From an uncultured Ectothiorhodospiraceae bacterium (GTDB taxonomy: Bacteria; Pseudomonadota; Gammaproteobacteria; Nevskiales; Oceanococcaceae), in the NCBI GenBank assembly GCA_937141935.1, contig CAKZQS010000004.1, positions 62,001-126,000 on the forward strand: 64,000 nt of DNA. Direction: 5' to 3'. A program made the position numbers and the translations under genes. Below, piece by piece: positions 1-64,000 of the stretch (within the stretch, counting starts at the first letter, position 1; every line of letters begins with the position of its first letter). Below the pieces are notes generated by a model. It ran no database searches. It had not been told where the DNA came from and saw only the letters and a list, made by a program, of their open reading frames with translations.

Positions 1-1021
1 GCGTCTCCAGGGCCCGACGCCGGTCGCGCAGCGGCCGCGCGCGCAGGTCCTCGCCCTCCTGCTCCAGCAGGTCATAGGCCAGGAAACGCACCGGCACATC
101 GCGGCGCAACGCCGCGCCGGGCTTGCGCCGGTTCAGCCGCCGTTGCAGCGCGGCGAAGGGGGCGACGGCGTCGGCCTCGTTGTCCCAGGCGACGATTTCG
201 CCGTCCAGCACGCAGCCGGGCGGCAGCGCCTGGGCGGCCTGCAGCAGCTCGGGGAAGCTCGCGTCCAGCGGCTCCTCGCCGCGCGACCACAGCGCGGCCT
301 GCGCGCGGTGCAGCAGCTGCGCGCGGATGCCATCCCATTTGTACTCGGCCTGCCAGCGCGTCGCCGGGCCCAGCTCCGCCGCCGCCCCCTCCAGCGCGTG
401 CGCCAGCGCGAAGGGGTAGGGCGCCAGCGTGTCGGCGGGTTGCTCGGCGGCGGCGAGGCGCTCGAGCAGGTCGGCGCTGGGGCGGATGCGGCCCATCATG
501 CGCGCGGCGATCTGCCCGGGCTCGCGGCCCAGCGCGGTGGCCAGCGCCTGGGTCACCGTCTGCCGTGCCACCCCGACGCGAAAGCTGCCGGTCAGCAGCT
601 TGTGAAAGACCAGCCGCTGCTCCTGCGGCATGGCCGCCCACCACTGCTGCAGCAGCGCCTGCTGTGCGGCCGCCTCGGCGCGCGCGAGCTGGGGCAGCCG
701 CTGCTCCATCCAGTGATGCAGCGCGACGTCTTCGGCCCGTGCGGGCGGCGGCAGCAGCAGCGCCAGCGTTTCGGCCAGATCGCCGACATGGTGGTAGCTC
801 TCCTCCAGCAACCACAGCGGCAGGTCGCTGGCCTGGGCCGCGGCTTCGCGCAGCAGTGTGGCGCTGATCGGGCGCCGCGGCCGCTGGCCGCTGAGCACGG
901 CCACGGCATGGGCGGCGTCGCGCGGGTCGGCGCTGTGCAGGTAGTCGACGATGGCGGCGCGCTTGACGCTGCTGCGCGTGGTCGCATCCAGGCGCTGGTA
1001 GAGCGCGGCAAAGGCCTTCAT
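1..1021 (-). CDS. ATP-dependent DNA ligase (3' part missing, runs off the window)
   Basis: Seals nicks in duplex DNA through an enzyme-adenylate intermediate. The visible N-terminal 340 residues hold an alpha-helical DNA-binding domain followed by the adenylation domain, with the nucleotidyl-lysine motif EYKWDG near residue 228; the OB-fold end lies beyond position 1. The ATG at 1019-1021 overlaps the TGA of the upstream exonuclease gene (ATGA), so the two are translationally coupled. Linkage to a metallo-beta-lactamase-fold exonuclease marks the bacterial ligase-associated repair set, which in other genomes also includes a DEXH helicase and the PdeM endonuclease. Those two would be expected downstream, off the window. 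It is a stand-alone ligase, not a LigD fusion as far as visible. Confidence 0.93.
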   Translation of the reverse strand, partial: MKAFAALYQRLDATTRSSVKRAAIVDYLHSADPRDAAHAVAVLSGQRPRRPISATLLREAAAQASDLPLWLLEESYHHVGDLAETLALLLPPPARAEDVALHHWMEQRLPQLARAEAAAQQALLQQWWAAMPQEQRLVFHKLLTGSFRVGVARQTVTQALATALGREPGQIAARMMGRIRPSADLLERLAAAEQPADTLAPYPFALAHALEGAAAELGPATRWQAEYKWDGIRAQLLHRAQAALWSRGEEPLDASFPELLQAAQALPPGCVLDGEIVAWDNEADAVAPFAALQRRLNRRKPGAALRRDVPVRFLAYDLLEQEGEDLRARPLRDRRRALET

Positions 1022-1983
1022 CGTGCGCCCCGCAGGTCGGCGGCCTCGCGGCCGGCCTCGCGCAGGTAGCGCAGCAGCGGCGCGCTGTCGCCGTGGGTCA
1101 GCAGCACCTGCTGCGGGTTCACCTCGTCAATCGTGCGCAGCAGCGACGGCCAGTCGGCGTGATCGGACAGCACAAAGCCCCGGTCCACCGCGCGCCGCCG
1201 GCGTGGGCCGCGCAGCATCATCCAGCCCGAGGCCAGGGCCAGCCGGCGCTTGCGGAAGCGCCGCATCCAGGGGCTGCCGGCGGCACTGGGCGGGGCCAGC
1301 ACCAGCCGGCCCGCCAGCTCGCCTTCGTACTCGCTGAGCGGGCAGGTCGGTGCCAGCGCCACGCCGGCCTCGCGGTACAGCGCCGTCAGCGCCGTCATCG
1401 CACCGTGCAGCAGGATGGACTCGGCGCTGTCGCGCAGGCCATGCAGCACCCGCTGCGCCTTGCCCAGCGCATAGCACAGCAGCACGGCGGTCTCGCCGGC
1501 CGCGGCGCAGTCCTGCCACCAGTCGCGTATCTGCGCATAGACGGTCGCCGGCTCCGGCCAGCGATAGACCGGGTAGCCAAAGGTGACCTCGCTGACAAAG
1601 ACGTCGGCGGGAACGACCTCGAAGGGCGCGCAGGTGCCGTCCGGCTGGCGCTTGTAATCGCCGCTGACCAGCCAGACCTCGCCGCCGGCCTCGATGCGCA
1701 CCTGGGCCGAGCCCAGGATGTGCCCGGCGGGGTGCAGGCTGACGCGCGCGCCGCCCAGGCGCAGCGGTTCGCCATAGTCCAGCGGCCGTCCGTCCAGGGC
1801 GCCAAGCCGGTGTTCAAGCACGGGCCAGCCGGGCGCCGCCGCATGCACGCAACCATGGCCGGCGCGGGCATGGTCGGCGTGCGCGTGGGTGATCAGCGCG
1901 CGGGGGACCGGGCGCAGCGGGTCGATCCAGAAATCGCCGGCGGCGCAATAGAGTCCGGCGGTCCGGGGCTCGAGCAGTGGCAT
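1018..1983 (-). CDS. ligase-associated DNA exonuclease (metallo-beta-lactamase/beta-CASP fold)
   Basis: A 321-residue member of the SNM1/CPSF-like nuclease group that is found paired with bacterial ATP-dependent ligases. It is presumed to process DNA ends before ligation. The metal-binding signature THAHADH is at residues 32-38, HPAGHILGSA follows, and a late DHADW and THGD motif complete the active-site pattern. The ATG at 1981-1983 is chosen because homology begins at MPLLEPRTAG; the reading frame is open further upstream but crosses a terminator hairpin and has no family resemblance. It is first in the ligase operon. A Rho-independent terminator sits only about 20 bases upstream of its start, so expression may depend on read-through or a nearer promoter. 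Confidence 0.92.
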   Translation of the reverse strand: MPLLEPRTAGLYCAAGDFWIDPLRPVPRALITHAHADHARAGHGCVHAAAPGWPVLEHRLGALDGRPLDYGEPLRLGGARVSLHPAGHILGSAQVRIEAGGEVWLVSGDYKRQPDGTCAPFEVVPADVFVSEVTFGYPVYRWPEPATVYAQIRDWWQDCAAAGETAVLLCYALGKAQRVLHGLRDSAESILLHGAMTALTALYREAGVALAPTCPLSEYEGELAGRLVLAPPSAAGSPWMRRFRKRRLALASGWMMLRGPRRRRAVDRGFVLSDHADWPSLLRTIDEVNPQQVLLTHGDSAPLLRYLREAGREAADLRGAR

Positions 1984-2003
1984 GATCCCAGAATCATGAA
2001 CCC

Positions 2004-2050
2004 AAAAAAAAACGGCCGCGGCGGATGAGGAGGGGGGGTCGCCGCGGCCG
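2004..2050 (-). terminator. Rho-independent terminator upstream of the exonuclease gene
   Basis: On the minus strand a perfect 11-bp stem CGGCCGCGGCG / CGCCGCGGCCG (2040-2050 and 2013-2023) is followed by nine T residues (2004-2012). It lies 21 bases before the exonuclease ATG, an unusual place for a terminator, and would end a short transcript from the promoter at 2152-2181. Confidence 0.85.
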
Positions 2051-2145
2051 GGGTGCCGCCAGGGAGGGAGGGGGCGGCTGGTGACGCCAACTTGCGGTTG
2101 GCGTGGGGGAGGGACTCGGGGGTCGGGAGGCTGGCTCTCGACCGT
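2004..2145 (-). ncRNA. candidate C/U-rich small RNA or attenuated leader
   Basis: Read on the minus strand from the predicted start near 2145, the RNA would be about 140 nt with three hairpins. They are an 8-bp stem (2084-2091 with 2097-2104), a 6-bp stem with a CCCTCCCTCCCT loop (2055-2060 with 2073-2078) and a terminator stem (2013-2023 with 2040-2050) whose loop is ACCCCCCCTCCTCATC. The single-stranded stretches are also C/U-rich. Loops of the CCUCC type can pair with Shine-Dalgarno sequences, as known for sX13 in Xanthomonas and the CcsR RNAs of Rhodobacter. No protein is encoded. The alternative reading is a transcription attenuator for the exonuclease-ligase operon. Confidence 0.55.
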
Positions 2146-2151
2146 GGATGA

Positions 2152-2181
2152 AAGATAGCGCACAATATTTGTACAAGTCAA
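2152..2181 (-). promoter_or_regulatory. sigma-70-like promoter for the leader/small RNA
   Basis: Minus-strand -35 TTGACT (2176-2181) and -10 TATCTT (2152-2157) are separated by 18 bases, predicting a start near 2145. The TTTGTACA motif (2168-2175) falls inside the spacer, where MerR-family regulators commonly bind. Confidence 0.5.
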
Positions 2182-2202
2182 GAGTAGACCGATACAAAAT
2201 AT
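2165..2202. promoter_or_regulatory. probable operator of the MerR-type regulator
   Basis: An inverted repeat with arms ATATTTGTAC (2165-2174) and GATACAAAATAT (2191-2202) overlaps the start of the MerR-type gene and the opposite-strand promoter. The core TTTGTACA recurs at 6404-6411 between the DUF2244 and FAD oxidoreductase genes. This fits autoregulation and control of the photolyase cluster; binding by this regulator is inferred. Confidence 0.5.
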
Positions 2203-3184
2203 GGACAACACGCAGGACGCCACAGATTCCAGTTATCGCATCGGAGCCGTCGAGCGCCTGACCGGCATCCCGGCGGTCACGATCCGCATGTGGGAGCGGC
2301 GCTACGGCGCCGTGGAGCCGGAGCGCAGCGCGGGGAACGGGCGCCTGTACAGCCGTGTGCAAGTGGCGCGTCTGACGATGCTCAAGCGCCTGGTCGATGC
2401 GGGGCATGCGATCTCGACGGTGGCGGCGCTCAGCGATGGCGAGCTGAGCCGGCGCATTGGCGACCTTCCCGATTTCCGGCCCGCGCTGGACGGGCCGCTG
2501 GCGGCCTGCGTGATTGGCTCCGGGCTGCAAGGGCGCTGGCCGGAAAGCCCGCAGGATGGCGAGGCCTTTTTGCTGGCCGACTACCCCGACATCGCCACCG
2601 CCCTGGCCGCGACGGGCGAAAGCGTGGATGCGCTGGTCGTGGACCTGCTGCTCATCGGGCCGCGCAGCATCGGCGAGCTGACCCGCCTGCGGGCGCATTT
2701 TTCGGCGACGGTGGTCATCGCGATCTATCACTTCGCCCCCAGCGAACAACTCGCGGCGCTGCATCGCGCGGGTTTTCACACGGTCAGCGCGCCGCTGCGG
2801 GTGGCCGAGTTGCAGCAGATGCTGCCAGCGTTGCTGGGCGCGACGCCGCAGGCCGAGTCCGGCGAGGATAGCCTGGTGGAGTGGCTGGGCGAGCCACCGC
2901 CGGCGCGTCGCTTCACCGCCGCCGAGCTGGCCGAGACCGTGGCGCTGGCGCGCACCGTCCAGTGCGAATGCCCCGAGCACCTGAGCCAGCTGATCACCAA
3001 GCTGGCGGCCTTCGAGGCCTATTCGCAGGATTGCGAATCGCGCACGCCCGCCGACGCCGTGGTGCATACGGTGCTGCACCAGGCCAGCGCCCAGGCACGG
3101 CGGCTGATGGAGGACGCGCTGCAGTACCTGATTACCCACGAGCTGGCCGACGCTGCCGCGGCAGAGCGTGCCAACAACGGCTGA
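2201..3184 (+). CDS. MerR-family transcriptional regulator, photolyase-cluster type
   Basis: A 327-residue DNA-binding regulator. Residues about 11-80 form a MerR winged helix-turn-helix (RIGAVERLTGIPAVTIRMWERRYG), as in the light-responsive LitR/CarH group. The C-terminal 200 residues have an alternating strand/helix pattern like a cobalamin-binding fold, but I see neither the DxHxxG motif nor the conserved His pairs that ligate cobalamin. If it senses light or redox state it must do so differently. No Shine-Dalgarno sequence precedes the ATG and an operator-like repeat runs up to it, so a leaderless message is possible. It converges with the photolyase operon, and its likely targets are that operon, its own promoter and the opposite-strand small RNA. 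Confidence 0.85.
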   Translation: MDNTQDATDSSYRIGAVERLTGIPAVTIRMWERRYGAVEPERSAGNGRLYSRVQVARLTMLKRLVDAGHAISTVAALSDGELSRRIGDLPDFRPALDGPLAACVIGSGLQGRWPESPQDGEAFLLADYPDIATALAATGESVDALVVDLLLIGPRSIGELTRLRAHFSATVVIAIYHFAPSEQLAALHRAGFHTVSAPLRVAELQQMLPALLGATPQAESGEDSLVEWLGEPPPARRFTAAELAETVALARTVQCECPEHLSQLITKLAAFEAYSQDCESRTPADAVVHTVLHQASAQARRLMEDALQYLITHELADAAAAERANNG

Positions 3185-3286
3185 TGACCGGCGGTCGCCG
3201 GGCCCTGCGGCACGGCGCGCGGCGGCCGCCCCGCGCCGGGGTGTGGTGGCCTTCCTGAAGACGCCGCGCCCTTAGTCGCCCGGCCC

Positions 3287-4861
3287 TCAGTCGCCGGGCT
3301 CGGCCTCTCCGCGCAACCGCGCGCGCACCGCCTTGGCCGCCTCGCGGATGCGCCGCCGCTCGGCATCATCCAGCCGCTCCAGGTTCTTGAGCTGCATGCG
3401 CAGCCGCGGGTGGTTGGCAAAGCGCTGGTGGTGGTGCGACAGAAAATCCCAGTACAGCACGGTGTAGGGGCAGGCCTCGTCGCCATGCCGCTGCTTGGGG
3501 TCGTAGGGGCACTGCGCGCAGGCGTTGCTCATGCGCTGGATGTAGGCGCCGCTGGCGATGTAGGGCTTGCTGGCCAGCACCCCGTTGTCGGCGTACTGGC
3601 TCATGCCCAGCGTGTTGGGCAGCTCGACCCATTCCACCGCATCGACGTAGATCGCGTGGTACCACTCGTGCACCTGGCGCGGCTCGACGCGCAGCAGCAG
3701 CGCGAACAGCCCGGTCACCATCAGCCGCTGGATGTGGTGGGCATAGCCCTGCTCCAGCGTCTGCGCCAGCGCGTCGTGCAGGCAGGCCATGTCGGTGTCG
3801 CCGGTCCAGTAGAACGCCGGCAGCGGCTCCTCGTGGCCGAGCGCGTTTTGCTCGCGCCAGTCCGGCATGCGCTGCCAGTACAGGCCGCGCACGAACTCGC
3901 GCCAGCCCAGCACCTGGCGCACAAAGCCCTCGACCGCGGCCAGCGGCGCCGCCCCGTCGGCGTAGGCCGCCAGCGCCTTGTCGACCACCTCGCGCGGGCG
4001 CAGCAGGTGCAGGTTCAGCGCCGCGGCGATGCGGCTGTGGTACAGCCAGGGCTCGCCCAGCCAGATCGCGTCCTGGTACTGGCCAAACAGCGGCAGCCGC
4101 TCGGCGATGAAGTCGCGCAGCGCGGCCAGCGCCTCGCGCCGGGTCACCGGCCAGTCGAAGTCGGCGCACTGCCCCGGGTGCTCGGCGTATTCGCGCTCCA
4201 CCAACGCGATGACCTCCTGGGTGATGGTGTCCGGGCGAAAGCGGCGCGGCTGCGGCAGCTCCTGCGGGCCGTCGCGGCCGAAGCTGTCGCGGTTGTCGGC
4301 GTCGTAGTTCCACTGCCCGCCCTCGGGCTCGCCCTCCGCGTCGATCAGGATCTGCTCGCGCCGGCGCAGCGCGCGGTACCAATACTCCAGCCGCAGCTGC
4401 TTGCGGCCCCGGGCCCAGTCGGCGAATTCGGCCGGGTCGGCATAAAAATGCGGGTCCTCGCGCCAGCGCAGCGGGATGTCGGTCTGCTCGACCCGGGCGC
4501 GTAGCGCGGCATCCAGGTCGTAATCCCCGGGCCGCGTCAGCACGACGGTTTGTGGCGCCAGGCGGTGGAGATCCGCCGCCAGCCAGTCAGCCAGCGCGGC
4601 GTGTTCGCGGGCGTCTTGCGTCTCGCGGTAGTGCACGCGGTGGCCGCGCTCGCGGGCGGCATCGCGGAAGTGCCGCATGGCCGCCAGGAAATAGACCAGG
4701 CGCGCCTTGTGCGACCAGGCGCGGGTCGCCTCGCCGCGGCATTCGCACATCCACAGCGCGTCCTGCCCGGCGTCGTAGTCATCGGGCAGCACGCTGTCCA
4801 GGTCGAGCTGGTCGCCGAGCACGATAATCAGCTGTCGCAGGGGCTCCCCTGGCTTAGCCAC
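3287..4861 (-). CDS. Fe-S cluster cryptochrome/(6-4) photolyase (PhrB/FeS-BCP type)
   Basis: A 524-residue flavoprotein of the bacterial cryptochrome/(6-4) photolyase class, which repairs UV photoproducts using blue light. The N-terminal Rossmann domain begins [13 protein letters not shown]. The four cysteines that bind the [4Fe-4S] cluster in Agrobacterium PhrB have counterparts here: MACLHD, then CAQC, then EACPY. Conserved late motifs ([25 protein letters not shown]) match the family. The GTG at 4859-4861 overlaps the stop codon of the DUF2256 gene and begins just before the homology. The open frame extends upstream only as Ala/Arg-rich shadow. It is last in a four-gene operon with DUF2244, SDR and DUF2256. 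Confidence 0.93.
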
Positions 4862-5039
4862 AGGCCATCTCTCTGCCGCTGCCGCCGCGGCCCGTCCCGC
4901 CGCCGCCCGTCTTGCCCCCCTGGCAGCGACGGGAGCAATGGCGCACCGCTTCCCAGTCACGTGCCCATTTGCGCCGCCAGGCGAAGGGCCGGCCGCAGCG
5001 TGCGCAGATCTTTTGCGGCAGGTGGGGTTTGCGGTGCAT
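4854..5039 (-). CDS. DUF2256 small zinc-ribbon-like protein
   Basis: A 61-residue protein with the DUF2256 signature: [19 protein letters not shown], then HCSRRC. The CxxC and CxxxC pairs probably bind a metal. Function is unknown. The family is repeatedly found next to photolyase/cryptochrome genes, as here, where its last codons overlap the photolyase start. The ATG at 5037-5039 is 14 bases after the SDR stop. The C-terminal tail is Gly/Arg-rich and low in complexity. Confidence 0.88.
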
Positions 5040-5053
5040 GGCGGGGGCCCGCG

Positions 5054-5803
5054 CTACCAGGGGATGGGCTTGCCGGCCCAGTCCAGGTAGGCGATGCCGG
5101 GTTCGGCCGCCTCGCGCGCTTGCATGACCGCGAGCAGGTGCGCCGCCGATTGCGCGGGGGTTTGCAGGCTGTCGTCCGGCACCGAGTCGCGAAAGGGCGC
5201 CGCCAGCGCCGTGTCGACGGTGCCCGGGTGCAGCAGCGTGACCTGGCAATGCTTGTGGCCGCGTGCCAGCTCGCGCGACAGCGTGACAAAGCCCTGATTC
5301 AGCGCCGCCTTGGCGCAGCGGTAGCTGTACCAGCCGCCCAGGCGGTTGTCGCCGATGCTGCCCACGCGCGCCGACAGCACGGCGATGTGGCTGGCCTCGC
5401 GGCGCGGCAGCAGCGGCAGCAGCGCCTGCACAACCAGCAGCGGGCCCAGCGCGTCGACCGTCATCAGCTCGTGGAAGGCGGCGGCGTCGAGTTCGCGCAG
5501 GCCACGCTCGGGGCGCTGCGCGGCCGTCTGCAGTATGCCGCTGGCAATCAGCAGCCGCGTCAGCGTGGCGTCCGCCGCCGCGAGCCGGGCTTTGACGGCG
5601 GCGGCGAAATCGGCGTACTGCCGCGTGTCGCGCAGGTCCAGGGCGAGGGCGTGCTCGGCGCCTTCGCTGTTTGCCGTCACCGCGCTCTGGGCCCTACGGC
5701 TGCGAAGCAACAGCGTCTTCGGCTCCTGCTCGGCCAGCGCGTCGGCCAGCGCGGCGCCCACGCCGCCATAACCGCCCACGATCAGCGTGGCCTGGCGGCT
5801 CAT
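5054..5803 (-). CDS. SDR-family NAD(P)-dependent oxidoreductase, CsgA-like
   Basis: A 249-residue short-chain dehydrogenase. The cofactor motif is at the N-terminus ([12 protein letters not shown], a GxxGxG variant) and the catalytic Tyr/Lys pair is in [10 protein letters not shown] near residue 163, preceded by the Ser strand (VLSARVGS). The HPGTVDT segment after the active site fits the family. Its ATG overlaps the DUF2244 stop (ATGA), so it is the second gene of the photolyase operon. Related SDRs accompany light-induced photolyase clusters in other Proteobacteria. The substrate is not known. Confidence 0.87.
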
Positions 5804-6363
5804 GCCGGCGCTCGGGGCCGCGCGGCCTCTTGCTGCGCGGCGCGCAGCCATTGCTGCAAGCGCGCGGCGAAGGCACGACGCTCCTCGACGCCCAGGATGC
5901 GGCCGACCTCGATGTCCTCGCCGGCATAGAGCAGGTGCACCGCGCCCGGGTCCAGCGGCTTTTGCGGCGCCTGGTAGTGCACGCGGGCCCAGGCCACCGG
6001 GCAGCGCAGGCTGCGCTCGGGCCGGCCGTGGCCGGCCTCGAAGTGCAGCTCGTCGGCCTCCACGCGCAGCACCTCGCGGTAGCTGTTGTCGCGCATGGCC
6101 ACGTACAGCCCGGCGCCCAGGCAGGCCATCTCGAGCCCGGCGAAGGGCAGCACCATCCAAAAGCCCAGCAGGGCGAGGCCGCCGGCGATGCCAAAGGACA
6201 CCGCACACATGCCGCCGAAGAGCCACAGGGCGTGGCGCGGCGCCAGCGAGGCGTTCGGGCGCACGACAATAGGCCCGGCGATGGCGCCGGGCGCGCCGTG
6301 GCCAGGCGGCTGCCGGGGCGTATCGGCGGAGCCCGGTTGGGGCTGCGGGGCGGAGTCGGTCAT
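5800..6363 (-). CDS. DUF2244 inner-membrane protein
   Basis: A 187-residue protein with a disordered Pro/Gly-rich N-terminal 30 residues, then the DUF2244 pattern. Two adjacent membrane helices (about residues 46-90, ALWLFGGMCAVSFGIAGG and WMVLPFAGLEMACLGAGLY) are followed by a basic beta-rich cytoplasmic domain (YREVLRVEADELHFEAG). It is the first gene of the operon, whose promoter lies in the 75-base gap to the divergent FAD oxidoreductase. Its function is unknown. Confidence 0.83.
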   Translation of the reverse strand: MTDSAPQPQPGSADTPRQPPGHGAPGAIAGPIVVRPNASLAPRHALWLFGGMCAVSFGIAGGLALLGFWMVLPFAGLEMACLGAGLYVAMRDNSYREVLRVEADELHFEAGHGRPERSLRCPVAWARVHYQAPQKPLDPGAVHLLYAGEDIEVGRILGVEERRAFAARLQQWLRAAQQEAARPRAPA

Positions 6364-6394
6364 GCCTGCATCCTGCAAGGGCCGGGGCAGGCAG

Positions 6395-6413
6395 TGTATA
6401 AAGTTTGTACACA
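6395..6413. promoter_or_regulatory. divergent promoter/operator with TTTGTACA core
   Basis: The gap between the divergent DUF2244 and FAD oxidoreductase genes contains TGTATAAAG followed by TTTGTACACA. TATAAA (6397-6402) can serve as a plus-strand -10 and TATACA as a minus-strand -10. The TTTGTACA core (6404-6411) also occurs at the MerR-type gene (2168-2175), suggesting one regulator for both sites. Confidence 0.5.
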
Positions 6414-6438
6414 TATGGTCCACAGCCCTACCGCGACG

Positions 6439-7458
6439 ATGAGCCCGACCCTGTCCGCCGATACCTTGATTCTGGGCGCCGGCATCGCCGGCCTGCGTGC
6501 CGCACAGCAGCTGCAGGCGGCGGGGGAATCGGTGCTGCTCCTGGATAAGGCGCGCCACCCGGGCGGGCGTTGTGCCACGCGGCGCCTGACCGCCGACCCG
6601 GACAGCCCCAGCTTCGACATCGGTGCGCAATACCTGACCGCGCGTGCGCCCGCCTTTGCCCGCGCGGTGCGCGGCTGGGTGGCGCAGGGGGTCTTGCAAG
6701 GCTGGTCGCCACGGCTGGCGCGGCAGAGCGGCCCCGAGAGTTGGGAGCCCAGCAGCGATGCCACGCCACGCTGGCTGGCGCCCGGGGGCTTTAACCAGTG
6801 GCCACGGGCCTGGGCGGCGCAGTTGCAACGCGAGGGCCTGCGCCTGCATTGCAGCCACCGGGTCCAGGCGTTGGAGCGATTGGCGCGGGGTTGGCGGGTG
6901 CATGGCAGCGGCGCCGCCTACAGCGCCCGCCGGGTGTTGCTGGCGATGCCGCCGGCCCAGGCGGCGGCGCTGCTGATTCCGGTGGCGCCGCAGCTCTGCC
7001 CCAGCCGGCGCCTGGCGCCCTGCCTGACGGCCGTTTACGCGGCGCCGGCCGGGGCGGCCGACTTCGACGCGCTCTTCGGCGATGGCGCGCCGCTGGCCTG
7101 GGCGGCGCGCAGCGGGGCGCGCCCCGGGGCCCGCAACGGCGGGGCGTCGGATTACTGGACGCTGCACGCCGGCGTGGCCCAGAGCCAGCGCCTGGCTGAG
7201 CGCGACCCGCAGGAGGTGGCGGCTGTGCTGGGCGACGCTTTCGCGGCGCTGATCGGGCTGGCGCCGGCGGCGCTGGAGTGCGTGCATGCACGCCACTGGC
7301 GCTACGCGCGGCTGCCGGAAGGTCTGGGTCAGGAGCCGCAGGCGGTCTTCGACGCCGACGCCGGGCTGGGCCTGTGTGGAGACTGGCTGGGTCGCGGCCG
7401 TATTGAGGATGCCTGGCTTTCCGGCGACGCCGCGGCGCAGGCGGTGTTGACCGCCTGA
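6439..7458 (+). CDS. NAD(P)/FAD-dependent oxidoreductase, renalase/amine-oxidase-like
   Basis: A 339-residue flavoprotein with an N-terminal dinucleotide-binding motif (LILGAGIAGLRAAQQL) and the following GGRCATRR segment typical of the renalase-like family. The C-terminal end (GLCGDWLGRGRIEDAWLSG) is the second conserved FAD-contact region. An in-frame ATG at 6415 would add eight residues; the 6439 start is preferred because homology begins at the Rossmann strand. It is transcribed away from the photolyase operon through a shared operator region. Such genes are frequent companions of photolyase clusters. The substrate is unknown. Confidence 0.87.
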   Translation: MSPTLSADTLILGAGIAGLRAAQQLQAAGESVLLLDKARHPGGRCATRRLTADPDSPSFDIGAQYLTARAPAFARAVRGWVAQGVLQGWSPRLARQSGPESWEPSSDATPRWLAPGGFNQWPRAWAAQLQREGLRLHCSHRVQALERLARGWRVHGSGAAYSARRVLLAMPPAQAAALLIPVAPQLCPSRRLAPCLTAVYAAPAGAADFDALFGDGAPLAWAARSGARPGARNGGASDYWTLHAGVAQSQRLAERDPQEVAAVLGDAFAALIGLAPAALECVHARHWRYARLPEGLGQEPQAVFDADAGLGLCGDWLGRGRIEDAWLSGDAAAQAVLTA

Positions 7459-7534
7459 GACCCCGCGCCGCTGAGACGCCGAGCGTCGAGCGTCGAGCGC
7501 CGCAGGCCCGGTTCGCAGCGGCCTTGGGCCGGGG

Positions 7535-8767
7535 CTACATCTGCGGCAGTGCGAGCACCAGAATCAAATTGCCGTGGCTGTCGCTGGAGGCCAGCAGCGT
7601 GCCGGAGAGACGCTCGCCCACAAAGCCGCGCAGCGCGCGCAGGCGTTGCTCGCGGCGCCGACCTTCCAGCTCGTCGACGTTGCCGGGGGGGTGCTCGCGC
7701 TGCTGTTCGAAGCGCAGCCGCACGCCATCCTCGGCGCGTTCGCCGCGCAGCAGCACGCGGCCGCGACCGGCCTGACCCTGAAACTCTTGCAGCAGGCTGA
7801 CGGCGGTGACGCTGAGGCTGCCGGCGTTGGTCATCACGTCAAAGCCCTCGGGCAGCTCGACGGCGAAATCCAGCCCGCCGAGTTCACCGGTGTCCTGCAG
7901 CGCGGCATGCAGGTTCTCGAAATATTCGGCCAGCGCGATATGTCGCAGCGGGTCATGGGCCAGGTCGCCGGCCAGGTCGCGGTAGCGCGTGAGCACCCGG
8001 CCGAAGCCGTCCAGCGCCTGGCGCAACTGCCGCGCCGGCGCCGGCTCCTCGGGCAGGTCGGCCCAGAAGCTGCGCGCGAGCTGGGTGGAGGCCTCCTTGG
8101 CCTTGCGCGCCGGCTGGCGCGCGGCCCGCGTCAGCCCCAGCAGCAGTTGCTTGTCCAGCGCGGCAATGCTGGCCGGGCCGTGCTCCTCACCCTGCAGACC
8201 CCCGCCGCGCAGCGATTCCTCCAGCTCGCGGAAGGCCCGCACGGCGGCGCGCTCGGCATCCTCGGCGCGCTGGCGGCTGGCCATCTCGTTGCGCAGCCGC
8301 GCATTGGCCCGCTCCAGCTCGGTTTCGCGCTCCTGCCGGCGGCTGATCTCGGCCTCCAGCTCCTCGGCGGTGCGCAGCGCCAGCAACTGCGGCGTCATGC
8401 GGATCAACGCGGCCGCCGTCAGCAGCGAGACCACCGCGGTGACCGCCTTCAGCAGCGCCTGCAGGCCATAGACCGGCTGCCAGATCGTGACCATGCCGAA
8501 GATATGGGTGATGCCGCAGCAGAGGATGAAGGCGGCGAACATCACGCCGATCCACCAGTAGCGCTGGACCATCTCGCTTTGGCCCTCGGCTTCGCCGCGG
8601 GTACTGCGCCGCGACAGGTAGTACAGGATCGAGATGGGGATCGAGAAATAGGCGATCGCAATCAGCGCATCGGCCACGACATGCGTCCACAGCAGGCCAG
8701 GCAACCAGCGCAAGCAGAAGCCATGGGGCATGAAGGTGCTGCCCAGCAGCGTGCCGAAGCTGTCCAT
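7535..8767 (-). CDS. ethylene-receptor-like membrane sensor with a degenerate kinase body
   Basis: A 410-residue protein. Residues 28-110 have three hydrophobic helices closely matching the ethylene-binding domain of plant ETR1 and cyanobacterial SynEtr1. All seven residues important in ETR1 (D25, Y32, I35, P36, I62, C65, H69) have counterparts here (D33, Y40, I43, P44, I81, C84, H88), with identical spacing within each helix. In ETR1 Cys65 and His69 help hold copper. A coiled coil (about 125-175) follows. The rest is at best a degenerate histidine kinase: I see no H-box His followed by Glu/Asp and no N-box or G-box. An SD-like GGAGGG precedes the ATG. It ends a five-gene signalling operon and may signal to the neighbouring receiver. 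Confidence 0.8.
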   Translation of the reverse strand: MDSFGTLLGSTFMPHGFCLRWLPGLLWTHVVADALIAIAYFSIPISILYYLSRRSTRGEAEGQSEMVQRYWWIGVMFAAFILCCGITHIFGMVTIWQPVYGLQALLKAVTAVVSLLTAAALIRMTPQLLALRTAEELEAEISRRQERETELERANARLRNEMASRQRAEDAERAAVRAFRELEESLRGGGLQGEEHGPASIAALDKQLLLGLTRAARQPARKAKEASTQLARSFWADLPEEPAPARQLRQALDGFGRVLTRYRDLAGDLAHDPLRHIALAEYFENLHAALQDTGELGGLDFAVELPEGFDVMTNAGSLSVTAVSLLQEFQGQAGRGRVLLRGERAEDGVRLRFEQQREHPPGNVDELEGRRREQRLRALRGFVGERLSGTLLASSDSHGNLILVLALPQM

Positions 8768-8772
8768 CGCGT

Positions 8773-9213
8773 CTACCCTCCGCGGCCGTCCTGGCCGGCT
8801 TGCCCGGGGTGGGCATCCATGTCGCCGAGCAGCTCTTCCAGAAAGGCCTGGAAGGCGCTTCGGTCCAGGGGCTTGGTCAAGAATCCGGCAACGCTGCCAT
8901 GGGCCTCGGCGCGGTTGCGGTCGCGCTCATCCTGCGAGGAGGTCACCATCACCACGATGCCCTTTTCCGGCTTGCTGCCGGCCTCCAACTCGCTCAGAAA
9001 GGTGAAGCCGTCCATCACCGGCATATTGATGTCGAGCAGAATCACGCAGCGCTGGCCCGCCAGTGGCCCATTCAACAGCTCCAGCGCCTGGGCGCCATCG
9101 GCGGCCTCGCGAATGTGATCTTCGGGAACCCCGATCTTGCGCAGCACGCGCGCATTCAGAAAGCGGTCGGCCTCGTTGTCGTCGACCACCAGGTAAGCGG
9201 TGTCCGTGTTCAT
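8773..9213 (-). CDS. single-domain response regulator (receiver only)
   Basis: A 146-residue CheY-like receiver. Acidic residues DDNEAD (11-16), the phospho-acceptor Asp61 in LLDINMPVMDG, the Thr/Ser switch in VMVTSS and Lys in FLTKPLD are all present. There is no output domain, so it probably relays phosphate or binds a partner protein. Its ATG overlaps the stop of the CHASE-type kinase, and it is followed 5 bases later by the ethylene-receptor-like gene. The pairing suggests a local relay between kinase, receiver and membrane sensor. Confidence 0.92.
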   Translation of the reverse strand: MNTDTAYLVVDDNEADRFLNARVLRKIGVPEDHIREAADGAQALELLNGPLAGQRCVILLDINMPVMDGFTFLSELEAGSKPEKGIVVMVTSSQDERDRNRAEAHGSVAGFLTKPLDRSAFQAFLEELLGDMDAHPGQAGQDGRGG

Positions 9214-10979
9214 GCCGCAAGCTCCTCCGGTTGTTTTGTCGGCCATTCCACCTCAAAGGCGGTGCCGTTGCTATCCGAGTACACACGGGCGTTGCCGCCC
9301 ATGTTCTCGATGTTCTTGCGCACGATATAGGTGCCCAGCCCGGCGCCGCCCATCGAGCTGCTGTGCGCGCGGAAGAACAGCTCAAAGACGTGCGGCAGGG
9401 CGTTGTTGGGGATGCCAATGCCGTTGTCGCGCACGCGCAGCGTGGTCCAGCCGGCGGCCTGTTCGACGGTGACTTCTATCAAGGGACGCGACCGCTCCTG
9501 GCTGCGGTATTTGACGGCGTTCGAGAGCAGGTTGAGCAAGATTTGTTCCAGGCGCACCGGCTTGGCGGCGACGCTGACATCGTCGGCAAAGGGCAGCTGC
9601 AGCTCGACCCGCGCCTCGGGGTGCATGCGCAGCACCTGCAGGAACAGCCGCTTGATCAGCGGCTTGAGCGGAATGCGGGCGTATTCCTCGACGCGCAGGT
9701 CCGACTCGCACAGATCGAAGATGCTGGAGATCACCCGCACCTGCTGATCGACCATCGTCTCGATGCGATCCAGGCCGCCGCCCAGATCCTTGTACTCGGC
9801 GTCGCGCAAGTCCTCCTTGGCCATCTGCACCAGGCCCTGCAAGGTGCGCAGTGGCGCCACCAGGTCGTGGGAGACGCGATAGTTGAACTGGATCAGTTCC
9901 TCATTGCGCTTCTTCAGCTCAATTTCCGAGCGGCGCAGGCTGGCGGTCATCTGCCGGGCCAGCTCGTGGGCGCGGGCATTGGCATGCACCAGCACCAGGA
10001 ACACGCCGAGCAGCAGCAAGTCGACGGTGAGCCCGCCGATCAGAATCAGCGTGGGCAGGTTCGAGGCGAATTCCGCACGAAAGCTTTGGCTGCTGCGCAG
10101 CTCGAAGATCCACTCGCGGCCGTACAGCGGCAGGCTCAGCTCGCTGCTGAACATCGGATAGGGGTCGTAGTCGGCGTGCGTCTCGGCGCTTTGCTGCAGC
10201 AGGAAGGTGCCGCCATCGCGCAGCGACAGGGTCAGGTGCTCGGAGGCGAGATCCAAGCTGGCCAGCAGGTCCTCGGCGACGAAGGCGGCGGCCACCAGCG
10301 CCGGGCCGCGGGCCAGGGCCTCGCCCTGTGGGGCCAGCGGTGCGTAGAGCACGAAGCCGGGGGAGTGGCGCATGTCCTGCACCAGCGTGATGGGGCCGGT
10401 CATTTGCACCTGGCCCGACTCCAACGCGCGCTGCGCGGCCAGCCGGCGCTGCTCCTCGAAGGCCAGGTCCAGGCCGGCGACCTCCTGATTCGGCGTCAGC
10501 GGCGCGACGTAACGCACCGGCAGGTGTTCGTCGGCGGCGACGGGCGGCCAGACGGCAAAGCCCAGCTCGCCATACTCCTGCGCCACGCGCGCGTTGTAGG
10601 CGGCCAGTTCGGCGCGCGGCACACGATCCACCAGGGCCAGGCCGCTGAGCCCGCCGAGGCGCTGCGGCAGCTCCAGGCTGCTGACCAGCGTCTGCCAGTC
10701 GCGCAAGCTGACGCCGCCCGCGGCCTGTTCGGCGCGGGCGAAGCCGACCCCGGCGCGCAGCGTGTTGTCATACAGGCGCAGGCGCTCGGCAAAGCGCTCG
10801 ACCGTCTCGGCGGCCGCCTGCTCAAAGCGCAGGCGGTGGCGTTCGGCAATCAGGTTGCTGGACACAAACCAGGCCAGCACCGTCAGCCCCAGCGACGCGC
10901 CGAGCACCAGCCAGTGCACCAGGTGCAGCCGGGTGTGGAACTCCGCGCTGTCCGGCGCCTGACGGATCCCGGGTTTCAT
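9210..10979 (-). CDS. CHASE-type sensor histidine kinase
   Basis: A 589-residue inner-membrane kinase. One helix at about 20-42 and another at about 308-335 enclose a periplasmic domain whose RYVAPLTPNQEVAGLDLAF and GFVLYAPL stretches match CHASE sensors, the class that includes plant cytokinin receptors. The dimerisation/phosphoacceptor helix carries VSHDLVAPLRTL, and the ATPase domain has NLLSNAVKY, DNGIGIP and GAGLGTYIV. The second ATG of the frame (10977-10979) overlaps the upstream kinase stop and is chosen as the start. The ligand is not predictable from sequence. It is the third gene of the operon. Confidence 0.92.
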   Translation of the reverse strand: MKPGIRQAPDSAEFHTRLHLVHWLVLGASLGLTVLAWFVSSNLIAERHRLRFEQAAAETVERFAERLRLYDNTLRAGVGFARAEQAAGGVSLRDWQTLVSSLELPQRLGGLSGLALVDRVPRAELAAYNARVAQEYGELGFAVWPPVAADEHLPVRYVAPLTPNQEVAGLDLAFEEQRRLAAQRALESGQVQMTGPITLVQDMRHSPGFVLYAPLAPQGEALARGPALVAAAFVAEDLLASLDLASEHLTLSLRDGGTFLLQQSAETHADYDPYPMFSSELSLPLYGREWIFELRSSQSFRAEFASNLPTLILIGGLTVDLLLLGVFLVLVHANARAHELARQMTASLRRSEIELKKRNEELIQFNYRVSHDLVAPLRTLQGLVQMAKEDLRDAEYKDLGGGLDRIETMVDQQVRVISSIFDLCESDLRVEEYARIPLKPLIKRLFLQVLRMHPEARVELQLPFADDVSVAAKPVRLEQILLNLLSNAVKYRSQERSRPLIEVTVEQAAGWTTLRVRDNGIGIPNNALPHVFELFFRAHSSSMGGAGLGTYIVRKNIENMGGNARVYSDSNGTAFEVEWPTKQPEELAA

Positions 10980-12007
10980 CCCGGCGCCTCGGGCAGCCGG
11001 CACAGGATGCGGGTGCCGCCGCCCTCGGCGGCCTCGGCCCAGATGCGGCCGCCGTGGCGCTCGGCAACGCGCCGCGCCGTGGCCAGGCCCAGGCCCGCGC
11101 CGGGCAGGCCGGCATCGCTGTGCACGCGGCGGAAGGGCTCAAAGGCGGCCTCGCGCAGGTCCTCGGGCAGCCCGCGGCCGTGGTCACGCATCTCCAGCTG
11201 CAGCGTGTCGCCCTCGATCGTGGCGCGCAGCTCCACCCGCGGGGGCTCGCCCTCCGCCGGGTACTTCAAGGCGTTATCCAGCAACGCGGCCAGCAGCATC
11301 TGCAGCCCGTCGGGGGCGACCGGCCAGCTCGGCAGCGGCGCGCTCTCCACCTGGGCCTGGCTGGCTTCGATGGCCTTCTTTTGCTGCGCCCGCACCTGCT
11401 GCCAGATCGGCTCGAGTTCGGTCGCGCTGTAATCGGTATCAAAGCGGCCGGCCCGCGAATACAGCAGCAGGCCCTGGATCAGGCCCTGCATCTGCTGGGC
11501 GCCGCGGTCGATGAAGGCCAGGTACTGGCTGGCGTCCTCGCTCAAATCGTCGCCGCAATCGGCCTTGAGCAGCTGCGCGAAGCTCATCAGCGTGCGCAGC
11601 GGCGCCTGCAGGTCGTGCGAGACGGTGTAGGCGAACTGCTCGAGTTCCTGCTGGCTGGCCTCCAGCGCGGCGCGCAGCGCGGCCGCATCATCGGCGCCGG
11701 CGTGGCCGCCGGCATCGGCATTGCCGCCGGCGGGGGCGGTGGCCGGTCGCAGCAGCAGGCTGAGCTGCGCATCGCCGGTGGCGAGCAATACGGCCTCGTA
11801 GCCGCTGTCGGCCGGCAGCGGCAGCCGCCGCTGGGCCGGGGCTGCGCCCAGCTCGCTGCGCGCCAGCTCGACCGCGATCGCCAGCGCGGGCGGCAGCTCG
11901 GTGGCCTGCGCGTCCAGGCCGAGGTGGCGCAGCGCCGCGGGCTCGGCGGCCCGCACGCGACCCTGGGCGTCCAGCAGGATCAAGCCCTGCTCCTGGCCAC
12001 TCGCCAT
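10976..12007 (-). CDS. cytoplasmic PAS-like sensor histidine kinase
   Basis: A 343-residue soluble kinase. The N-terminal 120 residues look PAS-like (GLILLDAQGRVRAAEPAALRHL). They are followed by a phosphoacceptor helix with FAYTVSHDLQAPLRTL and an ATPase domain with LLDNALKYP, DHGRGLP and GAGLGLATA. No membrane segment is seen. It overlaps the CHASE kinase gene by four bases and follows the receiver-PAS gene after 10 bases, so the operon is continuous. A HDLQxPLRT phosphoacceptor is typical of phytochrome-like and cyanobacterial kinases. Confidence 0.88.
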   Translation of the reverse strand: MASGQEQGLILLDAQGRVRAAEPAALRHLGLDAQATELPPALAIAVELARSELGAAPAQRRLPLPADSGYEAVLLATGDAQLSLLLRPATAPAGGNADAGGHAGADDAAALRAALEASQQELEQFAYTVSHDLQAPLRTLMSFAQLLKADCGDDLSEDASQYLAFIDRGAQQMQGLIQGLLLYSRAGRFDTDYSATELEPIWQQVRAQQKKAIEASQAQVESAPLPSWPVAPDGLQMLLAALLDNALKYPAEGEPPRVELRATIEGDTLQLEMRDHGRGLPEDLREAAFEPFRRVHSDAGLPGAGLGLATARRVAERHGGRIWAEAAEGGGTRILCRLPEAPG

Positions 12008-12017
12008 GTCCGCGTCC

Positions 12018-13229
12018 TTAGCCGGTGGCGCCGCTGCGGCGCAGCGCGCGCAATTCGTCGCGCAGGGCGCCGTTTTCCTCTTGCAGCAGATGTGCGCGCT
12101 CTTCGAGCATCGTGCGTTCGCGGCGCCAGGAGGCCCCGCTGCCCGCATCCTCGTAGACCGGGCGGGCGATGATGCAGGCGCCGATCAGGCCGCCCAGTTC
12201 GTCGCGCATCGGCGCCAGCGTCATACGCACCGGCACGCGCCGCCCCGAGGCATGTTTGAACTGGGCGTCGACATCGCGCAGCACGCGGCCGCGGCGGATG
12301 GCGCCGAGAATGGTCTGCGCGGCACCGGCGTCTTCCGGCGGGAACAGGTCCACGAAGTTGGTGCCGGCAATGGATTCGACCTCGCGGCCGACAAATTCGG
12401 TGGTCGAGCGGCTGCAGCTGTGAATCTGGCCGTCGAGGTCCTGGCTGATCACCGCATCCCGGGTCGCGCTCATGATGACGCCCAGCACCTGCATGGCCTG
12501 GTGCGCCCGGCGCGACTCCTCGGCGTCGGCAATCGCCCAGGTGCGGCCGCCATCGTCGCCGCGCTCACCGTGCGGTTGAATCTCCATGAAGCGCGTCTTG
12601 CCGCCGGGCAGCAGCAGGTGCACCTTGACCGGGCCGGAGAGCTTGGAGGCATGGCGCAGGATCGAGCTCAGCTCCTCCTGGCGCCGGGCCGGGGCCAGCT
12701 CCTGGAAGGGCTGGCCTATGACCTGCTCGGGCGTCCACTTCAGCAGCGCCACGCACTGATCGTCCCAGCTTGTGATCTGGCATTCGCTGTCGAGGCGGAA
12801 GCGGCCTTCGCTGCGGATGGAGGGCGTGTCCTCGCGCACCGGCGCGGCCTTGGCCGAAATCGCCTCGCGCAGCACCGGCAGCACGGCCTCGGCCTGATCC
12901 ATGGGGCGCTTGACCAGGTAGGCATGGGCGCCGGCACGCACCGCGCTGGCGGCGGTGCGCTCGTCATCGACGCCGCTCAGGATCACGACCGGCAGGTCGG
13001 GGTTGACCTGGTGCAGGCGGCGCAGGTTGTTCAGGCCGCGGCCGTCGGGCAGGCCCAGGTCCAGCAATACGCAATCGATCCCGTCCTGGCTGGCCATCTC
13101 GATGCCGGCGCCCAGCGTATCGGCGCGGCGCACGCTCACCTCGATGCCCGCAGCATCGGCTTCGCGGCCGAGTTGCTTTTCGATGAGGATCGCGTCTTCG
13201 AGGCGGTCCTCGATCAACAGAACGTTCAT
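12018..13229 (-). CDS. response regulator with receiver and two PAS domains
   Basis: A 403-residue protein, the first gene of the signalling operon. Residues 1-125 are a receiver with Asp57 in VLLDLGLPDG and a conserved Lys (YLVKRPMD). Two PAS-like modules follow (about 140-245 and 255-370, the latter with RDAVISQDLDGQIHSCS and FVGREVESIAGTNFVDLFPPE). The C-terminus is a short coiled coil. There is no DNA-binding or enzymatic output domain, so it probably acts as a phosphorelay hub or scaffold for the two kinases encoded next. No obvious promoter was identified between it and the preceding terminator. Confidence 0.88.
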   Translation of the reverse strand: MNVLLIEDRLEDAILIEKQLGREADAAGIEVSVRRADTLGAGIEMASQDGIDCVLLDLGLPDGRGLNNLRRLHQVNPDLPVVILSGVDDERTAASAVRAGAHAYLVKRPMDQAEAVLPVLREAISAKAAPVREDTPSIRSEGRFRLDSECQITSWDDQCVALLKWTPEQVIGQPFQELAPARRQEELSSILRHASKLSGPVKVHLLLPGGKTRFMEIQPHGERGDDGGRTWAIADAEESRRAHQAMQVLGVIMSATRDAVISQDLDGQIHSCSRSTTEFVGREVESIAGTNFVDLFPPEDAGAAQTILGAIRRGRVLRDVDAQFKHASGRRVPVRMTLAPMRDELGGLIGACIIARPVYEDAGSGASWRRERTMLEERAHLLQEENGALRDELRALRRSGATG

Positions 13230-13332
13230 GCAGGGATTGTCCTTGGGGCCGAATTAACACAGGCATACCAGACCGGGGCGGATTTTTGAACTGCGCCCGT
13301 CAAAAAACCGTGAAGACGGGCCCCGCTCGTCA

Positions 13333-13354
13333 AAAAGCCGCCCTCCGTGGGCGG
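13333..13354 (-). terminator. Rho-independent terminator after the polytopic membrane protein
   Basis: On the minus strand a perfect 6-bp stem CCGCCC / GGGCGG (13338-13343 with 13349-13354) is followed by CTTTTTG. It lies about 40 bases beyond the stop codon at 13396 and separates that gene from the signalling operon. Confidence 0.7.
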
Positions 13355-13395
13355 GGTGCCGGCGGCATTCCGCCGCGGTCGCCGAGGTGGTGCTG

Positions 13396-14886
13396 TCAGC
13401 GTACCGGTGGCAGCGACAGCAGCCACAATCCGCCGACGGTCAACCCGATCATCAACAGCAGCAGCGGCCCCTGGCTGCGGGCGGCCACGGCGGGCTGCGG
13501 CCAGATGCGCAGCGCGGCGCGGTGGGCCAGCCAGACGCCGGCGACGTGCCCACCCACGATCAGCAGCAACTGGGCCCGCCAGACGGTCTCGACCTCCGGA
13601 ATCACCGTGCGTTGCAGCCACCCGGCGGTGCCGAACAGGTCCCAGCCGCGGGCGAAGGGATCGGAGATCAGCGTCAAGGCCTTGACGCCCTGGACCGGCA
13701 GCAGCGTGTAGTAATGCGCGGCGTGATAGGCCAGCACGATGGGCAGCAATGAGGGCGCAAAGTGCCAGCCCAGCTGCCGCGCCGGCGGCCCGCTGCCCGC
13801 AGCGACGCGGGTCAGCCGCATGGTGAGGGCGTAGACGGCCAGATACAGCAGCGGCAGCAACAGCAGCCAGGCGCTGTTCCACCAGCCAAAGGCCGCCCGC
13901 ATGCGCGGGTAGGCGGCCAGCGGGTTGCTGCCGGCCCAGTCGCGCAAGCCCCAGCCGTAGAGGTCGACAAAGAACCAGCGGTGCCAGAGCGCGCTCTGGT
14001 GCAGCCCGTCGAAGGCCGTCGTGGCCAGCCAGGTCAGCAGCAGCAGCACCAGGCCGGTGTCGCGCACCCGCAGCTGCTCGGCGCCCAGCAAGGGCGGGCG
14101 CAGCGTCAGTTGCCGCCCGCGCCAATGCAGTGGCGCCAGGCTGCCCAGCAGGCGATAGAGCAGCGCGAAAAGGTCGCCATGGCGAAACCAGCGGGCGCGG
14201 CCGAAGAGCGCGGCGCCGCCCAGCATCAGCACGGTGTACAGGCCCAGCAGCCAGGCCAGCTCCAGCGGTTTGGCGCGGCCGAAGAGCTCCAGCCAGACCA
14301 GCCCCAGCAGCAGCGCCACCGCCGGCAGGTGGCGCCAGCGCCGGCCCATGCGCAGCGGCGGACGCCGGCGCCGTGGCAGCAGACGGGCCAGCAGCTCCGC
14401 CAGGGTCGCCCAGGGGTTCAGGCTGCGATAGCCGTCGCCGAGCAGCGCCGCCGCATAGAGCCCGCCGACCAGAAACAGCACCCAGAACAGCGTCATGCCC
14501 AGGTTGGTCGGGGCGCGCGGGCTGCCCCAGAGCGCGCTGGCCAGCGTCAGCAGCAACAGGCCCAGCGCCAGCGCCCGGCCGGGCCCGCAGCGCGGGCGGT
14601 GCCAGGGCCGGCGCAGCGTGCGCCGCCACGGCGCGGCCTGCGGCCGCGGTGCGCGCAGCCACCAGGCCGCCAGCACGAAGGACAGCAGCAGCGTGGCCCC
14701 CGCGCCCCAGGCGTACATCCAAAAGGGCAGCGGCAGCGTATAGACCGGACCAAAGGAATGCGCCGCGGCCGGCCCGGCCAGGACCGAGGCGGCCAGGGCA
14801 AGCGCCCCGTCGCGCAGCGTAGGCCTCTGGCGGCATGAGGCTCGCAGGGTGCGTGCTCCGGGCAGGGGCTGTGTTCGCGGCCGCAT
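13396..14886 (-). CDS. polytopic membrane protein of unknown function (fenitrothion-hydrolase-annotated family)
   Basis: A 496-residue integral membrane protein with roughly ten to twelve hydrophobic segments. It has a probable signal-anchor start ending in AAAHSFGPVYTLPLPFWMYAWGAG. That His-rich N-terminal motif and the overall layout resemble proteins that databases label fenitrothion hydrolase, an annotation with weak general support, so the real function is unknown. Conserved-looking loop residues include LYGWGLRDWAGSNP and YHAAHYYTLLPVQG. It stands alone, divergent from the M19-like lipoprotein gene, and is followed by its own terminator. Confidence 0.7.
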   Translation of the reverse strand: MRPRTQPLPGARTLRASCRQRPTLRDGALALAASVLAGPAAAHSFGPVYTLPLPFWMYAWGAGATLLLSFVLAAWWLRAPRPQAAPWRRTLRRPWHRPRCGPGRALALGLLLLTLASALWGSPRAPTNLGMTLFWVLFLVGGLYAAALLGDGYRSLNPWATLAELLARLLPRRRRPPLRMGRRWRHLPAVALLLGLVWLELFGRAKPLELAWLLGLYTVLMLGGAALFGRARWFRHGDLFALLYRLLGSLAPLHWRGRQLTLRPPLLGAEQLRVRDTGLVLLLLTWLATTAFDGLHQSALWHRWFFVDLYGWGLRDWAGSNPLAAYPRMRAAFGWWNSAWLLLLPLLYLAVYALTMRLTRVAAGSGPPARQLGWHFAPSLLPIVLAYHAAHYYTLLPVQGVKALTLISDPFARGWDLFGTAGWLQRTVIPEVETVWRAQLLLIVGGHVAGVWLAHRAALRIWPQPAVAARSQGPLLLLMIGLTVGGLWLLSLPPVR

Positions 14887-14952
14887 GCCAGAAACTATGA
14901 CAGCACCGTGTCCGGCGCGGCGCTAAGCTGGCCGCAGACGAAGGAGACGCCC

Positions 14953-17523
14953 ATGGCTTATTGCAACCCCCGAACCCTGGCCATCGCGGGCCTTGCGCTG
15001 CTGCTGGCAGCCTGCGATGCCGGCGACAAGCGCAACAACGATGGCGGGGGTGGTGACGGCCTGCCGGGCTTTGGCGCTGCCAAGACCCGCTACCAGATGG
15101 CCAACGCCTGCTGGGCGCTGCAGGCCCGCGACAGCGGGCTGTTCCTGCGCCGCGACGGCGCCGGCTTCGTGGCCGATGCCGCCAGCATCGGCGAGGCCGA
15201 ACCGCTGTACTTCAAGCCCTCGGCGCTGGGCCGCTACCTGCTGCTGGACAGCGAGGGCCAGCTGCTGGCCGCGCAGGACGGCGCGCTGGGCCGCGTGGCG
15301 CGCGGCGCCGCCTCGCCGGCGGCCGAGTTCGACCTGCGCGTGGTCGGCGACAGCTTCGACTACCCGCAGACCCCGCAGTACAACGTGGAGCCCACGGTCG
15401 AACAGGTGGCCGCCTGGGATTACGCCAACGACCCGCTGCGGCGCAGCCGTGACTTCACGCTGAGCGCCGCCGATGCGGTGCTGGGGCAGGACGAGGCCGG
15501 GCTGGTCAACGCGGCGGGCAGCCGGGACGCCGCCGCCTCGGCCTTCCGCATCGAGCCGACCACCGGCTGCGCGACCTTCCCCGAGGCCAGCAGTGATTTC
15601 AGCGGCACGCCCTTCGCGGGCAAGCGCGCCGATGGCAGCGTGCTCGGGCATGCCGACGTGCATGTGCACATCAGCGCCACCGAGTTCTTGGGCGGCGCGC
15701 AGTGGGGCCGGCCCTACCACCCCTACGGCGTGGAGCAGGCGCTGGGAAACTGCACGGTGGAGCATGGCGATTTTGGCCAGTTCGATGCCGTGGGCGGCCT
15801 GCTGGGCGGCGACTTCGACGGCCACGCCACCGACGGCTGGCCGACCTTCAGCGACTGGCCGGCGCGCAACATGCTGACCCACGAGGCGATTTACTGGAAG
15901 TGGCTGGAGCGCTCCTGGGCGGCCGGCCTGCGCGTGGTGGTCAACGACCTCGTCGACAACGAAACCCTGTGCGAGCTGCAACGCAACCTGACCCGCTCGC
16001 CCGCCACCGACTGCGACCCGATGAACAACGCCGGCCGCCAGGCCGGGACGATGTACGGCATGGAGAACTACATCGACGCCCAGTACGGCGGGCCGGGGCA
16101 AGGCTTCTTCCAGGTCGTACGCAGCGCGCAGGAGGCGCGGGAGGTCATCGAGGAGGGCAAGATGGCCGTGATCCTGGGCATCGAGATCTCCAACCTCTTC
16201 AACTGCCAGCTGACCTACAGCCCGCTGCGCACGCAGGCGCCGCATGAGGAGGATGGCTCCGGCGGGCTCGAGAACCGCTATTCCTGCACCACCGAGGAAG
16301 GCCTGCCCAACTCCATCGACACGCAGATGCAGCGCGCCTGGAACTGGGGCGTGCGCCAGCTGATCACGATCCACGAATTCGATAACGCCTTCGGTGGCAA
16401 CGGCATCTTCGACATGGCCGTGCTGAACCTGGGCAACCGCGAGAACTCCGGCGGCATCCCCGGCGAGGAGCTGGGCAACCTGGCCGGTCTGCTCACCGGC
16501 GATGTGCCCCCCGACCAGGCCGCCAGCGTGCTCGCGGCGCTGCCGCAGACCGAAACGCCCACCGGCGAGTTCTGGAACACCTACGACTGCCCGGTCGAGG
16601 GCGAAACCGAGGGTTTCAGCGGCTACCTCTGGGGCAGCTCCGGCGGCGCCGCGGCGGCCACCTCGCCGCTGATGCTGAGCTGCCCGCCGCTGAGCCTCAG
16701 CGGCACCGGCGGCGGGCCCTTGTACTGCTACCCCGCCGGCGTGAACCAGTGCAACGCGCGCTGGATGACCCCGGCCGGCGTGTACACCTACGGCAAGCTG
16801 ATGGAATACGGCTTCATGTTCGACTTCGACCACATGGAGATGGGCATGAAGACCCAGGCGCTGGAGTACACCGAGGCGCAAACGCCGCAGTACCCCATCG
16901 TCTCGACCCACGGCACCTTTGGCGGCACCACGCTGGACCAGGCCCGGCGCGTGCTGGCCGGCGGCGGCGTGCTCTATCCCAGCAACGGCTCCAGCCGCGG
17001 CTTTGTGCGCGACATGGAGGAGACCCTGGGCCTGCACGAAGAGGCCATGGCCACGCTGCCGCCCGAGGAGCGGCTGCTGTTCGGCTTTGGCTATGGCACC
17101 GACACCAACGGCCTGTCGGGCCAGACCGGTCCGCGCGGCGACATCGAGGCCGGCAAGGAGATCGTGTACCCCTATGAGTTCTACAGCGGCGCGGTTTGGG
17201 ATGCGCTGCCCGACTTCGCGCAGATCGACGCCGTGCGCTTCGAGCAGCCGGTGAGCCGCGATATCGACGGCAACGTGGCGCGCGCCTGGCACCAGGACAT
17301 CGACGGCAACGCCCACCACGGCATGCTCAGCGGCTTCGTGCAGGAGATCGTGCTGGAGGCCGGGCCGGAGGCCGTTGAGCACCTGTTCAACTCCGCCGAG
17401 GTCTACCTGCGCACCTGGGAGCGCACCGAGCTCGCCGCCGCGGCCATCCAGGCCGAGGGGCTCAAGCAGCCCGCCCAGCCCTTGCTGCGCCCGGCGCCGC
17501 CAGAGGGCCCTATCGCGCCGTGA
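14953..17523 (+). CDS. M19/amidohydrolase-like lipoprotein
   Basis: An 856-residue predicted lipoprotein (lipobox LLAAC, Cys21), so it probably acts at the periplasmic side of a membrane. The catalytic half contains HADVHVH (233-239), GIEISNLF, ITIHEFDNAFGG, DFDHME, STHGTFGG and GYGTDTNG. This order of metal-ligand candidates fits the renal dipeptidase/amidohydrolase fold. The N-terminal 200 residues form an extra beta-rich domain. It is a clear paralog of the gene at 35859. A strong AGGAG precedes the ATG at 14953. Substrate is unknown; a dipeptide, amide or lactone is plausible. It overlaps the following CPXCG gene by four bases. Confidence 0.72.
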   Translation: MAYCNPRTLAIAGLALLLAACDAGDKRNNDGGGGDGLPGFGAAKTRYQMANACWALQARDSGLFLRRDGAGFVADAASIGEAEPLYFKPSALGRYLLLDSEGQLLAAQDGALGRVARGAASPAAEFDLRVVGDSFDYPQTPQYNVEPTVEQVAAWDYANDPLRRSRDFTLSAADAVLGQDEAGLVNAAGSRDAAASAFRIEPTTGCATFPEASSDFSGTPFAGKRADGSVLGHADVHVHISATEFLGGAQWGRPYHPYGVEQALGNCTVEHGDFGQFDAVGGLLGGDFDGHATDGWPTFSDWPARNMLTHEAIYWKWLERSWAAGLRVVVNDLVDNETLCELQRNLTRSPATDCDPMNNAGRQAGTMYGMENYIDAQYGGPGQGFFQVVRSAQEAREVIEEGKMAVILGIEISNLFNCQLTYSPLRTQAPHEEDGSGGLENRYSCTTEEGLPNSIDTQMQRAWNWGVRQLITIHEFDNAFGGNGIFDMAVLNLGNRENSGGIPGEELGNLAGLLTGDVPPDQAASVLAALPQTETPTGEFWNTYDCPVEGETEGFSGYLWGSSGGAAAATSPLMLSCPPLSLSGTGGGPLYCYPAGVNQCNARWMTPAGVYTYGKLMEYGFMFDFDHMEMGMKTQALEYTEAQTPQYPIVSTHGTFGGTTLDQARRVLAGGGVLYPSNGSSRGFVRDMEETLGLHEEAMATLPPEERLLFGFGYGTDTNGLSGQTGPRGDIEAGKEIVYPYEFYSGAVWDALPDFAQIDAVRFEQPVSRDIDGNVARAWHQDIDGNAHHGMLSGFVQEIVLEAGPEAVEHLFNSAEVYLRTWERTELAAAAIQAEGLKQPAQPLLRPAPPEGPIAP

Positions 17524-17717
17524 TTCCAGGCTGGCAGCAGGAGCAGGGCGCCGACTGCCCCTATTGCGGCGAGCCGCTGACGCTGCTGGTGGATGAGTCC
17601 GCCGGGCCGCAGGCCTATGTGGAGGACTGCGCCGTGTGCTGCCGGCCCATCGAAGTCCGCCTGGACGACGATGGCGCCGGCGGCCTGACGCTCAGCGTCG
17701 GCACCGACAGCGATTAA
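17520..17717 (+). CDS. CPXCG-motif cysteine-rich protein
   Basis: A 65-residue soluble protein with two cysteine pairs, DCPYCGEP and DCAVCCRP, that probably form a zinc ribbon. It fits the small CPXCG family of unknown function. The start is GTG at 17520-17522, overlapping the stop of the M19-like gene (GTGA), which implies coupled translation. The C-terminus is acidic. Confidence 0.85.
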   Translation: MIPGWQQEQGADCPYCGEPLTLLVDESAGPQAYVEDCAVCCRPIEVRLDDDGAGGLTLSVGTDSD

Positions 17718-17822
17718 CCCGCCGGGGCCCCCGGCCTGCGCGGCTGGCCCGGCGGTGGGCCGGCTTGCGAGCCCGCGCCTGCCCTCGGCACACTGCCCCG
17801 ACGCTGTGAACACCACCTGCCC

Positions 17823-18197
17823 ATGAACGCTTCCCGCTTGCTTGCGCCGCTGCTGCTGCTGGCCACGCTGGGCCTGGCGCCCGCCCCCGCGCTGGCCGAC
17901 CCCCTGGCCGAGGCCGCCCACGACTTTTGCCTGAAGATGCAGGGCTGTGCCCGCCAGCGCATGGGCGAGGTGCCGCCCGAATCGCGGGCCATGGTCGAAC
18001 AGTCGCTGGCCGGCATGTGTACGCAGATGCGTTCGCAGTACCTGCCCGACGACGCCAACGGCCAGCAGCACCCGCTGTACCCGGATGCGCTGGCCTGCGT
18101 GCAGAGCATGCAGGCGCAAAGCTGCGCGGCGCTGGAAGCCGGCGGCACCACGCCGGCCTGTGCCCGTTACGAGGAGCGTTCCAACACGCTGCGCTAG
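17823..18197 (+). CDS. small secreted cysteine-containing protein
   Basis: A 124-residue protein with a clear signal peptide (hydrophobic core, cleavage after PAPALA). The mature part is helical and contains six cysteines, suggesting disulfide bonds in the periplasm. I recognise no family. It lies between the CPXCG gene and the DUF1134 gene with about 100-170 base gaps, so it is probably transcribed on its own. Confidence 0.7.
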   Translation: MNASRLLAPLLLLATLGLAPAPALADPLAEAAHDFCLKMQGCARQRMGEVPPESRAMVEQSLAGMCTQMRSQYLPDDANGQQHPLYPDALACVQSMQAQSCAALEAGGTTPACARYEERSNTLR

Positions 18198-18372
18198 CCG
18201 CGCGCCCGCCGCGGGCGGCCCTGCGCGCGGCGTCCCACCGGCCCCTTCAGGTCCCGGCCCGCCGCCGCCCTCCCCGGTGCGTGTCCTGCGGCGCTGCGCC
18301 GAACGTCATGGGCTCTTGCGCGGGGCCGGCGGGAGGGCTGTAGTAGCCGCATCGTTTCCGCGGAGTTCTGCC

Positions 18373-18960
18373 ATGCCCCTGTTCGCCCGCCTGCTGCTCT
18401 GTACGTCGCTGCTCAGCACCCCGCTGTGGGCCCAGCAGCCCACGCCGACCCCGACGCCCCCGCCGGCGGCACCGGAGGAGGGCTATACCCAGGAGGAAAT
18501 CGTCGACGAGGCCGAGGCCTTTTTTGGCGACATGACCGAGGGCCTGGCCAAGGCCATCGAGCGGGCCTTCTCCGAAATGGGCGAGCCCAATGCCTACATC
18601 CTGGGCGAGGAAGTCAGCGCCGCCATCGGCGTGGGCGCCCGCTACGGCCAGGGCACGCTGTCGCTGGCCGAGGGCGAGTCGCGGCCGATTTTCTGGCAGG
18701 GCCCCTCCATCGGCTTCGACACCGGCGGCAATGCCTCCAAGGTGATGGCGCTGATTTACAACCTCGACGACGTCAGCAAGCTGTACCAGCGCTACCCCGG
18801 CGTGGATGGCTCGCTGTACTTCATTGCCGGCGCCAGCCTGAATTACCTGCGCAGCGGCGACGTGACCATCGCGCCGATACGCACCGGCGTTGGCGCGCGT
18901 GCCGGCGTCAGCGTGGGTTATCTGCACTTCACCAAGAAGCAGTCGCTGATTCCCTTCTAG
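18373..18960 (+). CDS. DUF1134 (EipA-like) envelope protein
   Basis: A 195-residue exported protein: signal peptide (cleavage after PLWA), a Pro/Thr linker, then the DUF1134 domain. Family hallmarks are plain: FFGDMTEGLAKAIERAF, PNAYILGEE, RYGQGTLSLAEG, WQGPSIGFDTGG and LYQRYPGVDGS. In alphaproteobacteria the EipA member affects envelope integrity, so a periplasmic envelope role is likely here. The ATG at 18373 is the only one before the signal peptide. Confidence 0.9.
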   Translation: MPLFARLLLCTSLLSTPLWAQQPTPTPTPPPAAPEEGYTQEEIVDEAEAFFGDMTEGLAKAIERAFSEMGEPNAYILGEEVSAAIGVGARYGQGTLSLAEGESRPIFWQGPSIGFDTGGNASKVMALIYNLDDVSKLYQRYPGVDGSLYFIAGASLNYLRSGDVTIAPIRTGVGARAGVSVGYLHFTKKQSLIPF

Positions 18961-19104
18961 CGGGTCCCAGGCGTAGCGGCCCGCGCGCCGTCAGGCCTGC
19001 CGGCGGGTTTCGTGCCGGTCATCCCGCGCTCGGAACCGCCATGCGGCGAGCGTCGCGCGGCCGCAGGGCCGCCCAGAGATTCCCGTTCGCTTGTGCCGAC
19101 GGGC

Positions 19105-19716
19105 TCAGGCGGCGGTCGCGGCCGCGCGTTGCCGCCGCCTGGCGGCACTGGGCGCCGGGGCCGGTGTCTCGCGGGCCAGCCGCGCCGGGTCGGGCAGGCG
19201 GCGGCGCAGCCAGCCCGGCAGGCGCCCCAGGCCCAGCACATTGTCCTCGCGGGGCCGCCCGGCGGTGGTCTCGCGCGTGCCCAGCAGGTAGTCGCACCAG
19301 GGCCGGGTGACGCACCAGTTGGCATTGGGGTTGCGGCCCATGTGGTGGTCGTAATGCCAGGGCAGGTGGCGGCGGGCCCAGTCGGGGTCCTGGTGCGAGC
19401 GCTTGTGCACGCGGTAGTAATTGGCCGCCGAATACCACAGCGTGCCCACGAAGAACGGGGCCACCGGCAGCAGGGGCGACACCGCCGCGCTGGCCCCAAT
19501 CAGCGCCCAGGCCTCCTTGCCCTGCGCATGGGCGCCCAGCGGAAAGCGGGCGTAGTTGGGGTCGTGGTAATCGTTGTCGCGTACCAGGCGGTGGTGCTCG
19601 TGAAAGTGGAAGGACCAAAAGGTCCCGCGGCGCCGGCCCCAGCCATGCAGCACATGCTTGTGCACCACCCATTCGACGGCATTCGCCGTGGCCAGTCCGA
19701 GGGGGATTCCGATCAT
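19105..19716 (-). CDS. sterol desaturase/fatty acid hydroxylase-superfamily protein
   Basis: A 203-residue membrane di-iron oxidase. The histidine clusters HKHVLHG, HFHEHHR, HKRSHQD and WHYDHHMG follow the pattern of the fatty acid hydroxylase/carotene hydroxylase superfamily. Hydrophobic segments lie between them. The C-terminal 40 residues are Arg/Ala/Pro-rich and probably disordered. Its ATG overlaps the stop of the GntR-type gene (ATGA), so the two form an operon. A lipid substrate is likely but unidentified. Confidence 0.8.
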   Translation of the reverse strand: MIGIPLGLATANAVEWVVHKHVLHGWGRRRGTFWSFHFHEHHRLVRDNDYHDPNYARFPLGAHAQGKEAWALIGASAAVSPLLPVAPFFVGTLWYSAANYYRVHKRSHQDPDWARRHLPWHYDHHMGRNPNANWCVTRPWCDYLLGTRETTAGRPREDNVLGLGRLPGWLRRRLPDPARLARETPAPAPSAARRRQRAAATAA

Positions 19717-20465
19717 GCGCGAGACTCCGGTGGGGCATAACGGCGCAGCCAGGCCTCGACGGCGGCGGCGCCAAAGGCGACGTATTCGCGGGCGGCGCGG
19801 GCCGCGGCGCCGGGATCGCCGGCCAGCACGGCGGCGGTGATCCGCCGCGGCTCGTCCAGGCGCTCGTACTCGGGCCGCAGCACGGTGGCCAGCGCCGCCT
19901 GGGCGGCGCCATAGGTTTGTTCCAGGGTGTTGAATGCCAGGCGCAGGCCCAGGTCGTCGGCGGCATCGACCAATGCCGACCAATAGGCCAGTGCCAGCGG
20001 CTGCCGGGCGGCGCCCTCGGCGGCCTCGAGCGCCGCCAGGGCCGTACTCAGCTCCGTGTTTGGGGCCGTATCCCGGGCCGCAGGCGGCGCCGCCTCGGCA
20101 CGTGCGGCGGCCCGCTCGGCCACCGTGGGCGCCAGGCCATTGCGCAGCGCCATCAGGCCGCGCACGGCGGCCGCGCGGACCTGACCCTGGCCATCCAGCA
20201 GCAGGTGCGGTAGCAGCTCGATGCCCGCATGGCGCCGCCATTCGCGCACCTGCGTGCCGCCGCCGTGGCGGATGCTGACCAGGCCGGATTGCTGCAGCCG
20301 CTTCAGGCTTTCGCGCACCGCGCCGCGGTTGACGCCCAGGCTTGCGGCCAAGTCGCGCTCGGCGGGCAGCCGTTCGCCGACCGGCAGGCGCCCGTCGAGA
20401 ATCCGTTGCCGCAGCTCGCGGTGCACGCGTTGACCCAGCGATTCACGGGGCAGGGGGGCAAACAT
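19713..20465 (-). CDS. GntR-family (FadR/FCD-type) transcriptional regulator
   Basis: A 250-residue regulator with an N-terminal GntR winged helix (residues about 6-75: LGQRVHRELRQRILDG, LPAERDLAASLGVNRGAVRESLKRL) and an all-helical C-terminal FCD-like effector domain. The family typically binds acyl-CoAs or carboxylic acids. An adjacent in-frame GTG at 20468 is an alternative start. It is coupled to the fatty acid hydroxylase gene and lies next to a fatty acid desaturase, so lipid-responsive control of both is a reasonable inference. A GGT/ACC inverted repeat upstream, near 20490, may be its own site. Confidence 0.85.
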   Translation of the reverse strand: MFAPLPRESLGQRVHRELRQRILDGRLPVGERLPAERDLAASLGVNRGAVRESLKRLQQSGLVSIRHGGGTQVREWRRHAGIELLPHLLLDGQGQVRAAAVRGLMALRNGLAPTVAERAAARAEAAPPAARDTAPNTELSTALAALEAAEGAARQPLALAYWSALVDAADDLGLRLAFNTLEQTYGAAQAALATVLRPEYERLDEPRRITAAVLAGDPGAAARAAREYVAFGAAAVEAWLRRYAPPESRA

Positions 20466-20752
20466 CACGATCCGGGGCGATTAAAGGTTAGAAGATCATA
20501 CCACCTTGCCCGCGTGGCTCCATCCCCCCATCAAGGGCTTGTGCTTCGGTCGCAGCGCATGGCCGCCAATAGGGGGCTCCGTCCAGGGCAGGGCGCGACT
20601 CCGGCTGGGGCCACGCGGGGATCGGGCCGGGCGTGGGCGCAGCCCGAACCGCAGACCGGTGTGGCGCCTATGCTCGGTGCGGCGCGGTGCTCAGCAGGGC
20701 TGTCGCGGGAGCCGGGCTCGTGTCGCCGCTCATGGCGGCGGGGCGATCGGCC

Positions 20753-21772
20753 TCAGCCGCTGGCGGCCTGACGCAGCACCTGCCAATAGCTCGGCAAGGG
20801 CGCTTCGTAGCCGCGCGCCCGCAGGATCCGGTGCACCTGCGGCAGCCGGTAGCAGGGCACCGCGGCCCACAGGTGATGCTCGCGGTGGTAATTGACCTGC
20901 ATCGGTGCCACCAGCATGCGGGCGAGCCAGCCGGCGCGCGTGCTGCGCGTGTTGCGGGCGATGTCCGGCCCCGGCTCGCACATGCTGTGCTCGGCCAGCG
21001 AACGGATCCGCACATACAGCGGGAAGGTCGTGAACCAGGCCGCCACCCACAGCGCATAGGTCCAGCCGATGCCGGCCGCCGCCAGCAGGGCATACAGGGC
21101 GATATTGCACAGCACCATCGGGCCGGCGTTGCGACCGAAGTCGCGCAGGTAGTGCCACCAGCGGCGGCCCTGCTGCGGCAGCTTTTCGATGTCAGTGGAC
21201 ACGGTGTAGCGATATACGCCCGCGTCCATCAGCGTCAGGCCAAAGGCCAGCTTCAGGCCCGTGAGGCCGCTGAGGTCCCGGGCCAGCTTGCGCAGCATCG
21301 AGGCCCGCCTGGCGGGGTAGGCGGCATGCAGCCCGAGGTCGGGGTCCTGCGGGCTGCCCACATGGCGGTGGTGGCGCACATGGTGCGCGCGGTACTTGGG
21401 CAGGTTTTGCCAGATCGGCCGCGCGCTCAGCCAGTCGCCGGCGAACTCGTTCAGGCCGCGATGCGCGAACAGCGTGCGGTGGGCCGCTTCATGCGCCAGC
21501 ACGGCCAGCGCCAGCTGGCGGCCGCCGAGCAGCACCACGGCAAGGAGCAGCGTGAGTGGATGCGGCCACAGGGCGGCCAGCAGCAGACAGGCGGCAATGC
21601 CCGCCCAGACGCCCAGCAGCGCCAGGCCGCCGCGCCAATTGGAGCGGCGGGTCAGCGCGGCCAGTTCCGTCGGGCTCAGCCGCGGCGTGGCCTTGGCCGG
21701 GGGCGGGTTTGGGACCGGCGCCGGGCCTGCCGCCGCGGCCGCCGCGGGCCGATCTGCTTGCAATGGGCTCAT
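20753..21772 (-). CDS. membrane fatty acid desaturase
   Basis: A 339-residue di-iron acyl desaturase. The three histidine boxes HEAAH, HHVRHHRH and HREHH are present in order with hydrophobic helices between them. The N-terminal 30 residues are Ala/Pro-rich. The ATG at 21770-21772 has a good AGGAG. A TTGACG / TGTAAT promoter and a CAATTA-TG-TAATTG palindrome lie just upstream. It is separated from the downstream GntR gene by 287 bases, but both are on the same strand. Confidence 0.9.
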   Translation of the reverse strand: MSPLQADRPAAAAAAGPAPVPNPPPAKATPRLSPTELAALTRRSNWRGGLALLGVWAGIAACLLLAALWPHPLTLLLAVVLLGGRQLALAVLAHEAAHRTLFAHRGLNEFAGDWLSARPIWQNLPKYRAHHVRHHRHVGSPQDPDLGLHAAYPARRASMLRKLARDLSGLTGLKLAFGLTLMDAGVYRYTVSTDIEKLPQQGRRWWHYLRDFGRNAGPMVLCNIALYALLAAAGIGWTYALWVAAWFTTFPLYVRIRSLAEHSMCEPGPDIARNTRSTRAGWLARMLVAPMQVNYHREHHLWAAVPCYRLPQVHRILRARGYEAPLPSYWQVLRQAASG

Positions 21773-21797
21773 GGCAATCTCCTCGCGAGGGGAGAAA

Positions 21798-21836
21798 ATT
21801 ACAACGAAACACAAAAACCCGTCAATTATGTAATTG
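21798..21836 (-). promoter_or_regulatory. desaturase promoter with palindromic operator
   Basis: Minus-strand -35 TTGACG (21820-21825) and -10 TGTAAT (21798-21803) have a 16-base spacer. The palindrome CAATTA-TG-TAATTG (21823-21836) overlaps the -35, so a bound protein would repress. The nearby GntR-type regulator is a candidate; the site does not obviously match the FadR consensus. Confidence 0.5.
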
Positions 21837-21915
21837 CTGGCGGCTTGCCGCCGGGGTGGCGGCCTCGCGACAATGGCGCCATGAGTACCGGGGAGCCGGC
21901 GCCCGCGCGCCCGTT

Positions 21916-23094
21916 GTGACCACCACCGCGCCACCATTGCCGCCCAGGCCGCGCCGGCTGCGCGCGCCGCTGTCGCTCATCCGCCGCCTGCTGGGCCCCA
22001 CGCTGCTGCTGGTGCTGTTTAGCAACCTGCTGATCCTGCTGCTGGTCATCGTGCACATCGACGCCGAATGGCTGCGCCAGGCCGATATCAAGCGCGGCAT
22101 GCTGGTGGGCCTGGCGCTGACGGCCGCGATGTCGGCGCTGGTGGCGCTGTTCATCGCCCGGCGGGTGGCCGGCCCCATCGTGCAGATGCACCGGGTGCTG
22201 CGTCGCCGGGGGCTGGAAACGCGCCCGGATGAACTGCCTCTGTATTGCGGTGGCGAGGCGCAGGATCTGGCCCTGGCCTTTTCCGACCTGCTGGTGCAGC
22301 TGCGCGCCCAACGCGAACAGTTGCTGGCGGAAATCGCCGCGCGGGATACGGCGCAAGCGCAGCTGGAGGGCCGCAACCGCGACTTGGCCCAGGCCAATCA
22401 GGAGATCGAGCAGTTCGTCTACCTGGCCTCGCACGACCTGCAAGAGCCGCTGCGTACCGTGCGCAGCTGCATCGAGGTGTTGCGCGAGGCGCATGCGCCG
22501 GCCCTGGATGCCGAGGGGCGCGAGGTGCTGGACTTCGTCGCGGCCTCCTCAGAGCGCATGCAGGCGCTGATCCTGGGCCTGCTGGAGCACAGCCGCCTGG
22601 GGCGCATGTCGGCGCCCGTGGACGTGAACTTGCAGGCCATTCTGGACGAGGTTTGCGCGGATCTCTCCGCACGAATCACCCAGCAGCAGGGCGAGGTGAC
22701 GGTGGGCCCGCTGCCCCCCGTGCGCGGCCGGCCGCTGGAGTTGCGCCAACTGTTTCAGAACCTGATCGCCAATGCTCTCAAGTTCCATCGCCCCGACACG
22801 CCACCCAGGGTCGAAGTGGGTCACCAGGGCGAGGGCGCGCGGGCCGCGTACTTCGTGCGCGACGAGGGGATCGGTATCCCCAGCGAGGCCCAGGCGCAGA
22901 GCTTTCAGATGTTCTCCCGCCTGCACCCCGCGGGCGATTACGAGGGCAGCGGCCTCGGGCTGGCCAATGCCAAGAAGATTGTTGAACTGCACGGCGGACG
23001 AATCTGGATGGATTCGACGCCGGGCGTCGGTACCACCATTTGGTTCACGCTGAGGGACACGGATGCGCTGTCTGAACACGATTCTGCTCGTTGA
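21916..23094 (+). CDS. membrane sensor histidine kinase
   Basis: A 392-residue kinase with two adjacent membrane helices (about residues 27-47 and 56-78), a HAMP-like linker and coiled coil. The phosphoacceptor helix has FVYLASHDLQEPLRTV, and the ATPase domain has LIANALKFH, DEGIGIP and GSGLGLANA. With almost no periplasmic loop, it may sense within the membrane. The start is GTG at 21916; no ATG is available before the first helix. Its end overlaps the response regulator by 32 bases, so the two form one unit. The kinase type resembles those of the 7535-13229 operon. Confidence 0.85.
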   Translation: MTTTAPPLPPRPRRLRAPLSLIRRLLGPTLLLVLFSNLLILLLVIVHIDAEWLRQADIKRGMLVGLALTAAMSALVALFIARRVAGPIVQMHRVLRRRGLETRPDELPLYCGGEAQDLALAFSDLLVQLRAQREQLLAEIAARDTAQAQLEGRNRDLAQANQEIEQFVYLASHDLQEPLRTVRSCIEVLREAHAPALDAEGREVLDFVAASSERMQALILGLLEHSRLGRMSAPVDVNLQAILDEVCADLSARITQQQGEVTVGPLPPVRGRPLELRQLFQNLIANALKFHRPDTPPRVEVGHQGEGARAAYFVRDEGIGIPSEAQAQSFQMFSRLHPAGDYEGSGLGLANAKKIVELHGGRIWMDSTPGVGTTIWFTLRDTDALSEHDSAR

Positions 23095-23452
23095 TGACTA
23101 CGACGCCGATACCTTTTTGTACAAGCGGGTCATCCGCAGCAGCGGGGCCGCCGAGCAGGTTGAGGTCGCCCGCAATGGCCAGGAGGCGCTGGACTACCTG
23201 GCACGCGCCGAGCAGCCGCCCGAGTTGATCCTGCTGGACATCAACATGCCGGTCATGAACGGCTGGCAGTTCCTGGAGGCCTATGCCGGCCTGCCGCCGG
23301 AGCGCCGCGCGCAGGCCGTCTACGTGATGCTGACGGCCGAACTCAGCGCCGCCGACGAGGCGCGCATGCGCGACGGGGGTCTGGTGCAGGGTTTCGAGCG
23401 CAAGCCCTTGCGCCCGGCCGCGCTGGAAGCGTTGATCGACGCGCACTTCTAG
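23063..23452 (+). CDS. single-domain response regulator (receiver only)
   Basis: A 129-residue CheY-like receiver: acidic pair in LLVDDYDAD, phospho-acceptor Asp59 in LLDINMPVMNG, switch Thr in VMLTAE and Lys in FERKPLR. It is close in sequence to the receiver at 8773 and is translated from an ATG inside the end of the kinase gene. It has no output domain. Confidence 0.92.
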   Translation: MRCLNTILLVDDYDADTFLYKRVIRSSGAAEQVEVARNGQEALDYLARAEQPPELILLDINMPVMNGWQFLEAYAGLPPERRAQAVYVMLTAELSAADEARMRDGGLVQGFERKPLRPAALEALIDAHF

Positions 23453-23699
23453 CCACGCCGCCGGCTGCGGCACCTGCGCGCCCCCGCCGCGTGGGGGTGC
23501 AGGAGGGTCGTGGAGCCCGCCAAGGCCCCTCCCGCCAAGGCCCCTGGTGAGCGCGCCTCGCGGCTTGTCACGCCACGCATGCCGATCCGCTTTTGGAGGC
23601 CCGCGGGCGCCGGCGAGGTGACTTTTGGCACACCCGCGTGCCGCGGACCTTGCAAACCTGGAAATTAGCACTCGCGCCGGGCCGCAGTGTCTGGTTCTC

Positions 23700-23889
23700 A
23701 CACAGGCCCGGCGCAGGTTTTGAATTGGAAAGTGAACGGAGAGGTCTCCTCTTTACTGGATCCCCCACCAGTACAAGGTCTCCTCAAGTCTCCAGGACGA
23801 ACGGGTTCCCCCACCCCCACTCCTGATCCTCTCCCCCCAAAGCCGGCCGCGGTCCTCTCTCCCCGACCCCTCCCGCGGCTGGCTTTTTT
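23700..23889 (+). ncRNA. candidate C/U-rich small RNA ending at a strong terminator
   Basis: A C/U-rich stretch with repeated CTCC motifs and a GGAGAGGTCTCC hairpin (23738-23749) leads into the terminator at 23841-23889, whose loop is again C/U-rich. The 5' end is a guess because I see no clear promoter. It could alternatively be the long 3' UTR of the receiver gene that ends at 23452. The design resembles the candidate at 2004-2145. Confidence 0.35.
23841..23889 (+). terminator. Rho-independent terminator with C/U-rich loop
   Basis: Stem AGCCGGCCGCGG (23841-23852) pairs with CCGCGGCTGGCT (23873-23884) with one G-T pair, around a 20-base loop made mostly of C and T, followed by six T residues. 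It is nearly 390 bases beyond the closest upstream stop codon. Confidence 0.75.
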
Positions 23890-23907
23890 AATGCCCGAGA
23901 TCCCGCG

Positions 23908-23937
23908 AAGGCCGCAAGCCCCAATGCTTGCGGCCTT
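23908..23937. other. perfect 12-bp hairpin
   Basis: AAGGCCGCAAGC (23908-23919) and GCTTGCGGCCTT (23926-23937) enclose the loop CCCAAT. The plus-strand continuation TTGTCGTTG is only moderately T-rich, so it may be a back-up terminator for the preceding one. Confidence 0.5.
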
Positions 23938-24005
23938 TGTCGTTGTGGGCTCCGCCAAAGATGCGATGACGGCTGCGTCCAGTACTGGCCTGGTCTGGGG
24001 TGAGC

Positions 24006-24040
24006 TGGCCTGGCCTGGCCCGGCCCGGCCCGGCCTGGCC
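24006..24040. repeat. seven tandem YGGCC pentamers
   Basis: Three TGGCC, three CGGCC and one TGGCC in direct succession in non-coding DNA. It is a likely slippage-prone microsatellite; no function is visible. Confidence 0.8.
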
Positions 24041-24531
24041 TGAACTGGGCTGAGGTGCCTCTACGACCCCATCGCCCTGGGGCCGGCCCTGCCCCCGCCG
24101 GGACAACAGCGCCGTCAGCCCGACACCACCTACGCCCTCGACCGGGCCCGTCATGGCCCGTGTTTCTGGCTCGGGCCCTCGCTCGCCCCCGGCCACCGCC
24201 CCTCGTTCCCGGCTACGACCGCCAGGCGCCGCCCCCGACCCACCGCGCCAGCCACCGCTTTTGGCCGCCACCCGCCGCCCGCCGCCGGTCGCCCGTCGGC
24301 AGGCCCGCAGAACAGTCCGTGGCCGCAGGCCTGCCGTGCGGTGCAAGCACTTCGCGACAAGACGCGAGACAGATCGCCGGCCGGCGCCTGCCGGGGCGTG
24401 ATCGGGCGGCAGTTGTGTCGCCTAGAGTGCTGCCGCCACCCTGACCTTGGTCACGAAATGCCGGGCGTTTCGCCCCCCGGGCCACGCTGGCCGCGGTGCG
24501 GCCGAAAAGCCTGCCGCGATGCCGGAAAAAC

Positions 24532-24613
24532 TGTAGCCATTCACCGACAAGACGTGGGTTTTTGGCGACAAAGGCGGCTGCGGCGGCCTCGGGGCTGTCC
24601 ACAGACGCCGACG
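24532..24613 (+). promoter_or_regulatory. two GlrR-like enhancer sites
   Basis: TGTA-N10-GACA (24532-24549) and TGTC-N10-GACG (24596-24613) each differ by one base from the TGTC-N10-GACA consensus of GlrR. They lie about 140-210 bases upstream of the sigma-54 promoter at 24756, a normal enhancer distance. Confidence 0.45.
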
Positions 24614-24755
24614 CCGCCACGCGATTCATGGCCGTCCCGCACTCAGCAGGCCGGCTCGGCGGCTGCGCGGCGAAACTGCCACAAACCACTGAATAAAAAC
24701 AATAAACAGACGATACCGGCGCGTGGGCAGGGCGCTTTGCCATTGCAACCAGACT

Positions 24756-24770
24756 TGGCACAGCGATTGC
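24756..24770 (+). promoter_or_regulatory. sigma-54 promoter of the DUF1328 gene
   Basis: TGGCAC (24756-24761), five bases, then TTGC (24767-24770) is a near-perfect -24/-12 element. The predicted start near 24782 leaves a leader of about 23 bases carrying GGAGG before the ATG at 24805. An activator of the NtrC family (GlrR-like) is encoded 1.3 kb away. Confidence 0.75.
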
Positions 24771-24804
24771 CGATATCCAGCTGAGTTTGTCCCGGAGGCG
24801 TGCC

Positions 24805-24981
24805 ATGACCCGTCTCGCAACGATGTTCTTCGTCATCGCGCTGATTGCGGCGCTGTTCGCCTTCGGCGGCTTTGCCACGGCGGCCGCCGAAGTCGCACAG
24901 ATGCTGTTCTTCGGCGCGCTGGCCCTTGCAGTCGCCTGCTACGCGGCCGCCGGAATCGGCAGTCGCGACGTTTCAACCTGA
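24805..24981 (+). CDS. DUF1328 small membrane protein
   Basis: A 58-residue protein with two membrane helices (FFVIALIAALFAFGGF and MLFFGALALAVACYAAA), the layout of the DUF1328/YtjA family. The family's function is unknown; members are often stress-induced. A good GGAGG lies upstream and a sigma-54 promoter precedes it. The next gene follows after 79 bases that include a perfect 12-bp hairpin, so the two may share a transcript. Confidence 0.8.
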   Translation: MTRLATMFFVIALIAALFAFGGFATAAAEVAQMLFFGALALAVACYAAAGIGSRDVST

Positions 24982-24988
24982 TACCGGT

Positions 24989-25020
24989 CGGCGGCGCCCG
25001 TACAAGACCGGGCGCCGCCG
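24989..25020 (+). other. intercistronic hairpin
   Basis: A perfect 12-bp stem CGGCGGCGCCCG / CGGGCGCCGCCG with loop TACAAGAC lies between the DUF1328 gene and the next gene. There is no T-run after it, so an mRNA-stabilising or processing hairpin is more likely than a terminator. Confidence 0.6.
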
Positions 25021-25060
25021 GCAACCCCTCTGAGTTTCCCCTTGCACAAAGGAGTTTTTC

Positions 25061-25243
25061 ATGAAAGCCAAGACCACTTCCGCCCTGCTGATTGGTGCCC
25101 TGATTGCCGTCGCCGGTTTCGGTGCCTATGCCCTCTTCGAAGAGGACAACGACACCATCACCATCGAAGAGATGGGTGATTCCTTCGACGAAGGCGTCGA
25201 GGAAATGGGCGACGAGTTCGAAGACGCCACCGACGGCCAATAA
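25061..25243 (+). CDS. small acidic membrane-anchored protein
   Basis: A 60-residue protein with one N-terminal hydrophobic segment (about 8-26), which may be an anchor or signal peptide. A very acidic tail follows (EEDNDTITIEEMGDSFDEG). AAAGGAG sits before the ATG. I recognise no family. The EDATD ending resembles the EDATE stretch of the coiled-coil lipoprotein at 45609, which may be chance. Probably part of the sigma-54 transcript. Confidence 0.72.
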   Translation: MKAKTTSALLIGALIAVAGFGAYALFEEDNDTITIEEMGDSFDEGVEEMGDEFEDATDGQ

Positions 25244-25264
25244 GCCGGGCGCGCACTTTCCCCA

Positions 25265-25313
25265 GGCCGGCCGTCGGGCGCCACCGTCCTCCGGCGCCGG
25301 GCCGGCCGCTTTT
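25265..25313 (+). terminator. Rho-independent terminator
   Basis: GGCCGGCC and GGCGCC arms (25265-25272, 25277-25282) pair with GGCGCC and GGCCGGCC (25293-25298, 25300-25307), followed by CGCTTTT. It ends the transcript of the small acidic protein gene. Confidence 0.65.
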
Positions 25314-25418
25314 CCCACCGGTTTTTGATTTGCAGCGGGTGGGCCCACCCCGCCGGCTGCGACCCGAGATTTCCCCCTACGGCAGCGTGCTGCGCTGCCG
25401 CCCCCAAGGAGTATTGCT

Positions 25419-25967
25419 ATGAAGACTGCTATGAAAACCCCTATCAAACGTACGCTTGCCGCCGCCCTGTTGGCCCTGCCGGGTGCCGCCCTGGCCCATG
25501 ACTACACCTATGTCGAAGGTGGCTACGTGAGCATGGACCGCGGTGCCGATGACGAGGGCGGTGTGCGCCTGGCCGGCTCGGCCGCGCTGACCCCGACGGT
25601 CAACGTCTTCGCCGAAGGCGCCGACGTCGATGAATACAACGAGCTGGCCGCGGGCGTGATGATGCACGCGCCGCTGAGCCCGACCATCGACGCCGTGGGC
25701 GGCGCCTCGATCGAGCGTGTCGAAGTCGGCGAGTTCGACGACACCGGCCTGGGCCTGCGCGGTGGTCTGCGCTGGACGGTGGTCGACAACACGCTGGAGA
25801 TCAACCCCGAGATTCGCTACCGCAATCTGGAGGTCGGCGACGACGAGGCCTCCACCTCGGTGCGCGTGGCCGGCCTGTACCGCCTGACGCCGCTGCTGGG
25901 CGCGCAGGTGGCCGTGCAGGGCGGTGATGATGATCGCTTCGAGGCGGGCCTGCGCTACGGCTTCTAA
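25419..25967 (+). CDS. outer-membrane beta-barrel protein
   Basis: A 182-residue exported protein with a signal peptide cleaved after GAALA. The mature part alternates polar and hydrophobic residues in about eight strands (DYTYVEGGYVSM, VRLAGSAAL, GLRGGLRWTVV, LEINPEIRYRNL) and ends in the aromatic YGF typical of outer-membrane barrels. The size fits a small eight-stranded porin-like or OmpA-like barrel. AAGGAG precedes the ATG. It lies between two terminators, so it is monocistronic. Confidence 0.78.
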   Translation: MKTAMKTPIKRTLAAALLALPGAALAHDYTYVEGGYVSMDRGADDEGGVRLAGSAALTPTVNVFAEGADVDEYNELAAGVMMHAPLSPTIDAVGGASIERVEVGEFDDTGLGLRGGLRWTVVDNTLEINPEIRYRNLEVGDDEASTSVRVAGLYRLTPLLGAQVAVQGGDDDRFEAGLRYGF

Positions 25968-25986
25968 GGTCGCCCTCGCCCGACAG

Positions 25987-26025
25987 GGGCCGCCCGCGCC
26001 ATTGGCGCCGGCGGCCCTTCTTTTT
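25987..26025 (+). terminator. Rho-independent terminator after the barrel gene
   Basis: GGGCCGCCCGCGCC pairs imperfectly with GGCGCCGGCGGCCC around ATT, followed by TTCTTTTT, about 20 bases after the stop codon. Confidence 0.8.
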
Positions 26026-26117
26026 GCCGGTTTGCGGCCCGCCGCGCCCCATTGCGGGATCCGGTCCGGGCCCCGGTGCAGACCCCCGCACCGGCGCCGG
26101 CGCAGAGTCGGGCCGGC

Positions 26118-27467
26118 TCAGTTCTTGCGCGGCTTGAAGCTCTTGGGGTCCAGGTCGTACTTCTTGAGCAGCTTGTAGATGTCGGTGCGGTTGCGGCCGG
26201 CAACGCGCGCCGTCTGGCTGACATTGCCGCGGCACAGCTCCAGCGCGCGCCGCAGGTAGTCGCGCGAGAAGGCATCCCGTGCCTCGTCAAAGGTCTCCAG
26301 CACCGCCGAGCGGGCTTCCGGCTCGCCCAGGGCCTTGTCCACCTGGCCGACGCTGATGACCTCGCCGGCCGACAGCGCGACGTTTTGCTCGACCACATTG
26401 AACAGTTGGCGGATGTTGCCCGGCCAGGACGCGGCGCAGAGCCGCTGCATGGCATCCGGGCTGTACACCCGCTTGGGCGCGCCGCGCGCCTGCAACTGCC
26501 GCAGCCGCTCGTGCACCAGCAGCGGGATGTCCTCGCGGCGCTCGTCCAGCGGCGGGATGCGCAGCCGGACCACATTGAGCCGGTAGAACAAATCCTCGCG
26601 GAACTTGCCGGCGGTAATCAGCTCTTCGAGCTCGCGGTGGGTCGCCGACAGCACGCGCACATCCACCGGCACCGAGCGCGCCTCGCCGACCGGGCGGACC
26701 TCGCGCTGCTCCAGCACGCGCAGCAGTTTGACCTGCAGCTCGGCCGGCATGTCGCCGATTTCGTCCAGCAGGATCGTGCCGCCCTCGGCGGCGCGAAACA
26801 GGCCCAGGTTGTCGCTGGTGGCGCCGGTGAACGCGCCCTTCTTGTGCCCGAACAGCTCGGACTCGAGCAACTCGGCGGGCACGGCGCCGCAATTCATGGC
26901 GACGAAGGGGCGGCTGGCGCGCGGGCTGGCCTCGTGCAGCGCGCGGGCCAGCACCTCCTTGCCGGCGCCGGTCGGCCCGTTGATCAGCACCGAGCAGTCG
27001 GTCTTGGCCACACGCTTCACGTCGGCCATCAACTCGCGCATGCGCGGGTTTTTGGTCTTCAGGTCGCCGCTCTCGCTGTCGCCCCCACCCGGCGCGGGCT
27101 CGGGCTCCGCCGGACCCACATGCTTTTCAATGGCGCGGGCCAGCTCCTCCTTGCGCACGGGCTTGGTCAGGAAGCTGGCGGCGCCCGCCTGCGTGGCGGC
27201 CACGGCGTCGCGCACGTCGCCATGCGCGGTGAGCAAGATGACCGGCAGCCCGGGGCGCAGGTGCTGCAGGCGGTCCAGCAGCTCCATGCCGTCCATGCCG
27301 GGCATGCGCAGGTCGGTCAGCACCAGCGCGGGCTGCACGTCGCCCATGCGGTTCAGCGCCTCCTGCGCCGAGCTGACGGCGGTGACCTGGTGCTGCATCG
27401 CCTCCAGGCGCAGCGTCAGGACGCGCAGGAGCTTTTCGTCGTCATCAATCAGCAGGATTCTGGCCAT
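26118..27467 (-). CDS. glrR: sigma-54-dependent response regulator, GlrR-like
   Basis: A 449-residue NtrC-family activator. It has an N-terminal receiver (DDDEK; phospho-Asp in LVLTDLRMPGMDG; Lys in FLTKPVRKEEL), a central AAA+ domain with Walker A GPTGAGKE and the sigma-54 contact loop GAFTGA, and a C-terminal Fis-type helix-turn-helix (SQTARVAGRNRTDIYKLLKKY). This matches GlrR (QseF) in length and layout. It overlaps the kinase gene by 23 bases. Sigma-54 promoters and TGTC-N10-GACA-like enhancers flank the locus (24532-24770 and 29037-29153), which are the probable targets. Confidence 0.87.
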   Translation of the reverse strand: MARILLIDDDEKLLRVLTLRLEAMQHQVTAVSSAQEALNRMGDVQPALVLTDLRMPGMDGMELLDRLQHLRPGLPVILLTAHGDVRDAVAATQAGAASFLTKPVRKEELARAIEKHVGPAEPEPAPGGGDSESGDLKTKNPRMRELMADVKRVAKTDCSVLINGPTGAGKEVLARALHEASPRASRPFVAMNCGAVPAELLESELFGHKKGAFTGATSDNLGLFRAAEGGTILLDEIGDMPAELQVKLLRVLEQREVRPVGEARSVPVDVRVLSATHRELEELITAGKFREDLFYRLNVVRLRIPPLDERREDIPLLVHERLRQLQARGAPKRVYSPDAMQRLCAASWPGNIRQLFNVVEQNVALSAGEVISVGQVDKALGEPEARSAVLETFDEARDAFSRDYLRRALELCRGNVSQTARVAGRNRTDIYKLLKKYDLDPKSFKPRKN

Positions 27468-28959
27468 CCGGGGCCTCCTGGGATTGGGGGGTCAGGGTGG
27501 CGGGCGGCAGGCCGCGGGCCGGCCAGCGCAGCACGAAGCGGGCGCCGGGTTCGGCGTCCTCGACATAAACCTCGCCGTTGAGCTCACGCACCGTCTCGGC
27601 GACGATGGCCAGGCCCAGCCCGGTGCCGCGCACGGCGCTCTCGATCGAGGCGCTGCCGCGGGCGAAGGGCTGGAAGATGCGCTCCTTCTCGGCATCGGGC
27701 ACGCCCGGGCCATGGTCGCGCACGGTGATCTCGCAGACGGTGTTGCCTTCCTCCTCGTCATCGTCGGCGGGCCGCGTGCAGGCGCTGACGATGATCACGC
27801 TGCCTTCCGGCGCGTGCTTGATGGCGTTGGTCAGCAGGTTGTCGAAGAGCTCGGCCAGCGCGATGCGGCGGCCGTAGATGAACTCGCCCTGCTGCTCGCG
27901 GCGGATCAGCAGGCGCCGGGCCCGCACCGCGACCGCGCTGGCCTCGCTGGCTTCTTCGAGCAGGGGTTCCAGGGCCTGCCAGCCGGGTTTGTCCTGGCGC
28001 CGCTCCATGCGCCACTCGGCATAGGAGAGCAGGCGCAGGATCAGCGTTTCCAGATCCTCGCTGGCCTCCTGCAGGATGCGCACCAGCTCGCGTTTCTCGG
28101 TGGGGATCGCGCCCAGGTAGCCATCGGCCAGCAGCTGCACGCCCTCCTTGAGCGTGGCCAGCGGCGTTTTCAGCTCGTGGGTGACATGGCGCATGAAGCG
28201 CTCCTTGTCGGCCTCGAGGTTGGCCAGGCGCAGGCGCAGCCAGTCCAGCGTCTCGCCCAGTTCGCTCATCTCCTCGGGGTAGTGGATGCGTACCGGGTGG
28301 TCGTGACGGCCGCGGCCCAACTCACGAATGGCCTCGCGGGCACGGCGGACGGGGCGGTTGATCAGCGTGGTCAGGCCAAAAAACAAGGCCACGCTCAGCG
28401 GGATCAGCGCGCCGACCACGATCAGCACGGTGCGCTGCGCATTGCGCACCGCGTCTTCCAGCTCGGCCTCCCCGATACGCAGCGCGGCGGTACCGGCCTG
28501 CAGCATCTCCTCCGCACTGACGCCGGCATGGCCAACGACCTCCAGCCCGGTGGTCAGGGCTTCGCCGCGCTCCAGCGCGCCGGTCCAGGCATCGCGGGCC
28601 CGGGTGAGGGCCTGCTCGACTTCGACGACCTCCTGGCCAAAGGCGCTGTCCAGGCCAGCCACGTCGATGGCACGCAGCACCGCAATGGCCTGGTCCAGCT
28701 GCTCGTAGAAATTGCGCAGCTCGGCCTCGTTGCCGTAATCCACAAAGTCGCGGGCGCTGATCTCCATCGCGCGGATGTCGCCGCGCAACTGCTCGCCCAG
28801 CCGCGTGATCAGGATGCTGTCGTGCAGCAGCGAGTCGCTGTACTGGGTCACGCGGTCCAGCGCGCTGATGGCCATCAGCAGGGCGATGGCCAGCGGCATG
28901 GCGGCGATGACGAAGCCCAGCGCGACCAGGCTGCTCATGGAGCGGGGTAGCAACCTCAT
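27445..28959 (-). CDS. glrK: sensor histidine kinase, GlrK-like
   Basis: A 504-residue inner-membrane kinase with membrane helices at about 10-32 and 178-200 enclosing a helical periplasmic sensor, then a HAMP linker. The phosphoacceptor motif is FMRHVTHELKTPLATL and the ATPase domain has LLTNAIKHAPEG, DHGPGVP and GTGLGLAIV. The layout and gene order with the sigma-54 regulator match GlrK (QseE), which controls envelope-linked sigma-54 genes in enterobacteria. The lipoprotein YfhG/QseG usually between the pair is absent. Confidence 0.85.
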   Translation of the reverse strand: MRLLPRSMSSLVALGFVIAAMPLAIALLMAISALDRVTQYSDSLLHDSILITRLGEQLRGDIRAMEISARDFVDYGNEAELRNFYEQLDQAIAVLRAIDVAGLDSAFGQEVVEVEQALTRARDAWTGALERGEALTTGLEVVGHAGVSAEEMLQAGTAALRIGEAELEDAVRNAQRTVLIVVGALIPLSVALFFGLTTLINRPVRRAREAIRELGRGRHDHPVRIHYPEEMSELGETLDWLRLRLANLEADKERFMRHVTHELKTPLATLKEGVQLLADGYLGAIPTEKRELVRILQEASEDLETLILRLLSYAEWRMERRQDKPGWQALEPLLEEASEASAVAVRARRLLIRREQQGEFIYGRRIALAELFDNLLTNAIKHAPEGSVIIVSACTRPADDDEEEGNTVCEITVRDHGPGVPDAEKERIFQPFARGSASIESAVRGTGLGLAIVAETVRELNGEVYVEDAEPGARFVLRWPARGLPPATLTPQSQEAPDGQNPAD

Positions 28960-29036
28960 CGTGGCCCTCTGTCGCCAATTACAGACGTGAAACTCGTCAC
29001 GGTTGGCTCCTGTATTCCTTGGGGTTTTCGGCGTAT

Positions 29037-29054
29037 TGTCGGTGATCGCAGACA
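29037..29054 (+). promoter_or_regulatory. GlrR enhancer site (perfect consensus)
   Basis: TGTC-GGTGATCGCA-GACA exactly matches the TGTC-N10-GACA consensus reported for GlrR in enterobacteria. It lies about 85 bases upstream of the CsbD -24 element and also upstream of the divergent kinase gene. Confidence 0.65.
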
Positions 29055-29138
29055 GAATTGCCGGCGCAGGAGGACAGTTGGCCCTGCGCCTGCCACCGGT
29101 GGGCCATAAGCCCCTGCGAGGATTGAAAAAAATCGGCC

Positions 29139-29153
29139 TGGCACGATAATTGG
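29139..29153 (+). promoter_or_regulatory. sigma-54 promoter of the CsbD gene
   Basis: TGGCACG (29139-29145) followed after four bases by TTGG (29150-29153): a perfect -24 and a -12 with one mismatch (TTGG for TTGC). The start near 29165 gives a leader of about 27 bases with GGAG before the ATG at 29192. Confidence 0.6.
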
Positions 29154-29191
29154 CCGCTATGACACCAACAACCCAAGTTTGGAGTCATTGC

Positions 29192-29413
29192 ATGAGCAAT
29201 TCGGACACGCTGAAAGGACAGTGGAAACAGATCAAGGGCCAGCTGCGCGAGCAGTGGGGCCGCTTGAGTGACGACGAGATCGAGCAGATCCGCGGCAGTT
29301 CGCAAAACCTGATTGGCAAGCTGCAGGAGCGCTATGGCCTGGCGCGCGACGAAGCCGAGGCGCAGTTCGCCCGCTTCATGCGCAACATCAGCGAGCGCGC
29401 CAATCGGTCCTGA
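29192..29413 (+). CDS. CsbD-family stress protein
   Basis: A 73-residue helical protein beginning MSNSDTLKGQWKQIKGQLREQWG, the CsbD family signature. Members are abundant small stress proteins of unknown mechanism. The ATG at 29192 is preferred to upstream in-frame starts (29150, 29159) because of the family N-terminus and the GGAG at 29181-29184. A sigma-54 promoter and a GlrR-type site lie upstream, linking it to the divergent glrK-glrR operon. Confidence 0.88.
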   Translation: MSNSDTLKGQWKQIKGQLREQWGRLSDDEIEQIRGSSQNLIGKLQERYGLARDEAEAQFARFMRNISERANRS

Positions 29414-29431
29414 TCCCACCCCGCGCCGCCC

Positions 29432-29797
29432 CTAGCGCTGGCGCATTGAGGGCGGCAGCTGCGGCGCCGGTGTCGCCTCGCGCGCGTCCAGGCGCCGCTC
29501 GTAGCGGCCGAACTCCCAGGCGCTGAGCTGGCCGTCGTCGTTGACGTCCACGCTGTGCCAGAACAGGCGAAGCTTTTGCTGCTGGCGAATGCCGGCCTCG
29601 TCTTCACTGAGCCGGCCGTTGCCGTCGCGATCCATGCCGGCGAAGCGCGCCTCGGGGCCGCCATCCGCGAGCGCGAGGCCGGGCCCGACGCCGAGCAGGG
29701 TGACCAAGGTCCCCACGGCAAGAGGGCGCAGGGCGCCTACACTGAAGTCCCAACGAGGGCCCGGGCCCCGGGAGCCACCATGCTGCTGTCGCGTCAT
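29432..29797 (-). CDS. exported EF-hand protein
   Basis: A small protein (121 residues from the first ATG) with a hydrophobic export signal ending ALADGG and two EF-hand loops (DRDGNGRLSEDE and DVNDDGQLSAWE) expected to bind calcium. The ATG at 29795-29797 lies inside the divergent AI-2E transporter gene. A GTG at 29717-29719 would remove that overlap but leave a short, uncharged signal, so the true start is unsettled. Its stop faces the CsbD gene, and the two genes converge. Confidence 0.65.
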   Translation of the reverse strand: MTRQQHGGSRGPGPRWDFSVGALRPLAVGTLVTLLGVGPGLALADGGPEARFAGMDRDGNGRLSEDEAGIRQQQKLRLFWHSVDVNDDGQLSAWEFGRYERRLDAREATPAPQLPPSMRQR

Positions 29798-30817
29798 CTG
29801 CTGTTTCTCAATCTCGTGGCCCTGCTGGCCGTTCTGAAATTCGCCCAGGAGCCGCTGTTGCCCCTGGCCATTGCGGCCGTGCTGACCTTGTTGCTGGGCC
29901 CCTTCGTGACCCGACTGACACGCATGGGCCTGCCGCGCCCCTTGTCGGCTTTGCTGATCACACTGGGTTTTGGCGCCGCCGTGCTTGTGATCGTGACTAA
30001 CTTCATGCGTCCGCTGGAGCGCTGGGCGCTGGAAATGCCGCGCGCGCTGGCGGTGCTGCAGCAGGAGGGGGCCGGCTTTGGCGAGCGCCTGCGCCGGCTC
30101 AGCGATACCTCCGCGCAGGTCGAGGCCATGGCGGCCGACATGGCCGGCGGCAAGGACGAACCGGTGCGCGTGGCGGTGGAAACGGGGAATGCGACGGAAC
30201 GCGCGATGGAGCTGGCCGTCAGCAGCGTGTATGTGTCGCTGATCGTGCTGATCACGCTGTTTTTCCTGCTGACGCTGGGGCCGCGCATGGTGCGCAGCGC
30301 TCTGATGATCCCGCGCGAGCGCGAGCGCCGACGACGCTGGGTGCGCATCGTGCGCGGCATCCAGCACGGCTATACGCGCTACATCCTGACGGTGACCTTC
30401 ATGAACATCGCGCTGGCGGTGTTCACGGGCGTGGCGCTGAGCCTGATCGGCGTGCCCGATGCCTGGCTCTGGGGCGTGATGGCCGGCGTGCTGAACTATG
30501 TGCCCTTTTTCGGCACCGCCGTCACCACGATTGCGATCACCACGGCCGCCCTGATTTCGCAGCAGGAGATGCTGTGGATGCTGCTGCCCGGGATCGTCTA
30601 CCTGCTGGTCAACGGCATCGAGGCCAACATCATCACGCCCACCCTGCTGGGCGAAAGCCTGTCGCTGAACCCGCTGGTGGTCCTGCTGGCCATCGTCTTC
30701 ATGGGCTGGCTGTGGGGCGTGGGCGGCATGTTCGTGGCTGTGCCGTTGCTGGTGGTGCTGAAGGTGGCGATGGCCGAGCTGGAGCCCAACGCGCACGGCG
30801 TATACCGGCTGCTGTAG
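29780..30817 (+). CDS. AI-2E family membrane transporter
   Basis: A 345-residue protein with about eight membrane segments in the order typical of the AI-2E/PerM family. These include the conserved GVPDAWLWGVMAGVLNYVPFFG and NGIEANIITPTLLGESLSLNPLVVLLA blocks, the latter being the family signature. Substrates of individual members are mostly unknown; some export AI-2, others move Na+/H+. The ATG at 29780 follows a GGGAG. Transcribed alone. Confidence 0.87.
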   Translation: MLLSRHLLFLNLVALLAVLKFAQEPLLPLAIAAVLTLLLGPFVTRLTRMGLPRPLSALLITLGFGAAVLVIVTNFMRPLERWALEMPRALAVLQQEGAGFGERLRRLSDTSAQVEAMAADMAGGKDEPVRVAVETGNATERAMELAVSSVYVSLIVLITLFFLLTLGPRMVRSALMIPRERERRRRWVRIVRGIQHGYTRYILTVTFMNIALAVFTGVALSLIGVPDAWLWGVMAGVLNYVPFFGTAVTTIAITTAALISQQEMLWMLLPGIVYLLVNGIEANIITPTLLGESLSLNPLVVLLAIVFMGWLWGVGGMFVAVPLLVVLKVAMAELEPNAHGVYRLL

Positions 30818-30905
30818 GCGGCCCGGAGGCCGCTGGCCCCCGCCGGCGGCGGCGTTGGCGCGCGCCTGTGCCACACTAAAGGGCGCAAGACTGCGGGGGA
30901 GGCAG

Positions 30906-32045
30906 ATGGAGAACCCGGCACAGCGGTCCGCGAGCCTGACGGCCGCGGCAAACCGCGCCATCGCATCGAGCCTGTGGCAACAGCCGGTGATTGCCCAGGC
31001 GGGCGCCTGGATTTCAGTGTGCGTGGGCACTGGCTTCGTGTGGATCGCCTTGCAGCTGCGCGACGTGCCGCCGCTGGCCGTCTGGCTGCCCTCGATCGTG
31101 GTTGTGATCCTGACGCTGCTGGCCCTGGCGCTGCATTTCGTGGGCCGGCGCCTGTTCTACCGCCTGGTGGTGACCTGGATCAGCCTGGTGCAGGTCACGA
31201 TCACCGCCCAGTTGCTCAGCCTGCATTTTGGCCCTGAGAAGGCCCTGGTGCGCGAAGGCATGGTGCCGCTGCTGGGCGTGGCCGCGCCGGTGCTGCTGGT
31301 CGGGGCGCGGGCCTATCTGGCGCAGGAGCATGCGCGGCTGCTCAACGGCGGCTTCATCGGCGCGCTGATGCTGATCAGCGGCTTGTATGCCCTGCAGAAC
31401 TGGGATCAGGCGACGACGCCCTACGCGATCATCGTCATGCTCATCATCGCGTTCTTGCTGGCGCCGCTCACCGAGCTGCTGCTGGCCCAGCACTTGCGCG
31501 TGCAGTCGGCCGCCGCCGCGGCCTTGGCCGCGCAAGCCACCGAGCTGGAAATTCGCGCCCGCGAGGCCGAGGCGCGCGAGCGCACCGACGAGCTGACCGG
31601 CCTGTACAACCGCCGCGGCACGCTGCAATCGCTGGGGGCCTCGCTGGCGCAGGCCCCGCGCGTGGGCGTGGCGCGCCTGTGCCTGTGTGGCGAGGAGGCC
31701 CTGGCCGCGCAGCTGGAGCCCAAGGACTGGGACCAGCTGCGGCAGGACTTGGCCCGGCTGCTGCGCGACAGCCTGGGCGAGGATTACGCGCTGGGCCGGG
31801 TCAAGGCCTCGCAGCTCGTGGTGTGGTCGGCCCGCGAGGATGCGGTGGCCGGCTGGGCCGAGGACATGGCCGATCTGCGCGAGCGCCTGCAGCGCGAGTT
31901 CGCCGCGCAGGGCCAGGACTGCACGCTGGGCCTGGGCGCCAGCGTGTGGGAGCGCGGCGCCGAGGCGGCCCGCGCGCTGGAGGACACCAGCTTTCGCTGC
32001 TACATGGACTGCCTGGACCAGGGCGAGCGCGGCCCGCGCCGCTGA
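30906..32045 (+). CDS. membrane protein with degenerate GGDEF domain
   Basis: A 379-residue protein with five to six membrane helices (residues about 25-195), a coiled-coil linker and a GGDEF-like C-terminus. The domain start RTDELTGLYNRRG is well preserved. The catalytic GG[DE]EF loop is missing: LGRVKASQLVVWS occupies its place, so it should not make cyclic di-GMP. It may bind nucleotide or act as a structural sensor. Alone in its transcription unit as far as visible. Confidence 0.75.
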   Translation: MENPAQRSASLTAAANRAIASSLWQQPVIAQAGAWISVCVGTGFVWIALQLRDVPPLAVWLPSIVVVILTLLALALHFVGRRLFYRLVVTWISLVQVTITAQLLSLHFGPEKALVREGMVPLLGVAAPVLLVGARAYLAQEHARLLNGGFIGALMLISGLYALQNWDQATTPYAIIVMLIIAFLLAPLTELLLAQHLRVQSAAAAALAAQATELEIRAREAEARERTDELTGLYNRRGTLQSLGASLAQAPRVGVARLCLCGEEALAAQLEPKDWDQLRQDLARLLRDSLGEDYALGRVKASQLVVWSAREDAVAGWAEDMADLRERLQREFAAQGQDCTLGLGASVWERGAEAARALEDTSFRCYMDCLDQGERGPRR

Positions 32046-32097
32046 ATTGTCCACCACGTCGCCCACCACGTCGCCCGCCCCATCGCAAGGAACGTCA

Positions 32098-33177
32098 ATG
32101 CACCCCAACCACATTCTTGAAGTCGGCCGCCGCGACCTCGCCGCCACCCGCCTGCTCGGCGAGCCGCTGCCGACGCTGGCGCCCGGCGCCGTGCGCCTGG
32201 AGGTCGAGCGCCTGGCCCTGACGGCGAACACCGTGACCTATGCGCTGACCGGCGACCTGCTGGGCTACTGGCAGTTCTATCCCGCGCCCGACGCGGACTG
32301 GGGCCGCGTGCCGGCCATGGGCTGGGCGCGCATCGTCGAGAGCACGCGGCCGGAGCTGGCGGTGGGCAGCCGCTACTACGGCTGGTGGCCGATGGCGCGC
32401 TTCGTCGATGTCCATGCCGAGCCCAACGGGCGCGGCTTTCGCGATGTGGGCGCCCACCGCGAGGGCCACGCGCCGGTCTACCGCCAGGCACTGGATACCG
32501 CCGCCGACCCGCTATACGAGCCCGGCCGTGATGCCGAGGACCGCCACGCGCTGCTGCGCGGGTTGTTCCAGACGGCCTTTCTGGCCGACGACGCGCTGGC
32601 GGAGCAGGAGGACTACGGCGCCACCCAGCTGCTGCTGACCTCGGCCTCGAGCAAAACCGCCATTGCGCTGGCCGAGCTGGCCAGCGAGCGCGGCCAGCGC
32701 GTCATCGGCCTGACCAGCGCCGCCAACCGCGACTTCGTGGCGGGCCTGGGCTGCTATGCCCAGGCCGTGGACTACGCCGACATCGAATCGCTGCCCACCG
32801 AGCCCGCCGTGATCGTCGACATGGCCGGCAACACCGGCGTGCTGGATCGTCTGCATCGGCACCTGGGCGAGGCGCTGAAGCATTCCATGGCCATTGGCCG
32901 CTCGCATAACGACGCACCGCGGCAGGACATCGGCGGGGTGCTCAAGCCGCAGTTCTTCTTTGCCCCCGCGCAGGCGAAGAAGCGCACCGCCGACTGGGGC
33001 GCCGAGCGCCTGAATGAGCGCATGGCGCTGGCGCTGCGCGCCTGCGTGGCGCGCAGCCGCGACTGGATGCAGGTGGAGTCGGTCCGCGGGCTGGAGGCCG
33101 GCGCCGCGACCTGGGAGGCGCTGCGCAGCGGGCAGGTGCCGCCGGAGCAGGGGCAGATTCTGGTGCTGGCCGAGTAG
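32098..33177 (+). CDS. DUF2855 family protein (MDR-like)
   Basis: A 359-residue soluble protein of the DUF2855 family, which resembles medium-chain dehydrogenase/quinone reductases. Typical segments are LTANTVTYALTGDLLGYW, FPA-like WGRVPAMGWA and a Rossmann-like LLLTSASSKTAIALAEL. No activity has been assigned to the family. AAGGAA lies before the ATG at 32098. It converges with the small membrane-protein gene three bases beyond its stop. Confidence 0.82.
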   Translation: MHPNHILEVGRRDLAATRLLGEPLPTLAPGAVRLEVERLALTANTVTYALTGDLLGYWQFYPAPDADWGRVPAMGWARIVESTRPELAVGSRYYGWWPMARFVDVHAEPNGRGFRDVGAHREGHAPVYRQALDTAADPLYEPGRDAEDRHALLRGLFQTAFLADDALAEQEDYGATQLLLTSASSKTAIALAELASERGQRVIGLTSAANRDFVAGLGCYAQAVDYADIESLPTEPAVIVDMAGNTGVLDRLHRHLGEALKHSMAIGRSHNDAPRQDIGGVLKPQFFFAPAQAKKRTADWGAERLNERMALALRACVARSRDWMQVESVRGLEAGAATWEALRSGQVPPEQGQILVLAE

Positions 33178-33180
33178 CGC

Positions 33181-33405
33181 CTAACTCTTCGCCCGCGGGA
33201 ACTGCCCGCGCACAAACAGCACGCCGCCGACGGCCAGCATCAGGCTGGCGAGCTGCCGCAGCTGGGGTCGCAGCTCCTCGTCGAAGGTAAAGCTCGCGCC
33301 TGCGAAGGCGATGGTGGCCAGCACCAGCAGCAAACACCCGGCGACCAGGCAGTTCTCCTGCAGCGTCGGGCTGGGCTGCAGCAGCCAGCGTCCCCAGGCT
33401 TTCAT
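33181..33405 (-). CDS. small two-helix membrane protein
   Basis: A 74-residue protein with two hydrophobic segments (about 20-40 and 50-68) separated by FDEELRPQLRQ. I do not recognise a family. GAGGAG precedes the ATG. It is divergent from the TetR gene, and the palindrome at 33467-33496 lies between them, so TetR may regulate it. Confidence 0.68.
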   Translation of the reverse strand: MKAWGRWLLQPSPTLQENCLVAGCLLLVLATIAFAGASFTFDEELRPQLRQLASLMLAVGGVLFVRGQFPRAKS

Positions 33406-33466
33406 CGTGTTCTCCTCGACGGCACCAGGCTCGATCTTAGCGCCAGGCAGCGCCTTGCGGGTGCGC

Positions 33467-33496
33467 TAACCCAACTGGGTTGACCCGGTTGGGTTA
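33467..33496. promoter_or_regulatory. 30-bp palindromic operator upstream of tetR
   Basis: TAACCCAAC (33467-33475) and GTTGGGTTA (33488-33496) are perfect 9-bp inverted arms around a partly symmetric centre GGGTTGACCC. TTGACC within it can act as a -35. It is the clear candidate for the TetR-family site. Confidence 0.75.
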
Positions 33497-33514
33497 AGGC
33501 CCCACACTGGCGCC

Positions 33515-34246
33515 ATGAACGAGGAGACCCCCGTGGCGCCGGCGCAAGCCGCCGCACGCGCCGTGCCGCCGCTGGCCGAGGCCGTGCCTGAGCCTGTGGC
33601 CGCGGCCGAGGCCGACGTGCCCGCGCGGCTGGTATCGACCGCGATCGCGCAGTATGGCGAGCGAGGCACACGAGCCGTGTCCAGCCGCGCGATTCAGCGC
33701 GCGGCGGGCGTGCTGAACGAGGCCGCGGTGCGCTACTACTTCCGTGACCGCATGGGTCTGCTGGAGGCCTGCCTGGCCCGCATCGCGGCCGATTTCGCGC
33801 CGCTGATCGACGAGGCCTGGGCGGAGCTGGAGACGCTGCGGCAGGCCGATGAGCTGCAGGTGCGCAATGTCGTGCAGGCGCTGGTGTATGCCTTCCATGC
33901 GCTGCACCAGCAGGACCGCCCCGCCGTGCAACTGGTGGCGCGGATGATCCGCGAGGACGGCGAGGCCGGGCAGGACCTGCTGCTGCGCCACTTCGGCCCC
34001 GTGATCTGGCGCTTTGAAGGGGCGCTGGCCAGCCTGCTGCCCGGCAAGTCGCCGTCCGCGCTGCGGCTGCATGCCTTCCTGGCCATTAACAGCGTCGTCA
34101 ACGGCATGGTCGACCAAAGCCTGCTGTGGCGTCTGCCGGCCACCGACGACAACCAGGCCCACTACAGCCTGCGCCGCGAGGTGCTGGCCGAGGGCTTTAT
34201 CGAATACGTGACGGCGGGCCTGTGTGCGCCGTCGGCCATCGACTAG
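33515..34246 (+). CDS. TetR-family transcriptional regulator
   Basis: A 243-residue regulator. After a 35-residue Ala/Pro/Glu-rich N-terminal extension, the TetR helix-turn-helix occupies about 37-85 (RLVSTAIAQYGERGTRAVSSRAIQRAAGVLNEAAVRYYFRDR, ending in the usual YYF). The C-terminal ligand-binding domain is helical. It is the first gene of a unit with the lipoprotein at 34256 (9-base gap), and the 30-bp palindrome upstream suggests autorepression. Confidence 0.88.
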   Translation: MNEETPVAPAQAAARAVPPLAEAVPEPVAAAEADVPARLVSTAIAQYGERGTRAVSSRAIQRAAGVLNEAAVRYYFRDRMGLLEACLARIAADFAPLIDEAWAELETLRQADELQVRNVVQALVYAFHALHQQDRPAVQLVARMIREDGEAGQDLLLRHFGPVIWRFEGALASLLPGKSPSALRLHAFLAINSVVNGMVDQSLLWRLPATDDNQAHYSLRREVLAEGFIEYVTAGLCAPSAID

Positions 34247-34255
34247 GAGAGCACG

Positions 34256-35719
34256 ATGCTGCGCAAGACCCACCCGCCGATGTCCCTGCGTGCCGCGGGG
34301 CTAGCCCTGTTACTGGCCCTGTTACTGGCCCTGGGCGCCTGTGGCGACGCCGACCCCGGCGCGGCACCCCGCAGCCTGGCTGATGAGGGCGAGCCCGGGC
34401 ATACCGGCAATGACCGCGACAGCTACCCATTTGGCGCCGCCTGCGGCTGGGAGTTCGCCAGCAACATCGACACGATGAACGTGGCCTTCCCGGATGAGTC
34501 GGCCAAGTACTGGGTGGCCCTGATACCGATGCTGCCGCAGACGCGGCTGCGCATCGATGGCTATTACCCGGATGCGCGCTACTTCTCCTTCAACGTCTAC
34601 GACCCGCTGCTGCGGCCGACGGACGCCATCGCCGATGCCCAGCTCGGCCCCGCGGACGACACGGGCCGCAACCCCTTCGTGGACGCCGCGGCGCCCTGGG
34701 GCGATGCCTATACCGCCTATGTCGACTTTGCCGCCAAGCCCGACGCGCCGGCGGCGAACACGATCTACGCCGGCGAAATGCGCCTGGGCCCACAGGCCGT
34801 GCCGCAGCCGCTGCTGACCGCGCTGATCTACCGCACCTATGTGCCCGGCGCCGGTCAGGACTTCGACGGCGGCGTGGGCCTGCCGCTGCTGACGCTGGAG
34901 ACCGCCGACGGCGACATCGAGCTGCTGCCCACCGCCAACTGCGTCGAGCCGCTGCTGCCGACCCTTGGCGACACCCTCCCCAGCCTGGGCCTGAACGACC
35001 AGCTCGAAAACAGCGACGTCATCGACGATCCCTTCCTGGCCCAGCCCGGCACCGTGCCGCTGGGCAACCCCGCGGCCGGGCCCAATGTCTTCTATGGCCT
35101 GCCCAGCACCGTGTTCAACCTGCTGCGGGGTTTTCTGGGGCTGCCGGTGCCGGCCGAGGCCGAAAGTGCCCTGCCGTTGCCGGCGGGCGGGGGCTTTCTG
35201 TCCAATATCCACAACGCCTACCTGACGCACCTGTTCAGCCGCAGCTACGGCAATGTCGTGCTGATCCGCGGCAAGGCGCCCAGCTACCGCGATGGCCAGT
35301 CCGCGCTGGGCAGCGAGCAGCTGCGCTATTGGTCGGTGTGCCAGAACGACCTGCCCACCCAGCGCTACGTGGCCTGCGTCGCCGACCATCAGGCCCACCT
35401 GGACGAGCAGGGCTATTTCACCATCATGGTGTCGGACCCGGCGGATCGCCCGGCCAACGCCACCGCCGCAAACGCCATCGACTGGATGCCCTGGGGCCCC
35501 TATGTGGATGCGTTGCTGATCTACCGGCACATGCTGCCGGCGGCCGATTTCGCCCAGGCCATCCACAACGTTCCGCAGGGCACCGCGCCCGGCGACGTGA
35601 TGGGCGCATACCTGACCGGCAGCGCGCACTGCCAGCGCGAGATCGTCGAGGCCGCCGGTGCGGACCCGGCCGCCATCTTCGCCGCCTGCCGCGCCTACAC
35701 CGAGGCGCTGGGGGGCTGA
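34256..35719 (+). CDS. lipoprotein of unknown function
   Basis: A 487-residue predicted lipoprotein (lipobox LGAC, Cys29) with a beta-rich body, for example ALIPMLPQTRLRIDGYYPDA then RYFSFNVYD. This recalls uncharacterised exported proteins of actinobacteria and proteobacteria, but I assign no function. GGAG precedes the ATG. The leader contains a 15-base tandem repeat coding LLLAL. Co-transcribed with and probably repressed by the TetR regulator. The next gene, an M19-like lipoprotein, starts 139 bases later. Confidence 0.7.
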   Translation: MLRKTHPPMSLRAAGLALLLALLLALGACGDADPGAAPRSLADEGEPGHTGNDRDSYPFGAACGWEFASNIDTMNVAFPDESAKYWVALIPMLPQTRLRIDGYYPDARYFSFNVYDPLLRPTDAIADAQLGPADDTGRNPFVDAAAPWGDAYTAYVDFAAKPDAPAANTIYAGEMRLGPQAVPQPLLTALIYRTYVPGAGQDFDGGVGLPLLTLETADGDIELLPTANCVEPLLPTLGDTLPSLGLNDQLENSDVIDDPFLAQPGTVPLGNPAAGPNVFYGLPSTVFNLLRGFLGLPVPAEAESALPLPAGGGFLSNIHNAYLTHLFSRSYGNVVLIRGKAPSYRDGQSALGSEQLRYWSVCQNDLPTQRYVACVADHQAHLDEQGYFTIMVSDPADRPANATAANAIDWMPWGPYVDALLIYRHMLPAADFAQAIHNVPQGTAPGDVMGAYLTGSAHCQREIVEAAGADPAAIFAACRAYTEALGG

Positions 35720-35858
35720 GCCCCAGCGTGGCAATGTTTACGACTGTGCACTGGGCGCAACTGCACTAAGCTCGCGCTGCGCCGCGGGGCACAGGTCGCG
35801 GGCGCAGGATTCGGTCGTGCCCCTGGGGCGGCCACCGCCATGGAACTGGAGACCACCC

Positions 35859-37880
35859 GTGAAGACATTGCGCTGTGCTGCGCTAAGCACCCTGTTGATT
35901 GCCGCTTGTGGTGGTTCCGATCCGGCGCGCGACGCCGCGACCCGGGTGTTGCCGGCCAGCGATTGGGCGCAGGCCTGTGCGGAGCTGCATGCCCCGTTTG
36001 CCGGCCCGATTGTCTGGGCGCGCGACGCCTATCGCGCCGGCGGCGGCGAAGCCTTGCGTTTTCACCTCAAGCCCGCCGGGCTGGCGCAGGTCCTGCTGCA
36101 CGACGATGCGGGTCGCTACCTGAGCCGCTCGACCGCGGGCGAAGTCCAGGCCCTGCCGCGTGCGGCGGAAGCGGCCCTGTGGCAGGTGCGCCCGACGGCG
36201 GCCGGGCTGAGCCTGTGGGCGGGTGAGCAGGCGCTGGCGGTAGACGGGGAGACCGGTGCACTGCAGCTTGCGGACGCGCCCACGGCATTCGCGCTGCGTG
36301 CGACGCAGGCCTGCCGCAAGGTGGCCGAGGCGGAGCCCGGCGCCAGCGGCCCGACCTTCGCCGGCACGAATGCCGACGGAACGGTCTTTGGCATCGCCGA
36401 TGCCCACACGCACATCTCGGCCTATCAGCGCCTGGGCGGGCGGGTGATTGTCGGCGCGCCGTTCCACCCCCTGGGCGTCGAGCACGCGCTGGCCGATTGC
36501 GATGAGGACCACGGCCCGGAGGGCAATGCCGACTTCATAGGCAATTTCGTGCGCGATGGCGCACCGGTCGGCAGCCACGCCACCGAGGGCTGGCCGCGTT
36601 TTCGCGACTGGCCTGCGCACGGCACCTACACCCACCAGCAGACCTACTACACCTGGGTGCAGCGCGCGTGGATGGCGGGGCTGCGGTTGCTGGTCAATCA
36701 CACCTCGGGGGACGAGCAGCTTTGCCTGCTGGCGCCACTGAAGGCGCATGGCTGCAACGAAATGGATCAGGTCAAGATCCAGGTCGAGGGCATGTATGCC
36801 CTGCAGGATTACATCGACGCCCAGCATGGCGGTGCCGGCCAGGGCTGGTTTCGCATCGTCGACGGGCCGGAGCAGGCCCGCGCGGTCATCACCCAGGGCA
36901 AGCTGGCCGTGGTGCTGGGTATCGAGTCCTCCAAGCTCTTCGATTGTGGCGAGTTCATGGGCGCGCCCGAATGCACCCGCGCCGATATCGATGCCGGTAT
37001 CGAAGAATTTCACGCGCTGGGGATCCGCAGCGTGTTCATCGCGCACTGGTTCGACAACGCCTTCGGTGGTGCGGGGCTGTTCGACCAGAGTGAACTGACG
37101 CTGAATGCGCTGAACAAACCCGAAACCGGCCATTACTATGCCGTGGAGGAATGCCCGGAGCCGGATATGGGGGCGAACCTGCAGTCGGCGGGCGTCTACC
37201 TGCCGGACGACAACCCCGTGGCGGGCGCCATCAACGAGGCCCAGCGCGCCGCGGTGCCGACCTACCCGCCGGGCCCGCATTGCAACGCCAAGGGGCTGAC
37301 CGACCTCGGCGTCTACGTCATCGAGCAACTGGCGGCCCGCGGCATGATCATCGAGACTGATCATCTCGGCGCCAAGATGAAGAACAGCGTGCTCGATATC
37401 GTCGAGCGACTGGACTACCCCGTGGTGGCCGGGCATTACCACGCGGGCGGCATTTCCTCGCCGACGCAAATGCGGCGCATCCTGGCGCTGGGCGGCATCG
37501 CCGCACCGATCAAGCCCAACGCACGCGACCTGCACGCGCGCCTGCGCGAGCTGCGGCCGCTGGCCAGCGCCGAGCACTACTTTGGGCTCCCCATGTCCAC
37601 GGACAGCGGCGGCATCGCGTCGCTGCCCGGCCCGCCCAAGGCCGAGGAGCCGCCCGTGGTCTACCCCTTCCGCAGCTACGACGGCCAGGTGCTGTTCGAG
37701 CAGCAGGTCAGCGGTGAGCGTGCCTTCGACTACAACACCGACGGCGTGGCGCACTACGGCCTCTTCGCGGACTGGCTCGAGGCGGTGCGCCTGGCCGAGG
37801 GCGGCGAGGAATCGCTGCAGGCCTTGTTCCGTTCCGCCGAGGCCTACCTGCGCATGTGGGAGCGCACCGGCCCGCGCTGA
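35859..37880 (+). CDS. M19/amidohydrolase-like lipoprotein, paralog of the 14953 gene
   Basis: A 673-residue predicted lipoprotein (lipobox IAAC, Cys17). It shares the whole motif ladder of its paralog: ADAHTHIS, GIESSKLF, FIAHWFDNAFGG, IETDHLG, AGHYHAGG and PMSTDSGG. These are candidate metal ligands of the renal dipeptidase/amidohydrolase fold. The start is GTG at 35859-35861, with GGAG eight bases before it; no ATG gives the signal peptide. It is about 180 residues shorter than the paralog. The convergent neighbour is an acylase, so both may work on extracellular amides or lactones. Confidence 0.72.
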   Translation: MKTLRCAALSTLLIAACGGSDPARDAATRVLPASDWAQACAELHAPFAGPIVWARDAYRAGGGEALRFHLKPAGLAQVLLHDDAGRYLSRSTAGEVQALPRAAEAALWQVRPTAAGLSLWAGEQALAVDGETGALQLADAPTAFALRATQACRKVAEAEPGASGPTFAGTNADGTVFGIADAHTHISAYQRLGGRVIVGAPFHPLGVEHALADCDEDHGPEGNADFIGNFVRDGAPVGSHATEGWPRFRDWPAHGTYTHQQTYYTWVQRAWMAGLRLLVNHTSGDEQLCLLAPLKAHGCNEMDQVKIQVEGMYALQDYIDAQHGGAGQGWFRIVDGPEQARAVITQGKLAVVLGIESSKLFDCGEFMGAPECTRADIDAGIEEFHALGIRSVFIAHWFDNAFGGAGLFDQSELTLNALNKPETGHYYAVEECPEPDMGANLQSAGVYLPDDNPVAGAINEAQRAAVPTYPPGPHCNAKGLTDLGVYVIEQLAARGMIIETDHLGAKMKNSVLDIVERLDYPVVAGHYHAGGISSPTQMRRILALGGIAAPIKPNARDLHARLRELRPLASAEHYFGLPMSTDSGGIASLPGPPKAEEPPVVYPFRSYDGQVLFEQQVSGERAFDYNTDGVAHYGLFADWLEAVRLAEGGEESLQALFRSAEAYLRMWERTGPR

Positions 37881-37887
37881 GGCCGCG

Positions 37888-40377
37888 TTATTCGCGCAGC
37901 GTTGTCACGCTCTGCGCCGCCGCGCGCACGTCCTCGGGGCAAAACGGCACTTCGACCCATTGCTTGTCGCGGTACATGCGGGTCTGGTCGCTATGCCAGG
38001 GCGAGGTCGGGTCCTGCGACTGGCCGTAGGTGGTGATGGTGGACAGCCGCGGGCAGGCCGCGCCGTCAAAGCTGACCACCTGCGTGTAGGTGTTGCCGTG
38101 GTGCGGGTTGGCGTAGGCGCCGGCCTCGGGGTCCCAGTCGATGTTGAGGATCGAGAACAGGCCGTGGCGGTCCAGCCCGCCGTGCAGCGGGATGCGCTCG
38201 CCGGCGCGCTCGACATACTGGTGCTCGCCCAGCGGCGCATCCAGTGGGATGCCCAGGGCCTGCAGCTCGGCCACGGCGTCGGCAAGCGCCTGCTGCACCT
38301 GCGGCTGCGCGATGTTCAGGCCGCGCGGTGTGCCCACGGGGTCGGCCGGGTCGAAGGGGAACAAAAAGCCCGAGGTCGGCGGTAGGCGGGTCTGCGTGGT
38401 GGTGCCCGAGGGCAGGGTTTGCCCGAGCAGGCGGGTGGCAATACGCCGGAACAGCAGCGCGCCGCGGGCCTCGATCTCGTCGGTGCGGGACCACCCGGCC
38501 AGCACCGGGCAGGCCGCGCTGACATCCACCGGGCCGTTGCTGCCCAGCGCGACCGGCAGGCTGCTGCACAGCGTCAGCAAGTCATCCAGCCACAGTTCCG
38601 CGAGGTACTGGCGGGCATCGAACATCCAGTCCATCAGCAGCTCGTGGTCGAAGCGCTGGCCCGGGCGGTCGTCGCGGCCGGCCAGGCGGTCGGCGATCAT
38701 CGTCAGCCCCAGGCGGGTGCGCAGGCGGCGCTCGGTACCCTCTTCGCCCAGCACGCGGGGGAAGCCGGTCAGCGGCTCGGCGGGGTTGGACAGCCAATAG
38801 CTGTCGTTGCTGTTCAGCAGGTAGTCGCGGCGGATCTGCCAGGGCAGTTGCGCGGGGCCCATCGTGCCGGGCTGGCGGGCATCCGGCGCATCCGGCGGCT
38901 GGCAGGCCGAGCGGCTGCCGTCGAGCACCGGTAGGCCCACCGCAGCGAAGGCGGCGGCGCCCAGCGGGGTGCTGCAGCTCAGGGCGAAGGCGTCGTCGAT
39001 GTTGGCCACCACCGTCAGGTCGGCATACAGCGCATCGCCCTGGGCATCCGCGGCCACCGTGTTGGCCCAGGGGATGCCCTGCAAGTCGGCCAGCAAATCC
39101 TTCAGCTCACGCACGCTGCCGACCTGGCCGATCTCCAGGAAGTGCTCCAGGTAGCGCATGTGGCCGGCATTCGCATCCATGATCGAAAAGCCCAGCGTCG
39201 GCGTCCACGCAAAAGCGTCCAGCCCGGCAATGTTGGTGACCATCGGCCCGTAGCGCGTGCTGTAGAGCGTGCGTTCCAGCGTGCCGACGCTGCCGTCGGG
39301 CTGCAAGGCCGCAATTTGCAGCGGCCAGGCCTGCATGGCCTGGGGCTGGCCGTCGACGAGGTAGGTGTAGGGTCCGGCCAGCGTGAGCTGCACCGGCACG
39401 AAACGAAACGCCGCCGAGGTCGTGTGCGACCAGGCCATCGTCGGCGTGCTGCCGATGACCACGAAGGGCAGGCCCAGAAAGCTGGTGCCGTTGACCTCGA
39501 AGCGGCCGGGGATGCGCAAGTGCACCTGGTAGAACAGTGCCGCATCGACCCAGCCCTGGTGCGGGTTGCCCAGCAGCAGGCCGCGGCCGTTGCTGCTGGC
39601 CTCGCTGCCTATGCCCAGGGCGTTGCTGGCCATGGCCGGCTGCAGCGCCGCCCGCGCCTGCGCCGCGGCCTCCGTGCCGCCCAACTCGGCGACAAAGTCG
39701 GCGAATGGGTTGGTGCCCGGCGGCAGGTCCAGCAGGGGCGCCGCGCTGCCGATGCCACCGGCCGAGGGCGCCCAGCCGGCGAAGATGCCCAGGGTGTGCG
39801 CCAGGCGGTACACGTCGGTTTCGCTGATGGGCTGCACCCAGGCCGCGCCACGGCAGGCCGGGTCGCGGATGTTGTCCACGCCGGTCTCGCGCAGGTAGCG
39901 GTTGTAGCCGGCGATATGGCCGCGCAGCAGCGCCTGCATGCGCGCGCTGGGGCCCCGCGGCGCGGGCGCCGCACGCAGCTCGTCGATCTGCCCGCTGGCG
40001 TGGATCAGCTTGAAGAAGAAGTCGCTGTCGGCGTTGCGAAATTCGAAGAGATTGGCGGGGAAGGGGAAGGTCGCATCCGGGCCGTGATAGCGCGAGCGCT
40101 CGCCATTCACCGTCAGGTAAAAGTCCGCCAGCCGGCAGATGTTGTCCTGCGCCACCGCGTAGCCATAGCCATAGCCCAGGCTGCCCCAGTCGCCCGCCTC
40201 GATGTGCGGAATGCCGTGGGCGCTGCGCCGGATCGTGACCTCGTAGCCGCCGTCGCGCGCAGGCGCCTCGGCATGGCCGGGCAGGCTGCCGCGGCCGCCC
40301 TGGCAGGCCGCGAGGCCGGCGAGCAGAGCCGGTGCCAACAGGGCGCAAAGGAATCGGCGAGTCGAAGGGCGAGGCAT
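37888..40377 (-). CDS. penicillin/acyl-homoserine-lactone acylase-family Ntn hydrolase, lipoprotein
   Basis: An 829-residue secreted acylase precursor. It has a lipobox (GLAAC, Cys25), an alpha-chain region, then the beta-chain start AMA|SNALGIGSEASSNG with the predicted nucleophile Ser251, freed by self-cleavage. GNPHQGW and the later LNSNDSYWLSNP segment match the family. Relatives remove fatty-acyl or aryl groups from AHL signals, antibiotics or lipopeptides; the substrate is not predictable. The ATG at 40377 is the first that yields a signal peptide. Its stop lies 8 bases from the convergent M19-like gene. Confidence 0.85.
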   Translation of the reverse strand: MPRPSTRRFLCALLAPALLAGLAACQGGRGSLPGHAEAPARDGGYEVTIRRSAHGIPHIEAGDWGSLGYGYGYAVAQDNICRLADFYLTVNGERSRYHGPDATFPFPANLFEFRNADSDFFFKLIHASGQIDELRAAPAPRGPSARMQALLRGHIAGYNRYLRETGVDNIRDPACRGAAWVQPISETDVYRLAHTLGIFAGWAPSAGGIGSAAPLLDLPPGTNPFADFVAELGGTEAAAQARAALQPAMASNALGIGSEASSNGRGLLLGNPHQGWVDAALFYQVHLRIPGRFEVNGTSFLGLPFVVIGSTPTMAWSHTTSAAFRFVPVQLTLAGPYTYLVDGQPQAMQAWPLQIAALQPDGSVGTLERTLYSTRYGPMVTNIAGLDAFAWTPTLGFSIMDANAGHMRYLEHFLEIGQVGSVRELKDLLADLQGIPWANTVAADAQGDALYADLTVVANIDDAFALSCSTPLGAAAFAAVGLPVLDGSRSACQPPDAPDARQPGTMGPAQLPWQIRRDYLLNSNDSYWLSNPAEPLTGFPRVLGEEGTERRLRTRLGLTMIADRLAGRDDRPGQRFDHELLMDWMFDARQYLAELWLDDLLTLCSSLPVALGSNGPVDVSAACPVLAGWSRTDEIEARGALLFRRIATRLLGQTLPSGTTTQTRLPPTSGFLFPFDPADPVGTPRGLNIAQPQVQQALADAVAELQALGIPLDAPLGEHQYVERAGERIPLHGGLDRHGLFSILNIDWDPEAGAYANPHHGNTYTQVVSFDGAACPRLSTITTYGQSQDPTSPWHSDQTRMYRDKQWVEVPFCPEDVRAAAQSVTTLRE

Positions 40378-40500
40378 GGCGGGGGTGGGCGCAAGCGGGC
40401 CGCCAGTGTCGCGGCGCGAGCCGGTGCCGGGAAGTCGGCAATTTTGCGGACGCCGCGCCCGCCCCCTGTGCAAAGGGCGCGGGCGTGGCGGGTCGAGAAC

Positions 40501-42162
40501 CTAGCGGCCCAAGCTCAGCGAGGGCGGCGAGCCCAGATCCATGGCCACGCCGGCGAGCGCGCGCAGTTCGTCCTCCAGCGGGACATCGTCGAAGCCGCTG
40601 TTGCTGCGGTAGCCGAGCTGGAAAGGGAAGGAGAGCCCGGCGATCTGGTAACTCAGCGTGGCCGTCAGGCTCCAGCGGTCGCGGCGGCCAACCGCGCTGC
40701 CAAAGTGCTCGTAGTCCGCCGCGATATCCAGCCGCGAGGCGCGCTGCAGCGGATCTTCCGGCGTGGGCGCTTGGAGCTGGCGGCCATAGGCGGCCGTGAA
40801 GGACAGGACGTTGGTTGCCGGCAGATCAACCTCGGGCCCTTCGCCGAAGGCCAGGCCCGCGCTGCCGCGGCCCCCTCCGCCACCGCCACCGTCGCCGCCC
40901 AGCAGCGGATCGAGCAGCGGGTCCAGGGGCGCCAGCGGGCTGCCGCCGGTATCGCCCCCGGCACTGCCCTCGGCCTGCAGGTAGTCGTCGAGGTCGACCT
41001 GGAGCTCGGAGAGGCGGCCGTAGCTGAGGTTGAGCGCGAAGCGGTGGCCGGTGTCCATGTCGTCTTGTAGGTTCTCGACATAAGTTGTGTATTTCTTCAG
41101 ACAGCGCGACCACGGGTTGAAGGTCTGGGTTACGGGCTGATCCAACTCCGCAGCACAGTCCTGTTCCTTGCGTCGCAGCGCTTCGATGCCCGCGAAGCTG
41201 ATTTCCCAGCGCACGCGGAGCGCCGTCAGGTCCGCGCCGACCAGCTCGTCACGCTCGGCGCGAAACACGCTGACGACCAGCTGAGACTGATGCGACAAGA
41301 GGCGGCCGAAGTCGGCCAGCCTGGCGCGGTCGGCAGACGCCTCCAGCGCGTCAATGCCTCGGGCCTTCAAGTCCACGACCTTGTCGATTTCTTCCTTGAT
41401 CAACTGACGGCAGGCGGGGTCCACAGCACCGAAGTCCGCGTCGGGCCCGGCGTCTGGATCAAGGACGGTGGCGTCGGGGTCGCAGCGCGGGACGCGCAAC
41501 TGCGCATTGCGGGCGGCGGCATTGGCAAGCGCCTCGTCGACCGTGAGATACGACGCGGGCGTGTCGGCTTGCTGATAAAAGGCCCGCACCAGACCATCGA
41601 ACATGTGGCGGTACCGCTTGGGGTCGCGCCCGAAGGGCCCCCGGTGCACCACAACGGCGAGGTCGATATCCAGGTCATCTGCAGTGTTCAGAGCATCGTT
41701 GAGCTCGTCGATCTGCCGCCCGCGGCCGGATTCGCGCATCCGCGCCGCGACCAGCTCGGAAACCTCCGCGTCGACCGGCGCGCTGAGCCGCGACTGCAAG
41801 CCGTAGGACGAGGGGTTCAGGCCCAGCGCTTGGTCTGAGGCGGCAAACGCAAAGCGCGACGCGCCGCCGCCATCGTCGCCACCCGCCAGCAGGCCGGCCT
41901 GCAGCGGGGCCAGTGCGGATCGCAAGGTGCCGCTGGCGATCGCGACGAGGGGCGTCGCCGGCAGCAGCTCGAGCAGGTCGCTGCTTTGCGCGGCCAGGGC
42001 CTCGCGTGCGCGCTCGGCGCTCGGCGATTGCGGCTCGGCTGTGGCGTCCCTCGCGGCATCATAGGTTTCGTCAAAGCACTCCGCGGGGGTGCTGTCGCAT
42101 TGCGCGCGTGCGGGGCTCCAGCTAAGGCTCAGCAGCACGAGCAGCCACAGGGCCGACTTCAC
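40501..42162 (-). CDS. secreted protein with barrel-like C-terminus
   Basis: A 553-residue protein with a signal peptide (cleaved after PARA). The N-terminal 350 residues are acidic and helical (SAERAREALAAQ, REIDKVV-like coils) with several cysteines. A Gly-rich linker (GGDGGGGGGGRGSAG) interrupts the C-terminal half. That half has amphipathic strands such as LNLSYGRLSELQVDL, WSLTATLSYQIAG and FQLGYRSNSGF, suggesting outer-membrane insertion. No family recognised. The ATG overlaps the stop of the amidase gene, so the two are coupled. Confidence 0.65.
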   Translation of the reverse strand: MKSALWLLVLLSLSWSPARAQCDSTPAECFDETYDAARDATAEPQSPSAERAREALAAQSSDLLELLPATPLVAIASGTLRSALAPLQAGLLAGGDDGGGASRFAFAASDQALGLNPSSYGLQSRLSAPVDAEVSELVAARMRESGRGRQIDELNDALNTADDLDIDLAVVVHRGPFGRDPKRYRHMFDGLVRAFYQQADTPASYLTVDEALANAAARNAQLRVPRCDPDATVLDPDAGPDADFGAVDPACRQLIKEEIDKVVDLKARGIDALEASADRARLADFGRLLSHQSQLVVSVFRAERDELVGADLTALRVRWEISFAGIEALRRKEQDCAAELDQPVTQTFNPWSRCLKKYTTYVENLQDDMDTGHRFALNLSYGRLSELQVDLDDYLQAEGSAGGDTGGSPLAPLDPLLDPLLGGDGGGGGGGRGSAGLAFGEGPEVDLPATNVLSFTAAYGRQLQAPTPEDPLQRASRLDIAADYEHFGSAVGRRDRWSLTATLSYQIAGLSFPFQLGYRSNSGFDDVPLEDELRALAGVAMDLGSPPSLSLGR

Positions 42163-43187
42163 ACCGTCACCGTGATGGTGGCTTCGCCGATGCTCTTGTT
42201 CTTGGGGATGCGCGCGGTTCCCGTTTTGCGCGCGCCGTCGGCGGACGTTCGCGCTTCGTAGGAATAGCAGCGCGCCTCATCGGGGTTCTTGCTATCCGCC
42301 TTCACCCGAATGACAAACACGGCCCTCTGTGTGATCGGCTGCGACTCGGTCACCTCCCCACCTTCCCAGGCGGGCCGGGCATTCGTCATGGATTCGGGCT
42401 CGTCGCGCAGTAGCCAGACGCTGAATCCGCCGCTGTGCGTGCTGCTCCCGCCTGACACCGTCAACTTGGCCCCAGCTTGCGCTGAGAGTCTCAGGCTCTT
42501 CGTTTTACACATCTCCTCACCCTCCAATCCCCGCAACATCTCTATGAGTTCCGGCTGCGGATGGCAGTCGGATTTGTCTGGCCGGAAGGAGGTGTGGCTG
42601 TACACGCCGGGCTCGCCGGCCAGGGCGTCGTGTTCCACATCCCACATCGTGGGCCGGTAGGCGAGCGGGATGTCGGGATAACGCTCGGCCTGCCACCAGC
42701 GCAGCAGCTCTTCGACGCTGCGCAGTTGTTCCTCGGTGTATTTCTCAAAGCCGTGAAAGCCGCGGTAGCCATCGGCGTAGACCTGCACGCGATCCGTGGG
42801 GATGCGCCGGCCAAAGCTGCTGTACCAGGCGCCGTCGCGCTGGGTCAGCCCGCCGGCGCTGTCGATTTCGATGGCGATGGACTGCTGGTTCAGGCGCAGG
42901 TTGCGCGACTCGACGGCGTCGAAGCCCTGGGCGCGAAACAGCGCCCGCTTGCAGCCCAGGTGGTGCGCCCAATAGCGGCTGGAAAAACACTGCCAGGGCG
43001 TGCCGTCGTGGTGGATGATCAGGCAGGTGGCGATGCGGGCGCTGTTGCCCAGCCAGGTGGCGATATCGCCATCTATGCCCACGCCGCTGACGGTGTGGTG
43101 CAGCACGATCTGCCGCTTGGGGTGTGCGACCTGTGCGTACTGCGCACGCGGGAAGTCCACGCGGCGAATGCGGTCGAGGATGCTCAT
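42159..43187 (-). CDS. N-acetylmuramoyl-L-alanine amidase-like protein with extra C-terminal domain
   Basis: A 342-residue protein. Residues 20-225 are an Amidase_2 (zinc amidase) domain with QIVLHHTVSG, the paired late ligands HTSFRPDKSDCHP and an intermediate GxxIAIEI-like strand; it would cut the amide between MurNAc and L-Ala in peptidoglycan. The last 110 residues are a distinct beta-rich domain (LRLSAQAGAKLTVSGGSS). There is no signal peptide, as in phage lysins or secreted effectors. It sits between a membrane CBS-like protein and a secreted barrel-like protein in one operon. Confidence 0.78.
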   Translation of the reverse strand: MSILDRIRRVDFPRAQYAQVAHPKRQIVLHHTVSGVGIDGDIATWLGNSARIATCLIIHHDGTPWQCFSSRYWAHHLGCKRALFRAQGFDAVESRNLRLNQQSIAIEIDSAGGLTQRDGAWYSSFGRRIPTDRVQVYADGYRGFHGFEKYTEEQLRSVEELLRWWQAERYPDIPLAYRPTMWDVEHDALAGEPGVYSHTSFRPDKSDCHPQPELIEMLRGLEGEEMCKTKSLRLSAQAGAKLTVSGGSSTHSGGFSVWLLRDEPESMTNARPAWEGGEVTESQPITQRAVFVIRVKADSKNPDEARCYSYEARTSADGARKTGTARIPKNKSIGEATITVTV

Positions 43188-43229
43188 GGCGCCCTCCTTG
43201 TTCTTGTTTGCCCTCGGCGCCTGCTGTCG

Positions 43230-43997
43230 CTAAGCCTTGGCCAGGCGCCCGATGCGGTTGTTCGACAGCCAGCCGATCACCCGGCCTTCGTCGGTGACGA
43301 ATACGTCCTGACAGCCCTGCATGGCCTCCATGGCGGCCTTGGCTTCGGACACGCTGGCGTCGGCGCTGACGCTGACGAACTTGCTGAAGGTGGCGCCCTG
43401 CTGCGGGGCCGTTTCCAACAGGGCCTGCAGCGTCCAGTCGGCGCGCGGCTTGCCGGCGCCGGCCGGGCTGGCCAGGAATTTGTTCAGCTCGCTCAGGTGC
43501 ACCATGTACAGCGGCTGGCCGCCGTGGCGCAGCACCGGCATGCGCTCGAAGCGTGGCTGCGACTGGCTCATCGGGCCATGCAGGTGCTCGTCAATCCGTA
43601 CCTGGCCGGTGTCGTCACCCTCGGCGAGCTGCACCTTGTGGACCTTGCCGATGGGCTGCATGTGCTCGCGCACTGGCAGCTCGCGCAGGCGCTGCAGCGG
43701 CGTCATGGCCGCGGCGAGCTGGCGCATCGAGGTGCTGGTGGCCTGCACCGAATTGGTGGCGGCCTGCAGGTTGTCGCGCGAGAAGTAATAGGCCAGCACG
43801 GTGCCGACCCAGGTGCCCAGCAGCGGCAGGATGGCCGTGACCACGAGCTGAGCGGTTTCGGTGTCGGTCTCGCCGCGCACGATGGCCACGCCAATGGCGC
43901 ACACGCCGAGTATGGACACGATCAAGGTGCCCATCGCAATGCCAGTACGTACCCACCAGGGGTCGGCCGGCCCTCCGCCATTGTCCGCGTTCGACAT
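43230..43997 (-). CDS. membrane protein with CBS-like domain
   Basis: A 255-residue protein with two membrane helices (about 17-38 and 50-72), an amphipathic linker and a cytoplasmic domain. That domain has CBS-like repeats (PVREHMQPIGKV, FERMPVLRHGGQPLYMVH, VSVSADASVSEAKAAM, VFVTDEGRVIGWLSN), which in other proteins bind adenosyl nucleotides. It is first in a three-gene operon with the amidase (42-base gap) and secreted protein, suggesting a regulatory or sensing subunit. I recognise no close family. Confidence 0.68.
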   Translation of the reverse strand: MSNADNGGGPADPWWVRTGIAMGTLIVSILGVCAIGVAIVRGETDTETAQLVVTAILPLLGTWVGTVLAYYFSRDNLQAATNSVQATSTSMRQLAAAMTPLQRLRELPVREHMQPIGKVHKVQLAEGDDTGQVRIDEHLHGPMSQSQPRFERMPVLRHGGQPLYMVHLSELNKFLASPAGAGKPRADWTLQALLETAPQQGATFSKFVSVSADASVSEAKAAMEAMQGCQDVFVTDEGRVIGWLSNNRIGRLAKA

Positions 43998-44083
43998 GAG
44001 CTCCCCCTCGCGTCGCGCGTCAATATTTTGTCAGGCCATCCTGCGCCTCTGGATGGAGGGGGTCAACCCGCCGCGGGGGGCGC

Positions 44084-45448
44084 TCAGTCCTCGCTGCGCT
44101 GGATGCGAATCGGGCTGTCCAGCACCCGCACCTCGCGCTGCGGGAAGGGGATCTCGATGCCGTTCTGCTGCAGCGTTTCCAGGATCAGCAGCAGCAGGTC
44201 ACCGCCCACGCGGTTGGTGCCGTCGTCGATGCCCTCCATCCAGAACTCCACGAACATGTTGATGCCCGAGTCGCCAAAGCTGGCGATTTCGCAATCCGGC
44301 CGCTCCTCGATGGGCAGTTGCTCGCCGGCGAGCACCTGCGGGTGCGAGCCCACCGCCTCGCGGATCAGCTCGCACAGCGCGCGCACGTCGGTGTTGTAGG
44401 CCACCGAGAAATCCACCCGGTAGCGCTGCTTGCGGTGCTTGTGCGTCCAGTTGGTAAAGGCGGCGCTGATGAAGGTCTCGTTGGGCACCAGCACGTTTTT
44501 GCCGTCGAAGGTCTCCAGCGTGGTGTGGCGCATGTTCAGCTCGCGCACGTAGCCCTGCAGGCCGTCCTCGGTCTCGACGTAGTCGCCGACCGAAATCGAG
44601 CGGTCGAAGAGGATGATGATCCCCGAGATGAAGTTCGAGGCGATCGACTGCAGGCCAAAGCCCAGGCCCACGCCCACGGCGCCGGCGAAGACGGCCAGGG
44701 CCGTCAGGTCGATGCCCATCACCTGCAGCAGCAGCAAAAAGACAACGACGATCAGCGAGAGCTGGAAAAGCTTGGCCACCACCTCGCGCGTGCGCAGGTC
44801 CAGCCGCGCCTGGCGGCGGATGAGCTGCTGGCCGGCGTCGTTTGAGACCCAGCCCAGCCAGAACAGCAGCGAGCCAAAAATCAGCACCCGCAGCACGCCG
44901 GCCAGCGTGATCTCCAGGTTGCCCACGCGCAGCGCCATCGATTCCAGCGCGGTGCTCAACGGCGCCAGCACCCCGGTCAGGTACAGCGCCGCCAGTGGCA
45001 GCAGCGTCCAGCGCAGCAGGCCCGCCGCAAAGCTGCCGCGCACCAGGTGGCGAATGGCCCGGTGCAGCAACAGCAGGCAGGCCAGCACCAGTGCCGCGCG
45101 CAGCAGGGGCAGGTCGGCATAGAGCGTGCGCAGCGCCGCGTCGGCGCAGGCCAGCAGCAGCGTGGCCGCCGCCGGCATCGCCAGCGGGCGCGCGCCCTGC
45201 AGCCAGCCATGAATCACCACCCAGCGCTGCGGCAGCCGGCGCTGCGCGGCCGTGCCAAAGCGCGCGGTAATCAGCCAGGCCAGCAGCAGGGCGACCACAA
45301 TCAGCCCGAGCTGCAGGCCGGCCTCCGGCCCGGCCAGCGGGTGGCGCCATTGCGCCAGCCAGGCCTCCAGGCGGGCGCTCATGGGCATCGGGCTCGGCAA
45401 GAGGGGCGCGGCATCAACGGCGGTCTCCGGGAGTGCGACTGCCAGCAT
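44084..45448 (-). CDS. MscS-family mechanosensitive channel
   Basis: A 454-residue channel with several N-terminal membrane helices and the MscS core. The pore-lining helix has AVGVGLGFGLQSIASNFISGIIILFDRSISVGDYVE, and the beta domain has TTLETFDGKNVLVPNETFI. It would release solutes on hypo-osmotic shock. An in-frame TTG lies two codons upstream of the chosen ATG (45446-45448). It is longer than E. coli MscS owing to extra N-terminal helices. Confidence 0.9.
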   Translation of the reverse strand: MLAVALPETAVDAAPLLPSPMPMSARLEAWLAQWRHPLAGPEAGLQLGLIVVALLLAWLITARFGTAAQRRLPQRWVVIHGWLQGARPLAMPAAATLLLACADAALRTLYADLPLLRAALVLACLLLLHRAIRHLVRGSFAAGLLRWTLLPLAALYLTGVLAPLSTALESMALRVGNLEITLAGVLRVLIFGSLLFWLGWVSNDAGQQLIRRQARLDLRTREVVAKLFQLSLIVVVFLLLLQVMGIDLTALAVFAGAVGVGLGFGLQSIASNFISGIIILFDRSISVGDYVETEDGLQGYVRELNMRHTTLETFDGKNVLVPNETFISAAFTNWTHKHRKQRYRVDFSVAYNTDVRALCELIREAVGSHPQVLAGEQLPIEERPDCEIASFGDSGINMFVEFWMEGIDDGTNRVGGDLLLLILETLQQNGIEIPFPQREVRVLDSPIRIQRSED

Positions 45449-45608
45449 AGACAAGCCGGGCCTGCCTGCGCAGGGGCCGGCGCGTGGGGCGTACGGCTCT
45501 GCGTGCTGCCGCCGTGTGGCGGTGCAGCACTTTGGTCATGGATACGGGCCTGGGCGCGCCAGGCGCTCGCAGCATGCAATCCGAATCCTTGATCTATGGA
45601 GTAATCCC

Positions 45609-46319
45609 ATGAACAAACGCTACTGGCCGCTGATTGTGGCCCCCGCGCTGCTGCTGGGCTGCACCGAGCGCCAACAGGACGCCGCCGAAGACTTTGAAGA
45701 CGCCACCGAATCCGCCATGGCCGCCGAAATGCGCGACTTCCGCGCCGGCATGAAGAACACCATGGCCGAAGCCGACGAAGAGCTCGCCGAGCTGGAGGCC
45801 CGCGCCGAGGCCGTGGGCGAGGAAGTCGACGAGGAATGGGCCCAGGCCGTCAACGGCCTGCGCGAAGAGCGCCGCGAGTTCGCCCGCAACTGGGAGCAGA
45901 TGGAAGCCGCCAGCGAGGCCGAATGGCGCGAGACCCGCACCCAGATGTCCCAGCAGTGGAACGAATTCGAGGCCGGCCTGACCCAGGCCCGCCTCGAGGC
46001 TGCCGAGACCCGCGAGGAATTCCAGGCCGAGTACAGCGAGGAAATGGCCGAGCTGGACCGCGAGTGGGAGGCCCTGAAGGCCCGTGCCGACAGTGCCGGC
46101 GACGAGATGCAGGCCGAGTATCGCGAAGAGATGCGCGACCTCGAGGCCCAGCGCAAGGCGCTGGCCGCCGACTGGGAGCGTTTTGAGGACGCCTCGGCCG
46201 AGGAGTGGGAAGAGATGCAGGCCAGCCTGTCCGCCCAACTGTCGAAGTTTGCCAAGTACATGCGGGCCGCCGGCCGCGACATCGAACGCGCCTTCGACCC
46301 GGAGGGTGATCTCTCCTAA
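45609..46319 (+). CDS. acidic coiled-coil lipoprotein
   Basis: A 236-residue predicted lipoprotein (lipobox LLGC, Cys18) whose mature part is almost entirely long helices rich in Glu, Ala, Arg and Trp (EFEAGLTQARLEAAETREEF, EEMAELDREWEALKARAD). This is a probable coiled coil in the periplasm, perhaps with a spacer or envelope-scaffold role. GGAG precedes the ATG and a strong terminator follows, so it is monocistronic. No family recognised. Confidence 0.75.
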   Translation: MNKRYWPLIVAPALLLGCTERQQDAAEDFEDATESAMAAEMRDFRAGMKNTMAEADEELAELEARAEAVGEEVDEEWAQAVNGLREERREFARNWEQMEAASEAEWRETRTQMSQQWNEFEAGLTQARLEAAETREEFQAEYSEEMAELDREWEALKARADSAGDEMQAEYREEMRDLEAQRKALAADWERFEDASAEEWEEMQASLSAQLSKFAKYMRAAGRDIERAFDPEGDLS

Positions 46320-46344
46320 GCCCCGCGCTTAGCTGCCCCAAATG

Positions 46345-46378
46345 GCGCAGGTCGCATAGCGCGGCCTGCGCTTTTTTT
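46345..46378 (+). terminator. Rho-independent terminator
   Basis: GCGCAGG (46345-46351) and CCTGCGC (46365-46371), then seven T residues; it follows the coiled-coil lipoprotein gene by about 25 bases. Confidence 0.9.
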
Positions 46379-46391
46379 GTGCGTGGCGCCC

Positions 46392-47336
46392 TCAGGCGGG
46401 CACTTGCCGGGCGCTGGGGGGCTGCGCCGCCTCCAGGGCCGCCAGCGCCGGGGGCAGGTGGGCGGCCAGGTAATCCATGCAGGCGCGCACCCGGGCATTG
46501 CGCCGCAAGTCGGGGTGGGTCAGCAGCCAGATACCCACCGGCGGGAAGTCGCGCACCTCGGCCACCCGGCGCAGGCCCGGCTCGCGGTTGGCGGCCAGCA
46601 GCGGCAGCATGGCCAGGCCGGCGCCGGCCGCGGCCGCGCGGGCCAGCCCGATATGGCCGGAGAAGCGCAGCCGTGGCTGCAGCTCCGGCAGGTGCTGCTC
46701 CAGCCATTGCGCCTGCGGGCCGCGGGCCAGGGCCCCGCAGTGGCCGAGCCAGGGCAGGCGCGCCGGCGGGCTGCGCTCCAGCGCGGCCGCCAGGTGCTCC
46801 TCGGCAAAGATCGCGGTGTGGGCCTGCGCCAGGCGCCGGCCGAACAGGGCCGGCGGCGGCTCGCGGGTGGCCCGCAGCGCCAGGTCGGCCTGGCGGCGAT
46901 CCAGGTCCTGGGCGGCGTTGTCGATGTCGATTTCCAGCGTCAGCTCGGGCAGCGCCTCGCGAAAGCCGGCCAGCAGCGGGGGCAGCAGGTAAGTGGCCAG
47001 CAGTTCGCTGGTGGTCAGCCGCACCCGCCCGCTGAGGCGGCTGTCGGCGCCCTGCAGCGCCCGCTCCGCGGCCAGCGCGGCGCGCTCCATCTCCATGGCC
47101 GCCTCCGCCACCCGCAGGCCGTGGGCGTTGGGCTGGTAGCCGCGCCGGCGTCGGTCGAAGAGCACCAGCCCCAGCCGCGCCTCCAGGTCCTGGATGCGCC
47201 GCAGCACCGTCGAGTGCTGCACGCCCAGCAGGCGGGCCGCGCCGGCCACGCTGCCGGCGCGCTGCACCGACAGTACGGTCTGCATCTCATCCCAGCCCAG
47301 CGGGGCTGTGCGTTCGTGCACATTTAAATGGCGCAT
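46392..47336 (-). CDS. LysR-family transcriptional regulator
   Basis: A 314-residue regulator with an N-terminal LysR winged helix (WDEMQTVLSVQRAGSVAGAARLLGVQHSTVLRRIQDLE, about 15-60) and the two-lobed periplasmic-binding-like effector domain. It is divergent from an SDR gene (69-base gap) that it most likely controls. An inverted repeat GCGCATA-N9-TATGCGC (47331-47353) overlaps its start codon, fitting autorepression. Confidence 0.9.
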   Translation of the reverse strand: MRHLNVHERTAPLGWDEMQTVLSVQRAGSVAGAARLLGVQHSTVLRRIQDLEARLGLVLFDRRRRGYQPNAHGLRVAEAAMEMERAALAAERALQGADSRLSGRVRLTTSELLATYLLPPLLAGFREALPELTLEIDIDNAAQDLDRRQADLALRATREPPPALFGRRLAQAHTAIFAEEHLAAALERSPPARLPWLGHCGALARGPQAQWLEQHLPELQPRLRFSGHIGLARAAAAGAGLAMLPLLAANREPGLRRVAEVRDFPPVGIWLLTHPDLRRNARVRACMDYLAAHLPPALAALEAAQPPSARQVPA

Positions 47337-47353
47337 ATTGCGATTTTATGCGC
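47331..47353. promoter_or_regulatory. LysR-type operator
   Basis: GCGCATA (47331-47337) and TATGCGC (47347-47353) are perfect inverted arms 9 bases apart, between the divergent lysR-type gene and SDR gene and overlapping the regulator's start codon. Confidence 0.65.
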
Positions 47354-47405
47354 AGATGGACGGGGCTAGGGTAGGGACCCCATCAGCCACCCATTGGATT
47401 TCCCC

Positions 47406-48152
47406 ATGTCCCGCTTCCAAGACCAGAACATCCTCATTACCGGCGGCACCAGCGGCATCGGCCTGGCCACCGCGCAGCGCATCGAGCGCGAGGGCGGCCG
47501 CGTGATTGTCACCGGCTCGCGGCCGCAGAGCCTGGAGGCCGCGCGCTCGCAGCTTTCCGCGCAGGCCCTGCTGCTGCAAAACGATGCCGGTGAGCCGCAC
47601 AGCGGCAACGAGCTGGCCGAGCAACTGGCCGACGTGGGCCCTTTGCATGGCGCGTTTCTGAATGCCGGCTTCGGCCGCTTCCACGACATCAGCCACTACA
47701 GCGTCGAGGAATTCGATGCCCATTACCACGTCAACGTCCGCGGCCTGCTGCTGCACGCCCAGGCGCTGGCACCGCGCCTGGGCGAGGGCGGCAGCCTGCT
47801 GGCGACCACCTCCGTCGCGCGCAGCATGGGCATGCCGGCCGCCGCGATCTACAGCAGCACCAAGGGCGCCGTGCGCACGCTGGTGCGTGGCCTGGCGCGC
47901 GAACTCGCCCCGCGCGGCATCCGCGTCAATGGCGTCAGCCCCGGCCCCATCGAAACCGCCTTCGTCGCCCGCACCGGCCTGCCCGAGGCCGACATCGCCG
48001 CCTTCGGCGAGCAGGTGCAGTCGCAGGTGCCGCTCGGCCGCTTCGGCCGCCCCGAGGAAGTGGCGGCCGTCGCCACCTTCCTGCTCTCCAGCGACGCCTC
48101 CTACGTCACCGGCTCCGAGTACGTCGTGGATGGCGGCATGAGCGAGCTCTGA
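47406..48152 (+). CDS. SDR-family oxidoreductase
   Basis: A 248-residue classical short-chain dehydrogenase with the cofactor motif ITGGTSGIG, the NAG strand (LNAGFG), catalytic Ser (TTSVARS) and YSSTK, and the C-terminal YVTGSEYVVDGG. NADP use is suggested by Arg/Ser after the second strand (TGSRPQS). It is divergently arranged with a LysR regulator. The substrate is unknown. Confidence 0.92.
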   Translation: MSRFQDQNILITGGTSGIGLATAQRIEREGGRVIVTGSRPQSLEAARSQLSAQALLLQNDAGEPHSGNELAEQLADVGPLHGAFLNAGFGRFHDISHYSVEEFDAHYHVNVRGLLLHAQALAPRLGEGGSLLATTSVARSMGMPAAAIYSSTKGAVRTLVRGLARELAPRGIRVNGVSPGPIETAFVARTGLPEADIAAFGEQVQSQVPLGRFGRPEEVAAVATFLLSSDASYVTGSEYVVDGGMSEL

Positions 48153-48189
48153 GGCCAAGCGGGATGCGCAGGGCCCACCCCAAGCTCGC

Positions 48190-48568
48190 CGGCAACGCCT
48201 CCCGCCCCCGTGCTGGCGGGAGGCGTTGACTGTCGAGGCAGGAAGCCGAGTCCAATCCGCAACCGAGCGCACCCGTGCGCTGGGCAGCGCCGGCGATTCG
48301 AGGGCTGGTCTTCGGGCAGGACGCCCGAACGCTCGCATCGCGAGCGGAGCCTCCCGGCCACTTGTTGGCGAGAGGCGTTGATTGGCGAGGCAGGAGCCGA
48401 GTCCAATCCCGAAACAGGTTGCGCCCAGGATGTGGTTGCCTCAGGCGCATCCTAAAGGCACCCTTCGGGCAGGACGCCCGAACGCTCGCATCGCGAGCGG
48501 AGCCAACGGGCCACTTGTTGGCCGTTGGCGTTGATTGGCGAGGCAGGAGCCGAGTCCAATCTCATTAA
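48190..48568. repeat. hairpin-rich repeat array (about three units) next to tRNA-Arg
   Basis: Two full copies of a roughly 150-base unit (from about 48310 and 48463) and a partial one (48190-48260). Each full unit has hairpins TTCGGGC/GCCCGAA and CGCTCGC/GCGAGCG, then a third stem whose sequence differs between copies. The third stem has an ACTTGTT loop in the full copies. A conserved tail GCGTTGATTGGCGAGGCAGG...GAGTCCAATC ends each unit. The third-stem arms change together: CAACGCCTCCCGCC/GGCGGGAGGCGTTG, GCCTCCCGGCC/GGCGAGAGGC and GCCAACGGGCC/GGCCGTTGGC. The last tail ends within 10 bases of the tRNA 3' end. Not CRISPR: the repeats are long and structured and lack uniform spacers. Confidence 0.75.
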
Positions 48569-48645
48569 TGGCGCGCCCGGCAGGATTCGAACCTGCGACC
48601 CCTGCCTTCGGAGGGCAGTACTCTATCCAGCTGAGCTACGGGCGC
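48569..48645 (-). tRNA. tRNA-Arg (anticodon CCG)
   Basis: A 77-base cloverleaf on the minus strand: acceptor GCGCCCG/CGGGCGC, D-arm AGCTCAGCTGGATAGAG, anticodon stem CTGCC/GGCAG around CTCCGAA (anticodon CCG, reads CGG), T-arm GGTTCGAATCC and an encoded CCA. It lies between a terminator and the hairpin repeats. Its 3' side is a possible integration site, but I see no integrase nearby. Confidence 0.97.
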
Positions 48646-48664
48646 GCGGGCCGCACATTCTACG

Positions 48665-48696
48665 CAAAAAAAGAACCCCCAACCGCCGGTTGGGGG
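48665..48696 (-). terminator. Rho-independent terminator after the HNH gene
   Basis: On the minus strand a perfect 9-bp stem CCCCCAACC / GGTTGGGGG (48688-48696 and 48676-48684) is followed by TTCTTTTTTT. It lies between the HNH gene and the tRNA-Arg gene. Confidence 0.9.
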
Positions 48697-48799
48697 CAGG
48701 GCCGTGCGCGGATCAGGGAGGGGGGTTGCGCTGCGCAGGCCTGGGGTAGACGTCGGGCGGCCGGAATTGACTGCACCCGGGGCCCGGCGGCCGGCACAT

Positions 48800-49138
48800 T
48801 CAGCGCGCTTTTTGCACGCGCCGCTTGGCGATCCAGGCCACATGGCGGGCGATGGCCGGGTCGGCGCGCAGCGCCTCCAGGGTGTTGAGCTGCCGGCCCA
48901 GCGCCTGCTCGTCGTGGAAGCGGTGCACCGCGCGGTGGCAGGGGCGGCACAGCCACAGGCCGCGGCCGCGCATTTCCTCGCGGCTGAAGTGGCGGCGAAA
49001 CCAGGGCTTGCCGTGCACCTTGCGCGGGATCAGGTGATGGAAGGTCAGCGGCATCGGCCGCGCGCACAGCTGGCAGTGCTCGGGCCGCGGGGGGTTGGGC
49101 ACGGCGGCGCTGGCTTGGCTTGGGCGAGCCCGCAGCAT
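48800..49138 (-). CDS. small HNH-type zinc protein
   Basis: A 112-residue protein with [20 protein letters not shown] and [12 protein letters not shown], the CxxC...HH...CxxC...H arrangement of HNH nucleases, so a DNA-cutting or DNA-binding role is likely. The ATG at 49136-49138 is chosen over an upstream start that would run into the divergent SDR gene. It ends before a strong terminator. Confidence 0.8.
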
Positions 49139-49170
49139 AGCCTGAAGCCCCCCCACCGCCGCCGCTGACC

Positions 49171-49986
49171 ATGACGGACCCGCTCGCATTCGATTTCTCC
49201 GGCCATACGGTGCTGATCAGCGGCGCCAGCCGCGGCATTGGCGCGGCCACCGCCCGGGCCTTCGCCGCGCAGGGGGCCGCGGTGGCGCTGCTGGCGCGCG
49301 ACGCGGATGCGCTGGCCGAACTGGCCGCGCAGATCGAGGCCGAAGCGGGCGCATCGCGGACACTGGTGCTGCCCACGGACATCACCGATGCCGCCGCGGT
49401 GGCGCAGGCCTGTGTGCGCGCCACGCGCTGGGCCGGGCAGGCGAACGGGGGCGGCATCGATGCGCTGGTCAGCAACGCCGGCGCCGTCGACCCCATTGGC
49501 CACCTGGCCGACACGGACCCGCAGGCCTGGGCGCGGGGCCTGGGCGTGAACCTGCTCGGGCATTACCACCTGCTGCACGCGCTGCTGCCGGGCATGGCGG
49601 CGCGCGGCCGGGGCAGCGTGGTGCACATCAGCACCGGCGCCGCCAATGGCCCGATGGAGGGCTGGAGCCAGTACTGCGCGGCCAAGGCGGGCGCGCAGAT
49701 GCTGACCCGCTGCGCCGATAAGGAATATCGCGGCGCCGGCCTGCGCATCGTGGGTCTGTCGCCGGGTACGGTGGCCACACAGATGCAGCGCGAGATCCGC
49801 GATTCGGGCGTGAACCCCGTCAGCCAGTTGCCCTGGGAGCGGCATATTCCGCCGGAATGGGTGGCCCGCGCCGTGCTCTACTTGTGCACGCCGGCCGGCG
49901 ATGACTGGCGCGGCGAGGACTTTCCGCTGAAAACGCGCGCCGGGCGCGAGGCCCTGGGCCTGCCCTGCGACGACCTGCCCGCCTGA
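49171..49986 (+). CDS. SDR-family oxidoreductase
   Basis: A 271-residue short-chain dehydrogenase with LISGASRGIGAAT, SNAGAV, catalytic Ser (VVHISTG) and YCAAK. It is divergent from the HNH gene, 32 bases apart. Bacteria, fungi and animals all carry related SDRs annotated as general carbonyl reductases; no substrate can be assigned. Confidence 0.9.
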   Translation: MTDPLAFDFSGHTVLISGASRGIGAATARAFAAQGAAVALLARDADALAELAAQIEAEAGASRTLVLPTDITDAAAVAQACVRATRWAGQANGGGIDALVSNAGAVDPIGHLADTDPQAWARGLGVNLLGHYHLLHALLPGMAARGRGSVVHISTGAANGPMEGWSQYCAAKAGAQMLTRCADKEYRGAGLRIVGLSPGTVATQMQREIRDSGVNPVSQLPWERHIPPEWVARAVLYLCTPAGDDWRGEDFPLKTRAGREALGLPCDDLPA

Positions 49987-50020
49987 TCGCCCGCCGCTCT
50001 TCGACCAAGGGATTGCCCCG

Positions 50021-51088
50021 ATGACGCTGCTGCTCGCCTTTTTGCTGCTGGCCCTGATCGTCTCCTTCGCCTGCTCGATGTGGGAGTCGGTGCTGCTGTC
50101 GGTCACGCCCAGCTATGTGGCCCGGGCCCAGGCCGAGGGGCGCTCCACCGGCCGCCTGCTGGCCGAGTTCAAGCGCGACATCGACCGCCCGCTGGCCGCG
50201 ATCCTGACCTTGAACACCATCGCGCACACGGTCGGCGCCATCGGCGTGGGCGCACAGGCGCACGAGATCTACGGCAGCCAGGGCATCGAGCTGGGCGGCT
50301 GGTCGCTGAGCTACGAGGCGCTGATTGCCGCCGGCGCCACGCTGGCGATTCTGGTGTTCTCGGAGATTATCCCCAAGACGCTGGGCGCCACCTACTGGCG
50401 GCGCTTTGTACCGATGACGGTGTACAGCCTGAAGGCGCTGGTCTGGCTGCTGTACCCGCTGGTGCGCCTGAGCGAGGGCATCACCCGCTTTTTGAAGCAT
50501 GGCGCCAAGGGGCCGGTGTTCAGCCGCGCGGATTTTCTGGCCATGACCGACCTGGGCCATAGCCAGGGCGGGCTGGAGCCGCGCGAGGCGGCGGTGATCC
50601 GCAACCTGCTGGCCTTTCGCGACCTGCGCGTGCGCGAGGTGATGACGCCGCGCACGGTACTGGTGGCCGCGCAGGCCGATGAGGCCGTCGAGGCGGTGCT
50701 GGCGCGCACGGCCACCGAGCTGCCGATGTCGCGCCTGCCGCTGTACGCCGACAGCATCGACGAGGTGGTCGGCCTGCTGCTGCGCGATGACCTGCTGGCG
50801 GCGGCGGCCGAGGGCCGCGGCGGCGAGCCGGTGTCGGCGCTGGCCCGCGAGGCGGTCTTCGTGCTCGATTCGATGCACCTGCCCGCCGTGCTGCGGCTGC
50901 TGATGCAGGCGCGGCAGAAGCTGGCCGTGGTGGTGGACGAATACGGCGCCACCAGCGGCGTGGTCACCATCGAAGACCTTTTCGAGACGCTGATCGGCGA
51001 GGAGATCATGGACGAGGCCGACGAGGTGGCCGACATGCAGGCGCTGGCACGCCGCCGCGCAGCGCGTCGCCAGCCGCCGTCGGCCTGA
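50021..51088 (+). CDS. CNNM/CBS-pair transporter-like protein (hemolysin-family annotation)
   Basis: A 355-residue inner-membrane protein. Residues 1-180 are a DUF21/CNNM membrane domain with about four helices (LNTIAHTVGAIGVGA, VFSEIIPKTLGATYWRR), and residues 205-340 are a CBS pair (VREVMTPRTVLVAA, VVVDEYGATSGVVTIEDL). Relatives handle Mg2+ or Co2+ and are often labelled hemolysins without evidence of toxicity. It lacks the usual CorC_HlyC end domain. It starts 34 bases after the SDR stop. Confidence 0.88.
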   Translation: MTLLLAFLLLALIVSFACSMWESVLLSVTPSYVARAQAEGRSTGRLLAEFKRDIDRPLAAILTLNTIAHTVGAIGVGAQAHEIYGSQGIELGGWSLSYEALIAAGATLAILVFSEIIPKTLGATYWRRFVPMTVYSLKALVWLLYPLVRLSEGITRFLKHGAKGPVFSRADFLAMTDLGHSQGGLEPREAAVIRNLLAFRDLRVREVMTPRTVLVAAQADEAVEAVLARTATELPMSRLPLYADSIDEVVGLLLRDDLLAAAAEGRGGEPVSALAREAVFVLDSMHLPAVLRLLMQARQKLAVVVDEYGATSGVVTIEDLFETLIGEEIMDEADEVADMQALARRRAARRQPPSA

Positions 51089-51180
51089 GCCCGTCGGCCT
51101 GAGCCCGGCGGCCTGAGCGCGGCAGGCTGGCGCGGCGCCGGCATGGCAAGATCGCGGCTGGAACGGGGAACCCACAGACA

Positions 51181-52785
51181 ATGAGCAACAGGCAGCAGGC
51201 GCCCGCTCGCGCCGCGGGCAGCCGCGGCGTGATGGATCGGTTTTTGGATGGCGTGGAGTGGCTGGGCAACCTGCTGCCGCACCCGGTCACGCTGTTTGCG
51301 CTGCTGGCCTTTGCCGTGGTGGTGCTCTCGGGCCTGCTCGACCTGGTGGGGCTGAGCGTGCCCGACCCGCGGCCGGAGGGCGCCCGCGGCCGCGAGGCCG
51401 ACGGCATCATCGAGGTGGTCAGCCTGTTCAACGCCGAGGGCCTGCGCCGCATCCTGCAGGGCCTGGTGCCGAACTTCGCCGGCTTCGTGCCGCTGGGCAC
51501 GGTGCTGGTGGCGATGCTCGGCGTGGGCGTGGCCGAGCATTCGGGCCTGCTCTCGGCCACGATCCGGGCCATGGTGCTGCGCGCGCCGCCCAAGCTGGTC
51601 ACCGCGGTCATCGTCTTCGCCGGCATCCTCTCCAACACGGCCTCGGAGATGGGCTACGTCGTCATGATCCCGCTGGCGGCGGCCATCTATTACGCGCTGG
51701 GCCGCCACCCGCTGGCCGGCCTGGCGGCGGCCTTCGCCGGGGTTTCGGGCGGCTATTCGGCCAATTTGCTGCTGGGCACGGTGGATCCACTGCTGGCCGG
51801 CATCACCCAGGAAGCCGCGCGGATGATCGACCCCGAGTACTTCGTGCACCCGGCGGTGAACTGGTACTTCATGATCAGCAGCACCTTCTTGATCACCGCG
51901 CTGGGCACCTGGGTCAGCACGGCCATCGTCGAGCCGCGGCTGGGGCCCTATGACCCCGGCCAGGCCAGCGAATCGCTGGACGACGCCCACCGCCTGGAGC
52001 CGCTCAGCGAGACCGAGCGCCGCGGCCTGCGCATGGCGGGCCTGAGCGCGGCGCTGCTGGGCATCGGCATCGCGCTGATGGTGGTGCCCGAGGGCGGCTG
52101 GCTGCGCGACCCGGCGGCCGACTCGACGCTGGGGGCCATCACGCCCTTCCTGAAAAGCATCGTGGCGCTGGTGTTCGTGGTCTTCGTGATCCCCGGCTTC
52201 GTCTACGGGCGCATCACCGGCACGATGCGCAACGACCGTGATGCCATCGATGCGATGGCCAAGGCCATGAGCAGCCTGGGGCTGTACATCGTGCTGGTGT
52301 TCTTTGCGGCCCAGTTCGTCGCCTTCTTCAAGTGGACGCAGCTGGGGCAGATCACCGCCGTGCTGGGCGCGCAGTTCCTGACCGATGTCGGGCTGACCGG
52401 GCCGCTGGTCTTCGCGCTGTTTATCCCGATGTGCATGCTGGTCAACCTGTCGCTGGGCAGCGCCTCGGCGCAATGGGCGGTGACCGCGCCGATCTTCGTG
52501 CCGATGCTGATGCTGGTCGGCTACAGCCCCGAGGTGATCCAGGCCGCGTACCGCATCGGCGACTCCACCACCAACATCATCACGCCGATGATGAGCTATT
52601 TCGGCCTGATCCTGGCCTTCGCCACGCGCTACGTGCGCACGCTGGGCATCGGCACGCTGATCGCGACGATGCTGCCCTACAGCCTGATCTTCGCGCTGGG
52701 CTGGAGCGCCTGGTTCTTCCTGTTTGTGTTTGGCCTGGGCTGGCCGGTGGGGCCGGGGGCCGCCACCTACTACCCGGCCGGCTAG
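51181..52785 (+). CDS. AbgT-family transporter
   Basis: A 534-residue membrane protein with about eleven hydrophobic segments and AbgT signatures: LPHPVTLFALLAF, FAGFVPLGTVLVAMLGVGVAEHSGL, SNTASEMGYVVMIPL and GGYSANLLLGTVDPLLAGIT. The family takes up p-aminobenzoyl-glutamate or exports sulfonamides; which applies here is open. GGGGAA lies upstream of the ATG. A 15-base tandem repeat precedes the gene. Confidence 0.93.
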   Translation: MSNRQQAPARAAGSRGVMDRFLDGVEWLGNLLPHPVTLFALLAFAVVVLSGLLDLVGLSVPDPRPEGARGREADGIIEVVSLFNAEGLRRILQGLVPNFAGFVPLGTVLVAMLGVGVAEHSGLLSATIRAMVLRAPPKLVTAVIVFAGILSNTASEMGYVVMIPLAAAIYYALGRHPLAGLAAAFAGVSGGYSANLLLGTVDPLLAGITQEAARMIDPEYFVHPAVNWYFMISSTFLITALGTWVSTAIVEPRLGPYDPGQASESLDDAHRLEPLSETERRGLRMAGLSAALLGIGIALMVVPEGGWLRDPAADSTLGAITPFLKSIVALVFVVFVIPGFVYGRITGTMRNDRDAIDAMAKAMSSLGLYIVLVFFAAQFVAFFKWTQLGQITAVLGAQFLTDVGLTGPLVFALFIPMCMLVNLSLGSASAQWAVTAPIFVPMLMLVGYSPEVIQAAYRIGDSTTNIITPMMSYFGLILAFATRYVRTLGIGTLIATMLPYSLIFALGWSAWFFLFVFGLGWPVGPGAATYYPAG

Positions 52786-52852
52786 CGTAGCGCGGCCGGA
52801 CCGGCCTGGGCTGGGCAGGGCTGCGCTGGGCCGGCCTTTACGGCGCCTGGCC

Positions 52853-53689
52853 TCAGCCGGCCAGCTGCTTGACGAAGAGGCGCTTGATCAGCGCCTGGTA
52901 CGCGGTGGGCAGCAGCCGCTGCACCCAGTCGATCACCCGGGCATCCACGCCCACCAGCACCCGGCGGCGATCGCGGCGCACGGCCTTGAGGATCGTGCGG
53001 GCGGCATCGTCGGCGCTGGTGATGAACAGCTTTTCGAAGTCGGCCCGCGCGGTGTCCGGGTCCTTCTTCGACAGCGCCTGGGTGCTTTGGTCATAGCGTG
53101 ATTTGGCGGCAATGGCGGTCTTGATGCCGCCCGGGTGCACACAGGTCAGGCTGACCGGCAGCTGCTCCAGCTCCAGCTCCATGCGCAGGCATTCGGAAAA
53201 GCCGCGCACGGCGAACTTGGTGGCGTTGTAGGCGCCCATGCCGGGCTGCGCAATGAGCCCGCTGATCGAGGAGGTGTTGATGATGTGCCCCTCGCCGGAC
53301 TCGATCAGCAGCGGCAGAAAGGCGCGGCAGCCATGCACCACGCCCCAGTAGTTGATGTTGGTGATCCACTGCAGGTTGGCATCGTCACTGCTGCGCAGGG
53401 TGCCGGACAGGGCCACGCCGGCGTTGTTGAACAGCAGGTTCAGCCGCCCGTGCTCGGCACGCACGGCCTCGGCCCAGGCGTAAATGGCCTCGCGCTGGCC
53501 CACGTCCACCTGGTGCTGCGTGACCTGCACGCCGTCGGGCAGGTTGCGCACCGTGTCTTCCAGCCCGGCGGCGTCGATGTCGGCCAGGGCCAAGTGGCAG
53601 CCCTGCTGGGCCAACTGCTGCGCCAGTGCGCGGCCCATGCCCGAGCCGGCGCCGGTGATGGCCGCAACGCGGCCGCGAAAATCCTGCAT
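52853..53689 (-). CDS. SDR-family oxidoreductase
   Basis: A 278-residue short-chain dehydrogenase with ITGAGSGMGRAL, NNAGVALSG, catalytic Ser (NTSSISG) and YNATK. The C-terminal 60 residues (RRVLVGVDARVIDWVQRLLPTAYQ) are typical of SDRs acting on hydrophobic substrates. It lies 77 bases after the dienelactone hydrolase-type gene on the opposite orientation of flow (same strand, downstream of none), so probably has its own promoter. Confidence 0.9.
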   Translation of the reverse strand: MQDFRGRVAAITGAGSGMGRALAQQLAQQGCHLALADIDAAGLEDTVRNLPDGVQVTQHQVDVGQREAIYAWAEAVRAEHGRLNLLFNNAGVALSGTLRSSDDANLQWITNINYWGVVHGCRAFLPLLIESGEGHIINTSSISGLIAQPGMGAYNATKFAVRGFSECLRMELELEQLPVSLTCVHPGGIKTAIAAKSRYDQSTQALSKKDPDTARADFEKLFITSADDAARTILKAVRRDRRRVLVGVDARVIDWVQRLLPTAYQALIKRLFVKQLAG

Positions 53690-53768
53690 GTGTCTCCCCG
53701 GTGGGGCGCGGCCTCCGCCAGGGTGGCGGGCGCGCCGGCGGCCATTCTGCCGCAGGCGCGCCCGCGCG

Positions 53769-54551
53769 TCAGTCGTCGAAGCGCTGGCGCAAAAAGGCCA
53801 GCGCGCGCGACCAGGAGTCCTCGTCCGCGGCCCGGTCGTAGGCTAGTGGCAGGCCGTACTCGGCGCCCACGGCATCGGCGCCGGGGTTGGTGAAGGAGTG
53901 CTGGATGCCCGGGTAGCCGACATAGGTCAGGTCGGCGCCGGCGGCGCGCATCTCCTCGCGAAAGGCCTTGACCTGCGCGGGGGGCACAAAGGGGTCGGCC
54001 TCGCCGTTGAGCACCAGCATCGGCGTGACCCGGTCGCCGGCCTGGGCCGGGTTTTCGGTGCCCAGGCTGCCGTGGAAGCTGACCACGCCGTCCAGGTCCA
54101 CGCCCTGCCGCGCAAGGTTCAGCACCACGCCGCCGCCAAAGCAATAGCCGATGGCGGCAATGTCGTCATTGCGCACCCCGGGGCGGCTGGCCAGCAGCGC
54201 GCGGGCGGCCTCGAAGCGGCGCGCGACGGCGCCCTGCTGCTGCGTCACCGCCTGCATGAAGGCCTTGGCCTGCTCCGGGTGGCCGGTGTTGCGGCCCTCG
54301 CCGTACATGTCCAGCGCCATGGCCACAAAGCCTTCGCCGGCCAGCATGTTGGCCCGCTGCCGGGCGTAGGCGTTGTGGCCCCACCACTCATGCACCACCA
54401 GCACGCCGGGGCGCGGGGTGGTCCAGCGGGTGTCGTAGGCCACATAGCCGCGAAAGCTTTGCCCGTCCACCTCGTAGTCGACGGGCTGGCCCACCACCTG
54501 GGCAAAGGCGGGGGCTGCAAGCAGCCCCCCAAGCAGTATCAACAGGCGCAT
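53769..54551 (-). CDS. exported dienelactone-hydrolase-family protein
   Basis: A 260-residue alpha/beta hydrolase with a signal peptide (cleaved after PAFA). The nucleophile Cys lies in IGYCFGGGV, the acid Asp in NGEADPFVPP and the His in IQHSFTNP, the dienelactone hydrolase triad. Unlike the ring-cleavage-pathway enzymes it is exported, so the substrate is probably an extracellular ester or lactone. It is downstream of the DoxX gene by 42 bases, in one operon. Confidence 0.88.
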   Translation of the reverse strand: MRLLILLGGLLAAPAFAQVVGQPVDYEVDGQSFRGYVAYDTRWTTPRPGVLVVHEWWGHNAYARQRANMLAGEGFVAMALDMYGEGRNTGHPEQAKAFMQAVTQQQGAVARRFEAARALLASRPGVRNDDIAAIGYCFGGGVVLNLARQGVDLDGVVSFHGSLGTENPAQAGDRVTPMLVLNGEADPFVPPAQVKAFREEMRAAGADLTYVGYPGIQHSFTNPGADAVGAEYGLPLAYDRAADEDSWSRALAFLRQRFDD

Positions 54552-54593
54552 CGCAAGTCCTTGGCCGCCAGCGCGGTCCGTGCGGGGGAGAGA

Positions 54594-54983
54594 TCAGGCC
54601 TGGGCACGGCGCGCGTCCAGGCTGTAGCGACCGGGCCCATGGGCGGCCAGGATCAGGAAGCCACCGGCCATCGCCAGGTTCTTGAAGGCCAGCGCAAACT
54701 GGGTCTGGTCGCCGATATTGGCGTGGAACAGCGCGGCCGAGAGCACGCAGAAACCGGCCAGCAGCAGGCTGGACAGCCGTGTGTACAGCCCGCCGACCAG
54801 CGCCAGGGCGCCGCCCACTTCGAGCGCGATGACGGCGGGCAGCAGCAGCGCCGGCACGCCCTGCGAGGCCATGTAGGCGGCGGTGCCTTCGTAGCTGCCG
54901 ATCTTGTTCAAGCCGGCCAGCAGGAAAATGGCGGCGAGCAGGATGCGGCCGACGAGGATGGTCGAGGATTGCAGTGCGGTCAT
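54594..54983 (-). CDS. DoxX-family membrane protein
   Basis: A 129-residue protein with four membrane helices and the DoxX pattern (GRILLAAIFLLAGLNKI, LEVGGALALVGG, FKNLAMAGGFLIL). Family members take part in redox or thiol-linked processes, but the activity is poorly defined. It is first gene of the operon with the exported hydrolase. AT-rich DNA with a GATGAA...TTCATC inverted repeat lies upstream (55019-55069) and may hold the promoter and operator. Confidence 0.85.
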   Translation of the reverse strand: MTALQSSTILVGRILLAAIFLLAGLNKIGSYEGTAAYMASQGVPALLLPAVIALEVGGALALVGGLYTRLSSLLLAGFCVLSAALFHANIGDQTQFALAFKNLAMAGGFLILAAHGPGRYSLDARRAQA

Positions 54984-55079
54984 GGTGTCGCTCCGGGTTG
55001 AGGAGCGGCTATCTCACCATTCGCCTGAGTCGATGAAAAGCGCAATAAATCGCCAAAATTCATCTATAAATCCGAATAA

Positions 55080-56012
55080 TTAGCCGAGATAGGCCACGCC
55101 GGTCAGGCTCTCGGAGACATCCCACAGCCGCGCCGAGACATCGGTGTCATAGGCCGCGCGCCGGCCGCGCACGCGCCGCGGGTGGCCGCGCAGCTCGCGC
55201 AGCCCGTCCGGGCCCCAGTAGTCGCCACCGCGCACCTCCGGCATGGCCGCGGCGTAGATCTGCGGCTCGGCCCCCTGCTCGGCGGACTGCGCGAAGATGG
55301 CGTTGGCCGCATTCATGGCCAGCAGCGACAGCCGCGAGCCGCTCATTTCCGGCCCCGCGGCCTGCAGGTGCGTGGCGGCGTAGCCGGGGTGGGCGGCCAC
55401 GGCGATGGCCGTCTGGCCGTGGCTGCGCAAGCGCCGCTCCAGTTCAAAGGTGAACAGCAGGTTGGCCAGCTTGGACTTGCCGTAGGCATCCCAGCGCGCA
55501 TAGCGCTTGTGCTTCCAGTTCAAGTCGTCCAGGTCCATGCCGCGGGTCATGCGGTGGGCCAGGCTGGCGGTGTTGACGATGCGCCCGGCCGGCGCCGCAT
55601 TGAGCAGCGGCAGCAATCGGCCGGTCAGCGCGAAGTGGCCCAGGTGGTTGGTGCCGATCTGCATCTCGAAGCCCTGCGCGGTGCGCCGCAGCGGCAGCGC
55701 CATCACGCCGGCGTTGTTGCACAGGATGTCGATGGCCTCGCGCTCGGCGGCGATGCTCTGCGCAAAGGCGGCTACCGAGTCCAGGTCGGCCAGGTCCAGG
55801 GTCTGCAGTTGCAGCCGGGCCTGCGGCAGCTCCGCGGCCAGCTTGGCGCGCGCCGCCTCGCCACGCTCGGCGTTGCGGCAGGCCAGGATGACCTCCGCGC
55901 CCGCGGCGGCGAGGGCGCGGGCGGTGTAATAACCCAGGCCGCTGTTGGCGCCGGTGACGATGGCGCAGCGGTTGTCGAGGCGGGGCAGGTCTTGCGGCGA
56001 CCAATGGGCCAT
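55080..56012 (-). CDS. SDR-family oxidoreductase, retinol-dehydrogenase-like
   Basis: A 310-residue SDR of the RDH/WWOX-like group: VTGANSGLGYYTARALA, ACRN after the second strand, NNAGVM, NTASLAH and YGKSKLAN. The C-terminal segment GDYWGPDGLRELRGHP is characteristic of this group. The ATG at 56012 is followed directly by the family N-terminus; it is divergent from the alpha/beta-hydrolase lipoprotein gene. Substrate unknown. Confidence 0.9.
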   Translation of the reverse strand: MAHWSPQDLPRLDNRCAIVTGANSGLGYYTARALAAAGAEVILACRNAERGEAARAKLAAELPQARLQLQTLDLADLDSVAAFAQSIAAEREAIDILCNNAGVMALPLRRTAQGFEMQIGTNHLGHFALTGRLLPLLNAAPAGRIVNTASLAHRMTRGMDLDDLNWKHKRYARWDAYGKSKLANLLFTFELERRLRSHGQTAIAVAAHPGYAATHLQAAGPEMSGSRLSLLAMNAANAIFAQSAEQGAEPQIYAAAMPEVRGGDYWGPDGLRELRGHPRRVRGRRAAYDTDVSARLWDVSESLTGVAYLG

Positions 56013-56123
56013 GGGGTCTCTCCTTGCTGGGGGCGGGCGGGGCGGCGGCGAAATTGGCAGCCTGCGCGACGACAGGGGATACTGCGCGGTGCGCCCCTCG
56101 CGCCGCACAGAACGGAGACTTCA

Positions 56124-57938
56124 ATGCGCCTGACCGCTGTCCTCATCCTCAGTGTAGCCCTGCTCGGTTGTCAGGGGGGCGGCCGCCCCGCGGCCACCGG
56201 AGGGGGCGGCAGCGCGCTGGCGCGCTCCGAGCTGCCCTATGGCGGCAGCGAGGAGGTGGCCTCCTGCGCGGCCGGCGCCAACCTCGACGGCGGGCGCGCC
56301 TACCAGGTGATTTTCCCGTCGCGGGTCGATGAGGCGAACGTCAGCATCCAGGTGCACGAGCCGGACAGCATCGACTGCGCCAACCGCCACGCGCTGATTC
56401 TGGAAGGCCACGGCTACGGCGGCGGCCGGCAAACCGCGGTGGGCAGCTTTGCCGCGCTGACCGGCGCCGGCTACACCGTCATCAGCATCGACCAGCGCGG
56501 CTCGCCCGATTCCGGCGGCACCGTGCGGGTGATGGACCCGGATTTCGAGGGCGAGGACCTGGTGGCCATCGTCGACTGGGCCGAGCAGCACTTGGACTAC
56601 CTGCGCTACCGCGACGGCAACCTGCTGCTGGGCTCGATTGGCGGCAGCTACGGCGGCATGTACCAGTACCTGCTGCTGAACAAGGACCCGGACCGCCGCC
56701 TGGACGCCATCGTCCCCGAGATTGCGCCGCACGACCTGACCTACTCGCTGAACCCCGGCGGCGCCGTCAAGTCGCAGTGGGCCCTGCTGCTGGCCGGCGC
56801 CGGTGACGCGCAGACCCAGTTTGGCCAGGACCCGCTGATTCGCGCCACGCTGATCGAGGGCGCCGTGACCGGCGAATTCCCCGAGGGCGCGGTGCCCTTC
56901 TTCGCCTACCACTCGATGCGCTATTTCTGCGAGAACCCGCTGGATTTGCAGCCGGGCGACGGCGGCAACACGGAGGACTACCTGCTGGACCCGGCGCTGC
57001 AGCTGCTGCCTCTGACCGGCGACGGCGCGTTCACCGTCATCACCCCGTCCACGCGCAGTGTGCCGCAGGTCGATGCGCTGATCTGGCAGGGGCCGCGCGA
57101 TGACCTGTTCAACCTCAACGAGGCCTGGCGCAACTACGAGTGCCTGAAGCGCGCCGGCGGCGATGTGCGCCTGCTGACCTACAGCTTCGGCCACCACTTC
57201 CTGACCCCCAACCTGGGCCTGGGGCTGCAGACGCTGAACACGCTGGCCAGCCCGCTGAACACGCAGTGCGGCGTGATCGACAAGGACGCGGCCACGCTGG
57301 CCTGGTTCAACGAAAAACTGCTGGGCATCGGCAATGCCAACGAGATTGTGAGCACCGGCCGCGACATCTGCTTCTCGCTGACCGAGGGCGATGCCGTCAG
57401 CCTGCCGCAGATGCCGGTGGGCGGCGAGCCCTTCCCGGTGGAGCTGCCCGGCGGCGCGCCGGTGCCAGTGCTGATCGAAAACCCGCTGCCGGTCGTGGTG
57501 CCGCTGGCCACCGCGGGCGAGGGCAGCGAAGTGCTGGCCGGCATCCCCACCGCCGAACTCACGCTGACGCGCGGCGACGCCGCCCTGGACGCGCTGTGCC
57601 AGGAAGAGACCGACCCGATCCTGCGCCTGGGTACCTGCGATGCCACCGTGTACGTGGGCCTGGGGGTCGTGCGCCTGCTGGGTGGCGAGCTGGTGCCCGG
57701 CGTGCCCGATCTGATCGAGGAACAGGTGATGCCGCTGAACGGCCTGGGCACGCACAGCGTCGAGCTGGTGGGCGTGGCCGAGCGCATCCAGCCCGGCGAC
57801 CAGATCGTGCTGCTGCTGTACGGCCTGAACGACGCCTTCATCGTCTCCAGCTCGCGCGACCTGGCTACGCCGGTGGTGTTTGTCAGTGGCGAGGTGCAGG
57901 TGCCGATGCAGGGCGGGCTGCCCAACCTGGTGCCCTGA
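56124..57938 (+). CDS. alpha/beta-hydrolase lipoprotein (S15/CocE-like)
   Basis: A 604-residue predicted lipoprotein (lipobox LLGC, Cys16). The alpha/beta-hydrolase core has LILEGHGYGGGRQ, the nucleophile elbow GGSYGGMYQ with Ser, a downstream Asp region and the His in YSFGHHFL, like X-prolyl dipeptidyl peptidase/CocE enzymes. The C-terminal third is beta-rich (about 420-600). GGAG precedes the ATG. Peptidase, esterase or amidase action at the cell surface is plausible. Confidence 0.8.
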   Translation: MRLTAVLILSVALLGCQGGGRPAATGGGGSALARSELPYGGSEEVASCAAGANLDGGRAYQVIFPSRVDEANVSIQVHEPDSIDCANRHALILEGHGYGGGRQTAVGSFAALTGAGYTVISIDQRGSPDSGGTVRVMDPDFEGEDLVAIVDWAEQHLDYLRYRDGNLLLGSIGGSYGGMYQYLLLNKDPDRRLDAIVPEIAPHDLTYSLNPGGAVKSQWALLLAGAGDAQTQFGQDPLIRATLIEGAVTGEFPEGAVPFFAYHSMRYFCENPLDLQPGDGGNTEDYLLDPALQLLPLTGDGAFTVITPSTRSVPQVDALIWQGPRDDLFNLNEAWRNYECLKRAGGDVRLLTYSFGHHFLTPNLGLGLQTLNTLASPLNTQCGVIDKDAATLAWFNEKLLGIGNANEIVSTGRDICFSLTEGDAVSLPQMPVGGEPFPVELPGGAPVPVLIENPLPVVVPLATAGEGSEVLAGIPTAELTLTRGDAALDALCQEETDPILRLGTCDATVYVGLGVVRLLGGELVPGVPDLIEEQVMPLNGLGTHSVELVGVAERIQPGDQIVLLLYGLNDAFIVSSSRDLATPVVFVSGEVQVPMQGGLPNLVP

Positions 57939-57961
57939 GGGGCCCAGCCGCGGCCCGGGGT

Positions 57962-58017
57962 GGCCAACGCAGGGGCGGCCAACGCAGTGGCGGCCAACGC
58001 AGGGGCGGCCAACGCAG
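57962..58017. repeat. 15-bp tandem repeat, 3.7 copies
   Basis: GGCCAACGCAGGGGC (copy 2 has TGGC at its end) repeated head to tail between the hydrolase stop and the monooxygenase gene. It is non-coding, a likely variable-number tract. Confidence 0.85.
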
Positions 58018-58120
58018 CTTTGCCGGACGCGGCCGCAAGCCGCCGCGGGCGGTGAGCGGCTAAGGTGCCGGGCGACATCAACGCAGGGCCCGCGGGCCAC
58101 GCGACAAGGGAGATCGACTA

Positions 58121-59575
58121 TTGGCGGCGCTCATCACGACCGAGGTGCTGATCATCGGCACCGGCTTTTCCGGCCTGGCGGCCGCGATCCTGGCGCAGGA
58201 GGCGGGCTTTGAGGTCCAGCTGGTGGAAAAGGGCGAGGACGTCGGCGGCGTCTGGCGCGAGAACACCTACCCGGGTGCGGCCTGCGATGTGCCCTGGCAC
58301 CTGTACAGCTTTTCCTTCTTCAAGCGGGTGCGCTTCTCGCGCCGCTACCCGCAGCAGGCCGAAATCCTGGCCTACCAGCGCGAATGCGCCCGCCACTACG
58401 GCCTGTACGAGCGCACGCGCTTTGGCACCGAAATCGCCAGCGCCGACTGGGACGAGGCCGCCGGGCTGTGGACGGTGCAGGCCGTCGACGGCACGCGCTT
58501 TGAGGCGCAGGCGCTGATTTCCGGCGTGGGCCAGCTGTCACGGCCCGGCTGGCCGAAAATTCCCGGCCTGGACGACTTCGCGGGCGATCTGTTTCATTCG
58601 GCCGAATGGGATCACGAGGTGCCCCTGGCCGGGCGCCGCGTGGGCGTGATTGGCACCGGCGCCAGCGCGATCCAGTTTATCCCCGAGGTGGCCGAACAGG
58701 CCGGCGAGCTGACGGTGTTCCAGCGCAGCGCGCCCTATATCCTGCCGCGCTTCGACGGCCCCTATGGCTGGCTGAACCGGCAGTTGTTCCGCCACCTGCC
58801 CGGCTATGACCGGCCGTTTCGCTACATGCTGTGGCAGCTGGGCGAGGCCAGCACCGATGCCTTCGACGAGGGCGACAACCGTATCTCCAAGCTCTACCAG
58901 TGGGTCACGCGTACCTTTCGCGAGCATCAGGTCAAGGACCCCGCGCTGCGCGCCAAGCTGACGCCGGACTACCCCATTGGCTGCAAGCGCATCCTGTTCT
59001 CCAGCAACTACTACCCCACCTTCACCCGCGACAACGTGCAGCTGCACACCGGCGGTATCGAGGCGGTCACGGCGCAGGGCGTTCGCGACAGCGAGGGCGT
59101 CGAGCACCCCTTCGATGTGTTGATCATGGGCACCGGCTTTCGCGCCACCGAGTTCCTGTCGCCGATGCGGATCACCGGCCGCGAGGGCGTGGCGCTGGAG
59201 CAGCGCTGGGCCGGCGGGGCCGAGGCCTACCTGGGCATCAGCGTGCCCGACTTCCCCAACCTGTTCATGATGTACGGGCCCAATACCAACCTGGGCGGCA
59301 ACTCCATCATCTTCATGATCGAGTGCCAGGCGCGCTACATCGTGCAGGCGCTCAAGGCGCTGCGCGGCCACCGCGCGCTGGCCGTGCGCGAGGACGTGCA
59401 CGCGCAGTTCAACGCCGAGACCCAGGAACGGCTCAAGCACACGGTGTGGAGCGCCGGTTGCTCCAGCTGGTATCACACCGCCGACGGCCGCATCACCAAC
59501 AACTGGCCCGGCCGCACCGCCGAATACCGCCGCCTGACGGAAGCCTTCGACATCGCCGACTACGAGCTGGGCTGA
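58121..59575 (+). CDS. flavin-containing Baeyer-Villiger-type monooxygenase
   Basis: A 484-residue FAD/NADPH monooxygenase. Two Rossmann motifs (IIGTGFSGLAAA and VIGTGASAIQF) flank the family fingerprint FAGDLFHSAEWD, which fits FxGxxxHxxxW[DP] of Baeyer-Villiger enzymes. Late motifs GTGFRATEFL and GPNTNLGGNS fit too. The start is TTG at 58121 with GGGAG 10 bases upstream; no ATG precedes the Rossmann motif. It would insert oxygen next to ketones. Its end overlaps the convergent glycosyltransferase by 16 bases. Confidence 0.9.
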   Translation: MAALITTEVLIIGTGFSGLAAAILAQEAGFEVQLVEKGEDVGGVWRENTYPGAACDVPWHLYSFSFFKRVRFSRRYPQQAEILAYQRECARHYGLYERTRFGTEIASADWDEAAGLWTVQAVDGTRFEAQALISGVGQLSRPGWPKIPGLDDFAGDLFHSAEWDHEVPLAGRRVGVIGTGASAIQFIPEVAEQAGELTVFQRSAPYILPRFDGPYGWLNRQLFRHLPGYDRPFRYMLWQLGEASTDAFDEGDNRISKLYQWVTRTFREHQVKDPALRAKLTPDYPIGCKRILFSSNYYPTFTRDNVQLHTGGIEAVTAQGVRDSEGVEHPFDVLIMGTGFRATEFLSPMRITGREGVALEQRWAGGAEAYLGISVPDFPNLFMMYGPNTNLGGNSIIFMIECQARYIVQALKALRGHRALAVREDVHAQFNAETQERLKHTVWSAGCSSWYHTADGRITNNWPGRTAEYRRLTEAFDIADYELG

Positions 59576-60468
59576 GCCGGCGCATCCTCGGCGCGGCCGG
59601 CAAAGTAGCTGGCGACCGCGCGCTGCATCTGCGGCTTGTTGCTGGCCCAATAGAAGGCCTGGCCGGGCGCCGCGCGCACGTCGCGATACGGGTCGTAATC
59701 GCGCACAAGATCGTGCCGTTCGACGTAGCGGCGGTTCGCATAGTCACCGTGGCCGTAGCTGTGGGCATGCCCCGGCACCACGCCCAGCCCGCGGGTCAGC
59801 GCCGCCGGGAGCCCCGCCGCCCACTCCAGGTAATGCGCCCAGGCCGGCGCGCTCTTCACGCGGTGGACCCAGCGCGCCTCGACGATCTGGCGCCACTGTG
59901 GCCAGCTCAGCGTACCGAGCAGGCAGCCGGCCCAGAACAGAAAGTCGCCGCCGCCGATGACATCGTGCTGGTACAGCGGCACGGCCTCGAGAAATTCGGC
60001 GCGCGCGGCCCAGGCGCCGCCGACCACGCCGCCGGTGATCCGGCCCGTGTGCACGAAGTCCCAGGTGGGGCTGCGGCTATGCCGGCGCTGGTCGGCGTAG
60101 TCGGCCGACAGGCTGCTGAAGGCCTGCACTACATCGTGCGTGCGCAGGGCGGCGCGCACCCGCGTCAGCCAGTCCGGCGCCTGGAAGACGAGGTCGGCAT
60201 CGGCCCAGATGATTTCGCGGTAGCCCTGCGCCAGGGCATGCTCGATGCCGATCTGCAGCAGCCGCTCCTTCTGCCACAGCACATCGCCCCCATGCACATG
60301 CAACACGCCCTCGCCCTGCAGTGCCGGGCTTTGCCCGGGGTAGACCAGCTCCACGCTGAGCAGGGGTGCGCGGGGCAGCGCACGGCGAAAGCGGTGGTAA
60401 TTGGCGGTCAGCGCGGCATAGCCGCAGGGGTTGAACAGGCAGCAGACGACGACGGTCGTCGCCGCCAT
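59560..60468 (-). CDS. glycosyltransferase-like protein
   Basis: A 302-residue protein of glycosyltransferase type: a Rossmann-like start (VVVCCLFNPCGYAAL), an IIWADADLVF metal-binding DxD-like segment, and HTGRITGGVVGGAW followed by HDVIGGGDFLFWAG. The last is like enzymes adding sugar to repeat units of surface glycans. It is third in an operon, its ATG overlapping the stop of the GT2 gene (ATGA). Donor and acceptor are unknown. Confidence 0.75.
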   Translation of the reverse strand: MAATTVVVCCLFNPCGYAALTANYHRFRRALPRAPLLSVELVYPGQSPALQGEGVLHVHGGDVLWQKERLLQIGIEHALAQGYREIIWADADLVFQAPDWLTRVRAALRTHDVVQAFSSLSADYADQRRHSRSPTWDFVHTGRITGGVVGGAWAARAEFLEAVPLYQHDVIGGGDFLFWAGCLLGTLSWPQWRQIVEARWVHRVKSAPAWAHYLEWAAGLPAALTRGLGVVPGHAHSYGHGDYANRRYVERHDLVRDYDPYRDVRAAPGQAFYWASNKPQMQRAVASYFAGRAEDAPAQPSS

Positions 60469-61292
60469 CAGGCCACGCGCTGTGTCGGCCGCTCGGCGAC
60501 CGGCTGGGCCAGCAGGTGCACGCGGCGCGCGCCGTTCGTCGTCAGCAGGGCATCACCCCGGTAGCGTTGCAGTGTGGCGGCCGCGGGGAACACCACGTCG
60601 TCGGCGCGGATGTCGCGCCGCCAGCAGTGCCACAGCGCTTCGGCGCCCTGCGTGGAATAGCGCCGCTGCTCGTATTTGCGGCGGATGTGCTCCCGACTGA
60701 GCACCTGGTAATGGCGCATGGGGAAGGACACCGGCGCCCGCCGCAGGCCGGCAAAGTCGACCCTGTGGCCGGCCGAGGCCTGGAGCCGCACAGCGGCCTC
60801 GGTGCGCTTCCAGGCCTTGAGCTGAAAGACGGCGTGCGGCGTGTGGGCGTAGTAATGCCGCATGGTGCGCAAAAAGTCCGGGTGGTCGTGATCCGGGGCC
60901 TCGCGCGTAGGCACGAAGGTGTATTCCTGAAAGTTCACCGCGTTGTAGCCGCAGTGGTCGACCCAGGCCAGGGCCTCGCACAACCGGGCATGGCCGTGCG
61001 GGGGCAGGCGGAATTCGTCGGCGTCCATGTGCATGAACCAGTCGGCGTCGAGGCGGGCCGCCAGGGCTTCCTTGCGCGCGAGTTGGGCGCGCAGGTCAAA
61101 GCAGCCGGCGCGCGGCAATGTGTCCCAGCCGCACAGGCCATGGCCCGCGAAGCGCCTCACGATGGCCAGCGTGTCGTCGGTCGATTCGTTGTCGATCACA
61201 TAGAAGTCGATGCCCTGGGCGCGCAGGTGGCGCAGGCAGGCGGCGATGCCGCGGGCCTCGTTGTAGGTCGCAATCAGCGCCACTACGCGCAT
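60468..61292 (-). CDS. family 2-like glycosyltransferase
   Basis: A 274-residue GT2-type enzyme: VVALIATYNEARGIAACL, VIDNESTDDTL and the metal-binding MHMDADEF. The remaining residues form a charged acceptor domain. The ATG at 61290-61292 overlaps the upstream GT gene by 10 bases. Second in a three-gene glycosyltransferase operon. Confidence 0.85.
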   Translation of the reverse strand: MRVVALIATYNEARGIAACLRHLRAQGIDFYVIDNESTDDTLAIVRRFAGHGLCGWDTLPRAGCFDLRAQLARKEALAARLDADWFMHMDADEFRLPPHGHARLCEALAWVDHCGYNAVNFQEYTFVPTREAPDHDHPDFLRTMRHYYAHTPHAVFQLKAWKRTEAAVRLQASAGHRVDFAGLRRAPVSFPMRHYQVLSREHIRRKYEQRRYSTQGAEALWHCWRRDIRADDVVFPAAATLQRYRGDALLTTNGARRVHLLAQPVAERPTQRVA

Positions 61293-63076
61293 GAGGCCTG
61301 CCTCGCCGCCGCCGCCGCGCTGGCCGTGCCCGCATTGGTCGACAGCGCGTTCTTGGGCGCCCGCGTGCCCGGCGCGGTGGCCGGTCGCGCCTCTACGCAC
61401 GCCAGGGCGCTGTCGCAGCCCAGGTACTCGCGCCCGGCGGGCAGGGGCTCAAGGCGCAGGCCCTGCTCGTCGCGAAAGTAGTCATAGCCGACGCGCTGCC
61501 AGCGATTGTCCGGGTCGGCCTGGCGGTACTTGGCCAGCCGGCGCTCGCGCTGCGCGGGACCGAGCATGCCCAGGTGGTAAACCAGTGCGTCGACGGGCGG
61601 ATAACCGCCGTCGGTCTTGCTGTTCAAGGGGGCCCACTGGCCGTGCAGCCGGCGGTCGTCGAAGACGTGGTCGTAGCGGGCGCGGAACAGCCGGGCGATC
61701 AGCTTGCTGCCCCACACCCCGTCCACACGGTGGTGACGGCCGTCGTTCCAGGGGTGCAGTACGCGTAGCGCGTAGGCCGGGGCGCCCCGCGCGGCAGGGG
61801 CTTCCAGCAGGGCACGCACCCGTTCGCGAAAGCCGCACTCCAGCCGCTCGTCGGCATCCAGGCACAGGAGCCAGTCCGGCGCATGGGCCCAGGCCGCCTC
61901 CACCAACAGGCGGTGATTCAGCCCGTCCTCCCAGACGTGCGCCGCGGAGTGCGGCCGCCGGATCAGCTCCAGCAGGCCCGGCTGACGGGCGACGAAGGCC
62001 GCCGACCCATCGCGCGAGCCGTCGTCCAGCGCGACAAAGCCATCGACGTGGGGGGCCACGCTGCGAAAAAAGTCCGGAAGGTGTCGCATCTCGTCGCGAA
62101 AGGTCAGCAGAGCAATCACGCGCGGCCGCGCAGCCGAGCAGCCGACCCAAGGGATGGCCGGGGCCGCCGCGGGCCTGTGCGGCTCCACCGCCGGCGCGTT
62201 GGCCGGGCCCCGTTGCAGGCCCCGTTGCAGGCCGCGGTGGAAGGCCGCATCCAGCAGCCACAGTACCGGCGCGGCGAGCCTGAGCATCCAGCGCTCGCGC
62301 CGCCGGCGCGCGCCGGCCAGGGCCAGTTGCAGCCGCTGGCGTACCCGGCGGCCGCGCGCCAGGTGCGTGCCATAGATGCGCGGGCTGGCGGCCCCCTCGT
62401 GAATCAGCCGTGCGGCCCGCGCGCCCCGCGCACCCATTTCGCGCCACAGCGCCCAGGGTTGCCAGGCGTGCGCGTGCTCGCTGATGACGTCCTGCCCGGC
62501 CCAGGTCGGCGCGATGCGGTCGCCGATGCGTTGGTGGAACTCGGTGTCCTCGCCGGTGCGCAGGTGGCCCGCAAAGAGGCCGAAACGCCGGAACAACGGC
62601 CGGGCGTAGGACACGCCGTAATGAATCCGGTCGGCCGCGGCGGTGCCCGGCATGCGCCGCGGGTACATATAGGCCTGCACGGCCCAGGAGAAGGGGTTCC
62701 ATTGGCGCTGGCCGAGCACCGCGCTGGAGACCATCTGCGCGCCGCGGTCATGCGCGGTCAGGCGGCCGCGCACCCAGTTGGGGCGGGCCACGCAGTCCGC
62801 GGCCAAAAAGGCCACATAGGGGGCGCGGGTCTGCAGGATGCCGACATTGCGGGCGGCGCCCGGCGCCAGCAACACCGAGCGGTGCTGCACCGGAACCGCA
62901 AGCCCCGCGCGGCGCAGGCGCGGCGTCGGGTCGGGGCCGCCACTGCTGACCACGACGATCTCCACTGGCATGTCCTGAGCCTGCAGCGAGCGCACCGCCG
63001 CCTCGACACCGGGCGCGGCGCCATGGGCGATGACCACGCAGCACAGGCGCGGTGGCGCCGTCTCCTGATTTTCCAC
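61283..63076 (-). CDS. bifunctional tandem GT2-like glycosyltransferase
   Basis: About 597 residues with two GT2-like modules in tandem. The N-terminal one (about 10-240) has VVIAHGAAPGVEAAVRSL, SSGGPDPTPR and FLAADCVARPNW. The second (about 320-545) has VIALLTFRDEMRHLPDFF, DDGSRDGS and CLDADERLE. The two are joined by an Arg-rich linker with a 15-base tandem repeat. The GTG at 63074-63076 is preferred because GGGGGAAG stands just before it; a GTG 12 codons upstream is possible. First gene of the operon. Confidence 0.8.
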   Translation of the reverse strand: MENQETAPPRLCCVVIAHGAAPGVEAAVRSLQAQDMPVEIVVVSSGGPDPTPRLRRAGLAVPVQHRSVLLAPGAARNVGILQTRAPYVAFLAADCVARPNWVRGRLTAHDRGAQMVSSAVLGQRQWNPFSWAVQAYMYPRRMPGTAAADRIHYGVSYARPLFRRFGLFAGHLRTGEDTEFHQRIGDRIAPTWAGQDVISEHAHAWQPWALWREMGARGARAARLIHEGAASPRIYGTHLARGRRVRQRLQLALAGARRRRERWMLRLAAPVLWLLDAAFHRGLQRGLQRGPANAPAVEPHRPAAAPAIPWVGCSAARPRVIALLTFRDEMRHLPDFFRSVAPHVDGFVALDDGSRDGSAAFVARQPGLLELIRRPHSAAHVWEDGLNHRLLVEAAWAHAPDWLLCLDADERLECGFRERVRALLEAPAARGAPAYALRVLHPWNDGRHHRVDGVWGSKLIARLFRARYDHVFDDRRLHGQWAPLNSKTDGGYPPVDALVYHLGMLGPAQRERRLAKYRQADPDNRWQRVGYDYFRDEQGLRLEPLPAGREYLGCDSALACVEARPATAPGTRAPKNALSTNAGTASAAAAARQASCA

Positions 63077-63252
63077 AGCTTCCCCCTGTCGGCGCGGCCG
63101 CGGGCCGCGCACCCCGGTCCCAGCCTACCCCAGGCGCCCGCCCGCCCGAAACTCGCTTGCCGCCTTCCGGGTCGCCTGACGGGCCGCGCCGGGCGTGCGG
63201 TCGGTCGCGGGCCGGCGCGCCAGCGCGGGCCGCAGGCACTACACTGCCGCCC

Positions 63253-64000
63253 ATGAAAATCCCCCCGGCCCTGCGTCCGCTGCTGGACGACGGCATCGTC
63301 GACGCCGTGTTGCGCCAGCTCAAAAGCGGCAAGGAGGCCGCCGTGTACGTCGTGCGTTGCGGCGGCGAGGAGCGCTGCGCCAAGGTCTACAAGGACATCG
63401 GCCAGCGCAGTTTCCAGAACGTGGCGGCCTACCAGGAAGGCCGCAAGTCGCGCGGTAGCCGCGACAGCCGGGCCATGAGCCGGCGCAGCCGCCATGGGCG
63501 CTCGGTGCAGCACGCGCAATGGAAGTCGGCCGAATCCGATGCGCTGTACGCGCTGGCCGCCGCCGGCGTGCGCGTGCCGCACAGCTATGGGCTGTTCGAC
63601 GGCGTGCTGCTGATGGAGATGATCCGCGACGCCGATGGCGACCCGGCCCCGCGGCTGAACCAGGTCGAGTTCGATGCCGAGCAGGCGCGCGAATGGCATG
63701 CCTTCATGGTGCGCCAGGTCGTGCTGATGCTCTGCGCCGGGCTGATCCACGGCGACCTCTCCGAGTACAACGTGCTGGTCGACGAGAGCGGCCCGGTCAT
63801 CATCGACCTGCCGCAGGTCGTCAGCGCCGCCGGCAACAGCAACGCCTTCGCCATGCTTGAGCGCGACCTGGCCAACATGCGCGCCACCTTCGGCGCCCAG
63901 GCGCCGGAACTGCTCGACACCGACTACGCCTACGAGATCTGGACGCGCTACGAAAACGCCAGCCTGCGCCCCGACACCCCGCTCAGCGGCCAGGTGCGCC
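63253..64000 (+). CDS. RIO-like protein kinase, PA4780-type (3' end off the window)
   Basis: At least 249 residues of a bacterial RIO-family kinase: GKEAAVYVV, the ATP-anchoring Lys in CAKVYK, the catalytic loop LIHGDLSEYNVLV and the metal-binding Asp in VIIDLPQ. This matches the PA4780-type RIO1-like group of gammaproteobacteria. Targets are unknown in bacteria. The ATG at 63253 begins the homology, and the end is cut by the window. Confidence 0.88.
   Translation, partial: MKIPPALRPLLDDGIVDAVLRQLKSGKEAAVYVVRCGGEERCAKVYKDIGQRSFQNVAAYQEGRKSRGSRDSRAMSRRSRHGRSVQHAQWKSAESDALYALAAAGVRVPHSYGLFDGVLLMEMIRDADGDPAPRLNQVEFDAEQAREWHAFMVRQVVLMLCAGLIHGDLSEYNVLVDESGPVIIDLPQVVSAAGNSNAFAMLERDLANMRATFGAQAPELLDTDYAYEIWTRYENASLRPDTPLSGQVR

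Follow-up and report, generated by a model that had tools for sequence, protein, structure and literature searches.

Gene content of the locus

The window, by which we mean the whole 64,000-nucleotide stretch of DNA analyzed, carries a run of five co-directional genes on its reverse strand. These encode, in order, a REC-PAS-PAS protein, a soluble kinase, a CHASE kinase, a receiver, and a receptor. The first gene (12018 to 13229, reverse strand), assigned by Pfam, has an orthologue at L035, the corresponding locus of a second species of the same genus, and its product is 30% identical to the REC-PAS-PAS-kinase of L036, the locus with the nearest receptor. The soluble histidine kinase (10976 to 12007, reverse strand) has Pfam HisKA and HATPase domains, and its kinase part is 36 to 43% identical to the kinase domains of many intact EBD-kinases. 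Next come the CHASE-domain histidine kinase (9210 to 10979, reverse strand; Pfam CHASE 118 bits, HATPase 88 bits) and a single-domain receiver, or response regulator (8773 to 9213, reverse strand; Pfam Response_reg), whose likely start is M12 of the listed open reading frame. Both kinases have the H, N, G1, and G2 catalytic motifs, and both receivers have the phospho-Asp, as read from the translations.

With gene starts picked by inspection of the open reading frame list, the genes are separated by gaps of 10 and 5 nt and joined by two 4-nt ATGA overlaps that flank the CHASE kinase gene; the 5-nt gap lies between the receiver and the receptor gene downstream of it. All five genes recur in L035 in identical order, and its receptor shows the same kinase loss. 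Identities to L035 (tblastn) are 55% for the REC-PAS-PAS protein, 36% for the soluble kinase, 53% for the CHASE kinase, 63% for the receiver, and 41% for the receptor.

Beside the operon (2201 to 7458) lie genes for a MerR regulator and a photolyase-related protein (DPRP), both identified by Pfam, and for short-chain dehydrogenase-like and FAD/NAD-binding proteins recognized by eye. These are likely to form a light-damage cluster.

The membrane domain

The receptor gene (7535 to 8767, reverse strand; 410 amino acids) starts at an ATG at 8767 with a GGAGGG ribosome-binding site upstream, and its frame is common to its full-length relative in L035, to which it is 44% identical. The preliminary description had proposed an ethylene-receptor-like membrane domain here, and a family search bears this out: residues 25 to 131 match ETR1_N (PF25487) at 105 bits against a Pfam cut-off of 27 (E = 2.6e-30). 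The L035 counterpart scores 112.5 bits, and the receptor is the sole ETR1_N protein in the 3.57-Mb genome. Together with helix prediction, the match delimits a predicted three-helix, putatively ethylene/copper-binding membrane domain at residues 23 to 129 (8381 to 8701, reverse strand). The predicted helices (23 to 56, 71 to 95, and 98 to 129) come from a low-confidence model, with pLDDT mostly 53 to 69, and agree with the ETR1_N match. A PDB sequence search with the receptor gave no match.

Alignment with Arabidopsis ETR1 pairs D25 with D33, Y32 with Y40, I35 with I43, P36 with P44, I62 with I81, C65 with C84, and H69 with H88. All seven residues named in the preliminary description (DYIPICH) are therefore in place with identical in-helix spacing, as it had claimed. 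Helices 1 and 2 are joined by a loop with an 11-residue insertion that is absent from ETR1 and only partly present in L035. The ETR1 sequence used was checked by its numbering, which gives back all seven published residues. An eighth residue, absent from the preliminary description, is K107, which the same alignment pairs with ETR1 K91. The codons of D33 (8669 to 8671), of the putative copper ligands C84 (8516 to 8518) and H88 (8504 to 8506), and of K107 (8447 to 8449) all lie on the reverse strand; the first three were placed by alignment, and K107, the proposed salt-bridge partner of D25, by alignment and covariation.

We aligned 51 collected homologous membrane domains and counted the residues in each column. 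The Cys/His pair, whose loss in close relatives had been named as an argument against the assignment, is retained: L035 has both, and among the homologues Cys65 is kept in 50 of 51 and His69 in 49 of 51, with Tyr replacing His69 in two. The Asp25 column is more variable (D in 34, N in 8, other residues in 9). With the distant L085 excluded, Lys or Arg at position 91 is present or absent in a ratio of 33:0 among homologues with D25 and of 3:14 among those without it, and outside the window's own clade the pattern persists at 7:0 against 3:14; these counts and the associated Fisher values take homologues as independent, ignoring their relatedness. The receptor belongs to the group of homologues that keep the full signature.

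Family assignment and alignment thus identify the membrane domain as a true ethylene-receptor domain. Retention of the complete set of residues required for ethylene binding (seven-residue criterion as in PMC11819568) makes it most likely that C84 and H88 hold Cu(I) and that the domain binds ethylene. ETR1 D25 is described as forming a salt bridge to a conserved Lys, and its replacement by Asn lowers ethylene affinity about 100-fold (PMC13012798). Retention of both D33 and K107 suggests high ethylene affinity, and favors ethylene as the probable ligand. A copper-binding domain whose natural signal is instead copper, redox state, carbon monoxide, or another small alkene seems unlikely to us. 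Sequence cannot tell these signals apart, few bacterial members have been assayed, and the neighborhood includes the light-repair-like cluster; against this reading, every residue that ETR1 needs is kept, including the D25 position, and AzoEtr1 of Azospirillum brasilense, with the same seven residues, binds ethylene (PMC11819568).

D25 and/or K91 have been lost mostly in homologues fused to GGDEF, which may therefore bind ethylene weakly or bind another ligand. The covariation of these two positions might serve as a usable predictor of tight ethylene binders among bacterial homologues. Two further receptor-kinases, in L046 (7351 to 8595) and L059 (8275 to 9519), naturally carry Tyr instead of the copper ligand His69 and have Ser where the N-terminal Cys would be, and are candidates for ligand loss or change. 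Outside the seven ETR1 residues, an N-terminal [P/A]H[G/A]xC motif (H15 and C18 in the receptor; window 8381 to 8767) occurs in 46 of the 51 bacterial members and could take part in copper loading.

Linker and C-terminal region

A predicted helical or coiled-coil signaling linker (residues 132 to 190; 8198 to 8374, reverse strand; predicted helix 134 to 188) follows the membrane domain. Over 59 aligned positions it is 53% identical to L035, and the same identity is seen over 43 positions with the intact-kinase relative L036. The remainder of the protein (residues 191 to 410 and the stop codon; 7535 to 8197, reverse strand) is a degenerate HisKA/HATPase region, assigned by hhalign. Pfam finds no HisKA or HATPase match in the C-termini of the receptor or of its L035 counterpart. 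A profile of the two C-termini nevertheless matches intact kinases of the HE(I/V)NTP class (hhalign probability 98.5%, E = 2.5e-14), and hmmsearch gives 37.8 bits for L035 and 18.3 bits for the window, where shuffled sequences score at most 2.7 and 1.2. In genomes of the class, kinase matches over positions 138 to 363 have E values down to 1e-13. These matches identify the C-terminus as a descendant of an HE(I/V)NTP-class histidine kinase. Ancestry in the HDLxAPL class, which most relatives carry on this domain, was rejected (hhalign 0.9%, shuffle-level scores).

The preliminary description had seen a degenerate kinase without phosphoacceptor and ATP-binding boxes, and the alignment now traces each loss in both species. 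The phospho-acceptor His is replaced by Gly193 in the receptor and by Asp in L035; the N box has Glu and Thr, respectively, instead of its second Asn; and the G1/F/G2 ATP-binding stretch is deleted in both, with the last helix and strands retained. A histidine kinase that lacks the phospho-His, N, and G1/F/G2 boxes is not expected to autophosphorylate or bind ATP in the usual way. Judged by its missing boxes, the former kinase is catalytically dead. We considered two substitute phospho-acceptors and rejected both: the conserved His276 sits in the hinge that precedes the CA region, at a position where an intact kinase has Glu, and His196, near the old phospho-site, is absent from L035. Matches of the receptor to NCBIfam MreC (14.6 bits against a cut-off of 343) and to Pfam DUF6498 (below cut-off) were attributed to chance or coiled coil. 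Structure prediction (alignment of the window with L032 to L034) gave a mean pLDDT of 46, and AlphaFold pLDDT is below 50 from residue 185.

Is the dead region under constraint? Between the receptor and L035 it is 28% identical at the amino acid level, against 8% (maximum 12%) in shuffled columns and 66% in the membrane domain; its DHp-like half is 27% identical. Fourfold-degenerate sites differ at 61 to 73% across the parts of the gene and are thus near-saturated. L035 keeps the whole reading frame, and a full-length profile match runs from 1 to 419. One reading is that the membrane domain works and the kinase part is decaying and useless, with signaling gone or confined to the membrane domain. 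In its favor are the low C-terminal identity, the differing letters at the phospho-acceptor place, and a separately degenerating kinase in the distant receptor L057. The dead region evolves fast relative to the membrane domain, and so may be a loosely constrained leftover. Simple decay is nonetheless quite improbable in our judgment, because the open frame and five-gene order persist in a second species whose synonymous divergence is close to saturation, and because aligned identity is far above that of shuffles along a full-length match.

L057 itself (8202 to 9389, genome G091) keeps its phospho-His (HELNTP) and has lost its N and G1 boxes. This is a separate, partial kinase degeneration, possibly leaving a phosphotransfer protein.

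Relatives and origin of the architecture

The receptor profile matches 55 of the 85 genomes of the order, nearly always over the membrane domain. There the membrane domain is usually joined either to an HDLxAPL kinase, with a receiver and a REC-GGDEF-EAL protein encoded alongside, or directly to GGDEF. The full-length form with the dead kinase turned up only in the window's genus, in two species. A scan of genome contigs yielded only three distant receptors, from Obscuribacterales.

In a receptor-domain tree, the window and L035 stand beside L036 and L037 (support 89/85). The L036 locus brings together a REC-PAS-PAS-kinase (HEINTP), a REC-HD-GYP protein, a receptor-kinase (HDLRAPL), and a soluble kinase (HDLQAPL). 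In the window the REC-PAS-PAS protein lacks a kinase, the soluble kinase is of HDLQAPL type, and the receptor carries a dead kinase of HE(I/V)NTP type; the whole resembles a reshuffled L036-like set. This arrangement could reflect domain exchange, in which an ancestral REC-PAS-PAS-kinase gave its HE(I/V)NTP kinase to the receptor and the HDLxAPL kinase originally attached to the receptor split off as the soluble kinase gene. The presence of all three kinases in the one L036 locus and the pairing in the receptor-domain tree argue for such an exchange; a kinase tree fails to place the dead kinase, because its terminal branches are too long (about 10 changes per column), and the genome has another HEINTP kinase elsewhere (L102). 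We regard exchange as a tentative reading, possible but with the odds leaning somewhat against it. It concerns origin rather than function and is compatible with the explanation that we prefer below.

Proposed signaling through operon partners

If the receptor is catalytically dead, its output must run via partner kinases or a receiver. The suggestion in the preliminary description that it acts through the neighboring receiver or kinases fits an operon predicted to encode two motif-intact kinases and two receivers. We propose, with a probability of roughly 55%, that the protein is a noncatalytic ethylene receptor homologue, whose dead kinase serves as a docking or allosteric module acting on the operon kinases and/or receiver. 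Ethylene would bind at Cu(I) held by C84 and H88, and the conserved helical linker would pass ligand binding to the dead kinase region. This region would contact the intact operon kinases and/or the single-domain receiver and alter their phosphorylation, a mode of action modeled on Caulobacter DivL with DivK and CckA.

A narrower version would have the dead kinase serve as a DivK-like adaptor for the neighboring receiver only, sensing or sequestering its phosphorylated form under tuning by ethylene, and making no kinase contact. The adjacency of the two genes and the 63% conservation of the receiver in L035 speak for it, as does DivL, which has neither kinase nor phosphatase activity and binds DivK~P via the docking interface (PMC4211667). 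Against it, the face of the HisKA helices on which a receiver would dock is poorly conserved here (27% identity in the DHp-like half), and we hold a receiver-only role to be improbable.

The sensor of the window's CHASE kinase matches 6k62 (E = 2.4e-10), an entry labeled only "Histidine kinase" by the search tool, which we take to be the structure of PcrK. PcrK recognizes a plant cytokinin (PMC7072313). In the window's genus and in G770, G030, and G717, genes with the receptor domain have a CHASE-domain gene no more than about 5 kb away (L176, 3792 to 9483; L072, 8599 to 14289; L175, 4257 to 11291; window, 7535 to 10979). The G770 run encodes an EBD-PAS-PAS-kinase, a receiver, a REC-GGDEF protein, and a CHASE-kinase-REC protein. 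The observed count exceeds the 0.2 genomes roughly expected by chance among those compared, a post hoc estimate that treats placement as random and takes no account of how signaling genes cluster. An extension of our preferred reading, in which ethylene is read by the dead kinase docked on the receiver and kinases, one of them the CHASE kinase, would give two plant-hormone-type inputs and one output; we consider it a doubtful, low-probability elaboration.

Comparison with known systems

The receptor resembles AzoEtr1, a tested receptor with all seven residues (PMC11819568), and SynEtr1 (slr1212) of Synechocystis in its predicted three-helix ethylene-binding domain and adjoining response regulator gene. 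In both of those proteins the receptor has a histidine kinase domain, and SynEtr1 signaling reportedly depends on kinase activity (PMC11819568), whereas here the kinase is dead and the operon supplies two others. Bacterial ethylene-binding-domain proteins with varied outputs have been described (PMC7700396). In the literature searched, which included few subscription journals, we found no paper on a bacterial ethylene receptor with a dead kinase. The sensor is thus of a known kind; its catalytically dead version is new, and like the DivL pseudokinase.

The nearest well-studied case is DivL, whose kinase core has been given over to sensing a receiver (PMC4211667). The DivL/DivK/CckA system of Caulobacter shares with this operon a noncatalytic kinase core, a single-domain receiver, and a separate true kinase, a likeness of architecture. 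Unlike the receptor here, DivL has PAS sensors, acts in cell-cycle regulation, and lacks an ethylene domain. The likeness to PcrK, a Xanthomonas CHASE kinase, and to plant cytokinin receptors lies in the CHASE sensor of the operon's second kinase, not in the receptor.

On the ethylene side, the closest parallel is with the plant subfamily-2 ethylene receptors (ETR2, EIN4, and ERS2), in which an ethylene-binding domain is joined to a kinase without canonical histidine-kinase residues and output runs via partners. The plant receptors use a GAF domain and CTR1, neither of which is present here; kinase loss in the window is independent and affects a kinase of another class. Plants have ethylene receptors with dead kinases, whose signaling is still debated. 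A bacterial receptor that combines an independent kinase loss with the full binding signature and a compact operon would make noncatalytic receptor-to-partner signaling testable in a simple cell.
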